This document shows positions 1-64,000 of a stretch of DNA of 64,000 nt, piece by piece (within the stretch, counting starts at the first letter, position 1; every line of letters begins with the position of its first letter). The stretch comes from Porpolomopsis calyptriformis (taxonomy: Eukaryota; Basidiomycota; Agaricomycetes; Agaricales; Hygrophoraceae): assembly GCA_951640195.1 (NCBI GenBank), contig OX621166.1, forward strand, positions 1,170,501 through 1,234,500, written 5' to 3'. A model generated the notes under the pieces. It had not been told where the DNA came from. It saw only the letters and a program-made list of their open reading frames with translations, and searched no databases. A program made the position numbers and the translations under genes.

Positions 1-2430
1 GAAGTTCTTGTTTTGTTGACAAGCGGGGCAGGATCGAACGTAGTTGGTGATGTCTTGTGGGGCACCATCCCAAATAAAGTTACGAAGGACGAGTTCCTTC
101 GTCTTCTCAATGCCAGGGTGGCCAGCGTGGGGGTAGGCGTGGGACAGTCATATAATATCTGTGCGCAAAGATACTTCCTCCGGCACTATTATCCGACCTT
201 CAACATCGCGTACAAGCCCATCGGCTTGGGTCCAAGCGAGTGAGGCATCCTCGAGTTTATCTTGGATCTTCTGTGGGAGTGGGATTTTGAAGCGTAATCT
301 AGAGAGAAAGCTTGAATTCGACAATTTGACAATTGAATTTACCCATCGGTCGCGCGCTATCAGAACTTCGTTCTCCACGTCGGCTTCGATGCCGGGTAAG
401 TAATCCGGGCGCCTGGACAAGCCGTCGGCTTTGTTCTTCCTCCCTGGAACGTATTCAATCTTGAACCCGAACCTGGACAGATACTCAGACCAACGAGTTT
501 GGCGATTTGATAGGCGAAGATTCTTTGAAAAGTATCACAAGGCCAAACTGTCTGTCTTGATGAGAATATCGTGTCTTGCTCCTTCGAGCAGATGACGCCA
601 TTGTTTAAAGGAATCAATGATCGCCAGGAGTTCTAGATCGTGGGTAGGGTAGTTCTTCTCAGCAGGGGAGGTAGATCTTGAGTGATAGCCGACAGGCTTC
701 CAGTGTCCGTCATGAAGCTGAGAGAGTATTCCCGCGATTCCAATGATAGAGGCATCGGTTTCCAAGCAATAGGGGAGATCGCGATCAGGAATATGGAGAA
801 TGGGCGCGTTCGTTAAAAGGGACTTAATGTTGTCGAAGGCTTCTTGTCTCCGAGGAGTCCATTCCCACACAGTATCATTGTGCAAGAGTTCATAGAGAGG
901 GGTAGCGATTCTGGAGAAATCCTTGATATATCTCCGCCAAAAGTTCGCACTGCCCAAGAAGGATTGGAGTTGTTTTACCGTTTCCGGAATAGGCCAAGAC
1001 ATGATAGCGTTGACTTTCTTCGGATTGGTGGTGATTCGTCCTTTGGATAAGACGACTCCGAGATAAATGACTTCTTCCTTCTCGAACTGGCACTTGACGG
1101 GTTTACACGAGAGTCCGTGTTTCTTCATGATATCTAGAGTTTTGAAAGTCCAGTGTCACAATTCCTGTAAATCGTCTCCACAAACAAGCACGTCATCGAT
1201 ATAGATGAAAACATTTCCAGAGTCTAGGACTTCTTTGAATCTTGTGTCGATCATCCGTTGAAAGGTGGCTGGTGAGTTCCGCAAACCAAAGAACATGACA
1301 GTGGGTTCGAAGGCGCCTGCTTCAGTGATGAAAGCGGCTTTCCATTCGTCGCCTTCCTTGATTCTGACGTTGTTGAATCCCCATCGGATATCCATGACCG
1401 TGAACAGAGAAGCTGTTAGAAGTTTAGGTCGTTGGAGTATTTGATGAAGGAGAGGAAGGGGATAATGGTCAGGAACCGTGTGTTCGTTGAGGTAGCGATA
1501 ATCCTCGATAGGGCGTAAGCCAGCGTTCTTACCTTTAGCGTTCACTTCTTCGGCTTTCTTTCCAAAGAAGAACGGAGAGACTTGTTTCGATTTGGAAATT
1601 CGTATTCGTCCAGTAGATAAGTTTTCGTCGATGAACTTGTGTAAGTGATCCATCTCAAGAGGGGACATTGTGTATTTCACGCCTTTGACTGGCCTGAAGG
1701 TTTCATCCAGTTCTATGGCGTGGTCGAATTCTGAATGCGGTGGAAGGTGGTCGAAGGATTCTTTGGCAAAGACACTAGAATAGTCTTTCCAGTATACCTC
1801 CGGTACAAACTTTCGCATATCTTCTTCCACCGTGCTGGCTCGGGATTCATCCGACTTCGATATGCGTCGATTCATGGCCAGCGTGACCGATTCCATTCCC
1901 AGTGACTCCGCATCTTTCACTATCCATCGTGGTAGAGGGAAATCTTTGCTATCCAGAGCCAGTGTTGCCTCCTTCCAATTGATGTTGGGGTTGTGCTTTT
2001 TGAGCCACGGGAAGCCGAGGATAATATCCGTCTTAGATCCGAGATCGGTCACTTCCAATCGGATCCGTTCATTGTGTCCTCCAGGAGCCTCTAACCAAAT
2101 ATCAATATCGTTCTCGATGGGTCCTCCTCGGTTTTCAGATCCATCAGCATTCCGTACGGGGATTGGGATTTCCAATCGTGTTAGAGTAAAATTGTGGCGA
2201 GTTGCGAAGGATTCGTCCACGAAATTTCCAGAGGCTCCACTATCAACCAGAGCAGTGGCCGGGACACGTCGACCAGTGTCGGTAGCTTCAATCCAAACGT
2301 CCAAAATGAGTCCGAGATTGCCTTCTTCAAGAGTACCAAGAATTCGAAATAAATTGCATGGAGTGGTGGTACATTCTTGAGTAGATATGTCCGTAACGGT
2401 AGGCGAAGCGTTCGGACTCTTTAAAAACCC
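1..2430 (-). pseudogene. pol: E1 pol (protease, RT, RNase H, start of integrase), broken
   Basis: Reading from 2430 downward in the -1 frame relative to gag, one sees an aspartic protease motif (ALVDSGASGNFVDE), then reverse transcriptase with LRPIEDYRYLN, a FTVMDIRWGFNNVRI block and the catalytic YIDD (near 1200), then an RNase H block (LETDASIIGIAGILSQ). The integrase zinc-finger start (HPGIEKTKELVLRN, then a CPACQQ pair) runs to the window edge. Three in-frame TGA codons (1156, 535, 148) interrupt a frame that otherwise continues. Each sits at a conserved Arg/Lys position, so they look like CGA to TGA changes. No frameshift is needed to read through. The left end is cut by the window. Confidence 0.92.
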
Positions 2431-3569
2431 TGTTCTTTCAGTTCCTTGACGAGCTGAGCTTTTCTCTCCTTCGGCCAGCGATCGATCCCGCAGTTGTCCA
2501 CCACTCGAATAGTTTCCTCCGCAGTAGTTGGGGAAACCACCTCGTCGACTCGTTCCATCTCGATACCTCGAATATTTCGTCCTCGACCTCACCCTGTGGT
2601 TGGTCTTCCTCGTCGTTGTCCGGCAGGGGCACTACTCGATGGACGCGCTGTCGAAGAAGAGGTGAGAGAGGAATTTGGACACTTGTTCGCCCAATGACCT
2701 GACTCTCCACAGCGATAGCAGTTGCCTCGCGGAACGCGCGATATTGATGATGAGGAAGGTGTCTCCTGTTTGACAGGAGCAGAGGAGGGAGTTCGGGTCG
2801 TCGTTCGAGCCACGGTCTCCCTGGGAGTATAGTAGTTACTCCAGGGAGCGGCACGACGCTCAAGTGCAAGCTCGAGACGTTGTCGGTCGAAGACGGAAGC
2901 TTTTCGCTTCCAAGCGTTAAGGGTGGCGGGGATGGGATCAAGGGCATAGATCTTTTCGAGAATTCCGGGGTTGAGGCCGTTCCGGTAGAAAACTTTGAGC
3001 GCGTCGTCGTTGAATCCAGTTTCGTCCGCGAGAGCTCCGAATCGTACATTATAATTGTCCACAGTAGAAAGTCCTTGGGTTACCTTTTGAATTTTGACCT
3101 GAGCTGTTGCTCTCGCGTCAACATCTCTGAAACATTCCTCGAGCTCTTCCATAAAATCCTCGTAATCAGCTCCGACCCACTGAGCACGTTTGAACTCTTG
3201 GGTCTGCTGTCGGGCCCATGACTGGGCGACTCCAATCTTCATAAACGACAAGACATAGGTAATCTTCTGTCTGTCGGACCATTGGCTGTCGTCAAGGACT
3301 AGACGACAAGCTTGAATGAAGTTGAGACATTTGGCAGCAGACCCGTCGTATTCATCGGGTTTGGCAATCTTGATGGAGGGGGGAGCAGGTTGTTGAGGTA
3401 AAAGAGGTTGTTGGGGTTGTGGAGGAGGTTGGGGTTGTTGTTGTTGGAGCTGGGTAATTAGCTGTTGTTGTTGGGTGATGGTTTGTTCGAGTTGACGAAC
3501 AGTAGCCACCAAGGTCGCAATATCAATGGTAGGGGGATTGGTGGGGGCGTTAGTGGACGTTCCTGACAT
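2421..3569 (-). pseudogene. gag: E1 gag, in-frame stop
   Basis: This is the capsid-type Gag of the element. The N-terminal part is rich in Gln and Pro. A central region (DEYDGSAAKCLNFIQACRL onward) is the retrotransposon gag domain, and near the C-terminus is one CCHC zinc knuckle, CYRCGESGHWANKC. The ATG at 3567-3569 starts the frame. A TGA at 2589-2591 interrupts it, but the same frame continues through an Arg/Gly-rich stretch and a basic helix to end EQGF-stop at 2421. That ending is the same as in E3. The TGA sits inside an RGRGRN stretch, so it is most simply a mutated CGA. Confidence 0.9.
2424..2430 (-). other. E1 gag-pol -1 frameshift heptamer GGGTTTT
   Basis: On the minus strand gag reads CAG GGT TTT TAA, giving the X-XXY-YYZ heptamer G GGT TTT directly before the gag stop. 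Pol is open in the -1 frame across this site. The same heptamer and context occur in E3, and a related GGATTTT occurs in E2. That programmed -1 frameshifting makes Gag-Pol is inferred from this layout. Confidence 0.7.
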
Positions 3570-4000
3570 ATTGGTAGATGTCGGTTGTTGTGGAGTTGTT
3601 GGAGCTGTTGGTGTTGGTGTAGGTGTCGCAGAGGAAAGTTGGGAGTAAAGGGAACCATATCGTCCTGGTGGAGTAGCAGTTTGTTGATGAACTGGTCTCG
3701 TCGCTGATGTTGAAGATGAAGTGAAGAGTCCTCTTGTTCTTGATCGAGTCCGTGGTCCTAGAGAGGCAGGAGCAGGGGTAGGAGTAGCTAGCGTTTCTTC
3801 AAGGACTGAAGAAAAGGATGGTTCTTGATCTCGAATTGTAGCTGAAAAGGTCGATCTTGAGAGGGGGTCTTCGTAGTGTTCTTCAACGTCTGAGTTGTCG
3901 GTGGAAGCCAGGATGGAAGTGGGTAAGGGGTAAAGAGGTGATGTCGATGATCACAGTGATGGGGGAGGTTTGGATAAGCAGGTGGGAGAGAACCAGAAGG

Positions 4001-4012
4001 AAGTCTGATTCT
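4001..4012 (-). promoter_or_regulatory. E1 primer binding site (self-priming type)
   Basis: It lies directly inside the 5' LTR. Read on the element strand it is AGAATCAGACTT. Eleven of the twelve bases are complementary to AAGTCTGATTC inside the LTR (4113-4123), and no TGG start typical of a tRNA-primed site is present. The LTR copy lies about 30 nt downstream of the LTR TATA box, so it would be the 5' end of the RNA, as in Tf1 of fission yeast. Confidence 0.75.
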
Positions 4013-4411
4013 TGTTATAAACCGGTTGTTCAGAACGCGTTTTACTTCAGGTGTTCTGTCCCAAGAGATATAGAGGATGGTTCCAAGTCCTTGTTATGAG
4101 TAGGCTAACGAGGAATCAGACTTAAGGTCTGATACGTACAGAAGTACTCTTTATATACTGACTACTTATCTGTGTGAGTTAGTGCGACATACATGAGGCA
4201 GAGATAAGGGTGAGTCATCGTGATCGATGACGAATCATAAAGGGGTTGAAACATAACGGAAATGAAGTGTGTCCGCATATGGGTAAAGTGCTGGGGAATC
4301 CCAAAGGAAGGTAATGGGGAATCCCGATAACAAATGGGGGGAATCCCAAGATAAGAGATAGGTTTGCATACGATAAGATAAAGAAAAAGAAGGAAAATTA
4401 CGACCATGACA
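4013..4411 (-). repeat. E1 5' LTR
   Basis: The limits were set by comparison with E2 and E3. On the plus strand it begins TGTTA and ends in an A-rich tract followed by TGACA, as the other two do. Inside are the self-primer complement (4113-4123) and a TATA box (CTTTATATA on plus, TATATAAAG on the element strand, 4149-4157). With 399 bp it is close to the 370 and 360 bp LTRs of E2 and E3. The partner LTR is outside the window, so the right end is supported only by similarity. Confidence 0.8.
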
Positions 4412-4627
4412 GTACTCACCAAACCCCCTGTAGTACCTGGCACACTCCTTGTCAAATGCTGGTGAGTAGATGTAGATATCAAGCACTAGAAAAGAATATA
4501 AGTGGGTCAGTATAGAATATGAATAAAACATGAAAGAACTCACTTGTGGGTTCGCTTGTGGGTTCAGACATAGAGTACAGTTGATTATCTAATGTCCGCA
4601 TACCAAAGTAAACAGGTATACCCCTGT

Positions 4628-4830
4628 TGTCACGGATCTGAAATTCGAGACATGAGATTGAGCGCGCTGAGGCCGTCTCTCATGAACGTCGAGCAGATTC
4701 TAGCCGGTCACGTGTAATATGGTATATATACTGGGAACAACCGAACTGGGTAAGTCCAGTTCTATGACGTTTTAGTCAAGTGGTCTTGACTGTCATCAAG
4801 ATGCGCATGTTCCCAGTGCAATTCTTAACA
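4628..4830 (+). repeat. TRIM 5' LTR
   Basis: A 203 bp LTR beginning TGTCACGG and ending CTTAACA. It contains CACGTG, a TATATATA box at 4723-4730 and the self-primer copy at 4752-4763. It differs from the right LTR at only a couple of C/T positions, so the insertion is fairly recent. Confidence 0.92.
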
Positions 4831-4842
4831 AGAACTGGACTT
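4831..4842 (+). promoter_or_regulatory. TRIM primer binding site (self-priming type)
   Basis: The sequence AGAACTGGACTT directly follows the LTR and is the exact reverse complement of 4752-4763. Thirty bases further on is a 12 bp inverted repeat (4872-4883 with 4900-4911) that could form an RNA stem close to the PBS. In Tf1, RNA structure around the PBS is needed for self-priming. Confidence 0.75.
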
Positions 4843-5470
4843 CACATGCGGTCCAGAGTTCGAATCCTACACTCATCAGAATTAAAGTCCCTATAAAAGA
4901 ATTCTGATGAGCACGTGGTGGTACACGTGTTACAAAAGGACATATGCGATTGGTCAAGGCTACCCTGACCTCTAACGAGACGTGTCTGAGTATTGAAGGT
5001 CTCCCTAACTCTGTTGAGCATAGTCCCTCTGATTACTGCAGCTCTGACTCGAGGACCTCGAGTATAAATAAGTCAAGGCGTGTTTGATCGCCATCATCCC
5101 GGAGCTTAAATATAGGATGTTGTGGACTGTCGAGGACCTCGACATTAAATAAGCCACACTCCGTCATCGTACAGAGTACTTGCTATGAATGCAGTAGCTG
5201 GGGCTGATCCTAGATGGTTATCCCTGAAATGGGGCACTGACCGTCCAAGATGGACCTGTCCCGAATCATGGATTATGTGAAGGCTGATGGATCAGAATCC
5301 AAAGTGTCATGCTGAGACGGCAGTAGACTACTGGACCACCAGTGTTGCTGTATCCTCAACCTCTGACAGGCGTCTTATGTATATCAGTAGACCAGCAATG
5401 GTTCCGTGCACTACTGGATTGGTCGTACCTGGCAATGTCTGGGACGGACATTCATAAAAGTGGAGGTGAA

Positions 5471-5673
5471 TGTCACGGATCTGAAATTCGAGACATGAGA
5501 TCGAGCGCGCTGAGGCCGTCTCTCATGAACGTCGAGCAGATTCTAGCCGGTCACGTGTAATATGGTATATATACTGGGAACAACCGAACTGGGTAAGTCC
5601 AGTTCTATGATGTTTTAGTCAAGTGGTCTTGACTGTCATCAAGATGCGCATGTTCCCAGTGCAATTCTTAACA
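5471..5673 (+). repeat. TRIM 3' LTR
   Basis: The second 203 bp copy, preceded by the polypurine tract AAAAGTGGAGGTGAA and followed by the target duplication CCTGT. Confidence 0.92.
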
Positions 5674-5791
5674 CCTGTTTGTATTTGCGATTATTATACC
5701 GGGAAGTAAGATTATGAATCGAGTCCCAAAGTGATGACACCTTCTAAAGGTTTACATGGTGGGCCAATATTTTAGTCAGACTGGGTCTGAG

Positions 5792-6142
5792 TATGAGGGA
5801 CCAAACTGGACAAAAATCAAAATTTGTCAATTTGACAAGTCTGAATTGCCAAAAAAGGCAGGATCCTGCACCTTTCCTGCACTCTCCTGCACTCTCCTGC
5901 AGGATCCTACACCTGCAGGAGAGTGTGGGAAAGGTGCAGGAGAGTGCAGGATCCTACGCATGCAGGAGAGTGCAGGAGAGTGCAGGAAAGGTGCAGGAGA
6001 GTGCAGGAAAGGTGCAGGATCCTGCAGGAAAGGTGAAGGATCCTGCAGGAGAGTGTGGGATCCTGCAGGATACTGCCTTTTTTGGTAATTCAGACTTGTC
6101 AAATTGACAAATTTTGATTTTTGTCCAGTTTGGTCCCTCATA
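5792..6142. mobile_element. Foldback/MITE-like element with minisatellite core
   Basis: Inverted repeats of about 78 bp (5792 to about 5870, and about 6064-6142) begin TATGAGGGACC on both sides. A 7 bp direct repeat GTCTGAG flanks them (5785-5791 and 6143-6149). The core is a run of short units built from GCAGGAGAGT, GCAGGAAAGGT and the palindromes GGATCC and CTGCAG, and is itself largely self-complementary. There is no transposase. The superfamily cannot be assigned; a 7 bp duplication is unusual, so one base of the boundary may be misread. Confidence 0.82.
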
Positions 6143-6149
6143 GTCTGAG

Positions 6150-6761
6150 TGCTTACAGCACTGCTCAGTTTGTTCTGACTTAATAATACTCCCTCTCAGT
6201 GTTGAATGCAAGTCGATGTTCAGTCAAAAATAGGATTGAAAAAATTTCAAGTGTCATCTAGACCTGCCATTTCTCTCACCCAGCTAATCTTGTGGTCTTG
6301 GTCTAGTGTCTCACTCCTGCTTTAGTCTCTGTTGTGTGGATGAGCTTTTTCAAGTGCTATGGCTCTAGCTGTGCTCTGCTGCACTTGACTGGATGGACCT
6401 CTTCAAGAGGGCTATCTATGGCTTTGGTTCTGAATTCTCCTGCACTCACATCCTCTGTATCAGTAGCTAGTCTTAGCACGAGCGTTTTGTATTTCTTAGT
6501 GACAAGAGAGCGAAAGTTTTATACTCTGATATAATTAGTATCACGTTGCATGCTGTTTCTCCTTGGTGAACTACATATCTCCTCATTTTCGAATTGAACG
6601 GCACCTGTAATAATTCTACAAATTTCAGACATTCTTCCCATTCCGCAGTCCTTATATGGCATTGTCATGTTTTCGGAGTTTTAGTGATGCTTGGTGCGGT
6701 GCGAGACTAGCGGAGCATAGCTCACTTTACGCTATATAAGAACGTTCTCCATCCCTTCATC
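6150..6761. other. Non-coding stretch and promoter of the 6762 gene
   Basis: No gene was recognised here. A TATA-like TATATAAG lies near 6734, about 28 bases before the ATG at 6762, so the 5' leader of that gene would be very short. Confidence 0.4.
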
Positions 6762-7229
6762 ATGGCTTCTCCACCAGAGATGATCATTTATTGTTTCAAG
6801 GACAAGATGGCCTATGTCACGACACCCAGCAACTACGAGGTTCGTAACCATCCTATTCAATCTGCCTTGCTAAAACCTCCACAGCAAGCTTTGGACTTTG
6901 CACAGAAAGTGTACCCAGAGCTCCAAAAAGTCAACCGGGACAACATCTCCTTCTCGATCGTCATCACCGCGCGAGGATCAGCACGCTCTGTCCGTATCTC
7001 AGAGATGGCTTGGACCAAGATAATCTCTACCATACTCCCCTATCGGATCGTCGACATCCTCGTCCGGCCGGAGCCCTCCGAAGAACCATCGCCACCGACT
7101 TACTCCGTTTCGAAAGACGCGGCGCAGTTTTGTCAGCCTGATACCCCACTACAGCCCTGCCGATTGTCTCCGGCGCACAGTAATGGTAGAGGAGGTGTAC
7201 GAGGATGGTTTGAACGACTTTTTTTGTAA
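6762..7229 (+). CDS. Hypothetical protein, 155 aa
   Basis: A single-exon ORF beginning MASPPEMIIYCFKDK with a TATA-like box close upstream. I recognise no domain. The first two thirds alternate charged and aliphatic residues as in a small globular fold (a stretch with FSIVITARGSAR). The last third is Pro/Ser-rich, followed by a short Gly/Arg/Trp tail. There is no signal peptide or membrane segment. It ends 115 bases before the 3' end of the convergent NAD kinase gene. The ATG context and length support a real gene, but part of the tail could be unspliced intron. Confidence 0.55.
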   Translation: MASPPEMIIYCFKDKMAYVTTPSNYEVRNHPIQSALLKPPQQALDFAQKVYPELQKVNRDNISFSIVITARGSARSVRISEMAWTKIISTILPYRIVDILVRPEPSEEPSPPTYSVSKDAAQFCQPDTPLQPCRLSPAHSNGRGGVRGWFERLFL

Positions 7230-7344
7230 TACAATATTAACACAGCTCAAGAAACCGCTTTCCATTTTGTTATCGGTTGAATCAAGGTGCTTCTTTCCAA
7301 AGCTACATGGGCGGCTCAACCGCAGAGTTCCTTCCGCTGATCCA

Positions 7345-8727
7345 TCAAGTCCGGCTGTGCCTCAAGAGCGCCTTGCTTCTAAAGGTCGCGTTGTACTGCA
7401 ACAAATTGTTGATATCCCGCACCCAGTCATCCTCCTTCCCAGGCGGCGCTCCTTCACCTTGCCCCTGATAGGGATCCTCTGAGTCGGAGATGGACGACCG
7501 GTTGATGCAGGGCACTGGATAGGGCGATGCCTCCACTCTCACCGACTCGCCTGGATTGAGAATGTGAGAGACCCGGCCGTCCATGGAGACCCCTCCTGGG
7601 GCGCGGCTCCTGTCACCGATCTGGGAAAGTAGAGTTAATATTTATGTAATATAATGAAGAGAAACCCGTACGCGAAGGGTGATGGAGGAAGAGGAAGGGA
7701 AGACTAGAGGGCGGAAAGAGAGACTTCGAGGGCATATTGGCGTTAGGACCAGAGCGCTCAGCGAAGGGTGGACGATAGGGCCACCGGCAGAGAGAGAGTA
7801 CGCGGTAGAGCCGGTTGGGGTGGATACGATGAGGCCGTCTGACTGAGGAGTGTGTTGAGAGGAAGGATAGATGTCGAAAGAAGCGGTTACTTACCACAGC
7901 TTCGGTGAGGTGCTGACCGTCGACGTATACATCGATGGTGTCTAGATGTGGGCTAGAACCCCGATGAAGGGCGATTTCGTTCATTACCTGCCAGTCTAAA
8001 GGGAATTTACAATTAAAATGAGGAAAGGTAGGAGATGGAACATACCGTCGCCGGGATTCCCGATTTTCTCTGTATCCTTGTTATAGAAAGCGCAAGCCAG
8101 TCGCATTCGGTTGAGGATGGTGGCCTTGCCCTGGAAGACGCTGTCGAGGGCCTTGGCAAAGTCGTCGATATCTGTGCGGAGAAGTGGACAGGGTCAGGGA
8201 ATGAGATAGAAGATGAAAGTGGAGACTGACGGAAGGGAAGGAGGAAACCGAGAGTGCCCAACGAGAAGCTGAGAACGGGTGGTACCGCGCCGAAACTGAA
8301 GAGGGAGGAAGCATGGAGAATGGTACCATCTCCGCCGAGAGTGACGACGAGGTCTATGGTCTCTGAAGTTGGGCCTAGAGAGAGATGATAAGGATAGGGA
8401 ACGGGAACGATCAGTGTTATCGCTGACCGGGTTGCCAGACTTCTGCGCCGTGAGGAATGTCAGGTCTATCCTCGTGAAAGACACGTACTCCAGGGTATCT
8501 CATATTGACGTACCTGCGAACGAACATGGTCATGTTAGCGACTACATTTGTGATGAATGGACTGACTCGAGGAAGGCATCGATAGCGAGAATGACGGGCT
8601 GAGTTCGCATTTTATTCACAATAAGGATAGACTTTGGAGGATTGTTGGGACCGAACGAGTGTGTTTTCCTCGACTGAGCGAGAAAGGAACACGATTTAAT
8701 CCAATTTCTTGTCGATGAGCGAAACAT
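7345..8727 (-). CDS. NAD kinase, 361 aa, 7 exons
   Basis: It phosphorylates NAD to NADP. Exons: 8727-8546, 8513-8428, 8374-8231, 8171-8046, 7995-7895, 7842-7672, 7620-7345; all joins keep the frame. Family motifs in order: [11 protein letters not shown] near the start, the [14 protein letters not shown] signature (GGDG, catalytic and NAD binding), [56 protein letters not shown], and [13 protein letters not shown]. The first 30 residues are basic and hydroxylated without acidic residues, so a mitochondrial presequence as in yeast Pos5 is possible. The protein is shorter than yeast Utr1. The upstream region is shared with a divergent gene and holds three CACGTG motifs. Confidence 0.94.
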
Positions 8728-8735
8728 GCTTGGTT

Positions 8736-8809
8736 AAATCACGTGAGAGATAATTGAAAGGTGATTAAAGTCACGTGATATAGATAGCTGATTAAAGTCA
8801 CGTGGAGAA
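8736..8809. promoter_or_regulatory. Bidirectional promoter with three CACGTG motifs
   Basis: Only 82 bases separate the start codons of the NAD kinase gene (minus) and the 8810 gene (plus). CACGTG occurs at 8740-8745, 8772-8777 and 8799-8804; the last two lie in a repeated TGATTAAAGTCACGTG. CACGTG is the E-box bound by bHLH factors such as Cbf1. Who binds here is unknown. Confidence 0.6.
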
Positions 8810-10183
8810 ATGGCAATACACGAGGTGGAAGTGAGGCCATTCACACCTTCGCTCGCACACTCATCTCCGAGCATGCCCTCTCACCAGCCCTCTCCCCTTC
8901 CCCCTCACCCAAACCAAGTTTCTTCTAAAAAAAATTCAAAAATGAACTCACCTCACAGGGGAAGTACCTTAGGACCCCTCACTTGTGCTACCCACCTTCC
9001 GAATGGTAGCAAACCCGGTGACACTCCCTCCAGTTCCCGGATTTCTCCAGACATTTTTGCGGTGGGCAAGCTTCTTTCCACCATGAAGCGCACTGTGGCC
9101 ACCCTCGCCACTACCTTCGACGCATTAAGCGCCCAGACTGCCAAAGTGATGGACCTCGCGCCCGCGATCCAAGACGCCAGCCAGGCACGTTCTCTTCCCA
9201 CCCTTCCCCGTATACCATCTCTCATCCTATCACCGCCCTCAGGTGTCTGACCTCAAAGCCGAGGTACACGGGTTCTGTTCTCGTCAAGCCGCCCGCTTCA
9301 AGGAACTCGTTGATATCTCTGACTCTGTCGTTCATGATCTTACGAATAATTTGCAATCCCGCCTTGCCATATTCATTCGCGAAGCCGTCGAGAAGAATGT
9401 GGAAGAAAAGGTTCGACAACAGGTGGGTCTACATCAATCCCTCGTCCATACAACAACTCCTAATCACCCTCCAGCTCTCGGAGCAGATTCCAGAGTCACT
9501 TCGCCAACAAGGAAGAGAGCACAGGCGCCAAATACTGGAGATCCAAACCAATCTTCACAATTCGTGAGTACTTCCACTCACGTTAGCTCATCTATCTTGA
9601 AAAACCCATCTTTCAAAAAGTGAAGCTCGTCGACACAACTCGACTCTCCGCTCTGAAAGCCTTACTGATCCCTTGCACACTCTCCTTCGTCCTCTCACAA
9701 CCCCAGTCCAGTCACCTGGCCGCTCTGTTCCTCCGACACCTCTCATCACACCCTCATCCGCCTCGACCTCGACACGGAGCGAAGAAGACGTAGACCTCGA
9801 GCCCCCGACGCCTTCCCCTGCCTTCCCCAAAACCCTGGGGCAATTGTTCAACCTAAGTCCGATTCAGGCCAGGGAACTCCTCATGGATTACGGACTGCTT
9901 GGAGACATTCCTGAGGGATCGATCGCCAACAATCGTCATGGTGGGACGAGCGGGACCACTCCAACTAGCACATCCCAAACAACGAAGGAGCCAGAAGAAG
10001 ACTGGGAACACAACGTTTCGAAATTTATGGCGCATATTGGGGTGCGTACGGGCACTCTAAGTGACCTTATTTCCTATTCTGACACCAACCGTCACCAACC
10101 AGGTGCGGTACCAGATGCTCCCTCCTCCACCGTCCAAGAAGAAAAACCCGATAGCGTTGACACGGCTAATAACGAGCTTTTAG
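8810..10183 (+). CDS. Hypothetical coiled-coil protein, 381 aa
   Basis: I do not recognise this protein. Five exons keep the frame: 8810-9184, 9243-9422, 9475-9563, 9621-10041, 10103-10183. The first intron would be a GC-AG intron (CAG then GCACGT). The N-terminus is Ser/Pro-rich and probably disordered. From about residue 85 to 215 heptad-like helices follow, with alternating Leu/Val and charged residues (FDALSAQTAKVMD, LQSRLAIFIREAVEKNVEEKVRQQ, REHRRQILEIQTNLH). After this come a Pro/Ser/Thr-rich linker with acidic runs, a helix (TLGQLFNLSPIQARELLMD) and a basic tail PSKKKNPIALTRLITSF. It may be a chromatin or kinetochore scaffold, but that is a guess. Confidence 0.72.
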
Positions 10184-10541
10184 CAATCGGGAATGCAGGG
10201 TGGATGTACTAATACCAAGTCTTGGATCGTCCCTTCGCCGGACCTTTGTATCTCGTATCTTGTTTTTTTGTATCCCGTATCTTGTTTCTTGTTGTGTGTA
10301 ACCCATAATTTTGCTTCAAATTTCCGTACAATTTGCATTTCATGTTACCATTCAAGGGTGATGTTAAAGTGACATCGACCGACGTGTCGCGAATGAATTT
10401 GTACGCGAAAAAAAAAGGAGCGGCCACCCAATCATCAAGGGGTGTGTGCGTGAGGAGAAGAAAAAATGTGAGGAATATAAGGATAGATTACAACAGTTCG
10501 GCCAAAAAAAAAAAAAAAAAAAAACACCGGAATGATCGTAT
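10184..10541. other. Intergenic region with an A20 tract
   Basis: The region lies between two convergent gene ends. It has an uninterrupted run of about 20 A (10504-10523) and an A9 run near 10408. No gene was seen. Confidence 0.5.
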
Positions 10542-13253
10542 TCAGGACCATGTACTTGGGCCAAATATTTGCCCGGGGCTAAGCATATTAAACGGCAGGC
10601 CCATGGCATCTGCCGTGTTCTGCCAGATAGTGTTGCCCCACCAGTTGAGCGTGAACCCGCCTTTGGGATATTGGACGCAAAAGAAAATGACGATGAGACC
10701 GAGGCCGACGCCAGCATCGAGCCCGGCAGAGAGGATGTAGTTGTATCGCATCCACCACCTGAAGTGTCTCCTCCTCATGAAGAAGTTGAAGATGAACCCG
10801 ATCAGGGCCCACGAGGCGTAGTTGATCCCCGTCGCTGGTGGCATGAAGATGGCCCCGGCGAAGAAGACGGGGAGATTGACGTAGCGCCAGAGGGAGAGAG
10901 GGAAGCGTCTCGCGAGCCAGTAGAATGGGATGGGGGCGAGTGCGCCGGCGAGGAAGAACCAGAGGAGGGGAGAGTATCTGAAGAAGGTGTTAGAGGTGAG
11001 GGGGGGGAGGAGAGGTCAGAAAGAGGGACTCACGTTGCGCCCGAACTGAAGATTCGTTGGGGACCAATACCGCCCCAAATTAAAGACGCTGCAGCATACG
11101 TAATCGTGTTGGGACATATGAATGAGTTCGGTTGGGTCGGCGAGCAAAAGTCGACGATGTGTGCGAACATCCATTGTTGGGTGAGTGTTTGGACAAAGCA
11201 CATGACGAAGACGGCTGCGATCTGCACCACAAACATCGTCCGCGGCGGGATCTTCATGTAATGCCCAAGTTTAAGCTGGCCGGCAAACATCACGGCCTGT
11301 GTTGAGGTCGTGAATCCGACGGCCTTGAAGATCATATTAGCAACAGGCCGGCCGGGGAGGAGGTAGCCGCCCATGAGCTCGAACATGACTTCCAGACCGA
11401 TTTGTTGGTTCGTCATGGCGGCGATCATGGCGAGGGGAATGGAGAAGAGCATAGCGAGACCAAAGGCAAGGAGGGCGGCCCAGATAGGGAATTTTGTGGG
11501 GAATATCTCGATAGCGCTGATGAGGATGATTAAGGCGAGACTTCCTAGGAGGCCGTACCACCAGCCAGGTATTTCAGGGTATGCTTGCATCAAGCGCGAA
11601 TGAATATCGCGTTCATCTTTGAGAGTACTGTGGAACCGGCGTACGATGTCGCGGCGGAACCAGACTAGAAAAGTATCAGTGGAGATTCAGAGGAGAGAAA
11701 AAAACGCGTACGGAAAGTGTGGACGATAATAGCTGGGAAGGCGGCAAAGGATACACCGTACGATATAGCGCGGGCGGCGGACATAAAAAGAGGAGAATAG
11801 GCAACGTAGCTAGATTCGTCAAAGGCGTTGTTGGTGACGATTGCACTGGCGTTGTATGGATTACCAGTGTTGTCAAATATTTCAAAAGTCGAGATTGGCA
11901 TGAACTTGGAATAAAATGTGTTCGTGACTGGATGTGGTGAGCTGATGATGTGTTTGAAAGAGAGAAAGGACGTACAGAAGACGATGGGAGTGATGATCCA
12001 GAAGAAAAAGACCATTGAGGCTATCACATTAACTTCGACCCACCACTAAAAGAAGGTTGAGGGAAAGCGAGAATGGAGTGGTGATGGACTCACAGGAGTG
12101 ACTAATGGACTGCCGATGTAAGAGATCATGGACCAGTCAAAGGTGAGGAGACCCATTCCGAGACCGGTGGAAGTTCCGAAGAGAGCGTTAATAGTAGGAT
12201 TATAAGGGGCGATCCAGCAGGCCCAGTTGAAGACGCTCAGCGCTGTGAAGATGTAGCCGGGGAACCAGTACCAGACGAAACTACCGAGAAGGACGATGGC
12301 AAAGAACTTTTCACGGGAGACGTGTTGACGTTCGTGTTTTCCAAAGTTCTTGTGGAGAGTGTTGAAGAGTGCGGCGTTGACGAGTGCACCAGGCCAGATC
12401 ATGCTGGAGGGCCAGACGACGAACTGACGAAGAATGCCACCGAGTGAGTAACCGAGGATCTGGATTGAGAGAACGAGCATGATCTGGTAGCTGAAGTTGG
12501 GAGACTGATTATAGAAAACACGCTGTGTGGCGACGATATCGGTGGCGTATGCACCGTAGGAGGCGACATTGGCCATGACTGTGATGCATACGTGTTCTTT
12601 GACGTTGAACGGGCAGGGATTGAGTGACCAAACGCGACCGAAGGTACGGAATCGGGTGGTTGGGAGGATTTTCTCGAGAGCTTTGCCGAGAGGTAGAGCG
12701 GCAACTTGGGCAACAATGGCGGTTAAATATACAGAAGGGTCTGGTATGTAAAGTCAATAAAGTGCGAAGGGGGAAAAAGGACGAGAGCGACATCGGGTTG
12801 AAAAGACTTGGTTTAAACCGGAAATGAGGGCCGAGATGAGGAGACCCAAAAACCACATGCGAAAGGTGTTGACTGGCATGGTGGGATCGTCTACGCTGGC
12901 TACTGCGGCGCGTACTTCGGGATAGGGTGATTCGCTGGTGGGGGGGGGAGGATTAGGGTTGGAAAGAAAGAGAATAGAGAGATTTACTCGTCAAAGTCGA
13001 CGGCAGAGGATGTCCTTATGGACTCTGCCTTGGAAGCAAGGTGGCGGTCGGAACCATAATGAGAATCGGTACCAGCGTCGGAGGTAGCGTAAAGATAGCG
13101 AGAACCTTTCCGTTCAAGCTCGAAGTCGGAAAGGGGAGAAGCAGGTGCCAGGTCGAAGTTGGGGTCGTTGAGATGGTCCATATAATAGTCTACGTTCTGG
13201 GGAACGTCTGGGACACTGCGGGGGGTGATGGGTAATGAAGGGAGGTCGTCCAT
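10542..13253 (-). CDS. OPT-family oligopeptide transporter, 802 aa, 7 exons
   Basis: A membrane importer of tetra/pentapeptides or related small peptides, driven by protons. Exons: 13253-12988, 12934-12792, 12740-12094, 12045-11976, 11927-11712, 11664-11034, 10977-10542, all in frame. The N-terminal 90 residues are cytosolic and acidic, then comes the family start ESPYPEVRAAVASVDDPTMPVNTFRMWFLG, quoted here only as a location, residues about 88-117. Next is NQVFSTRYPSVYLTAIVAQ and about 14-16 hydrophobic segments. Other OPT blocks are FNWACWIAPYNPTINALFG, IPGWWYGLLG, and the C-terminal NWWGNTIWQNTADAMGLPF. The length fits fungal OPTs. No stop or frameshift was seen, so it should be functional. 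Confidence 0.94.
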
Positions 13254-13897
13254 GACGATGGAAAGCCAGAAGCTTGCTCGAGGCTTAAAAGGAGAGAGGG
13301 GGGGAGAGGGAAGAGGGGAAGAGCTATTGTCTGAGGATTCATAGACTTTTTTTTTTGTTTTTATTCGATGAGAGTAAACAATAGTAACTCGCGCATTGTT
13401 TCTTAACTCTCACATGACAGAATAATGAAGGTGGCGGTGAGCTGGAGGTGGCGGTGAGCTGGAAGCTTTGGAATACGGAATGATGAGAATGATGCCAGGG
13501 ATTGAATCAGAAAGGTATGAGTCAAGAGCTGGAGGAGAAGACATGGAGTGACCTGCTTTACTACTTTGTGACAACATCGCTACTCTCCGTCACTCACTCT
13601 GTCAAGCAGCTTAGCGCTAAGCTGTGGAGTTTGCTACACTTTTAGGCTGCAAAGTTAGCCACGCTACGTTAACGATAGTGAAAAAAGGACCCCAGGGTTA
13701 TGTTGTCAGGAATAGCTTGCATGACGCTTGAATAATACGGCTACGAACAATAATGTCATCTATTCATAGATGATATCAGATTGACTCACCTCAGTATGAC
13801 TCAATCTTTCGCACATAAAAAGCCAGTACTAACTAGCCAGTTCTTAAGTCACCCCTAGCGACGGCGTTACAAACACGAGCGACATCCAGTTCTACCA
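13254..13897. other. Divergent intergenic region (OPT and 13898 gene promoters)
   Basis: Apart from a T10 run near 13349 and a repeated GGAGGTGGCGGTGAGCTGGA unit near 13429-13460, nothing was recognised. The region should contain both promoters. Confidence 0.4.
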
Positions 13898-14498
13898 ATG
13901 GCTGCTCCTGTCGACTACCACAAAGACATTCGCGCTCACGAGCGCGATCGCCAACGCCGTCATAAACCTGTTCGAATCCCTTTTTTTCACACTCATACCT
14001 CATCTCACCCCTTCCTTTAGGCTGACATCAGAAAGAAATACAACTATCGTGTACCTCATCGGTACGGTCCTCCCACCTTCCGCGCCGAAAGGGAGAGAGA
14101 TGCCTTGTTAATGCAATCCGAAGCCGTCACCTGGACCGATAACCGGGGCAACGGCGAGGGCAGTGCTGACTGGGCTTGGGACGAAGCTGCCCTATGGACA
14201 CCTGCCCATGCTCGCCATGACCAACACCAAGTCGACCTTCTGCATATCGCCAAACCTGACCGCAAGAAACCCAGAGGTGATGATGCCTTCTCTCATCCCA
14301 AGCTTAGGATGCTCATACTCCAAAGGTCATACCAAGGATTTCGTGATGGTTTCACCTGCACCTCACGTAAGCTGCTTGGGTGACGAATTCGTACCAGACA
14401 CAGATGACTACCACGACGAGGATGATCTCGACTGGGAGCTCGTAAGCGAACACGCTTTCCATCTCCCCCGATCCTACGCCGCCGTCGCTCGTCCGTGA
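13898..14498 (+). CDS. Hypothetical protein, 172 aa
   Basis: Three exons (13898-13969, 14021-14276, 14308-14498) join in frame. The product is unknown. The N-terminal half is strongly charged and basic (RAHERDRQRRHKP, then ADIRKKYNYRVPHRYGPPTF). The middle is acidic and Trp-rich (GSADWAWDEAALW). The C-terminus holds an acidic run (DTDDYHDEDDLDWELV) and ends SYAAVARP. There are no membrane segments or signal peptide. Consistent splice phases over three exons argue for a real gene. Confidence 0.7.
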
Positions 14499-14531
14499 TT
14501 AGCATAACCTGTAAATTAATTAAATTAAATT

Positions 14532-14537
14532 CAAGTC
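14532..14537. promoter_or_regulatory. CACGTG motif upstream of the BRCT gene
   Basis: AAGTCACGTGAAT lies 56 bases before the ATG at 14593. It has the same flanks as the repeated motif between the NAD kinase and 8810 genes. Confidence 0.4.
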
Positions 14538-14592
14538 ACGTGAATTTACCATTCGTAAACAAACCACGACTCAAACCTCGAACGCGACTCTC

Positions 14593-17500
14593 ATGTCCAA
14601 TCCTAAGCGAACTCGTTCACAGCTCGCCTTACCAGACGTATTCCTCCACCTCCCCCTCGCTCGTTCCCCGTTAAAAGACGCTCGAACCGCCCTACGCAAT
14701 CAACCCCAACCCATCCTCAAAACACCACAACGCCATCCGTCCAAGCCGGCCCCAGACGATGCAGAAGAGTCCGAAGACGAGATTCTCTTGTCCCCACGCA
14801 AGAAACTCAAGTCTACGTACGATCCGAACGCGATCACCACCTCGCTTCTGAGCATCAAGCGAACCTCTTCTCCATTCGATGATCTCTGCACCCCTACACA
14901 CACCCAAACTCCAGGCCCAGATCGGAAGCGCCCTCGTCACGCCGATCCTCCCAGCGATACCGAGAATACCCTCCTCCAAATTCATCCCACACCCTCACGT
15001 CTCTTCTCCGCCCCGAGTCTCAGTGGGAAGACTCCGCCTCATTCTGCCACCCCTTCTCCTTCCTCCAAAAACCGAATCTTGTCGTTGGAATTTGGAACAG
15101 GAGACACAACCAAGTTGTACAATGCAGTCTCGACTGGAGATGGCTCCGATCGGAACCTGGACCTCATATTGCCTTCGAGTCCCGCACGGCAAGCCGATCC
15201 CAGGGTGAATTCACCACTTCCATCACGTGTTGAAACCTCTCAAGCACCGGCTGATGATGCTGGAGCCTCTGCCCAGCCCTCAGCGAACACAGGGGGGGAT
15301 CGGACGCCCGTCGAGGTCGAAATGCGCTATAACGAAGGCATGAACGTTTGTTCTATTCCTTCTGATACCCCTCCACCTCCCTTCCCTCCTCCACCCGCTA
15401 CCCCTGCCGATATTCCTACATTCACACCATTGTCCCCGCTGACACCACTTCCGCCAACACCGCATCCCGCCGCAACCAAGATACCACGGATACCATCGAA
15501 TCTCCAGAATAACATTACGGCGGAAGCAACGGTGTGTTCCTCTCTGTAACTCTCGTGTATGGTTTACGCTCAACTGATATTGACAGGAGTCCGAGGTAGG
15601 ATTCAAGCCCCATATAGAACCCCCAGCCACGGCTCTACCCCCAGGAAAGCCGCCTTCAGTACCTGCTTCCTCTAACCTCCCGCGATCATCATCTATCACA
15701 CAACGTATTCAGCCATCTAGCAAGGTCTCGTCTATATCGTTGGCCAAGGCCCTTGGCCCCAAAACAGCTGCGAAAACTTTTGCCGCTCCAGGTGGGGGGA
15801 GGGCAACCATCGCGGAAATGTTGGGGGCAACGGTCATCCCAAAGAGTAACAAAACCGATGCTAGTGATACGTCTGTTGTCGTACCTGGACAACAGAAGGA
15901 GAAGATCAAGGCAAAGATGAAGATGAAAGAGAAAACTAATACTTCTCTGTTTTCCTTTAGCGTAGGGGGAACCACGAAAGTTGGGGTGGTAACGAGGAGT
16001 GTCCCGGTGAAGAAGTGGAAGGGAAAGGCTAATGGTGGGGCAGGGAAATTCGGTTCAGGTGTGTTAATGGTGTCGTGGTCAGCCTGATGAGCGTTAATAG
16101 TTTCTTTCGGGTAGGGAGTACGGGTGGTACTACCCGGAACGCTACTTCCCTAGCAGGGCCGAGTGAAGCGAACAGCGCAATGCCCGCGAAAAAGTCGTTA
16201 TCGTTTTCGTTTGCAGGACCCACAGCTAGTTCTATTGCCAAGTCCTCAACCAATGCGGCGAATGCCCTCGTTTCCAGCTCGACCGTGAATACAAAACCCA
16301 CAAACCCCCCTACGAAAGCCTCGCCGGTAAAACAAAAGTCAGGAAGTGTACATGTACCTATAGACACACCAGCGAATTCTGTCTTCCTCTCTAATTCGAA
16401 TTCGACCTCTACCACGGTGTCCCTGACGACAAAAAGGCCCACCGGAAACGTCACATCACCCACAAAGTCCTCACTTGCACGCGCCGTGTCCACGATCCTC
16501 CCCGCCACCCCGTCCAAATCAAAATACCGCCCTATGGTTCCCCCACGTGGTCCAACATCATTGTCGACGCTGGCGAGCGCACTGGAAAAGTTGGCGATGC
16601 CCCCGCCTCCTCGGCCGAATACGGTTGCGGCCGCTCGAAGGCCGAGCACCAGTATGGGTTTCAATCGGGATTTGGATGAAGAGGGTAGTGATGGAATGGT
16701 GGCGGGACGTGCGGCGGATGATGGGGCTATCGGAAGGTCGTCGGGTTCCGGGGTGGAGAGGGATGTTATCATTGGTTCTGAGTCGGTAAACGATCCCGTT
16801 CCATCCGCCGCCGTCGAGAATGGGACCGAGAATGCTGTGGGCCCGACGACAATGGTGGCTTCTACATCGTCTGGTCCCAGTGGCCCGACGACTTCTGCTG
16901 GAGAGACCACAGGGGAGGAGACGAGTGCGAGATCATGGATGGTAGTCGGAAGTTCGCGTGGCTTGGTGCGGACGGGGTCTGCTGGTGCGATGAAACAGCG
17001 GACGCTTGTGGGTGGAGGCCGGCGGGGTATCGCAGGTTCTATGAGGTTGGGGATGGGGAGGGTAGCACTGAAGGTCAGTAGGAAGACGAGCTTGCCGAGT
17101 GTGATGGATAGCCCTGTGAAAGGTGGTGGTAGTGTCAGGGATGTAGAGGTGGATGATGACAAGGAGGAAGTTGATGTGGAACGGTGCGGACAACGGCGAG
17201 ATGAGGAAGTCTTTATGGATACAGCTAGCGAAGAGATTGGCACAGGCACTCAGATGAAGGAAAGAGAAAAGTCGAAGGATACGTGGAAGAATGTATCGTG
17301 GAGAGCATCGCTCGCATCGCAGGCGCTCTCTCAGTCTTTATACGCGCTGCCACCCAAAACCGGTCCGGGACTAATGGACCCGCCAGGGACAACTGCTGAA
17401 AAGCCGGCGGACGGCGGTACGGCTGATAGCCAATCGAACATGCCTTCAGCTGTGAGCAAGACCTCAGGATCTGTTTCTCATATGGGGCTGCGATCGAGTG

Positions 17501-18269
17501 CGCGTCTTGCAATGGCAGGAGCAAGAAGCGTCCCTGGTGCATTGAGTAAGGTGAAGGGAGGCGAAGGAGGGCATGTATCCTCTGGGAAGAAGGGCGCTAA
17601 AGAGGGATCGCTGGGGGTGATGAAGGATTGTACGATATTTGTTGACGTCAGGACCGATGATGGTGATGATGCGGGTGATTTGTTTGTGCAGATGTTGAAG
17701 GGTTTGGGAGCGAGGGTGAATAATGACGCGCACGCTACTCCCGCTGATCGAGGCTTACGTTGTCTTTCTTCCCAGATCTTGACGCGTGTGGGACAGACAT
17801 GCACGCATATAGTCTACAAGAATGGATTGGCGAGTACATTAACGCGATATAGGTATGCATTATTACTTCTTATCGTCGCTGGTTGACGGAAGTGAACATG
17901 GTAGACTGTTGAACGAGCCGAGGCCTGTTGTTGTCGGCATCGCGTGGGTTGTGGAATGTGTTGAGCAACGAAAATGCGTGGAGGCGGACAAGTTCAGGAT
18001 TGATTTGGACGGTGAGAACGTTGCTGGTGGTAATAAGGTGGGTTTTTTTATTGTTGTTGGGAGGGCGTGGTGTTGAAGCAACATCTTAGCGGCGACGTTC
18101 AATGCTTCCAAAACATATTCCAACAACGTTAGAATCTCGTCCGGGTGATCTAGGAGCGCGAAGTACACTGCATGGTGGGGATCAATCAATAGATGGCTCT
18201 TCTTGTGAGCATCCCATTTCGAGTGGAAATGTTCCCTCTTCTGATGGTTCCTTTTCCTTCCAGCAATGA
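14593..18269 (+). CDS. BRCT-domain protein, microcephalin-like, 1153 aa
   Basis: Five exons keep the frame: 14593-15531, 15587-16058, 16115-17852, 17905-18037, 18090-18269. About 900 residues are disordered, rich in Ser, Pro and Thr, with many SP/TP sites (possible CDK sites) and basic KR patches. Near residue 960 begins a BRCT domain: DCTIFVDVRTDDGDDAGDLF, LKGLGARV, VGQTCTHIVYKNG, TLTRYR, and VVVGIAWVVECVEQRK with the conserved Trp. After it comes RRRSMLPK, then a Ser-rich tail. The order of BRCT followed by a short basic RRSMLPK box is how I remember fungal MCPH1-like proteins, so a role in chromosome condensation or DNA damage signalling is inferred. A long antisense ORF over 16029-17249 is a shadow. 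Confidence 0.82.
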
Positions 18270-18411
18270 TGATTGATGATGACCTCCCACCCTTAGAGAA
18301 GGCGAGGATGAGAAGGATGATGCTTGGTACGCAATAATATTTCAACGATTTTAAGTGCCACATTTTTTTATTTACCTCTATTTGTTGTAACGGAATTTAA
18401 TTTAATACGGT

Positions 18412-18417
18412 CACGTG
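18412..18417. promoter_or_regulatory. CACGTG motif upstream of the Bud4-like gene
   Basis: GGTCACGTGACT, a 10 bp palindrome, lies 64 bases before the chosen ATG at 18481. A GTG inside it should not be taken as a start codon. Confidence 0.4.
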
Positions 18418-18480
18418 ACTATACGCGTGTTGAATGTTCGGAATTTTATTCCCACGACGCCCGTCAATGCAACGCATACG

Positions 18481-21400
18481 ATGAAGTATACGGCGACGTC
18501 GACGACCTCAACGACGGCAGGGGCGGGGGCGGCCGTGGCGGGGGGCCCCCTTCGTGAAAGATTGCTCTCCAATGCATCCGATCCAATCAAGTCCTCAATA
18601 CTCCGCGAATCAGGTCACGGCTGGAATCCTACTCCTTCCCCTCCGTCCACCACTCCGCTTCGGATAGCAAAACGTGACCTTCCCTCTGCACTTTCACGCC
18701 GCACTTCGTCTAGCTATAAACATGTTCGAAATAACCAATTAGTATCGAACTCGCCCTTCAAGTCCCTTATCCCAACTCCCTCAGCGACGCCCCTTCCTTC
18801 TGTCACTCGTCGTGTATCTGGTGAGAAACGGCCTCGTCCAAACTCAATGGCAGAACAATCTGAGAATGAACGGCCATTTCCATACAAGCGGGAACGCCGT
18901 CAGTCAAAGGGATTTCAGAATCTTATGCATAAAGAGGTTGTCACGAAGAGTCCGTTCAAGGCTGCCCCGAGCCATGAACGCGACCTCCCGCAAACACCAC
19001 CCAAGCAGACACCCGGTAGTCCTTTTGCAAGAGGATCCACCCCCACGTTCACCGCGCCAACTTCACCCGAATCGAAACCCAACCAAACTCGCTCTCTGGA
19101 AACCCGCATTCCCGCGCGCCCGTCCCCCACCCGCTCCTCACTCGTGTCCCGTAGAATGCACGGCCCTCGTGCTTCCGGGTCTGCGAGAGATGGATTCGGA
19201 GGCAGGAGGGCGAGGAGAAAAACAGTCACCTTCCATGAGGAATGTGATGTCGTTGAGTTTGAACCGGAAGAAGAGGAGACGGAAAGTGATGCCGCGATTG
19301 AGGACGACCAGGAGGACGAGTCACAGTCCTTTGAAGGGAATGGTCGTCATGAGGAAGAACATGATGAGGAACCTGATGATTCATACGAAGGGGTTCCTTT
19401 GGACGCGGAGCGCTCCTTCAGCCTTGAATCCATTTTGCATGCTACCAGATCCCCGTCTCATTCTGAAGACGGACGTGCACCCAAGTCCCCACCTACTTCT
19501 ACCTTTCCGTTTCCCTCCCCTACAACCATCCCATCAAGGCGGCCGCCTACACCTCCCAAATCATCTTCACAGCCGGCGTCTGCGGAGAGCAAGATATTTG
19601 ATGAATTGTGCGAAGATCAGCAGGACGTTTCATACCACGACATCTTACTCGATGACAACGTCGAGACTGTGCAATCTATTCTCACGCAGTCGACTCCACC
19701 CTTTACACCTCTCCGTTCGCATCCCGTCTCCTCAGAAAGGAAATCTCCCCTCCGGAAACCCACTTACGCGGAACGCGCTCAAACGACTCCCGAAACGACA
19801 GATGCAGAGCTGAGCATTAGACAAGATGCGGAGAAACTTCCATCATGTCCTACCCTTGTTAATGGGAGGACGAAGGTTAATACTGTGCATGTTGAGAACG
19901 AGCTGGTTACGAAACTTGGATTGGCAGTTTTGTGCGATCAGAGTACGTTCTTTGTGTCCTCACTGACGTGGTAGTTTTCTATCAGGCTAATATCGGTTGA
20001 ATACCTGCAGATGACCCTTTTGCGATCGAAGAACTTAATGACGACCGTCACATGTTACCGCAACTGAAGGATGAACCGTTGCTGGATCTTTCCTTCCTAT
20101 CTCGCTCGGGGGATTCGATCGACCCACCGAACATGTCTTTAGAACACTCAGAGGTGTCCGTTGAGGGAATGGGCGTTGATGAAGGTGCCATCGCGGATAT
20201 CGTAGCTCCTTCGGGAGAAGATACCAGTTTTTCCTCGTGCGAGTCTCGGGGTGAGTCTTTCGCTTTTACAGATAGATCGTCCGTTGATAGACTGGTTCAT
20301 ACAGATTTTGTTACCGATGATATCCCACTATCACAGAGTGCGGCGGGTCTTCCCCCTCGTGCCGGGTCACCTGTGGTCCACATTCCGAGTACGCCTTCAT
20401 CCCGTAACAGTCAGGAGAGTAACGGAAGCCGGCCAAGAATTAGCAGAGAAGAAGTGCAACGCCGGTTGATGGGGAAGAGAGACAACGAAGGGGAGGGGAG
20501 CAAGGGTGAGAGGGCGAAGGAAAAAGTGAACGAGATGAGAGAAAGGGATCATGAGGAGAGGGAGAGGACCAGTACGTCCATGTCGGTCACGACTGACGGC
20601 AGTGCGGAAGCCGCTACGATCGAGAGGGTGGAGAGGAGGGTCGTGGGGATGATACAAGAACGACCCTCAACTGTTCTCGGTTCACTCTCTCCTGGGCCGA
20701 GCCTCAATTTCGATTTCGGGAGCAAGTTTGGACGAGGACTGGACCTGAGCCTGGGAAGTGAGTTTGTATCGGAGACCGGTGTGCGTATGGAGGTATCTCA
20801 GCTAGACGTCGATATGGATATGCGATCGGCGCTTGATCGGCTCATGGATGACGTTGCGGGTAATTCTAGCATGAGCCAACAGAGAATACTCGAGACGCCG
20901 GACGATTCGGTGGGGACCAGTCGCGAAGATTCCATGGTTATTGAAGAGGAGGAAGTGATGTCCAAGCCCCTCCCTCGACCTGTCGAACGCGCTGCTACTG
21001 ACTCCGCTCTGCTGCCTGGGCATGGGTTCGTCAGTCCTGTGGTTAGTCGAAACGTGAGCGTTTCGTCCATCCCGCCCCCTCTGCCGCCTAAGGACGCGAT
21101 TCGGATTCGCGAAGAACTGATACTTGAAAAGAGGAGAGAAGCCAGACAGAGAGAGGAGGATGAGAGTGTGGGCTACTATACACCCCCAAAGCATAGACTA
21201 GGTCCCCCGCGATTGCCCGGGAATACCCTTGCCGTTATGGGCGGGGGACCTACCAGGAGGAGGAGTATGAGTACGGGGGATTTAGAGGAGTTGGATGATG
21301 CCACGAAGAGGAGGGGTGTTATGAGAGGGGGCAGCGACGGGTTGTTGGATATCGGAACGTTTGCCGCTGAGGAGGATCCACTTGCGGATAGTATCGATCG

Positions 21401-23102
21401 CGAGTTGAGGAAGTTGGAAAATCCGAGGAGGAGTGTAAGACCCCTTGTTGACCTCAGTATTTGAAGAGTGCTAATTTTTCCGTCTCGTAGCAATATCTTG
21501 TCCGAGAACGGGAAGAGACGATATACGCATCCTCTGATTCGGATAGGATTTCCCATATGGATATTGCTGGTGATGTCGACGCGGGGAAAGCTTGGCGGAT
21601 GGTTCGGAGGCCATCAGATATGGTTAGCTCGGCCTAACCCTCATCTCAGTATTGTTTATTCACCGTTCTCTGTGACAGAACGAGTACTCGAAACAGATCA
21701 AGGCCTTCCGGGCAGAAGAAAGGCCTGGAAAAGCACATGGCAAAGTATTCGTAAAGGGTAAGTATTGAGGCTTGTTATATTGAACGCTACTGATATTAAT
21801 CGACTTTGTAGTGTTGGGTTTGAAGGCTATGAATGTTCCAATACCGCAGTGTTCGACAATGGTCACATGCACCTTGAACAACGGGATACATTTTGTTACC
21901 ACTCCAGAGAGCCGTTTTGGAAAAGACTGTCGAATAGAGCAGGAATTTGAACTGTATGGGCATTCCTTACTACTCTTTCTGGGCTCGATTTACCTTTTAC
22001 CAGGATCGAGCACAACAAGCTTGAATTCACGCTGACTCTCAAGATTCGCCGCGATCCCCATATCATTGCCCAATTCAAAGCTGTCAGTCATGCTCCGCCA
22101 ATCCCCCCACGTGTTTTGCCTGCGCCATCCAGGGGTGGAGTGCGAAGCTTCTTCATGTCCTCTCCCAAAAAACCTTGGAAGGAAAAAACTTCGGCTTCTC
22201 AGCAAGTGCAACAACTGCCAGAGAATCTTGCTCGGTATCTTAAGCCAGACGGAACCCTGGCTCGCGCTTTCATATCCTTCAAGGATATCACACATCGGTG
22301 CGACTCGAAACTGTTCGAGACGACATATCCGTTGATCGGACAGAAAGTCGAGGCCGGGAATTCTATGTCGACCTTGCAAGTGGGGGAGATCGTGTTGCAA
22401 ATATTCAGGTTGCCACCTTTACCTGGCATTCCACCTGACCAGCTACCGCAGAGCTTGGAGGAGTGTCATCGGGGGTTAAGACATGTTAACTGGCACAAGG
22501 TCACGTACTTTGAAGGGACATTGACCCAGAATGGGGGCGACTGTACGGTCAGTTAGATTTCCTTTTCATATAGAAAACGCACATTGATCCTGCTTGTTGC
22601 CTTTCATTAGTCGTGGAGACGTCGACAACTGCGTGTCATTGGTGCAAATCTCATTGCGTTCAACGACGTGACGAGAAAGGCAACGGCTACTATCGACCTT
22701 AAAAAGGCTATTGCCGTGGAGGACGAGCAAGACAAGCGAACGAATCTGCTTAGTCCGGCGTCTGAGACAACTTCACGCGGTCGATATATCGACGAGTACG
22801 AAAGTCTTTATGGCGTCGAACGGTCCTTCCGTTTGATCTTCCCGCACGAGGAAGAAATTATCTTTTTTGCTGATACAGACAGCGAAAAGGCCAAATGGTA
22901 AGTACCTGTCCTTGGCTGACCGTTCTTTATTGGAAAGTGAATACCTCTCTGCATTAGGCTGGGAGTATTTCGCGCACTTGTGGGGCACGTTCCGCCTCAT
23001 CCACTCTGGGCTGAGCTTCTCTGGCAGCAACAGGAAGAAATTGCAAAGCGGGGCAAGAATGTGGCTTCCCGACCCCTAATGCCACCCTCATCTTCGTCCT
23101 GA
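18481..23102 (+). CDS. Bud4/anillin-like septation protein with PH domain, 1404 aa
   Basis: This is a cytokinesis scaffold that links septins and membrane at the division site. Eight exons close in frame: 18481-19942, 20011-21434, 21491-21622, 21679-21757, 21812-21953, 22004-22547, 22611-22897, 22958-23102. The first 960 residues are disordered, rich in SP/TP and acidic runs (VEFEPEEEETESD). The C-terminal 440 residues carry the anillin-type region (GKVFVKVLGLKAMNVPIPQ, CTLNNGIHFVTTPESRFG, IEHNKLEFTLTLKI, PENLARYLKPDGTLARAF) and a PH domain (VTYFEGTLTQNGGDCTSWRRR through EIIFFADTDSEKAKWLGVF, with the PH C-terminal helix Trp). The same domain set is found in Bud4 and S. pombe Mid2. The start is the first ATG; an upstream GTG is not used. 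Confidence 0.88.
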
Positions 23103-23548
23103 ATTTCCAGTTGAGTTAAGCGCATGCTGTATATGAACATTCTCTTAACCTCTTTCAAACTCCTGTTTCTTTTCTTTTTTTTCTACACGATCGAGAGTCC
23201 TTTCATGGTTCTTGTCTCTCGTTTTTAGATAACTCTCGCCTCCTCTGTATTTTGCTAGTCATATCATATATATCAGCACATGGTGCAAAGGCGAACACTT
23301 CGGGGCATCACCGTCAATAAAATCGACGGGGTGATGACTTGTATCTCGTCCAGCAAGCTTTTTCAGTCGAGACCCTCATCGAAACACGTAACCAAGCCAG
23401 GGCTGTGCTGTTTGAAATGGAACGAGGGGAAGATCAGACCATCATCAGCGGCGTATTTGTGACACTGCCACCGGTCGTCATATATAGCGCTGTCCGCCAA
23501 AATGGTTCCTTGCCTAGTCGCCTCCACCCATCCCTTCGCATTTGAATC
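23103..23548. other. Intergenic region
   Basis: It begins with the T-rich 3' region of the Bud4-like gene (T runs near 23165-23182) and ends with the promoter of the secreted-protein gene. No gene was recognised. Confidence 0.4.
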
Positions 23549-24640
23549 ATGCAACTGGTTGCTTTTATTTTCGGTCTTGCCGTGCAAGCCTCTGTTACTT
23601 TTGCTGCTCCTGTTGGAAGGAGTCCAGTCGATTATTATAACCCCGCAACCTTGGGCGGTTCCATGCTCAATAAGGCTACTTCTACAGCGGGCGAACCCCT
23701 CAATGTAAGAAGCTCATCCTCCCCATGCTTCCATCCGCTGTTGACGCTCAAATCGAATAGCTGATCATCTCGGGCAAAAGCTCCCCACAAGTCCTCACCA
23801 AGCAGGGAATTGTCAACTATGCACGCGCTATTGGCTTGTAAGTTCATTGACACCACACCGCGGAAGCGTTGCGCACGACTGACTGGCACCCTCAGCTCTT
23901 CTGAGTGTCTAGGTTTGCATTTCGGCGAACCTCAATACGCCAACCTTGGTGATGGCAATGGTGACGTGCCACAAATGGTATGCGTCATTCGAATAGGATC
24001 CTCCAAAAAAAAAAAAAAGACCTTATGTCTTCCGCTCCGTATTTCAGATCGAGTTGCGACAAGCCTATGGTGTCCCATCCATCGGCACCTGCTGGGAAAG
24101 TTTGGTCGGAGGAAACCATTTCCGGTAAGTTTCCATTAAACCAGTCCTTTTTTGCTTCTAACGGCCCCCCTCCCCCAGGGTATACCAACAAAACGGACCC
24201 AAGGCCAACAGTGGCGCAATGTTCCTGGCGTAGGTTGCTCGTGGATTCAGGCCTCTGACTATATCTGACCATTTATTAGTGCCTCGCAGGAGCTGGATGC
24301 AGTATTTAACCACCACAACATTGTCCCAAATGGCTACAACATTGGGCGGTTAGTCCAGTTCAATTTCTTTTCTCTCTTCACAAACCGGTCTTGATACATT
24401 TGGCACACTCAGGGATAACCTAGTGAAATCAGCCCTTGGCGTTCACAAATACGGCGAATACACTTATAATACCACCATGACTAACGTTACAAGTCTCCTC
24501 ACCCCAGGAGCTGATGGCATTAACCACAGTGCGCATCTTGTGCATCCTCATCTTTGTTCGATGTCTTAATTAGCTTACCCACAGACATCACCCAAGACGG
24601 CTCGATCGCCCTCTTGACGGTCCAGATCATTAGTGGATAG
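23549..24640 (+). CDS. Secreted protein of unknown function, 227 aa, 8 exons
   Basis: Exons 23549-23704, 23761-23837, 23896-23977, 24048-24124, 24179-24229, 24280-24348, 24413-24528 and 24585-24640 join in frame. The start MQLVAFIFGLAVQASVTFAAP is a clear signal peptide with likely cleavage after Ala19 or Ala20. The mature part has two Cys (in SSECLGLHFGEP and PSIGTCWESL) that could form a disulphide, an ISGKSSPQVLTKQGIVNYARAIG block near its start, and an N-glycosylation sequon cluster (YNTTMTNVTS). It lacks a GPI site or catalytic motif that I recognise. It may be an effector-like or cell-wall protein; the intron-rich structure argues against a recent orphan. Confidence 0.75.
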
Positions 24641-25018
24641 CCGCATTGTCAAAGGGCTCTCGAGATGAAGGGGACGTCGACTCGGATTAATCTAACGACT
24701 TTCCACGAGCTTTGTCGTAGCCCAGATATTGAAGGGATCTGGGTCGGTCCGCCGGATCTTTGATAGATTCTTTACGACTTTGGCTGTCCAAATATCAGGA
24801 TGCCTTTCTAAGAAGCACCGTGCTGCCATGGCGTGATCACTATCCCGTATACATCCAGTGTATCTCATGATCTTTTCATTGCAGTCCGTGCCTTGGACTC
24901 TATTCTGAAGATGTAATACATTGTTAAGAGTCCCACGGTGGCTAACATCGCGACTCGCTGACAACAGCAAAGTGGTGGTGGTCACAAAGAGTCAGGCACT
25001 TGCTGATTCTATCTAGAC
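24641..25018. other. Intergenic region between convergent genes
   Basis: It lies between the stop codons of the secreted-protein gene and VAS1. A 97-codon open frame on the minus strand (24692-24985) has no recognisable domain and no supporting splice sites, so it is not called. Confidence 0.35.
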
Positions 25019-28000
25019 TCACCTCAGCTTGGAAAACGTGGTCCTCGATAGCTCCAATGTCTCAATCTCTGCTTCTAGAGTTTTCCTCTGTTCATATCCA
25101 AAGTTAACCACACAACAGATCATGATACAACGAAAGCACCTTTTCTTCGTTAGCTGTCCGGACATTGGCTGGCACAGTTGTTTCATAGTCTGGCTGGGAT
25201 TCCACCTTGGCAAGTTTTTCAAGATTCAACCTAGCCAGTTCCAGTTTCTTCTCATATTTCTCCATCTGAGCTACAAAATCCTTTGATCGGAGTATGGGTG
25301 ATTTGGCATGTTTACTGAAATCGGTTATGTCACCTACCGGGACAAGAATATGAACACCAACGGTGGGTGTCACAATCATATAACCACAGCCACCAGGGAT
25401 GTCTTTCACGTCCCGAGTTATCGTCAAGGTCTTGCATCCTTTGGTGAGGTTTATGATGGTGCTTAGTTGAGACTCGAACAAAGCTACTTCCTCGTCGCAT
25501 TGGAGATGAAGTATCACTGGAATATCATTAAATACACCTTCCGAGGAGTTACTTATGAAGCGATACGTACGCTGGATGTCAGTTCGGAGATTATATGCAG
25601 CGGCCAACGATCTTCCGGTTCTCAGCGTTGAAAAGACAAGATCGAATTTCTTCTCTGCGTCATCAAATACTAATCGTTCATCCTATAGTTCGATCGAGTC
25701 AAAGGCTCCCACAAGGACAAGGGAACAAGCTCACAAACACTGGATACGACGACACCATGATTGAAGGGGTTGGGTCATTTGGTCGACGGGGAAGGCGTTG
25801 CCACAGTTCTTCCGTCACAAATGGCATGAACGGATGAAGTAACCGCAAGCCATGATCAAGACAAGTATACAATGTCTGTTGGGCTGAGTTTCGAGTTATT
25901 ACGGATGCTGAGCTGTCGGTCATTGGCTTCATGGCTTCCTATGGGCGATGTCAGTTCTTCACCTACAATACAGGCAGACGACCTACTATGAAGACATCAC
26001 ACAGCTCGTAAAGCCAGAAATTGTGGGCAGATGTAGTTGCCATCATGAAATTTCGGTCGCGCAGATGCATGTTAACCTCGGCGGCAGTTGAGTTGAGTTT
26101 GTGAAGGATCCACTGTTCCACGAGGCTCTCCATTCCTGTGGGCTGAGTAAGGAGGTGAGCGATTTATCCTATGTCTCTTCTCGGGAAGCATACCTGGCCA
26201 GTTGGTTCAGGAACAAACTCACTATCGAGTTTCAACATCGCAAACTTGGTGGCGTTGAAAATTTTGTTACAAAATTTGCGGTATCCTTCTACTCGAAGGA
26301 TTTCTAGATTGATATCGCGACCTAGACGACGGCTGATCAATCACAGGTTGAATAGCGAAAGTCGATCACTTACCACCACCCGAATAGGCGCAAAGTGCGA
26401 AGCGGAGAGCGTCCGTTCCACATTGTGGTATACCTTTTGGGAAGTCCTTCTTTTGGCCTGATTTTGCTTTTTGAATCTCCTTTTCGTCTAAGTTGCCCTC
26501 ATGAAGCTTTTCGTGAAGAGCCTCGAGCGACAGTCCCTGAGTGATGTCAAGGGGATCGATAACGTTGCCGAGGGATTTGCTCATTTTCCGACCATGTGCA
26601 TCACGGACCATAGCGTGGCACCAGACTTCACGAAAAGGCACCTTGCCTGTCAAGTGGATGCCAAGTAAAACCATACGCGCCACCCAAAAAAAGAGGATAT
26701 CCCATCCAGTTTCTAGAAGAGAAGAAGGGTAATACGTTTGGAGGTCCGATGTCTATATAGCAAATTAGTACGGGCTTTGCAGACATGAGTGTAATTGATC
26801 ACATTTTCCGGCCAACCCAAGATAGAAAACGGCCAAAGCCCAGACGAGAACCATGTATCCAGAACATCGTCATCTTGTTCGAGTGAAAATTTGGCCCCCC
26901 CAGCCAATGCTTTTGCCCGTTCAGCTGCTTCTTCGACGGTTCGCCCAACCACCCAATTTTTTCCATCCGAAGGCTAATTTGATGATCAGGTTAGGTGCTG
27001 CAGGGCCGAGGATCGGGAAAACAAACATCTTGAGATCTGCCTTCAATGCGGACGAAATATGCGGGACAACGATGCCCCCACCATAGTTGACGGGAGATGC
27101 ACCAGTCTTGGATATTGTCGAGCCATCGGTACCATTCAGCTTCTGACTGCCTGGGAGCAATTGTCAACTCTCCGGCACGTGTACGCTGCATCATTGGAGT
27201 CATTATATCTAGCGGGTGTGGACGAAAAAGTTTGCTAACCTTGATAGCTTCAGTTGCCAATGGTTTGCAATTTACCCACCACTGAGGCTTCATTATCGCC
27301 TCGATGATGTCACCCGATTTACTGCACAAAGTGAAGATGTGTTCCAAAGAAAGAAAGAAAAATACACAAACCAACAGATGGGAATTTGCATGGGGTTGTC
27401 TTTTGTCTCGATATAGAGGTGGGCATCTTTCAAAGCTTGGACAACGGCTACCCTAGCATGGAACCGTTTCATACCCTTTTGATTGTACTTCAATCAAGGT
27501 CCCACACCTTGTCCAATAGAACACACCTTGAATTTCTCCCCAGCATTGTCATTTAACGTCCCGTCGTCATTAAGTATATTGATAAACTCTAGGTCATGCC
27601 GCATTCCCACATCATAATCGTTGGGATCATGTGCAGGAGTGATCTTGACGGCGCCAGTTCCGAAGTCCATATCAACCATATTGTCTGTAACAATGGGGAA
27701 GCGGCGTTGGAGGAATGGATGCGTTGCAAATTTCCCATGAAGATGCTGATAATGTCATGAGTAAGTCGGGCGTTAGAAGATGTTGAATTCCTGATTTACC
27801 TTGTACCGGAGATCCTCTGGATGGATGGCGATAGCTGTATCACCAAGCATCGTCTCCGGACGAGTTGTTGCGATAATTATTTGTTCGTCTTGGGAATAAA
27901 TTCAGTCAAACCATTTTTGAGTGGAAATTTGAACAAACCTGAGTTCTCGATATTATATGCGAAGGACACAAGGACGCCGAACTCGAACTTCTCCTTGACA

Positions 28001-29249
28001 TCGTAGCCTGGGACGTTCAGTAATGTTCGGCCAGTTAGTTGCTTTTGCTCCACCTGACGAGATATATTGGTGGATTTATGTATAACGCCAAAATGCAGAC
28101 CATACCTCAAGGTTCGATAAGGTGGTGTTAAGCTTCACACACCAATTCACGAGACGATTCGCCCGATAGATGACACCCTCTTCGTGTAAACGACAAAACG
28201 TCTCGATGACAGCTTTTGAACACCGCTGGTTCCAAATGTCAGGCCAAAGATCCGTCACCTAGAATCTGGAAACTTTACTTCATCCATTGTGAATGCGACA
28301 CGGCTCCAATCGTAACTTCCGCCTAGTCGGTGAAGTTGATTGGTAATCCGTTGTTGGTAACTTCCACGGTATATCAGAGTTCAGTCAAGACCTTCAAAGT
28401 GAATGTCACGGACTCGTCTTTCCAACGCATCACAACGTCGAGGAATGCTTTGCGGCCTAAATCATGCCGAGTTTTACCAGTAGTTTTGTAGAGTCGTTTT
28501 TCCACCACGGATTGAGTAGATATCCCAGCATGGTCAAATCCGGGAACAAAAAGGACAGTCTTACCCAACATACGATTCCTAGAAAAGGAATGAGAGGGAG
28601 TAGTCAGAAGTACATCATAACACGGCTCACCAGCGTACGAGACAATCTTGAATGGCAGTGGTCAAGGCGTGACCAATGTGCAAACTTCCGGTTACATTCG
28701 GAGGGGGTGAAGGGACAACGAATAAGCCTTCCGATTTTGGTTTACCTTCGGAAGTAGTGCGAGGAGCAAAGAAGCCTTCCGTATTCCACCAGTCATACCA
28801 GGCTGACTCTACTGCGATTGGATCGTAACCGGCGGCCATTGGTTGTGATAGATCTGAGGGAGATAATGTTACAATCTCCCATTTCTATCCACCACGAACG
28901 AAACTTGCCTTTCTTTTCACCTTTTGGTGTGTTGTTTACAAACGGGACACTGTCCTCTTTCTTTTCTTTCCCTCCCTTGACTTTTTTCTCGCCCACGGGA
29001 TCAGAGGTGGTCTTCGCGGCCTTAGCGGCCATCTTGACTTCTTTCTCTAATCTTTTTGCTTCCCTTTTCGCTACACTTAATGTGATTGGCCGAGTGCGAT
29101 GAAATGTAGGCGAGATGGGACCGACCTGCACTCTTGGTTTGGGTAGGAGCATCGGATCCGGATGGTAACATTGTGTTGGAGACTTGGGACATTCTTCTTG
29201 CAGTAAATGGACGTTGATAAAAGAGATGCTGATATCGTATTCTTAACAT
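25019..29249 (-). CDS. VAS1: Valyl-tRNA synthetase, many exons
   Basis: It charges tRNA-Val. Class I motifs are present: [15 protein letters not shown] (the HIGH site, near 28680), the editing domain ([19 protein letters not shown], near 27640) and [15 protein letters not shown] (the KMSKS site, near 26560). Also typical are [14 protein letters not shown] at the start of the core, IQRTYRFI in the anticodon domain, and a C-terminal coiled coil ending [11 protein letters not shown]. The first ATG (29247-29249) gives a basic presequence [19 protein letters not shown], directly followed by a second in-frame Met (MSQVS). Yeast VAS1 makes mitochondrial and cytosolic enzymes in just this way. The first intron joins SA to [11 protein letters not shown]. 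Exons were followed by motif, not all boundaries were computed. Confidence 0.95.
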
Positions 29250-29359
29250 CCACTCAGAAATGAGTCAAGCGGCTTCACTCGGCCATTGCCGCCGCCGAAT
29301 TTGGAATAGCGCCTTGCGATCGGCAGCAGCAACCCCTCGTTCCCAATTGTACAATAATA
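29250..29359. promoter_or_regulatory. Shared divergent promoter VAS1 / LRO1
   Basis: Only 110 bases separate the two start codons. No TATA box was evident. Confidence 0.5.
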
Positions 29360-32300
29360 ATGGTGCCCGCCAAGCGTGCTAAAACCTGGCCCGACGGCAC
29401 TTCCTCGTCCTCTGATACTCATTCTGATGCTCCTAAGAAATCTGTTTCGACCGACGACCCGGGATACGTGGTTAACGACCTCAAGATCAAGGTGAGTCCA
29501 GAGTCGGCCTGGTATGCCATCCATTCATTTCTACATACGTCTGGAAACACCTTTTTCATTTTAGAGCGGCCGTCGCTTCTATGCTACTCGGAGATTCATA
29601 TTTCCTCTGGGTATCTGCTGTAGGTCTCTCGCTCATCTGTTGCGTTGTCGTTTAACTTACCATGCTATTCATTCCTCAGTCGGCGTTTTGATGGCATTTA
29701 TTTTAATTCAACCGAGCGACATTCAAGGGATGCACGCGCATTTGTCGCTCCTCTTAGCCGAATATGACATTACAGTGCCGCGGCTTCCTGACTTTGATTT
29801 TTCACGAGTGGAAGACGAGTGGAGAAAGTTGAAGGGGCGCATCCCTGACCTGTGGAATTTCAACGGAGACAGACTTGATTTTCAAGTGGGGGAAAGCATG
29901 AAAGCTAGAGGGTTGACGGCTCAACATCCTATCGTCTTAATTCCTGGTGTAGTATCAACCGTACGTTAGTTCTCCGTTCTTGGTTGTTCATCACCAAACA
30001 TGACATATTTATCAGGGGCTTGAGTCCTGGTCTACATCTCCGGACTATCGTGCCTTTTTTCGTGAAAAGCTGTGGGGTGGTTTCCATATGCTATCCCAGG
30101 TGACGTTCAACAGGGATAAATGGATAGAGGCCATGATGCTTGATCCTATTACTGGCTTGGATCCTCCTGGTGCAAAAATAAGAGCAGCACAAGGCATTGA
30201 CGCTGCAAGTAGCTTCATTCAAGGTTTTTGGATCTGGTATGCTAGCTCATCAGCCGAAACAACGTTCCTTGACCCTACGTTCTCATTTGCAGGTCAAAGA
30301 TTGTGGAGAACTTAGCTGTCATTGGTTACGACACTAATAACCTGTATTTGGCTCCCTATGACTGGCGACTCTCATATTACAACCTGGAAATTCGAGATGG
30401 CTACTTTTCCCGACTCAAATCGACTATCGAGGGCCTTACGTGAGTTCGAAGTCAACTTATCCTTGTAATATCTTCATCCGGGGCTTACACTTTCATGGAA
30501 ATAATCTGACATTCATCTAGTCAACGCAAAAAAAAGAAGGTGGTCATCGCTGCACATTCTATGGGAGCTACGGTTTGTTTCATTTAATCTTGCCAGTATC
30601 TCTTCCCGTTATCTTCTCCCCTTTTCCAGATTCTGCTGGTACAGTTTTTCTCCCGCGCTATTGGGGTTTATTCAATCTGACAAGTTGACATTTAGTATTT
30701 GTATGTTGTCGTCCTCTTCACCAACATGCTGACAATTAACTTCGTTTTACCGAAGTTTCAAGTGGGTCGAGTCACGAGACCACGGTGGAGGTGGTCCTGA
30801 TTGGGTGGAGGTCTGTTACTATTGGTAATAGTCCAGAGCAAGGTTTGATTCAATCACCAGAACCACATTGCGGCTTACATATCCATTGCTGGGACCCATC
30901 TTGTAAGTTATAATACCTATGGATTTTCGCCCCAAGCTGATTTCTAGTTGTTCTCAAGGGTGTTGTGAGTCCGACAATGGTTATGTGATATAGTAGTGTT
31001 GTAAATCTGAACGGATCTATGAAGCCGAAAGCGATGGCTGCCTTTCTGTCGGGCGAGATGAAGGACACAGTGCAAATGAATCCTGCTGGGGCCTACGGTA
31101 TGATTCATCTGCGTTGTCTGAAATTTGTCAGCTGAATTGGACCGGTCCGTTAGTTCTGGAGCGATTCTTTTCGAGACAAGAACGACAAAGACTGTTTAGA
31201 AGCTGGGCTGGTAGTGCAAGTTTGTGGATCAAGGCAAGTTTACCCTGCTTCCTTCCGTTCTTGCCATTGATTGTGTTGTCGACTCCACTTCACAGGGTGG
31301 TGATGCCGTGTGGGGTAACGGCACACACTCTCCGGAAGACGAGGCTGATTCCTCTTACTCACATGGCGAACTCATCGCCTTCAGAAAAATCATTGATGCG
31401 GAACGCCACATTGTTAATATGACTGCCGATCAAGCCGGAAGTTGGATTTTGGAACACACGCCGTTGAGTTTCCAGGTTTGTTTCGGTGATTGCCACACCG
31501 CGACTGTGGCTGACCGCGTGTCCTGCCAGCAAATGATCGCTAGTAACTATTCATTCGGATTTGAACGAGACGATGAACAACTGGTTCGAAATGACCAGGA
31601 TTTTAGAAAATGGACGAACCCCCTTGAAGTGCGGTAAGTCTTGAAGAGAAGACCCCGTTTCCTACAACTTTATGTTTCCATCTTTTCGAATCCTCTAAAC
31701 TTTATTACAACCTAGGCTACCCTACGCACCCTCTATGAAAATGTATTGCGTTTATGGGCACGGAAAAGAAACCGAGGTATGTTGTAATTTATTTGTGTCC
31801 CTGCGGTAATGATGAGTGAGCTGAATTATTTTCCAGCGCTCTTACTGGTAAGCAGAGATTGAACCCAAGGGGGCTTGCTAAGTTGTCTTCGGTTTGGTAT
31901 CGCGCACAGGTATACGAGCGGCAATTATGAATATGACGAATCTCATGTGGGTCTGCCAAATTCAATGTGTGCGGACCGAAATCACAGTGCACGCCCTCCA
32001 CTGGACCTACCTCTCGCGAGAAAGACCTGGATAGATTCTGACTACACGGACGAGACCCTTAGCCCGAAGGTAAGGAACGGTGTGAAGATGGGCGAGGGGG
32101 ACGGAACGGTTAGTATCCTGAGCCTGGGAGCGATGTGCGTCGAAGGGTGGAACAGACGGAGATGGAATCCTGCTGGCATCAAAATCACGACGGTGGAGGT
32201 TGGTATTTGACTTCCTTGCGCCTTCACCTTACTCATCTTTCGATCCTCCTATTCTTCGTTTAGCTCCCTCATAAACCTGACCCATCAAGTCCACGTGGGG

Positions 32301-32449
32301 GTGCAAACACGAGTGATCATGTTGACATCTTGGGGTCAACAAGGGTGAATGAGATCATTCTGAAAGTGGCTGCGGGAGCTGGGCATGAGATCGAGGATTC
32401 ATTCGTCTCGAACATTGAGGAGTATGCGAAGAGAATCCAGTGGGATTAG
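29360..32449 (+). CDS. LRO1: Phospholipid:diacylglycerol acyltransferase (PDAT)
   Basis: It moves an acyl group from a phospholipid to diacylglycerol and so makes triacylglycerol, at the ER. The N-terminus is cytosolic and basic, followed by one membrane segment (RFIFPLGICFGVLMAFILIQ) made by splicing of the second and third exons. The LCAT-type lipase domain then has HPIVLIPGVVSTGLESW (lid and oxyanion region), GYDTNNLYLAPYDWRLSYYNLE, the nucleophile motif AHSMGA (Ser, near 30560), a DHGGGGPDWVE loop, GEGDGTVSILSLG (catalytic Asp, near 32100) and SDHVDILGS (catalytic His, near 32320). It ends EEYAKRIQWD. Length and order fit yeast Lro1. Introns are numerous; boundaries outside the first three exons were not all computed. 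Confidence 0.93.
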
Positions 32450-34047
32450 CCACATACGATACTAGTATCATGAACATAATGATGTATGCATAGATTCAGT
32501 AGGGTGGACCATCAAGTTGCTTGTCACCCTGTGGACATGGTTTCTATGAGTATTCCTCTAACGCAATTGTGGTTACAAACTTTGAGGTTGCGACTATCGT
32601 ACCTTGCCACGCGATGGTGACCGTGCGCAATCAACGACATTCCGTCCGATAGATAGCACTGAGATACTCGCTTCCATGCAACACACGTTTGCTTTACTCT
32701 CTATCCACATTGACTTCTCGTTTCCGGTATACTAGAGTCTCGCTTTTGCGATCCATTCCCGTTGTCATCTGCATCACGTAGTCAGCATCAGGGGTCAGTC
32801 TGTTGCAATAAAGGACGGAAATTAGTCTCGTAAAATTGGTATGTCATCGATACGGCGCGTCCATCCTTTTAGCTTGACGATCTCACCCTACTGACGCGAT
32901 TAATTATCACCAGTATTCAGAGTCCCTGATATGTTTTTGCACTTGAGGAAAATATGATGTAAAAAAGCTTTGATCGGTGCATCTAAAGGGGACTCTTCCG
33001 CCACGTGTCGTGTCGGCCTCGCCCACGTGTAGCCAGATTCTTTGATTCTTTTGTCAAGTCGTTTGAAAACCTGACGACGTAGGTGTTACCGACAAGCGTT
33101 TTGAAGGTCGCACGTTGACCTTACTCACCGCGGAGCGTGTGAACAAGGCCGGCGTCGAATCCACTACTTTTCAGGTGGATTTGACGCTGGCCTTGTTCAC
33201 ATGCTCCGCGGTGTCGGTATCCTCTGTAAGAGACCCGCTCCCCATGTGCCTGGGTCAGCGTTATATGCACGGTGATACTCTGGTTGGAAATACCGTTACC
33301 CGGCGCGTATTCGTAACGAATCCCTCCCGCGTTTATTCCTTACCCTACGGAGCACGCGCGGGTTCTGGATGCTAAGAAGACAGGGGCAGGCGTTTAAGAA
33401 TGAACGTGAGTGCTAGCTTTTTGAAAAGCTTGATTCTTAACGCTAAGCCAATCGATCAATGTCCTTTCTGATAACGTCTACGTGGACGACAAGGTTTCCA
33501 AAGGTTTGAAAATTCTTGATGATACTTCATTGTCGAGGTCTGACCATTAAAATTAGCGTTTTGCGTTTAGAGATCGGAGATTAAGGCCTGAGATGGATCG
33601 ATAAACGGACGGGGAGTGACAGAAGTCTCCAAGGACATGCGATCAACAAGTTTTTGCTATCAAAGCCAAGGAGAACGGTTCTCTGGGGTAAACTAACACC
33701 CCGCGGTAAAAGCCGGGTGTACTGCACCCAAAAATTAGGCTTTTAACACACGATAGAAGACCGCATTCGGAAGGAAGCTGGCTGGAGGGAAATTGAAGGC
33801 GCTGGGATCGCCGCCATGTGTCTTCCACGTGAAAACTGGTTGCAAACGGCCGACTTGCGCGATGGATCACACCCGTCCAGATACGGTAAGAAAACTTCCT
33901 TTGAAGGCAATCTGCACAGATTCATACTTTTCTGGAAGAATTCCTTTTTTCTTTTTCTTTTTTTTTTTCTTTTCTTTTTTTTTTCTCCCGATGTGTAATC
34001 GAAATTATATAAGGTCGCTGTAATGACCCATACCAGCCATCGCTATC
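32450..34047. other. 1.6 kb intergenic region
   Basis: It contains the inverted repeat at 33127-33212 and a T-rich stretch at 33950-33986. Several CACGTG/CCACGTGT motifs occur near 33000-33030. No gene was recognised. Confidence 0.5.
33127..33212. repeat. 38 bp perfect-length inverted repeat (hairpin)
   Basis: Arms 33127-33164 and 33175-33212 pair over 38 bp with a 10-base loop. There are three mismatches, and each is a C in a CpG of the left arm (or its complement) against a T in the right arm. The end sequence is ACCGCGG. No flanking duplication was found, so it may be a solitary foldback or a remnant. Confidence 0.85.
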
Positions 34048-36573
<2,526 letters not shown>

Positions 36574-36705
36574 GAATCTCTTCTCTTTTTCTTGTATCGT
36601 TATCCTTTGTCATTTCATGTATCATATTGCAGACCAGACGATTGTATAAATTTGGTTAGACTCCACAACATTAGCCCCTCACTTCACTCTCTACCTTACT
36701 CAAAC

Positions 36706-38261
36706 ATGGAAGGCGTTCCATTAATCGGCAGACTGTCTCTGCGCGAATATGTAGCCCTCATTTTCGGATTTCTCTTTATCGCCTTCGAAACCTTGCTTCG
36801 AATCATCATCTTTTTCTTGCCCAAACCTATCATATCCTGGCTCTATGCACGCTCTCAGGCTCTATTCCACTATTTCAGCGGAGAAGCAAAGATACCACCG
36901 AGCGACGAGCAACGCTTTAACCGCATTCGCAAGGCATGCGACTTTGAAGACCTCTGCAGTGTCTATGGGTATGTTCACGAGGAACACGTCGTGCTCACCA
37001 AAGTCAGTTCTGGCCCCGGTTCAATTTGGTTGATGATATTTCTCATCTCTCCCGGAACTTAGGACGGTTATTTGTTGGGAGTTCACCGCTTGCCCTCAAA
37101 GCAAGGCCAGAAGAAGAGCCGACCTGGTACTAGCACGGGAAAACCGGTGGTTTATCTGCATCATGGTCTCCTTATGAACAGCGAGGTCTGGGTATGCTTG
37201 ACGGATGCCGAGCGATGCCTACCTTTTATGCTTGTGGAGCAAGGCGAGCATAAGTAACCCCTCCCCATAATTTTTTTTGACGGCTTTGCGTTACAGGTTT
37301 CGATGTATGGCTGGGGAACAACCGCGGTAACAAGTACTCGAAAAAGTCTATCCACCATGGCCCGAACTCCCAGAAATTCTGGGATTACTGCCTGGACGAT
37401 TTTGCTTGGCACGACATTCCGGACACTATTCAATATATTATTGATGCCACAAAGGTTACCAGTATAAGCTATGTTGGCTTCAGTCAAGGCACCGCGCAGG
37501 CTTTCGCCGCCCTCAGCATTCATCCTCAACTTAACGAGAAAGTTAATGTGTTTGTCGCTCTTGCCCCTGCTATGAGACCACCTGGACTTGCCGCACCTAT
37601 CGTTGATGGACTGATGAAAGCATCGTAAATTTTGAGTTACCCCTCCACCATTGATTGATCGATCATTTTTTCTTTTTCTAGTCCGACATTACTCTTTCTC
37701 TTCTTCGGTCGCAAATCCATCCTATCATCTGTCATAGCCTGGAAAAACCTCCTGTATGCACCCATCTACACCCAGATCATTGACTCCGCCATCCGTTGGC
37801 TTTTTGGCTGGCGAAACGTGAACATTTCCCCTTCTCAGAAGATGGCGGCGTATCCCCACCTGTACTCGTTCGCGTCTGTCAAGTCCGTCGCGCACTGGTT
37901 CCAGATCATGCGAAACGCGGCGTTCATCATGTACGACGACGAGGTGATTTCACCCATTGGTCCGCGCGTGAGCTCTTACCGCCCCGCGCGGTTTCCCACT
38001 CGAAACATCGTGACCCCGATCGTGCTCTTGTACGGAGACAAAGACAGTTTGGTGGACATTGATGTATTGCTAAAAGAACTGCCGGACCATACGGTAGCCA
38101 AGAGACTCTGCGGCTACGAACATTTGGACGTTTTATGGGGGAAGAACATACATATCGATGTTATCCCCGCCGTTCTGGACGCTTTGGCGGTGCATTGCGA
38201 AGGCTCCGGATTTCGTGATCGGTCGAAGATGGATTGGTTGACTCCTCCCGTGTCGGACTGA
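36706..38261 (+). CDS. Steryl ester hydrolase / acid lipase-like, 461 aa
   Basis: An alpha/beta hydrolase of the Tgl1/Yeh family that splits sterol esters at lipid droplets or membranes. Four exons (36706-37002, 37063-37243, 37297-37624, 37682-38261) close in frame. The second intron begins GC instead of GT. The N-terminus has a long hydrophobic segment (VALIFGFLFIAFETLLRIIIFFLP), a likely membrane anchor. Family blocks: VVYLHHGLLMNSEVW (oxyanion hole), GFDVWLGNNRGNKYSKKS, WHDIPDTIQYI, the nucleophile GFSQG, VALAPAMRPPGL, VLLYGDKDSLVD (Asp) and GYEHLDVLWG (His). Length fits the family. Confidence 0.92.
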
Positions 38262-38932
38262 GGATTCGACTAGTGATGAATCAACTGTTAGGTATGTTGG
38301 GAGATGGACACCATCCATCCATCTTTGTGCAATAAATTTTATGATCAAGGTGGCAGTTTAACAATTATTGAATAGACCGTAAGCTTGCGAATCAAGTTGA
38401 TTCTGTTGGCACCAAGATAGACTCAAGAACTAAGGCATGAAGCTGATTGCATGGTTTCTTTCCAGATTGATAAGATTACCGCGTGGGCGAAACACATGCA
38501 AGACCCATCATCACAAAAAACACAGGTTTCAAGGTGATATCTGGCGCCGTGGCTTGCCCTTAGTCAGCAGGCCCACGCCTCGGCGCTTCGTCATGTCTCC
38601 CCCCTCATGGCTTGGAATTCTTAGATACGTTGTATCCAACACCTATACGCGATACAGTCTTCTAGTTTTTTTTTTTTTGGTGGGAAACGTCAAGTATTTG
38701 AGATTTCCTTCCTTCCAATAGTGTGACAGAATGTGACCAGACTTGCTCATCTGCTGACTAAGACACCGATAGGTTTGTCTAATTTCCGGCCGTCTTTTGT
38801 ATGCACCGTCTCCTCTGGCGTCGTTCAAGCGTATCATCTGATCGGATCCTTCGTTCCCATCCTACCATCACTCGGTCATCCAGATCTGAGTCAACCAACG
38901 TTTCGCGACAGTGTTTTCTACCAAATCGCACA
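38262..38932. other. Intergenic region
   Basis: A T11 run lies near 38668-38678. No gene or RNA was recognised. The M16 gene promoter should be at the right end. Confidence 0.35.
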
Positions 38933-41900
38933 ATGGCATCTTCTGTTGACCACAATCTTCCCATTCAGGCTTCCAAAAGCTTCGGAAATTTCGATTTGAT
39001 CAGGCGCGTCAAGTTGGACTTTACAGATGTGGCGATCTCGAAATGGAGAAGCCGAGTTACTGGCTTAAATGTTGTTCATCTTGACTATGATGGTAATGTC
39101 GAGCCATTTGAGTGGTGACGTGTCCCTTGACCGATGTGCCCATGATAGCCCCGATTTTGAATGGATATTTTCTTGCTGCAACCGAAAGTGCGCTCTCGCA
39201 ATCTGTTCATGATTCAGGCGATTAACCTTCCGTGAAAGTCTTTAATGACAGCGGTTGTCCCCATACGCTAGAGCAGTTAGTTCTGTTCCTTCCGCATCTT
39301 TTATAGGATCAGTCTGTCTTAGAGCTTCACAGTTTGGTCTTCATGGGATCCCAAAGGTATCCATACAAGGGCATTCTCGATCATCTCGCAAACCGTGGTT
39401 TTTCAAATGGCACTAATGCATCGACTGACACGGACTCCACCATATATACCGTCTCCACCGCTGGGGAACAAGGTTTTCTTCAAATCCTACCAATATACTT
39501 AGACCATATACTTTATCCCACTATCACCAAAGCTGCTTTTGTGACAGAAGTTCGCTTTTTGCAATCTGTAATGATCTCATTCATATCTGAATAACGACTT
39601 CTTAGGTTCATCACATAGACGGCGAGGGTCGTGACTCTGGAGTGGTGTACAGTGAAATGCAAGGACGAGAGAATACCTCCTGGGATTTGATGGCACTCCG
39701 GTAGGTCATTGGGTGATCGGACACAGAGTGATGACGATGACACATTGCGTACTAGCATGCGACGGTTATTGAATCCCCCCGGCAGTGCCTACCGTAGCGA
39801 AACTGGTGGCTTAATGGAAGCTTTACGAGTATTAACCGTCGAGCAAAGTAATGTCCCTCGAGTTTGTCTGTTTTTGTTGTTCCTCAAGCTAGTTCCTTTA
39901 GTCCGCGACTATCACCGGTCTTCCTATGTTCCCCATAACATTTTGCTCGTTGCAGCCGGCCGATTCTCAGCTGGGATTACCTCTCTGCTCTCTGTGGTAC
40001 AAGACAAGGTAGAACCTAACGTGATTGCACGCGGTCAAAATGTTGGACCTCGTCCACCTGGATGGAAACGTCCTTTTGTTGAGACCGCTAGTGCCAACCG
40101 AAAAGCATTTTCTCAGTCACTACAAGAAACGGTGGAGTTTCCAGAACGGGACGAGAGCGTGGGCGAGCTGATCATTTCATTCATTGGCCCGACCCATAAT
40201 CAATATTTGGAACGCAAAGTGGGTGCTTTCCACCCACGCTGACATTTCGAGGCTCACGATATTTCAATGGCAGGCTATTGATATACTTGGCACATATATG
40301 ACCTCTTCGGCAGTGGCACCACTCAATAAGGAATACGTTGAAACTGAATCTCCCCTCTGGTTTGCATCTCTTTCTTTTCACTCATCAGATTGTTTAGCTA
40401 CTTCTTTTAGCACGTACATATTTTTTGCAGAAGAGACCCGTGCCTCATTGGTGGATCTGCCGATTTATATCGGATCCGTTCCTACAGAGCATATGGAACA
40501 GTTCCCTCAGAGGTTAAAAGCAAGTCTCCAACGGATTGTTAAGGACGGCATCGATATGAAACGGATGGCCATGGTCATCAATAGGGATGAAAGACAGGTG
40601 CTAGAGCTCTTTTGGATCATGGCATCGGTAGTGATCGTTGACCGACTCTTTTCTAGTTGCGCAGTAGACTCGAGTCTTCTAAAGGCAATACTTTCTCTGG
40701 CACCATTATCAACGACTTTTTGTATGGCAATGAGGATGGCTCGGAACTTCCTATCGCAACAGATGAGATCAATCTTTATGCCACCTTGAAACAATGGTCA
40801 AATCGCCAATGGACTGACCTTCTGCAAAAGTACGAGTCGTTGTTTATCTTCAAACGGCTAAAGAAAATCATATCTATGGGCAGGTACTTCATCGATCCGC
40901 ACTCTGCCGTTGTCTTCGGGAAACCGTCAGCAACTCTTGCCGGAAAGTTGGATAAAGATGAGATTGCCCGCATCAAAGCTCAAGTAGAACGACTCGGACC
41001 CGAAGGTCTGAAGAAGGCCGAAATAGAGTTACAGGAAGCTAAGGCAGAGCATGAACAGCCCATTCCTACCGAAATCCTCACTTCTTTCCCTGTCCCTGAC
41101 GTCAAAACAATATCTTGGATTCCAGTGCAAAGTTTACAGGAACGTGGACGGAACCGGGATAGTCCCCAGAAGCACTTGGACTCGAGCCTTTCCAATCATG
41201 TCATGACGGATGGACCTTCCCCGCCTTTCTTCGTGCAATACGACCACGTGCAGGTAGGATTCTATTACATTTATAAATGGGTTCTTTGCGTCTTACTGTT
41301 ATTTGTGCATCAGTCTGACTTCGTAACTGTGGAAGTTTTCTTTTCCCTTGCCAATCTTCCTAATTGGCTTCGCCCGTGAGTGCTGTCTTGGCGATTCTTG
41401 GTTATGTCATATCTGATATCCATCAGGTATATTTCGATATATCTTTCTTCCTTCTTTTCTTTACCAGTAACAAGACAGTCGGGGGAAGAATTGACACACG
41501 AAGAGGTGATCAACAGGCTTGACGACGAAACGGTCCAATACGAAACTGGGCTTGGGTTTGGGGGAATCTTCCCCGAGAATTTGCGAATCTCTATCAAAGC
41601 CGAAACAGCGTCCTATAAATCAGCCGTGGCTTGGTTGCGAGATTTAATTTATGGCAGCAAATTCGACGTAGAAAGGTGATTGTCCAGTGCTCTGGGTTGT
41701 GGATGGCAATGAAGCATGTTCCCATAGATTGCAAGTCACAATTGCCAAGATTGTGCAATCCCTTCCGGAGATGAAGAGGGACGGTTCCACCGTACAGTGG
41801 TCTATATGGACTGATGTGTTGTACAGTGAGAAATCGACCTCGCGTGCTGGCGCATTGCTATCGCAAATCGAATTTCTTCCGAAGATCGCCAAGCAACTCC

Positions 41901-43176
41901 ATGAACAGCCTTCCGAAGTTGTATCTGCTTTCGAAGAAATCAGGAAACATTGTGAGCGATTTCTCGAAATTTTGTATCTCGTTGATTAACCTTTATTTCT
42001 AGTGACTGATCCATCGAGTGTTCGTTTTTCAGTGACGGGAAGCATCTTTAGTCTTGACAAGCCGCGGAGCGTTTTGGGACACCATTTTGGCTCTGTATTC
42101 CCCGTAGGTACACTCCACTACTTATCGATGCGGCCAATCCATATTCCTGCGCAGGAGACTGAACTTGCACCGGTGGCGTTGACATCTGACACTCTCAGTG
42201 CCCTAGGCGTAAATCCGACAAAGAAGGTGTGTCCTGTTCTACTTCCGATTTCGAGATTTCTCATTGCAGCCTTCCAGGCTGTTATCACGAGTCTCCCAAC
42301 CATCGAGAGCTCGTATGCTTCTTACACTACTAAGAGCATTCGAGGCTTTGCTCATCCAGAGCTCCCAGTTCTTCGGATAACAAACGAAATCCTGAACGCC
42401 TCGGAAGGTTTCCTCTGGGTATGTTGCAATTCATGATCCAAGCCCCGCATGGCTATAGCCACTTTATCACAGCGGTCTGTTCGGGGACTAGGTTTGGCTT
42501 ACCACGTCTACGTTTCATTGGATGTGGAATCTGGCCTTCTCTCCTTCAACTTATCGAGAGTGAGTCTGGCCTGAAATGAACTGCTTACCTTCAAATACTG
42601 AATGACGAGACAGAGTTCCAATAGTGTACAAGCTTTCCAGGAAGCTGCGGCTGTTGTTAGAGGACTTGCTGATCGTTCAGTAAGTGTTTCTCCTTCGAAT
42701 CTAGACAGTCCACACAAAATTTACGTCGATTATTGCAACAGATAATCCTCGAAGATACAGTATTAGAGGCTGCCAAGAGCAGTATCGTATACGGCGTAGC
42801 TCAGGCTGTCTCCACTTCAAGTCGTGCTGTAAGTGTACCACTTGCAGGATCAGGACGCGCTTCTCTAAGTTCTTGATTTTGACAGGCGTTCACGTCGTTT
42901 ACCAATCAGGCCCTGAAGGGAGTATCCAAGAACTATCACATAGAACTTCTCGAAAAATATCAAGCCGTGACCAAGGAAGATGTTCTCTCTGCGTTACGTA
43001 CCCACTTCCTACCTCTTTTCGACCCAGCCACTTCCGTTGCGGTAGTCGTTACGACACCTTCCAAACTTGATCAGATTGAGGAAGGTTTGAAGAGTGTTGG
43101 ATTTGACATCGAGAAGCGGACGTTGGAGGTCGATGGCGAGGTTGATGGGAGCAGCGAAAGCAGCGGGAGTGAATAG
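38933..43176 (+). CDS. M16 (insulinase family) zinc metallopeptidase
   Basis: A large multi-exon gene. The chosen start is MASSVDHNLPIQASKSFG. The zinc motif HxxEH appears as HTLEHLVFMGS (near 39315), followed by NGTNASTDTDSTIYTVSTAG, a region typical of the eukaryotic cytosolic M16C-like branch that includes yeast YOL098C. The downstream Glu of the active site would be in the HHIDGEGRDSGVVYSEMQGRE segment. The later part is the inactive-half repeat with SVRFSVTG, and the end is acidic and Ser-rich (GEVDGSSESSGSE). An upstream in-frame Met at 38801 would add a basic stretch, so an organellar isoform is possible. Not all splice sites were computed. Confidence 0.87.
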
Positions 43177-43352
43177 ACAGAGTCTGTTCTGGGTAGTTTG
43201 GCCATCTAGAAATCTGACAATTCGTGTAATGCTTCATATATCTGTGACAATGGATATGTGCATGGCATACAATTCAGGATTACATTTATATACAACAATG
43301 AATGGCTCCAATATTCGAGGATTGCCATACGATTCGCAACGAGATTTTCCCC

Positions 43353-43918
43353 CTATTTCTTGGACCACACACCATTGACATTTCCTTCAGTGTCGCGGAA
43401 CGTTCCGAAGAATCCCATGCCACCAGGGATCTCCTTCTTCGTACTAAGAGCGTTACCACATCAGCAATATAAAAAATCAAAGGGACAAAAAAAGCGTACA
43501 CAATGATCTTGCCTCCGGCAGCTTTGATGCTTTTCAGGGCCTCCTCGACCTCCGGGACCTTCATGGTGAGCCTATTCGTGGTCGGGCCGTGGCCTTCAGC
43601 GTCGAGTTCAGGAACGAACATGTGTTCCTTCTTGGTGCGCATGACCCCGCCGCTGAGCTTGGTGTTCGGTTTAGAGAACATGATGTATTCGGGGTCATCC
43701 GTTGAGGGCATGCCGGGTGGGACGGTGAATTCCCAACCAAAGACAGTCTTGTAAAACTCCTGGCAACGTTTGATGTCCGTCGCAGGGAATTCTATCCAGC
43801 AGATGTCTCCCATCTGGATGAAGGGGATCAGCGGAAAAAGAGGGGAGGGGGGGGGAATGGAAATGGGTTTGTTGCGCACCTGGCCGGCATCCTCGCAGGA
43901 CTTGTCAGAGTCGGACAT
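43353..43918 (-). CDS. VOC/glyoxalase-like protein, 147 aa
   Basis: Three exons (43918-43880, 43813-43500, 43443-43353) close in frame. A VOC fold of one module is seen: MGDICWIEFPATDIKRCQEFYKTVFGWEF, quoted only as a location at residues 14-42, then PEYIMFSKPNTKLSGGVM, MKVPEVEEALKSIKAAGG and the end GMGFFGTFRDTEGNVNGVWSK with the typical DTEGN turn. Such proteins bind a metal and act as glyoxalase-like or dioxygenase-like enzymes or as antibiotic binders; the substrate is unknown. Confidence 0.86.
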
Positions 43919-44740
43919 TTCACTTGAGAGCAGATAATGGGATGGTTTTGGGAGAGGAGGTGAAACAATGCACCTGTCTCGCAGTCTGACGCGCTTTTAT
44001 GCGATCAGCCAAGGTTGTGATGTCATCTAGCACGTTCAAGCCGTGAGGCAGCCAAATAAAAACGAACAAAAGTCTCAGGGTGAGTCACATTAATATTCTC
44101 AGGATTTCTCTCGCTGGGCACAAGCGACGTCGAGTCAATGCTTGAAGTGTTCCCAGACCCGTGAGATGGCAGGATGAGAATGACTCACGATGGAGTATCC
44201 AAATCAAGATCATCAGGTGCCAAATTAACCGGGTCAACAATTATGTTATATTCATTTGAAATGGGCTGAAAGGACCGCGAGTGGCATGTCTGACAATTAT
44301 GTCGTCGTTCAATGAGCGACATGAGGCACCTCGTTAACAGCTTGATTGAAGATACCGTTAGTAGTAAGGATTGCCGTGATCGGCTGGCTTCGAGGATTCA
44401 TGTACACAGCGCAGGGTGGATAACTGTCCGAGCCCTTGTAAACAATTTCTCGCTGACTGGCACTTGGCCAGGGTTTGAGTTCCAACACAGTCTCACCAAC
44501 CATTGCTCCTTCCAGTTTTTTACGGTACATTCAAGCTTATTACGAGCAGAATTGTCAAGTTGGCAGCCAGAGACTCCTTATATTTGATGGCAAATATATT
44601 GCTATCGTGTAGGAAAGTCCACCAGTTCCAAGTACTGATATTCTGTGTCTGTTCAGTCCAGGCTCCAATTAAACTTTTGGATGAGGCAAAATACGTCGGA
44701 CCTTGGCCAAGGAAGATGCACTAAAGTCTGGTATGGGTGA
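43919..44740. other. Intergenic region
   Basis: It lies between the promoter of the VOC gene and the 3' end of the RPC5 gene. Nothing was recognised. Confidence 0.35.
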
Positions 44741-45727
44741 CTAGCAAACTCGGGTGTCTTTGAGGAGAGCTGTCAGGTCGGATTTACAATCTAGATTTTC
44801 TTCATTCCGGGAAAACAATGTTTTGAAGGCGAACGCAGACTCTTCAGCCTTGACATACACCAAGTCAGCGACGTATCCGTTTAATATTGTCTGGCAACCA
44901 AAAATAACGTACCCGTTCATCGTAAAATTCTAGGTCTTCCCATCTCTCGTCTTCCTCGGCCCGGAGAATAGACAACATCTCTCTACGGACACTCGATAGA
45001 CCGCCTTGCAATGTCTGCGTAGCCCCCTTCTCGCTCGGTTTACGAGCTGATACTTGAGCCTCTCTCGCTTCTCCTGCTCCGAGTTTTCTCTCTTTTTTAA
45101 ACGTATTATCAAGTGGATGGAGGGAAGGAAGAAGGCTATCTTCCGGATCTGGATCTGAATCCGAGACAACGCCGCCGGCTCGGAAGTGCTTTCGCGCGAG
45201 GGCGTCCAGATAGGTCAGTGTGGGTCGTAATTGCTGGATTTCTGTGATTGGGTGTAAATGTAGCCTTCCTGAGTGGAAATAAACATTAAAAGCTCTCTTG
45301 TATTCGGAAAAATCAGCTCACCGTCACGAACAACACCCAGCATGTAAACCCCTTTCTGTGGAATCCTCTCACTTCTCATCCTCACCTCTCCCAACCCGGA
45401 TTCATCTTCACCAGCGATACCGTCGTCTCGCTGCTTTCCTTTGCTGGTCATACGCTCCTGATTCTTTTCCCGATCGTCTTCCGCAAGCGCAACTCCAAAT
45501 TCTTTCTCCTTCGCACGGTTCCACACCTCCGGTCGGGTATCTACGGGTACATGTATCTCGACCCTAGCAACCTTGGGCTTGGCTCGCGCAGTGATTCGTT
45601 TACAGCTTAGAGAAGAGGAAGGGGGGATTTGAAGAGGCCGAGTGAGCACTGGAAATTGGTGGATTTGGACATTCGGAGAAAGTGCATTGGAAAAATGAAT
45701 GGGCAACAGACCGACGAGCTGATCCAT
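44741..45727 (-). CDS. RPC37: RNA polymerase III subunit Rpc37/RPC5, 289 aa
   Basis: A subunit of the Rpc37-Rpc53 subcomplex of RNA polymerase III, needed for initiation and termination. Exons 45727-45322, 45268-44913 and 44848-44741 close in frame. Family blocks: GLLPIHFSNALSPNVQIHQFPVLTRPLQIPPS (location only, residues 5-36), a basic RITARAKPKVARVEIHVPVDTR, EVRMRSERIPQKGVYMLGVVRDG, and LHLHPITEIQQLRPTLTYLD. A C-terminal segment follows (AEESAFAFKTLFSRNEEN). The Met at 45725-45727 was chosen as the first ATG; relatives have a few more N-terminal residues, so a short upstream exon is not excluded. Confidence 0.9.
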
Positions 45728-45771
45728 AGACGTTACGTTATTGTAACGTGTCACGCATCCCAACCCCAGTG

Positions 45772-46621
45772 ATGAATCAGTTCAACGTAGATAACTCGAC
45801 CGTAAACTTCGTTGGAGGCAATCAGACCAACGTGACGCATATCGTGAACCAAACCCCCTGTCCTTCTCCGCCGCTGACATCTTGGCAAGAAAGGATCATC
45901 AATACACTCTCAACCTGCCACCAAATTGAAGCGAAGGAAGAGCGGCGCGATGCACGCTGCAACGCCAATGCCCATTTGCAGGCTACTCTCTCCACACTCG
46001 ATGGAATTTCAGGCGGCAATCATATCAATAGTCAGATCTCCGAATTCCAGCTTGCTTTACGCAACCTTCAAAAAATCATTGAGAGAATCGATGTGGGTTA
46101 TTATACAACATCCTGCTGTCTGATGTGCGAAATCTGATTTCTCTACACAAGGATGCTGCCATCATCCAGAGAATCGCAGCAGGCATCGAGAATCACAGCA
46201 GGCATCGAGAATCTTTGTATCGTGCTCTCAGACTCGATTTATGAAGGAACGATTTCCGAAGCGATGCTACATCACATCAACCACTTATACATGTATGTCA
46301 ACTCATCGGGTCAATAAATAAACTTATCCCATACAATGTTGCAGTGTGTGGGGTACCCCCATCAACGATCTACTAGAGGTAATCCCATCTGGAATTGCAT
46401 TACGACTATTCTTCAACTACGATGACACGATAGAAGACAATCTCAACCAAATCTTATGTTCCATGCACAATTTTATGGTTGGTCAATTTCTTCTTCTTAC
46501 ATTTGACTACATAATTGATACATTTTTATTTCAGGTTGAAGGCAAACTTGCCATTGAGTTTGCATTGGATGTAAGGCCGATCCCTCACTCAGAGATGTAT
46601 GTCTGCATACTAAATGGGTAG
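45772..46621 (+). pseudogene. Unknown gene with frameshifting 19 bp duplication
   Basis: The ATG at 45772 starts MNQFNVDNSTVNFVGGNQTNVTHI, then a Pro-rich turn and a helical region (QERIINTLSTCHQIEAKEERRD, and FQLALRNLQKIIERID). An intron (46096-46151) leads to DAAIIQRIAAGIEN. Here a 19 bp tandem duplication (46177-46195 and 46196-46214) shifts the frame and gives a TGA a short way on. With one copy the frame would run on through a further intron to VWGTPINDLLEVIPSGIALRLFF and, after another, VEGKLAIEFALDVRPIPHSEM. The N-terminal NxT/GNQ pattern resembles segments at the start of agaric STAND proteins, but I would not assign a function. Start codons of this gene and RPC37 are 44 bases apart. 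Confidence 0.6.
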
Positions 46622-47358
46622 TTACAGGGTGGTAGTCATATTGTCACAACTGTAGTTGCAAGTCTTTTCATTGATCACAAGGCAGGCTTTGGAGCTTAAT
46701 AAATCTAGGAGGATGTAGAAAAAGGTTCTGACAGGAATGTCTTCAAAAAGAGTAATGATCCCTTCAGAGTTAAGTTGGACTTCTATAAAGAAGTTATTCT
46801 GTGAGTTAAATCTGTTTCGTGCCTCTGCTGAGAGTTTAGGGAATATAGGCATGAACAGTTGGCTCAATAGTTCCGAGTTATGTTTCTCTTTTCTTGTTCT
46901 GATGGAAAAGAAGTCTGATGATTCTGATTGCATTCGTGCTACTACAAGTAATCTCACAGGAGGATGAAGTGATGATCCACTTCGCCCTCAGGGTTTATAT
47001 AGTATTTCTAAAATAGGAGTCATTATGAGTCAGCCTCTGCAGCCACCCCATTTTCTATTGTTCACAGCCTCCAATTTAAGGTTTGCCATTGTTCCTAGTC
47101 ATACTGCGTAAGGCTGTGTGGTTCTGATGACTCAACTCTATTGAGCATAGCTTTCCGCAGTACTGGGCTGTGTGGTCTCATGACTAGTTCTTATTGTTCT
47201 TCTGGTCATGAGATCGCTGTTGTTTCTATCTCTTGTCCAGTGTATCGGGTTTCTCTTCTTTGACTGAGGAAGCTCCTTTTGGTCCTTCCTTTGTTCTTGA
47301 ATGTATAAAAGGTGTGGAGTTGTATCCCTATGCTTCAGTTCAATCCTTGTCAATCATC
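46622..47358. other. Intergenic region upstream of the zinc-knuckle gene
   Basis: A TATA box (TATAAAA, 47304-47310) lies about 50 bases before the ATG at 47359. A 111-codon minus-strand ORF (46622-46957) has no recognisable domain and is not called. Confidence 0.4.
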
Positions 47359-47538
47359 ATGACTCCCTTTTATCAAGGTTATTACGTCCGATTCTTCAAG
47401 CAGTCTGGAGTGGTGCACCGCACCGCTCCTGTCTTCCTTGATTGTGATTCTTTCCACTACTACCTTCAGCGCACCCCCTCCAACGCCGACCTCTGCTGGT
47501 CCTCCTTCTGTTGTTTTGCTTGCGGTGGCAAGCATAAG

Positions 47539-47543
47539 GTCAG
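47539..47543. repeat. E2 target site duplication, left
   Basis: GTCAG, repeated at 54227-54231. Five bases, as usual for Ty3/Gypsy integrases. Confidence 0.93.
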
Positions 47544-47913
47544 TGTTATGATTCGGTAGCCGAAGGGTTTTACTTCTCGCGTTGGAGGGGCTGATGAGGA
47601 AATGGAATTCGACTAAAGAGTGGGGGAGCTAACTAGGAATCGAACTTAACCTACTGACTAGAAATCAGGCTTTATATACTAACTACCTGAATCGCCATGA
47701 GTCAGTCGTATGTACGATTACAAAGCGGAATCCGGAATGTGACTAGTGAAGAGTTACAAAAGGAATGTCGGAAACGGAATGTGACTCGTGAAGAGTCGGA
47801 AGGAAGGTACATGTGATCAGTCTCTATGTATAGAATGGTAAAACGGAAGGATAGACGGAACAGAGACTAATCAAGTATGACTAAGAGAAAAAGGAAAAAA
47901 GATGTCCGTGACA
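47544..47913 (-). repeat. E2 3' LTR
   Basis: 370 bp, beginning TGTTATG and ending CCGTGACA on plus. It differs from the 5' LTR by G/A in a CpG (GCCGAAG against GCCAAAG) and T/C (GAGTTAC against GAGTCAC). Confidence 0.95.
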
Positions 47914-47993
47914 TACACCCACACTAAAAGGAATTTCGTCCTGAAATTCGAGGCGGCTTCGAGAGTGTTGAAGGGTGTGGAGGAGGGGAAGGA

Positions 47994-48572
47994 CTAGATT
48001 GAGTCCTTGTTGGAGGCGATGGTCGACAGGGAAATAATGTCGACCGGGGAAATATCGTCGTCATCGGGGATGGTGATGGGGTTCGACGACGAACCGGGGG
48101 GAACGACGAGTGGACCCGGGAAAACAGGGGGAACTGGAGAATCAAGATGGGGAAGTACCTTCGCGACTTCCTCGTACTTTGCCTCCCAGTATTTGGCCTG
48201 CTCTCGCCAGTACTCACTCCCTCTTCTGTTTCCGTCCAAACTCATTCCTTGGTTGTACAATTCTTCGTTTAGTCTTGCAATCTTGTTCTTGTAGTAATCG
48301 ATATCTTTCTGTAGTGACTCGATGATCTGCTCGGGCGGGATGGGTGGAGCGACGATTTCCTCTGGCCATATGGGAAGGTCTCGATTTCGTGCGCGACGGT
48401 TGTGCTGCCAGAGTTGTCCGGCGAGCTCGGCTTCACCGTAAGCGGAGGAGGTGGAAGCGAGCGGAGGGGGAGCGCGACGAGGGGGTTGCCCTCCAGTGGA
48501 CATGCGAGGAGCGCGGGGCGGACGACCACCAGTAGACTTGCGGGCAGTTTGATGCGAGCGTTCGGCGGGCAT
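47994..48572 (-). CDS. E2 ORF3: histone H3 tail-like N-terminus, coiled coil, acidic tail, 192 aa
   Basis: A complete ORF after pol, in the place of env in retroviruses, 124 bases after the pol stop. Residues 8-16, QTARKSTGG, equal histone H3 residues 5-13, so Lys12 sits at the place of H3 Lys9 and Ser13 at Ser10. RPPR (17-20) mirrors KAPR of H3, and a second imperfect copy, RMSTGGQPPRR, follows at 23-33. After a Pro/Ala linker, residues about 75-140 are helical with heptad Leu/Ile (EQIIESLQKDIDYYKNKIARL, given as location, and YWREQAKYWEAKYEEVAKVL). The C-terminus has an acidic DDDDIS patch. There is no signal peptide or membrane segment, so it is not an env. It must be made from a spliced or internal RNA; no route is visible. 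The H3 match is direct; a role in chromatin is inferred. Confidence 0.85.
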   Translation of the reverse strand: MPAERSHQTARKSTGGRPPRAPRMSTGGQPPRRAPPPLASTSSAYGEAELAGQLWQHNRRARNRDLPIWPEEIVAPPIPPEQIIESLQKDIDYYKNKIARLNEELYNQGMSLDGNRRGSEYWREQAKYWEAKYEEVAKVLPHLDSPVPPVFPGPLVVPPGSSSNPITIPDDDDISPVDIISLSTIASNKDSI

Positions 48573-48696
48573 AGCGAGATTGATTTCTTGAGAATGAAAG
48601 ATGGAGACGAAAGAGATTATAAGGAAGAGTCGGAGTTTGGAAGAGGTGACAAAAGTGAAAATATAAACGAGGGGAGTTGATACCGTGAAAGAGTGA

Positions 48697-51600
48697 TCAG
48701 GTCGCCGTTTGAATTGATTGTTCGTATTCTAGAATTCGTTCTTTCGCATGGAGGAGGTTCTTCTTCGGTTCCCAGGTTGCTTCTTCAATGGGATAGCCGA
48801 CCCATTTGACCAAATACGTACGACGTCGGGTGGACCCGTGATGTTGGAGAATTTGTTCGACCTCATATTCTTCTTTCTCTTGAATGACATCCGGAGGTGG
48901 ACGGAGATTATCATCTACTTCCACTGGGTGGAGATCGGAGTTAATGTTAGCGGGTCTCAGGAGTGAAACGTGAAAGACGTCGTGTATTTTCCATGATAAG
49001 GGGAGGGCCAGGCGATAAGAGACTTTTCCGATCTTTTCTAGAACTTTGAACGGTCCAGTGCGTCGGACATCAAGTTTGAGGGTTGGACGACCTGTTTTTA
49101 AGTTACGAGTATCAAGATAAACAAATTGACCTATTTGGAGTTGGGTATCTTTCCGTTTACGATCTGCGAAGCGTTTCATGGTTTCGGCCGCTGTTTCTAG
49201 AGCTTTTGTGGCTTCTTCACGGGCTTCTGTGAGATGATCGTGGAAGGTATCTGCTGCGGGGTTGGAAGTAGGGGCCGCAGGGACAGATGGGACGAAGGGA
49301 TGTTGGCCAGTATCAAGGTAAAAGGGAGTGTGTTTCGTCGAGGAGTGCTGTCGGTTATTGTAAGCGAATTCAGCTGGGGATAGCCAGTTGGACCAATCGT
49401 CTTGCATAAAGTTTGTGTATAAACGAAGGTATTGTTCGAGTTCTTGATTGGTGCGTTCCATTTGACCATCAGTTTGGGGGTGATAAGCGGTGGATAGACC
49501 GGAGATGATTCCCAAATGAGTGTTGAGAGCTTTCGCAAATTTGGAAGCGAACTGAGTTCCTCGATCGGTTATGATCTTCTTTGGCCAGCCGTGGTGTTTC
49601 CATACATTGTCCCTGAAGAGTTTTGCGACTCCTTCTGCAGAAATATTTGATGTCGTCGGAATAAAGTGAGCGCGTTTGGTAAAGCGGTCGACAATGACTA
49701 AGACAGCATCGTAGCCAGATGATTGGGGGAGTTCCACGATTAGATCGGCGGTGATTTCTTCCCAAGGTCGAGACGAAGGGGGAATGGGTTCCAGGAGACC
49801 TGCAGGCTTCGAAGGATAGAGCTTGACTTGTTGGCAGGTCGGACAGGATGATACGAATACACGGATGTCAGGGGCAGCACTACTCCAGGTGTAGTTCCGC
49901 AACACAAGCTCACGTGTCTTCTCGATTCCGGGATGGCCTCCATGGGGCAGGGAGTGGGTCAATCGAATTATCTCTGTGCGTAGCAATACGTCTGCTGGCA
50001 CAACAATACGATCTCCTGCATCTCTCACAATTCCGTCAGTGAAGGAGTAGCCGGAAGAGGGATCGGATAACTTGATGCGAATGTCCTCTGGGATTTCGTT
50101 GAAGTCGGGGAAGCGAAGTCTTGACATAAAGGAAGGTTCGGACATGGAAATGACAGCATTGATGAAACGTTCGGGGGGGAGGAGGGCTTGGCCTTCTAAT
50201 TCTTCTTTTTCTGTACGACGGTGGTCGGGTCGGCGGGAGAGTCCATCGGCTTTGTTTTTGACTCCAGGGGAATACTCGATTTTGAAGTCGAATCTTCCTA
50301 AGAATTCCATCCAACGTGCTTGTCGTCTGGAGAGGGATCTGTTCTGCATAAAATACTTGAGCGCTAAATTGTCCGTCTTTATCAACACAGTATCCCTTGC
50401 GCCCTCCAAAAGATAACGCCAATATTTGAGGGAAGTGACGATTGCAAGCATCTCCAGATCATGGGTAGGATAGTTGTACTCGGCAGGGAGCAGAGACTTC
50501 GAGAAAAAGCCAACGGGGTGCCAACCGTTGTCGTGTTTCTGAGACAAGACCGCGCCAATACCGAAATCTGAGGCATCAGTTTCCAAGAGGTAAGGAAGGT
50601 TTGGCCGCGGGGTAAGAAGGACAGGGGCTGTAGTGACGAGATGTTTGAGTTGCTCAAAGGCTTTTTGACACAAGGGAGACCAATCCCAAGGTTGGTCTTT
50701 CCGCAAAAGGCCACAGAGGGGACGAACGACTGAGGAGAAACTTTTGATGTAACGACGCCAGAAGTTGGTGGTGCCAAGGAAGGACTGGAGGTCTCGCAGC
50801 TTTTGGGGCGTCGGCCAATTGATGATGGCGTCTACCTTTTTTGGATTGATAGCGAGTTGACCTTTACTGATGATAGTACCAAGGTATGTAACAGAGGTTT
50901 TCTCCATTTGGCATTTGACGGGTTTGGCGGATAGTTGATTCTTCTCCATGAGCTTAAGGGTTTCGTCAGTCCAGTGGCGGATTTCTTCGGGGGTGTCGCC
51001 CATGATGAGAATGTCGTCAATATAAATGTGGACACAGCCAGAGTCCAGAACGGTTTTAAAGAGAACGTCTATCATTCGTTGGAAAGATGCTGGGGAGTTC
51101 CGTAGTCCAAAGAACATAACGGTCGGCTCGAAGAGTCCTCGATTGGTGATGAAAGCTGCTTTCCATTCGTCACCTTCCTTGAGTCGTATGTTGTTAAATC
51201 CCCATCGAATATCGATGACTGTAAAGAGTGAAGCAGTAGCAAGCTTCGGTACTTGGAGGATTTCCGATAGAAGGGGAAGGGGGTAACGATCAGGAATGGT
51301 TTTTGAGTTGATGTAGCGATAGTCCTGGATGGGACGTAGACCAGCACTGAGACCTTTAGCATTGATCTCTTCAGCCTTTTTCGCAAAGAAGAAGGGAGCA
51401 GCCTGCGGTGATTTCGATGGACGTATCCGACCTGTTCTGAGATTTTCGTCGATAAACTTATTAAGTTCTACCTGTTCATAGGGGGAAAGGGGATAGAGTT
51501 TTCCGACTTGAAACTTGGTGTTCGGGTAGAGGTTGATCGCATGATCAAAAGGACGTCGAGGAGGAAGCTTGTCGAATTCTGCGGTATGAAAAACACGCCA

Positions 51601-52266
51601 GAAATTGTGATAACGATTGGGAATAAAGGATTTGATATCCTCCTCGATGGAAACTGGTCGGGAGTGGTCAACTCCGACCAAACGGATAAAGGAGTCATGT
51701 TTCAGACTCGAATCGAAGACGTAGAGTTCTTCCTGTGGGGGCAACACTCCGACTCGCATACTACTGAACAGCGTGTCACCAGACGCAAAGGTTAAGGTGC
51801 CTTTTGTCCAATTGATGGTGGGGTTGTGTCGCAAGAGCCATGGGAAGCCGAGGATGACCTGTTGCTTTTTTCCTAAGTTGGTGACCTCCAACCGGATTCG
51901 TTCTCGAAAGGATAGATCTGGTGCCTCAATAAACAGGTCTGTATCGTGCGTGATGGGACCTCCTCGGTTCTCGGAACCATCAGCGTTTCGTACCGGTATA
52001 ACCTCATCCAACAGATAGGTCGATATCTCCATTTGACGAACGAATGCTTCGTCAATAAAATTCCCTGAGGCGCCAGAGTCAATGAGTGCTATGATAGCCA
52101 CTCGTCGAAGATTGTCGGCACTCGTGATCCAAAGATAGAATTCGAGAGCGCCTTTGCCCTGTTCAAGTGTGCCAAGAAAACGAAAACTTTTCATAGATGG
52201 TGGTACACATACATGGGACACAGCCAAAGTGCTCGGGCTTTTAGCACTTGGCCGGACTAAAAATCC
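48697..52266 (-). CDS. pol: E2 pol: protease, RT, RNase H, integrase, chromodomain
   Basis: It is read after a -1 frameshift from gag and gives about 1190 codons with no stop. Order: aspartic protease (ALIDSGASGNFIDEAF), RT with LRPIQDYRYIN, FTVIDIRWGFNNIRL, FFGLRNSPASFQRMI and the catalytic YIDD, RNase H (LETDASDFGIGAVLSQ, with DNLALKYF downstream), integrase zinc finger (HPGIEKTRELVLRN then CPTCQQ), the catalytic Asp in TADLIVELP, DRGTQF and the Glu in HPQTDGQMERTNQELEQYL. The end is a chromodomain, EYEVEQIL, YLVKWVGYPIEEATWEPKKNL. Its three aromatic cage residues (Tyr, Trp, Tyr) are kept, so binding of methylated lysine is plausible, as shown for the MAGGY chromodomain. Confidence 0.96.
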   Translation of the reverse strand, partial: GFLVRPSAKSPSTLAVSHVCVPPSMKSFRFLGTLEQGKGALEFYLWITSADNLRRVAIIALIDSGASGNFIDEAFVRQMEISTYLLDEVIPVRNADGSENRGGPITHDTDLFIEAPDLSFRERIRLEVTNLGKKQQVILGFPWLLRHNPTINWTKGTLTFASGDTLFSSMRVGVLPPQEELYVFDSSLKHDSFIRLVGVDHSRPVSIEEDIKSFIPNRYHNFWRVFHTAEFDKLPPRRPFDHAINLYPNTKFQVGKLYPLSPYEQVELNKFIDENLRTGRIRPSKSPQAAPFFFAKKAEEINAKGLSAGLRPIQDYRYINSKTIPDRYPLPLLSEILQVPKLATASLFTVIDIRWGFNNIRLKEGDEWKAAFITNRGLFEPTVMFFGLRNSPASFQRMIDVLFKTVLDSGCVHIYIDDILIMGDTPEEIRHWTDETLKLMEKNQLSAKPVKCQMEKTSVTYLGTIISKGQLAINPKKVDAIINWPTPQKLRDLQSFLGTTNFWRRYIKSFSSVVRPLCGLLRKDQPWDWSPLCQKAFEQLKHLVTTAPVLLTPRPNLPYLLETDASDFGIGAVLSQKHDNGWHPVGFFSKSLLPAEYNYPTHDLEMLAIVTSLKYWRYLLEGARDTVLIKTDNLALKYFMQNRSLSRRQARWMEFLGRFDFKIEYSPGVKNKADGLSRRPDHRRTEKEELEGQALLPPERFINAVISMSEPSFMSRLRFPDFNEIPEDIRIKLSDPSSGYSFTDGIVRDAGDRIVVPADVLLRTEIIRLTHSLPHGGHPGIEKTRELVLRNYTWSSAAPDIRVFVSSCPTCQQVKLYPSKPAGLLEPIPPSSRPWEEITADLIVELPQSSGYDAVLVIVDRFTKRAHFIPTTSNISAEGVAKLFRDNVWKHHGWPKKIITDRGTQFASKFAKALNTHLGIISGLSTAYHPQTDGQMERTNQELEQYLRLYTNFMQDDWSNWLSPAEFAYNNRQHSSTKHTPFYLDTGQHPFVPSVPAAPTSNPAADTFHDHLTEAREEATKALETAAETMKRFADRKRKDTQLQIGQFVYLDTRNLKTGRPTLKLDVRRTGPFKVLEKIGKVSYRLALPLSWKIHDVFHVSLLRPANINSDLHPVEVDDNLRPPPDVIQEKEEYEVEQILQHHGSTRRRTYLVKWVGYPIEEATWEPKKNLLHAKERILEYEQSIQTAT

Positions 52267-53681
52267 TTTTGCTCTTTTAACGCTCGAGCTAGCGCAGCCC
52301 GTCTCTCCTTGTTCCAATTTGCGATTCCCATATCCTTCAAGTCGTCCTTTGCCATCCTTTTTTCCTTTTCGTCGTCCTCTGGTACCTCCTCTATCCGCGC
52401 TTCCAATTCTTCTGTATCGACCCGATTGATCGTTCGGACATTCCGTCCTTTGCCTTGACCGCGATTTCCTCCTTTTCCTCGAGTAGAGTTTGAGGATTCT
52501 TGACGTGCCGGAACGTCTTCAGCACGTGGACTTCGACATTCGTTGGCATAGTGTCCCTTTTTGCCACAATTGTAGCAAGTGATGGAGGAGTTGTCTCGTT
52601 TCGCTGTCTTGAGAGAGGCTTCTCTCGATTCTTGTTTAATCGGGGATGAAGTGGTGGTGGTGGTGATGGAGCGGGAAGGGTTTCCTCGTGGACTCGATTT
52701 GGTTTCAGACTTCTTTCCTTTTTGATCTCGACTTGACCACAATGCTTGTTCGGCTCGTTGTTCCTGGTACTGTTCTTCGAACTGGGCCGCTTTCGTCGTC
52801 CAGTCCAGCAAAGTCGACGGCATATTGTCCATCGAGTAGATCCGCGTTCGGATCGGCTGGGGGAGTCCGGCTTTGTAAAACCGAAGTAGAGCAGTCTCGT
52901 TGTACTCAGTTCTTGCTGCGTGTTGCATGAACCGAAGGTTGTAGTCTTCTATCGTTCCTGTCATCTTCACTTTCTCTAGCTCGATCTGCGCCTTCGCCGC
53001 TGGGTTGATCCTTCCGAAAGCTTCCCTGAAATCGTCCAAAAATGTTGCATAGTCCCATACGAAATTCCTCGTCCTGTCAACTCCTTCTGTGAACAGTCGT
53101 CCCCAGGCCCGTGGATTGCCGTCACCGAGGTAGGAGAGCATATAGATGATCTTCTGTTTATCGTTGTAGTCTTTGACCACAAAGTTGAGTCGACATTGAT
53201 GAATGAAGTCTTCAAGCTTCTCGGAGGTTCCATCATACTCGGTCGGATCGGCGATTTTGATTTTGGTGGGGGCTGGAAGTGTGGGGGGGGCAGTCGTCTG
53301 GGTGGGTAGTTGAGTGGGAAAGGTTGGTTGGGATGGAGGTTGGACGGATTGGGTTCTTCTTGTGGGATAAACGAAAGGATTCGAGGGGGAAAGTCCAGGT
53401 CCCCGAAGCACAGATCGTCGTCGTGGGGGAGGGGTGGCTGGTTCAGATTCTTCGCGTCGACTTTCTTTGAGAGCTTTCAGCTCCTTTCGGAGCTCTTCAT
53501 TGACGTCGACTTCGCTGTAGTACCAACCGCGGAACTGGTCGATTTGTGCTCTTAAATCTCTGAGCTCTTGTTCCATGTTAAATGGGACGACGTCTTCTTC
53601 TTCTTCTTGAATGGTAGGGGGGATGTTACTGGGTCCTGGTGCGGGAACGGATTGATCGGCTTCGTACTCTTGTTGAGACAT
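52257..53681 (-). CDS. gag: E2 gag, 474 aa
   Basis: A complete Gag beginning MSQQEYEADQSVPAPG. A coiled-coil region (LRDLRAQIDQFRGWYYSEVD) comes first, then Pro/Thr-rich sequence. The gag capsid-like domain follows (ADPTEYDGTSEKLEDFIHQCRL onward), and one CCHC knuckle, CYNCGKKGHYANEC. It ends in a basic/acidic region and a helix, ending ALKEQKDF-stop. Gag forms the particle and packs the RNA. The stop codon TAG overlaps the frameshift region into pol. Confidence 0.95.
   Translation of the reverse strand: MSQQEYEADQSVPAPGPSNIPPTIQEEEEDVVPFNMEQELRDLRAQIDQFRGWYYSEVDVNEELRKELKALKESRREESEPATPPPRRRSVLRGPGLSPSNPFVYPTRRTQSVQPPSQPTFPTQLPTQTTAPPTLPAPTKIKIADPTEYDGTSEKLEDFIHQCRLNFVVKDYNDKQKIIYMLSYLGDGNPRAWGRLFTEGVDRTRNFVWDYATFLDDFREAFGRINPAAKAQIELEKVKMTGTIEDYNLRFMQHAARTEYNETALLRFYKAGLPQPIRTRIYSMDNMPSTLLDWTTKAAQFEEQYQEQRAEQALWSSRDQKGKKSETKSSPRGNPSRSITTTTTSSPIKQESREASLKTAKRDNSSITCYNCGKKGHYANECRSPRAEDVPARQESSNSTRGKGGNRGQGKGRNVRTINRVDTEELEARIEEVPEDDEKEKRMAKDDLKDMGIANWNKERRAALARALKEQKDF
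52260..52266 (-). other. E2 gag-pol -1 frameshift heptamer GGATTTT
   Basis: gag reads AAG GAT TTT TAG, giving G GAT TTT before the stop, with pol open in the -1 frame. It is like the GGAUUUA site of MMTV pro-pol. E1 and E3 have GGGTTTT at the same place. Confidence 0.6.
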
Positions 53682-53844
53682 TGATGTCAGTGATGATGAT
53701 GAGGGGGAAAGGGGGATGATGGATTGTGCGGGGGTTTGGAATACTATTGGTTGAAAGGGAGTATCTGAATCTGCAGATGAGAAGATTGACCTTGTTAAGT
53801 CTTCGGCAGGATCCAGAGTGAAAGTGGTTTGATGCGCAAGAAGG

Positions 53845-53855
53845 AAGTTCGATTC
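53845..53855 (-). promoter_or_regulatory. E2 primer binding site (self-priming type)
   Basis: On the element strand it reads GAATCGAACTT, one base inside the LTR end. It is complementary over 11 bases to AAGTTCGATTC in the LTR (53950-53960). The TATA box TATATAAAG (53983-53991) lies about 31 bases before that LTR site on the element strand. Confidence 0.78.
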
Positions 53856-53856
53856 T

Positions 53857-54226
53857 TGTTATGATTCGGTAGCCAAAGGGTTTTACTTCTCGCGTTGGAG
53901 GGGCTGATGAGGAAATGGAATTCGACTAAAGAGTGGGGGAGCTAACTAGGAATCGAACTTAACCTACTGACTAGAAATCAGGCTTTATATACTAACTACC
54001 TGAATCGCCATGAGTCAGTCGTATGTACGATTACAAAGCGGAATCCGGAATGTGACTAGTGAAGAGTCACAAAAGGAATGTCGGAAACGGAATGTGACTC
54101 GTGAAGAGTCGGAAGGAAGGTACATGTGATCAGTCTCTATGTATAGAATGGTAAAACGGAAGGATAGACGGAACAGAGACTAATCAAGTATGACTAAGAG
54201 AAAAAGGAAAAAAGATGTCCGTGACA
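53857..54226 (-). repeat. E2 5' LTR
   Basis: 370 bp. Contains the promoter TATA box (53983-53991) and the self-primer copy (53950-53960). Followed by GTCAG (54227-54231). Confidence 0.95.
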
Positions 54227-55263
54227 GTCAGGAAGTGTCCATATGTCCGCTGGCCAATCCAGCATGTTTGTGGCTTGATGGAGGATCCGCTTGGTATGTA
54301 TTTTGTTTTGTCTTTTATTAGTCTGTGTTTGTTGATAATAGGCTTTCCTTTCTTAGCTTGGGATAACGACGCCCCTCCCCCTACTTCCCAGCTCCCTTTA
54401 GAGGAGCAAGCTGATTAGAGTTCCGATCGTTGGGGGCATCCCCTCCCCTTTGATGATGCTAAGCCTGAGGACTGGGCTACCAGCCCCCCTTTTCGTCCTT
54501 GGACCCCTGGTCCAATGAGTGTTTTGTCTAGTGGTAAGCCATTAACTCTCTCGCCCTTTTCATATTTGTTGACTCCTTATTTCTTAGTAGAAGATTTGTC
54601 ATCGTTGACTAATGTCAACGTCAAGATCGAGGAGGAAGAAGTCCCTCCTAGTTTGTTATGGAGTCCCACTAACGATTGGTTGGGTGAGGAAGTGAGAAAG
54701 ATAGCAATGGGTTTTGTCAAGGGGAAGGCTGCCGAGTTGCAGGCCTCCAGTGGTGACACTAATGGGGCAATCTACTGGGGCAATAAGTTGGCCGCTTTAG
54801 ATGGTCAAGTGGTTTCTAGTTTCATAGAGTTCTTGAGGGACAGTATGGTGCAGGAGATTGCCAAGACAGACTAGTCTAGATAATTAGTCAGACATGGACT
54901 CCCCCTTCTTGTATAAATAGTTTCTGCTGCCAATAAAGACAGCCCCCTCCAAGGAGAAAAAGACATGAAAACAGGAAAAGACAACGAAAAGAGAGAAATT
55001 TTAAGAGAGTACATGCCAATTTCATGACACATATCTCCAGCACCGATGGCTAGATTATTCGAAAGACATATAACGACCAGGGCAATATCAAGGTACGTGT
55101 CTGTCCCAAGGTGGTTCAAATAGGTTATGTTAACGAAACAATCACTCTAGGAAATGAAGTTGAATATAGACATTGAAGGTCGGTGCCATTCTTGAATCTT
55201 TTGGATCAACATTGATCACTTTTAGGCTATCTGACCCCTCCCCATGCTGTAGCTGCTCACTGG

Positions 55264-55268
55264 GACTA
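55264..55268. repeat. E3 target site duplication, left
   Basis: GACTA, repeated at 62261-62265. Confidence 0.93.
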
Positions 55269-55628
55269 TGTTAGACGGCAGTCTAGGATTGATCGCAAGG
55301 TTTTACTTCAGGCTCTGGGTGTAGGGTTTTTAAAGGGTTGGAAGACTACTAATTGGGGTGTTAACGAAAGAAACAGACTTATCCTAAGTCTATCTACTGC
55401 TAGCTTTATATACTAGCCAAGTATGAGTCATGCTGACTACATGTGAGTCGTAACGACTATGGATAAGTCATGTAGATAAGGAGAGTGATGGTAGACTAAA
55501 TATAGATATGGCTTGGTCACCTCCTATTACTAAGCGGAGCTTGGGTGGCTAAGCGGTTATTGATGTAAACTGTCTGATGTAAATAGAGATAGACAAGCAA
55601 AGGAAAAAGAAAAAATATATCTCTGACA
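55269..55628 (-). repeat. E3 3' LTR
   Basis: 360 bp, beginning TGTTAGAC and ending TCTCTGACA on plus, preceded by GACTA. Confidence 0.95.
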
Positions 55629-55801
55629 TTCACCTCCACAAAAAGGAAATTCGTCCTGAATTTTGAGAAGACCCTTCGAAGCGAAGGAAGGGTGTCAAGG
55701 GGAGGTGTAAAGGGATGGTAGAGGTGGGTAGAGGGGTGATGAGATAGGTGAGCGATGAAGAGGAGAGATGAGTGGATAGTTGTCGGATCAAAGACTATCC
55801 A

Positions 55802-56600
55802 CTAGGTATGCTTTTCCTCAACTCTCCAGTAGATATCACCTTCTCTAACCACACATCCAGAAGGGAGGCGTAAGGAATACTGTTCGTTCGGGAACAGCAT
55901 CCGGTCCCTAGGTCGCGCCATCATAAACTGGGGGTTGAAGTAGGTGTCCATCTGGGTCAAACCAGTGGTAACAGCCATCCAACTCCCGGGCACGTCGCAA
56001 CCAAGTTTCAGCCAGCTCCCTACACATCACAGCATTCTCCTCCAGATCAAGGATCCTTTCGTACTTGGCATCCATCATCGAGCGGTACCCGTTTCAGGCA
56101 GCATAGAGTTGGTTGGCAACGCGATGGATGCGGTGCGAGATGGGGTCTTCAGGGATAGTGGGGGTGGTGACGTTGGATTCGTCCTAGTCCAGTATAACCA
56201 TCAAAAGTTGGCGCCCAACTTGGTACACCTCCAGCCAATCTTTGAGTTGATTCTTCTTGTCATCAAAGTCGCTGTCCTTGTCGAACGTGTACCAGTGACG
56301 GTCGTAGTTGAGTTCGCATCGACGTGCTCCAGAGATAAAAGGGATGTAGGTTTCGGGGCACCCAGATAGGTGCTCGACCTTGGCAAAGGGGAGCCCTCGG
56401 TAGTTACGATTTCATCCCAGCTTGTCAATAGTATCGGTGCATCGCTTCGGCTTCTTGAACCGTCGGGTAACCAAGACACTGTCAGATGAGGAAGAGGAGG
56501 AAGAAGAATCGGGGGGAAGGTTGGAGGTAGAAGCAGTGGGGTTCCCTCGAGGTGGACGCCTCCCAGTCGACTTGCGAGCATAAAGAACTTGGCGGGGCAT
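55802..56600 (-). pseudogene. E3 ORF3: H3 tail-like start, broken
   Basis: The start codon at 56598-56600 opens a frame with ARKSTGRRPPRG at residues 8-19, the same core (ARKSTG-x-RPPR) as E2 ORF3 and close to histone H3 residues 7-17. A Ser-rich stretch follows and the frame stops at 56412. Remaining similarity to E2 continues in other frames: an EIVTTEGSPLP segment, then a helix-forming SMMDAKYERILDLEEN and ARELDGCYHWFDPDGHLL near 55940-56080, with at least one TGA between. So the gene has been inactivated by frameshifts and a stop. It lies 114 bases after the pol stop, as in E2. Confidence 0.75.
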
Positions 56601-56714
56601 TTCGTGCTTCTTTTGATGATTGTTGGGAAGGGGAAGTCCTTATAATCGTCAGAGATTGAAAAGGAGAAAAGGAGATTCAATGATTGTGATATCGGTAGTA
56701 TTCGTAAAAGAGAG

Positions 56715-59700
56715 TTAAATCGCCGCTTGAATAGACTTTTCATAATTCATTAAGATGTCTTTTGCGTGCTTGAGGTTCCATTGTGGTTCCCAGGTGGCTG
56801 CCTCTATCGGGTAGCCTTTCCACTTGATTAGATATTGTCGGTTTCGTTTTCCTGGGGTGTGATTTAAGATACGTTCCACTTCATACTCGGGCTCTCCTTC
56901 GATCACATCTGGAGGTGGTCGGAGATTGTCATCTTCTCCGATCGGGGGGTGGAGATCGAGATTCTCTTCTAGAGCCTTGAGTAGCGAAACATGAAACACG
57001 GGATGAATCCTCCATGACAGTGGTAGCTTTAGTCGGTAAGCCACAGGCGATACTTGTTTTAGAATTATAAAAGGTCCGAGCCGGCGGACATCCAGTTTCT
57101 TTGCAGGCCGGCCAGTTTTCAAATTCTTGGCATCAAGCCAGACCCTTTGTCCTTCATAAAACGTGGGTTCCTTTTGACGTTTTCGATTGGCATAGAGCTT
57201 CATTGAGTTAGTGGTCTTTTGAAGAGACTCTTCAGCGTTCTCTCTAGCTCTAGTAAGCTGCATGTAAAACTCGTTGGCATTGGGATTTGAGGTTTGGGTT
57301 GGAACTGATAAGGGGGTGTGAGGGTGTCGGCCATATTCAAGCCAGAAGGGGGATTGGTGAGTGGAGGAATGTTCTCGGTTGTTATAAGTGAACTCCGCCG
57401 GAGCTAACTAATCTTTCCAATCATCTTGCATGAAGTTAGTGTAGAGCCGTACGTATTGCTCTAACTCTTGATTGGTCCGTTCGGTTTGTCCATCTGTTTG
57501 GGGGTGATAGGCAGTAGAAAGTCCAGAAGTGGTTCCTAGGAGTTCGTTCAATGACGTAGCGAATTTTGATGAGAATTGGGTTCCTCGATCGGTAATGATC
57601 TTCTCTGGCCATCCATGATGCTTCCAGACATGTTCTTGAAACAGCGCAGCAGTTCCTTTAGCAGATAGGTTTCCAGTTGTTGGGATGAAGTGAGCCTGTT
57701 TGGTGAATCTGTCCACCACAACTAGAATAGCGTCAAATCCTTTTGAATTAGGGAGTTCCACGATTAGATCAGCAGTGATCTGTTGCCACGGTTTAGTAGG
57801 AGGGGGTAACGGTTGGAGAAGTCCAGTGGGTTTCTGTGGATAAACCTTGGTCTGTTGACAAGCAAGGCAGGACTTCACATAATTGGTGATATCTTGTGGG
57901 GCACCTTCCCATGTGTAATTACGGAGGAGCAGTTCCTTCGTCTTCTCAATGCGGGGATGGCCACCAGTGGGTGTGTCGTGGGTCAATCGAATAATTTCTG
58001 TGCGCAAAGATACGTCCTTTGGCACAACTATACGATCTCCAGCATCGCGCACAATGCCATCTACATGGGTGTATCTGGAAGAGGGATCTTCAATTTTGGC
58101 CATGATCTCGAGAGGTAGGGGGGAATGAAAACAAAGCTTGGATAAAAAGTTGGGGGACGATAAACTGATAATCGCATTGATGAAAAGCGCATTGACAAAA
58201 AGTTCTTTTGGCAGAAGGACCTTGTCCTCCACCTCCTCATAAGACTCTGGGTAATAATCTGGACGCTTGGAGAGTCCATCAGCCTTATTCTTGATTCTAG
58301 GCTGGTAGCTGATTCTGAACCAAAAGCGAGCTAAAAATTCAGACCATCTAGCCTGGTGCCTGGAGAGTTGATGACTGGTCATGAAATATTGGAGGGACTG
58401 GTTATCAGTCTTGATCATAATAGGCTGTCGTGTCCCTTGTAGAAGGTATCTCCATTCATTCAAGGCAGATATGATGGCCAAAAGCTCTTGGTTATGGGTG
58501 GGGTAATTTCGTTCAGCTGGGAGGAGGGTCTTGGAGTAGAAGCCAATGGGATGCCAATCTTCTTCGTCATTCTCTTTCTGGGTCAAGACTGCACCCAGTG
58601 CAACACCAGAAGCATCTGTCTCCAGAAGGTAAGGAAGGTCTGGCTTCGGGGTCCTCAAAACAGGAGCAGAGGTAAGCGCATTCTTGAGGGTATCAAAAGC
58701 ACGTTGTTGCTTAGGGGTCCAAATCCATTCTTGATCCTTTCGTAGGAGCTCATTAAGAGGACGAGCAATCAGGGAGTAATCCTTGATAAACCTCCGCCAA
58801 AAGTTGGCAGTGCCAAGGAAGGATTGAAGGTCTCGTTTCTTCTGGGGGATAGGCCAGGTTCTGATCACCTCAACCTTCTTGGGGTTAATAGCAATGTGGC
58901 CTTTAGAGATCATCATCCCCAGATAAATCACTTCCTTTTTCTCGAACTGGCACTTGACAGGTTTGCAGGACAGTTGATTCTTCTCCATGATCTCTAGAGT
59001 TCGTTCCGTCCAATAGGTGAGTTCAGTGAGGTCCTTTCCCATGATCAGGATATCGTCAATATAGATATGGACCTGCTTGGAATTGATAACCTCTTTGAAG
59101 AGAACATCGATCATTCGTTGGAAGGAGGCAGGCGAGTTTCGCATTCCAAAGAACATAACGGTGGGCTCGAACAGCCCTCATCAAGTGTTGAAGGCTCCTT
59201 TCCATTCGTCTCCTTCTTTGATATGAATATTGTTAAAGCCCCATCGGATATCCATGACTGTGAACAGTTCTGCTTCTGATAACTTGGTCTGTTGAATAAT
59301 CTCAGAGATGAGAGGTAAGGGATAGGCATCTGGGATTGTGTGAGCATTCAGATAGCAATAGTCTTGGATTGGACGTAGTCCAGCATCTTGTCCTTGGGCA
59401 TTAACTTCTTCACCTTTGGCAGCAAAGAAGAATGAGGCAGCTTGTTTGGAGTTTGATCGTCGTATTTGTCCACTTGCAAGTTGTTCCTCCAGGAATTCAT
59501 TCAGCTTTCCCTGTTCGTACTCAGTGAGTTTGTACACCTTTCCAATCTTGGGTCTAAAGGTAGGTTCGAGATCGATCGCATGGTCAAATTCTGGTCATCG
59601 TGGGGGAAGTTCATCAAAGGTGGTCTTCATAAACACCTTCCAGTGCCTCCAGTATTTCTTCGGCACATACTTCTTCATATCTTCCTCCACGGTAGTGGGT

Positions 59701-60302
59701 CTTGCATGGTCTCCCAGTGAGACCAATCTGATAATCTTGGTGTAGGAGTCGCCATTCAACGTAGAGCCTACTCGTGACACTATCACTCCAGCCTGAGAAG
59801 TCTTGGTTGGGGCCACAGTCTGACGTGAAGTCAGTGTTCCAGCCTTCCAGTCAACCAGGGGATCATTACGTTTGAGCCACGGGTAGCCGAGGATAACCTG
59901 TATCATATCTCCTAAATTTGTCACTTCCAAATGGGTTCGTTCCCTAGGAAAATCCGGCGTCTCCATCCACAGGTCTACAGCATATTCGATGGGACCTCCT
60001 CAGTTGTCTGTCCCATCTGCGTTCCGCACGGGGATTGGTCCTTCCAATCGATAAAAAGGGATATCGCGCTCCTGCACAAAATTCCAGTTTATAAAGCATC
60101 CAGAGGCGCCAGAGTCTATCAATGCACTGGCGGCAATTCGTCTACCAGTGTCTGTGGTCTCCAACCAAAGGGGTATGGTTAAAGCTTCTTCGCTCGAATC
60201 AAGTGCACCAAGAATTTGGGAAATAGATTGCATAGGGGTAGTGGTACACATAGAAAAGGAGTCCGCAACGCACGAGCTATTGTCCAGACTGTTCAAAAAC
60301 CC
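56715..60302 (-). pseudogene. pol: E3 pol, in-frame stops
   Basis: The frame is continuous but for stops at 60000 (TGA), 59595 (TGA), 59181-59186 (TGA TGA) and 57408 (TAG, at the Trp of the W-LAPAEF block). Order: protease (ALIDSGASGCFINWNF), RT (FTVMDIRWGFNNIHI, FFGMRNSPASFQRMI, YIDDILIMG), RNase H (LETDASGVALGAVLTQ), integrase (HPRIEKTKELLLRN, CLACQQ, the Asp in TADLIVELP, DRGTQF, HPQTDGQTERTNQ), and the chromodomain EYEVERIL, YLIKWKGYPIEAATWEPQWNL with cage aromatics. The zinc finger and catalytic residues are otherwise kept. All but one of the stops are TGA, and the one TAG is at a Trp. Confidence 0.93.
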
Positions 60303-61768
60303 TGTTTCTCCAAAGCTCTCTTCAGCTCTTCTTTCCTCTTAGGCTCCCAGTTGATGATACCACACTTCTCGAAGTCTTGACGAGAATCTTCATTGGAGTT
60401 GACCTCCTCAATCGAGGCTGAGGTCTCCAGAACTCGAACATTTCTTCCTCGACCAGGTTTCTTTCCTCCACGACCTCTAGCTGCTGGGGTGAAGGGGCGG
60501 CTTCCAGAACCAGAAGTACTCGTCCTAGGAGCATTGGGACAAGAACTGGCAAAGTGGCCAAATCGTCCACAGTTGAAACATGCTCCTTTGGGAATTCCTC
60601 CTAGTGAAGCAGGCTTTTCTTCTTGTTTGATTCTGGGGGCAGCAGGGTTGGAATAGGTGGAGGGACCAGCAGGTGGTCCTTGTCGGTAGGGGGTGTTGGT
60701 GATGTGAGTGTTGCGAGTCTGGGGCTTAGAAGATGTTCTAGCCAAAAATTCTTGATGTCGTCTGTCAAGTTCAGCAGCACGAGACTGCCATTCAAAGAGG
60801 GTGGTGGGTTGACGATCTGAAAGGTAGATCTGTCGCAAAAGGGAGGGGTTGAGTCCGTCTTTATATAAAGTTGTTGAAGCTTCTTGTCTGTATCCAGTAT
60901 CATGGGCCCATCGATTGAAATTAATGTTATACTCCTCTGCACTCTTGTTGAACTGCTTGACGTCCTTGATCTTCAGTTGAGCAGTTGACTTGGGGTCCAA
61001 GTCTCCAAAGTCTCAGGTAAGGGCTTGTTCAAAGACAGCCCAATCGGCACCAACCCAGTTCAACGTTGTGTAAGCGTCTACCTGACGCTCAGCCCATGGT
61101 TCTGCATTTCCTCCAATCATAAATGACAAGGCATAGATAATCTTGTTGGCCTCTGAGATTCCTGGTCGTCCCAAATGGTTCAGCTTCACTTGACGCAGGA
61201 AATTGCGAAGCTTGGTGGGATCACCAGAGAATTCGTCAGGAGGGTTCATTTTGATCTTGGCGGGGGCAGGGGCAGGGGCAGGGGCAGGGACAGGGGCAGG
61301 GGCAGGGACAGGTTGGGGGAATACTGGGGGTGCTTGGAGAGGTTGTGGGAATAGCCCAAGAGGGGCAGGGACAGGTTGGGGGCCTATGAGGTTGGCCATC
61401 AATACTTGGAGTTGTTGTTCGATTCTATGACTTGCTTGTGCTTGGTCTTGTTGGACCTGCAGCAATTGTTGATAATCCTGCTTCATGATCTCGAAGGCTA
61501 CGCGTGGATCTTCTTCTTCATCCTCATCATTGTCCTCAGCTCGACCTTTCCCTTTTGAGTGAGAGGGACCTGCTTGTTCTTCTTCTTCTTGTTCTTCTTC
61601 TTCTTGGGCAGGGTCAACCATCTCGTCAGGGATGGGAGCTGGGGCAGGAGGGAGAGAGCCTTCCTGGGAGAGAGGGATAGCAGGGTGAGGGATAGTGGAT
61701 GATGAATGAGTCAAAACCATTGGTGGAACAGTGGCAGTTGGATATTGGGGGGCTTGATGGGAATACAA
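60293..61768 (-). pseudogene. gag: E3 gag, in-frame stop
   Basis: Gag with an acidic, Pro/Ala/Gln-rich N-terminus, a low complexity PAPVPAPAPAPAPA region, the gag domain (PDEFSGDPTKLRNFLRQVKL onward), and the CCHC knuckle CFNCGRFGHFASSC. A TGA at 61013-61015 interrupts it; the frame is open on either side. It ends LEKQGF-stop. The true start codon is unclear because the frame is open upstream to a TTG at 61768, and the first ATG in it lies near 61717. Confidence 0.88.
60296..60302 (-). other. E3 gag-pol -1 frameshift heptamer GGGTTTT
   Basis: gag reads CAG GGT TTT TGA and pol is open in the -1 frame. This is the same heptamer and place as in E1. Confidence 0.72.
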
Positions 61769-61888
61769 GGGGAGAGAGCAAGCCTAATCGATGTTAATGT
61801 CTGGGTGGTGAAATTGATCTCATGGGTGAAGACCTTCAGCACTGGCCAGACAGAGTAGGGGTTGTATAGCGTGGAGTGAGCAAGAAGG

Positions 61889-61900
61889 AAGTCTGTTTCT
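61889..61900 (-). promoter_or_regulatory. E3 primer binding site (self-priming type)
   Basis: On the element strand AGAAACAGACTT, complementary over 12 bases to AAGTCTGTTTCT in the LTR (62001-62012). The TATA box (62036-62044) lies about 30 bases before that LTR site on the element strand. Confidence 0.78.
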
Positions 61901-62260
61901 TGTTAGACGGCAGTCTAGGATTGATCGCAAGGTTTTACTTCAGGCTCTGGGTGTAGGGTTTTTAAAGGGTTGGAAGACTACTGATTGGGGTGTTAACAAA
62001 AGAAACAGACTTATCCTAAGTCTATCTACTGCTAGCTTTATATACTAGCCAAGTATGAGTCATGCTGACTACGTGTGAGTCGTAACGACTATGGATGAGT
62101 CATGTAGATAAGGAGAGTGATGGTAGACTAAATATAGATATGGCTTGGTCACCTCCTATTACTAAGCGGAGCTTGGGTGGCTAAGCGGTTATTGATGTAA
62201 ACTGTCTGATGTAAATAGAGATAGACGAGCAAAGGAAAAAGAAAAAATATATCTCTGACA
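61901..62260 (-). repeat. E3 5' LTR
   Basis: 360 bp, followed by the target duplication GACTA (62261-62265). Contains a TATA box (62036-62044). Confidence 0.95.
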
Positions 62261-64000
62261 GACTACAACAGCAAGCATAGCAATCGCATGTTATGCCTTC
62301 CAGGCACTAGGGTGGAAATACTCACCCGCCTGAACTCTTGGATAAATCTTAATGATGCTGAGCGCTTGCTTGCTGCTGTAGAGCAGCAATCCATCTTTTG
62401 GATAAGCAGATCAGTGGGCACAGGCAAAACAACTATTGCATATACTATCACAGTCAGTTGTGAGCAGACTAGAACTCTCGGAGCCAGTTTTTTCTGCTCT
62501 TATGATGATGAGAGCTCATGCAATCCTAGCATGCTCTTCACCACCATTGCTTATCAGCTTGGACACTTCCATAAGCCTTTCAAGGCTGGTATCTCTCAAG
62601 CATTGAAAGCTGATCCTGATGTCATATATTCTGGGGTCTCACACCAGTTAAAGCGATTGCTGGTGGATCCTTTGAACCAAGTCAAGGATATTTTCCTCCA
62701 TGCGTGGTCATTTTGGATGCTCTGGATGAATGTCGAGATGACAATTCTACTTCCATCATCCTGTCTTCGCTTGCCCACTATGTCAAGGAACTATCACCAA
62801 TCAAGTTCCTGATTACCAGTCACCCTGTGCTGCATGTTATTGGGGGTTTCCAACTGACTGGAATACACCCCACAACTTGGCACTGTGTTCTCCATGAAGT
62901 GAGACTGGATGTAGTGGAGCATGATATCTTGCGGTTCTTATCTGCAGGCCTTGAGGCTGTCAGGCAAATCCATCATCTTGAGGCCTCATGGCTGAAGATA
63001 GAGGATGTTCATGCTCTGACGCATTTATCCTCTGGCCTGTTTATCTTTGCTGCGACAGCCTTGAAGTTTGTTGAGGACAAGAACTACAGTAACCCTAAAA
63101 AGCAGCTTGCCTTGCTTCTACAATCACAGGGTACTGATGGTTGTTCTTCACAACAGCAATTGGATATGCTATACTTGGCTGTGTTACAGCGTGCCTTTCC
63201 TAATATCTCCACCCAGCTGATGGGCAGGCTGAAAATGGTGCTAGGCTCTGTGGTTTTATTATCCACTCTGCTTACCCCCTCAGTTGTGGATGATTTACTT
63301 GATTTACCACCTGACACTGTCAGGCAGACTCTCCAGCACTTGCATTCTGTGGTGATTGTGCCTGAGAGCAACAGTCAAGTTATCCGCATGCTGCATCCAT
63401 CATTTTCTGATTTTCTTGTCAATCCAAAAAGGTGTTCAGACAGAAGGTTCACTGTCTCACCTGCTATGCAGCATACTATACTAGCAATCTGCTGTTTTCA
63501 TACAATGACACAGCTTAAGAGAGATATCTGTGATATTGGGGATTTATCCAAGCTTAACTCAGAGATTGATAATCTCACTGGAATAATAGCCTAAAAAATC
63601 CCAGTTCATATCCAGTATGCCTGTTGTCACTGGGCAAGACATCTCTGCAGTGCAATGATTTCAGATAAAGTTTTGAGCAGTTTGCTCAACTTTTGCTCCA
63701 TGCATCTGCTTCATTGGGTGGAAGCTTGTAGCCTGCTAGGAGAGCTCCAGAATGCCATTCTTGCTTTGAATGCTGTTCAAAAGTTTATTGCTGTAAGGTT
63801 CTTTTCATTTAATAGCCATTTTAAACTGAAATATATTCTCTAGACATCTGGAATGGAAGAGGAGCATACCCTTAAACTGCTATATGACTGTGAAAGATTT
63901 ATTCAAACATTCTTTCCAGTTCTTAGCATGGGTGCTAGTCAGGTTTACTGCACAGCATTGCCATTTACACCTTCCAAGAGTGCACTTTCTGATGCCTACA

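Follow-up and report, generated by a model that had tools for sequence, protein, structure and literature searches.

The locus examined here raises a specific question: why does the third open reading frame (ORF3) of a retrotransposon begin like the tail of histone H3? The frame belongs to E2, one of the elements in the 64,000-nucleotide stretch of Porpolomopsis calyptriformis DNA that we refer to as the window. E2 is a young chromovirus. Its two 370-bp LTRs differ from each other at 2 positions, with GTCAG as the target-site duplication (TSD), and its pol product has Pfam matches to protease, RT, RNase H, integrase zinc-binding, rve and Chromo. ORF3 matches no Pfam family over its cut-off. 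The features of E2 and of the neighbouring chromovirus E3 that matter here are the following.

47544..47913, no strand: 3' LTR of E2, 370 bp, TSD GTCAG
47994..48572, minus: ORF3 of E2, 192 aa (ORF reading)
48144..48227, minus: predicted helix of ORF3, residues 116-143 (single-sequence model)
48246..48335, minus: predicted helix of ORF3, residues 80-109, part homologous to the ORF of element E4 (single-sequence model, mean pLDDT 59)
48474..48512, minus: second imperfect copy of the H3-like motif, APRMSTGGQPPRR, codons 21-33, Met at the Lys9 place
48513..48524, minus: RPPR, codons 17-20 (KAPR in H3), accompanying ARKSTG in E2 and E3
48525..48551, minus: QTARKSTGG, codons 8-16, equal to H3 5-13; Lys12 codon at 48537-48539
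48697..52194, minus: pol of E2, with protease, RT, RNase H, integrase and chromodomain (ORF reading and Pfam)
48718..48867, minus: integrase chromodomain of E2, pol residues 1110-1159 (Pfam and alignment)
52257..53681, minus: gag of E2 with CCHC knuckle (sequence reading)
53857..54226, no strand: 5' LTR of E2, 370 bp
55908..56600, minus: ORF3 of E3, starting MPRQVLYARKSTGRRPPRG, with 3 in-frame stops in the window copy
56562..56579, minus: ARKSTG of E3 ORF3, codons 8-13

The ORF3 product of E2 starts with MPAERSHQTARKSTGGRPPRAPRMSTGGQPPRR. Counting from M1 to R20, the lead MPAERSH is followed by QTARKSTGG (Q8, K12 and G16 in this numbering) and then by RPPR. The original prediction was that this N-terminus copies H3 residues 5-13, and the identity is exact over all nine residues, with Lys12 aligned to H3 Lys9. 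The substitution of RPPR for the KAPR of H3 and the presence of a second, imperfect copy were likewise borne out; the minus-strand orientation and the Met that this second copy carries in place of Lys9 were absent from the earlier description. E2 ORF3 contains an ARKS/T core with H3-like flanks, as expected of an H3K9 mimic. A Pfam search at E<=1 found no Histone family in it. When ORF3 was compared with the PDB by phmmer, the top rows among the best 60 of 126 (E<=10) were Cse4 and H3 tails, weakly matched at E 0.076-0.25, and the first chain not of H3 type came at E 0.43.

Shuffling the first 40 residues 200,000 times and the whole ORF3 40,000 times never gave a nine-residue match to H3; the longest matches were of seven residues (7 of 200,000 and 3 of 40,000, respectively). 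A degenerate DNA pattern for QTARKSTGG has 70 occurrences in the 33.5-Mb genome, host H3 genes accounting for three of them, and none in its reversed form. The shorter ARKSTG pattern occurs at 125 places, compared with 14 when reversed, and among the matches listed at least about 40 have E3-type codons. On splice-site reading, the G13 codon seems to be interrupted by a common intron in all three host H3 genes, and in one of them (L060:313-340) an apparent 25-nt exon spans Q5 up to and including the first G13 base, which is the span of the identity.

We assessed selection on the tail in the copies of E2 found elsewhere in the genome. The genome search behind this sample gave 128 rows: 110 are E2-type, and the other 18, at about 34% identity or lower, are E4-type. 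Our 91 E2 copies, made up of 30 loci including the window copy (L001), 60 further copies and L052, cover 92 of the 110 E2-type rows; the 18 rows left out are pieces or decayed places. Sixty of the 91 lack an in-frame stop. Identical copies were counted once in the trees, which hold 58 of the 60 stop-free E2 copies, 89 of all 91 E2 copies and all 22 copies of E3. In the stop-free E2 copies Q8, T9, A10, K12, S13 and T14 are invariant (60/60), and G16 is kept in 59, G15 in 57 and R11 in 53, all seven losses of R11 being CpG-type changes of CGC to CAC or TGC. Silent variation is common in the motif codons of these copies (AAG/AAA 44/16, ACT/ACC 45/15, GCT/GCC 37/23). Across all 91 copies, exact QTARKSTGG is found in 66 and QTARKSTGGRPPR in 42.

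On the stop-free E2 tree, the ratio of amino-acid to silent changes (N:S) in codons 8-20 is 2:18 on internal branches, whereas terminal branches give 29:24 (Fisher p=0.0005), and in codons 36-190 it is 103:210 versus 315:325 (p=2e-6). Because CpG decay inflates arginine losses, we recounted with CpG changes removed. The internal branches then give 73:147 for codons 36-190 (P=4e-29), which indicates that ORF3 overall is under selection, and 0:13 for codons 8-20 (P=3.1e-6 under neutrality, at an expectation of 62% amino-acid changes), so that the tail has not one non-CpG amino-acid change on these branches. For the first copy of the motif in E2 this rejects neutral evolution, which the original prediction had named as speaking against it, and the E2 tail appears to be under strong purifying selection. 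For codons 8-16 alone, CpG changes included, the internal-terminal comparison is not significant (1:11 versus 9:22, p=0.24). Without CpG changes, the terminal branches of the stop-free copies also look constrained in codons 8-20 (3:12), as expected of young copies. The tree of all E2 copies has 13 internal amino-acid changes in codons 8-20 by codon count, mostly of CpG type (9 CpG and 1 not, by nucleotide count). In a divergent E2 subfamily (L052, L104, L105, L108 and L109) QTARKST is kept in all five copies and both glycines in four, and the second copy is degraded. Among the E2 and E3 ORF3 copies together (L001-L030, L061-L120, L124-L144), many terminal changes are from CpG to TpG or CpA, as expected if these repeats are CpG-methylated.

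The second copy behaves differently from the first. Its Met at the Lys9 place is present in 60/60 stop-free E2 copies, and Arg and His each occupy its Arg8 equivalent in 30 of them. Codons 21-33 have an N:S of 16:9 on internal branches versus 31:7 on terminal ones (p=0.15), and 7:9 internally without CpG changes (P=0.023), which suggests that this copy is weakly constrained. No Met-bearing copy was seen in the 22 E3 ORF3 copies read. For these two reasons, a K9M-like trap was set aside as the main claim.

The ORF3 of E3 provides a second family with the tail. It starts MPR(E/Q)V(R/L)YARKSTGRRPPRG, its N-terminal motif reading YARKSTG-R-RPPR; compared with H3, Q5-T6 are missing and Arg stands at the G13 place. 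Our E3 sample consists of 22 of the 113 chromodomain rows at >=77% identity, mostly picked from the best and traced to ORF3, from a search in which 150 of 835 candidates were scored. Seven of these 22, L125 included, have an ORF3 that stays open over 230 aa. Exact ARKSTG is present in 16/22 copies and in three of the seven stop-free ones, the other four having Cys for Arg through a CpG-type change. Across the 22 copies, codons 8-18 give 0:4 on internal branches versus 14:0 on terminal ones (p=3.3e-4), and CpG-type changes account for 13 of the 14 terminal losses. Without CpG changes the internal count is still 0:4 (P=0.028) and the terminal count falls to 1:0, so the contrast between the branch classes is mostly CpG decay. 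E3 thus lends thin support to maintenance of the tail.

The pol proteins of E2 and E3 are 66% identical over 584 aa, and the ORF3 proteins have the tail in common but bodies that do not align. The best ORF3 alignment, with an hhalign probability of 30, lies around ARKSTGxRPPR and the low-complexity residues that follow; blastp, for one pair and without composition correction, gives 36% identity over E2 residues 10-67 at E 7.5e-5, and in the same comparison no stretch outside the tail region fell below E 1. Because the tail codons are alike in the two families, a common origin of the tail is likely, and E3 therefore tests its maintenance rather than its independent invention.

Two further families have an ORF3-like frame that starts in another way. 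E1, the third chromovirus and the first element of the window (loci L121-L123 and L162-L169), has an ORF3 that begins MPATRS...PSPQVAIRR(S/A)G(R/Q)IPSS where the start is readable, and ARKS is absent from it, including in the open copies L122, L123, L162-L165 and L169. Against E2 ORF3 it scores much as the E3 protein does (blastp without composition correction, 24% over E2 residues 1-135, E 6.2e-5), and the E1 and E2 proteins may form one family whose members occur with or without the H3 motif. Pairwise identities in the integrase core are 79.0% for E1-E2, 75.5% for E2-E3 and 72.0% for E1-E3, and in RT-RNase H 65.5% for E2-E3, 59.4% for E1-E2 and 58.4% for E1-E3. E4 (L052-L057), a gypsy-like element of which we read six places among the 18 E4-type rows, has an ORF that shares the helical or coiled-coil region of E2 ORF3 (hhalign probability 96; blastp 33%) and starts MSTPYSAEAQ, without ARKS; its 450-aa integrase frame in L053 gave no chromodomain match. 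The tail is therefore found in two of the four families read, E2 and E3, both with chromodomain integrases, and one chromodomain family, E1, is without it. Intact ORF3 frames without ARKS in related elements had been named in advance as evidence against a role for the motif, and the outcome is divided: E1 and E4 have such frames, and E2 and E3 carry the motif. The motif is thus no general need of chromodomain elements.

What the tail might encounter was approached through the integrase, a structural model and the host genome. As originally proposed, the E2 integrase has a C-terminal chromodomain (Pfam Chromo, E 6.6e-13) with its aromatic cage kept: aligned with solved HP1 chromodomains, it retains Tyr, Trp and Tyr at what we take to be the cage positions, as do the chromodomains of E1 and E3. 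Chromodomains contact H3 at Q5-T6, and E2 ORF3 retains these two residues as well. Single-sequence modelling of the chromodomain was poor (pLDDT 53). The model of ORF3 has, besides the two helices listed above, a helix at residues 46-60 and, at low confidence, no predicted secondary structure in residues 1-45; the E2 tail is probably exposed. At least one Pre-SET locus of KMT1 type is present in the host genome. The examined part of that gene revealed no SET domain, and a chromoshadow profile did not find a host HP1, a profile miss that does not show absence. A study of SUV39H2 reports that the enzyme reads R8, S10, T11 and G12 accurately and that T6, A7, G13 and K14 are also important (PMC8303541). 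Of the residues named there, E2 keeps all but K14, and the A-R-K-S-T-G core (A7-G12) shared by E2 and E3 contains the four read most closely (PMC8303541).

These findings suggest that the element imitates the host's silencing mark. We favour the view that the E2 and E3 tail is a selected mimic of the H3 Lys9 region, to which, taking all forms of its reading together, we give slightly less than even confidence. ORF3 would be an accessory protein of E2 and E3 that presents an exposed N-terminal tail on a body which, in E2, is mostly helical; Lys12 would be methylated by a host enzyme of the KMT1/Clr4 type, and the methylated tail then bound by a chromodomain. Methylation and chromodomain reading appear to be the most likely role because the core read by SUV39H2 and Q5-T6 are kept and the host has a Pre-SET locus. 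Our first choice of reader is the element's own integrase chromodomain, since both partners would then come from one element and element-level amounts would suffice; the tail would hold or occupy the integrase before chromatin H3K9me does. In its most complete form, which we consider unlikely as a whole, ORF3 would be a self-supplied address label, a host-methylated H3K9 mimic on a coiled-coil scaffold, read by the integrase chromodomain of the same element, with methylation switching the integrase between particle and heterochromatin, and the E2 Met copy might also trap the enzyme. The model first put forward for this locus is supported in part, in its N-terminal H3K9-like motif, its cage-bearing chromodomain and purifying selection (in E2, and more thinly in E3). 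Several observations count against mimicry, the thinner E3 record among them. E1 combines a cage-bearing chromodomain and an open ORF3 with no ARKS, E4 lacks ARKS although it has the E2 coiled coil, and RPPR, which is not an H3 sequence, is conserved alongside the motif.

The latter observation, that RPPR accompanies ARKSTG in both E2 and E3, makes a basic arm the main rival. ARKSTGxRPPR would bind DNA or RNA, in the manner of an AT-hook-like GRPPR, or importin; Lys12 would be unmethylated, and the likeness to H3 would reflect a shared use as a flexible basic arm. E1 fits this explanation in that its ORF3 has another arginine-rich basic start (RRSGRIPSS) without ARKS. However, charge alone would not require nine residues in the order of H3, the Thr, Ala, Ser, Thr and Gln of the motif are as invariant as its lysine in the 60 stop-free E2 copies, and Pfam at E<=1 gives no AT_hook match in ORF3. 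We regard a basic arm as somewhat unlikely, and as deserving most weight among the alternatives.

Second among the forms of the mimic reading we place a decoy role, directed at host KMT1 or HP1-type proteins. ORF3 tails, methylated or not, would occupy these factors and weaken H3K9 silencing. The shared core would suit such a role in containing what SUV39H2 reads most (PMC8303541), and so would the Met of the second E2 copy, H3K9M being described, in a fission yeast study, as trapping Clr4 (PMC5030085). However, this Met copy is weakly constrained, evenly split between Arg and His at its Arg8 equivalent and not seen in E3, and titration of chromatin factors would presumably need much protein. 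We consider a decoy decidedly unlikely.

Capture from H3 is a possible origin of the tail, and the tail might be a relic of such capture with no function of its own, an H3 fragment joined to ORF3 whose decay is still to come. In one of the three host H3 genes, exon 2 (C2:3412913; splice-site reading) covers Q5-G13 and nothing else, and the codons of E2 and host H3 are alike over QTARKSTGG, although this may reflect shared codon preference. A relic is nevertheless very improbable, because codons 8-20 have accumulated many silent and zero non-CpG amino-acid changes on the internal branches of stop-free copies and because the tail is common to E2 and E3 despite their diverged pols. Chance likeness in a low-complexity N-terminus, rich as that region is in R, K, S, T, G and P, is scarcely credible, given that 240,000 shuffles produced no match of eight or more residues and that the motif recurs at the same place in E3.

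Returning to the preferred reading of an H3K9-tail mimic, we compared it with known systems. Histone mimics have been described in both viruses and host proteins. Influenza NS1, a viral histone mimic, resembles E2 ORF3 in being a parasite-encoded protein with an H3-tail-like terminus, but its likeness is to H3K4, at the C-terminus and in an RNA virus, whereas that of E2 ORF3 is to H3K9, at the N-terminus and in a retrotransposon. The mimicry of EZHIP concerns K27M. This PRC2 inhibitor, called an oncohistone mimic in PMC12713659, occurs naturally and mimics an H3 peptide in which Met replaces Lys, as the second E2 copy might; however, it is a mammalian host protein acting on PRC2, and the E2 Met copy is weakly constrained. 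According to PMC10611923, H3K9-mimetic motifs in the host proteins WIZ, CDYL and ACINUS are methylated by EHMT, with HP1-type readers proposed. They share with E2 the H3K9-like core (ARKS in histones), whereas E2 is a selfish element with nine H3 residues, which lie close to the protein's N-terminus as they do in H3 itself. Chromoviruses of the Ty3/gypsy type, such as MAGGY and the Tcn1 group, have, like E2, LTRs, gag, a chromodomain pol and additional ORFs; a figure legend in PMC2864245 gives these ORFs as of unknown function, and the same source describes chromodomains as targeting integration by recognising histone modifications. The H3-like tail on an additional ORF is the feature of E2 and E3 for which searches of open-licence papers yielded no description, and among the papers listed none was seen to describe an H3-tail mimic in a retrotransposon. 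A selected H3K9 mimic beside a chromodomain integrase would tie mark, writer and reader into one element, and the use or escape of H3K9 methylation by chromodomain elements would become testable with peptides of 20-30 residues.

Searches beyond this genome returned no relative of ORF3 in IMG/VR (six stretches fitted a pattern and none was confirmed) and no IMG/VR match to an ARKSTGxxRPPR-type DNA pattern. The same type of pattern occurs at 14 places in prokaryote genomes, none at an ORF start and several broken by stops, and we took these as chance.

Upstream of the ORF3 ATG, at window positions 48573-48700, lies a pyrimidine-rich (CT-rich) leader with CAAG, preceded by a TATA-like stretch; together these could possibly serve ORF3 as an internal promoter or splice acceptor. 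In the E4 places (L053:1-3001, and also L052 and L054-L057), the integrase frame is followed by the E2-ORF3-related ORF and then by an open frame with MQSSTSLASIPESNY. In L052:2185-4548 an E2-like ORF3 has an E4 ORF about 1 kb downstream, and by coordinates the same pairing occurs near C4:418-420 kb, C5:731-733 kb, C9:1163-1165 kb and C11:520-522 kb, which suggests a composite or nested element that amplified.
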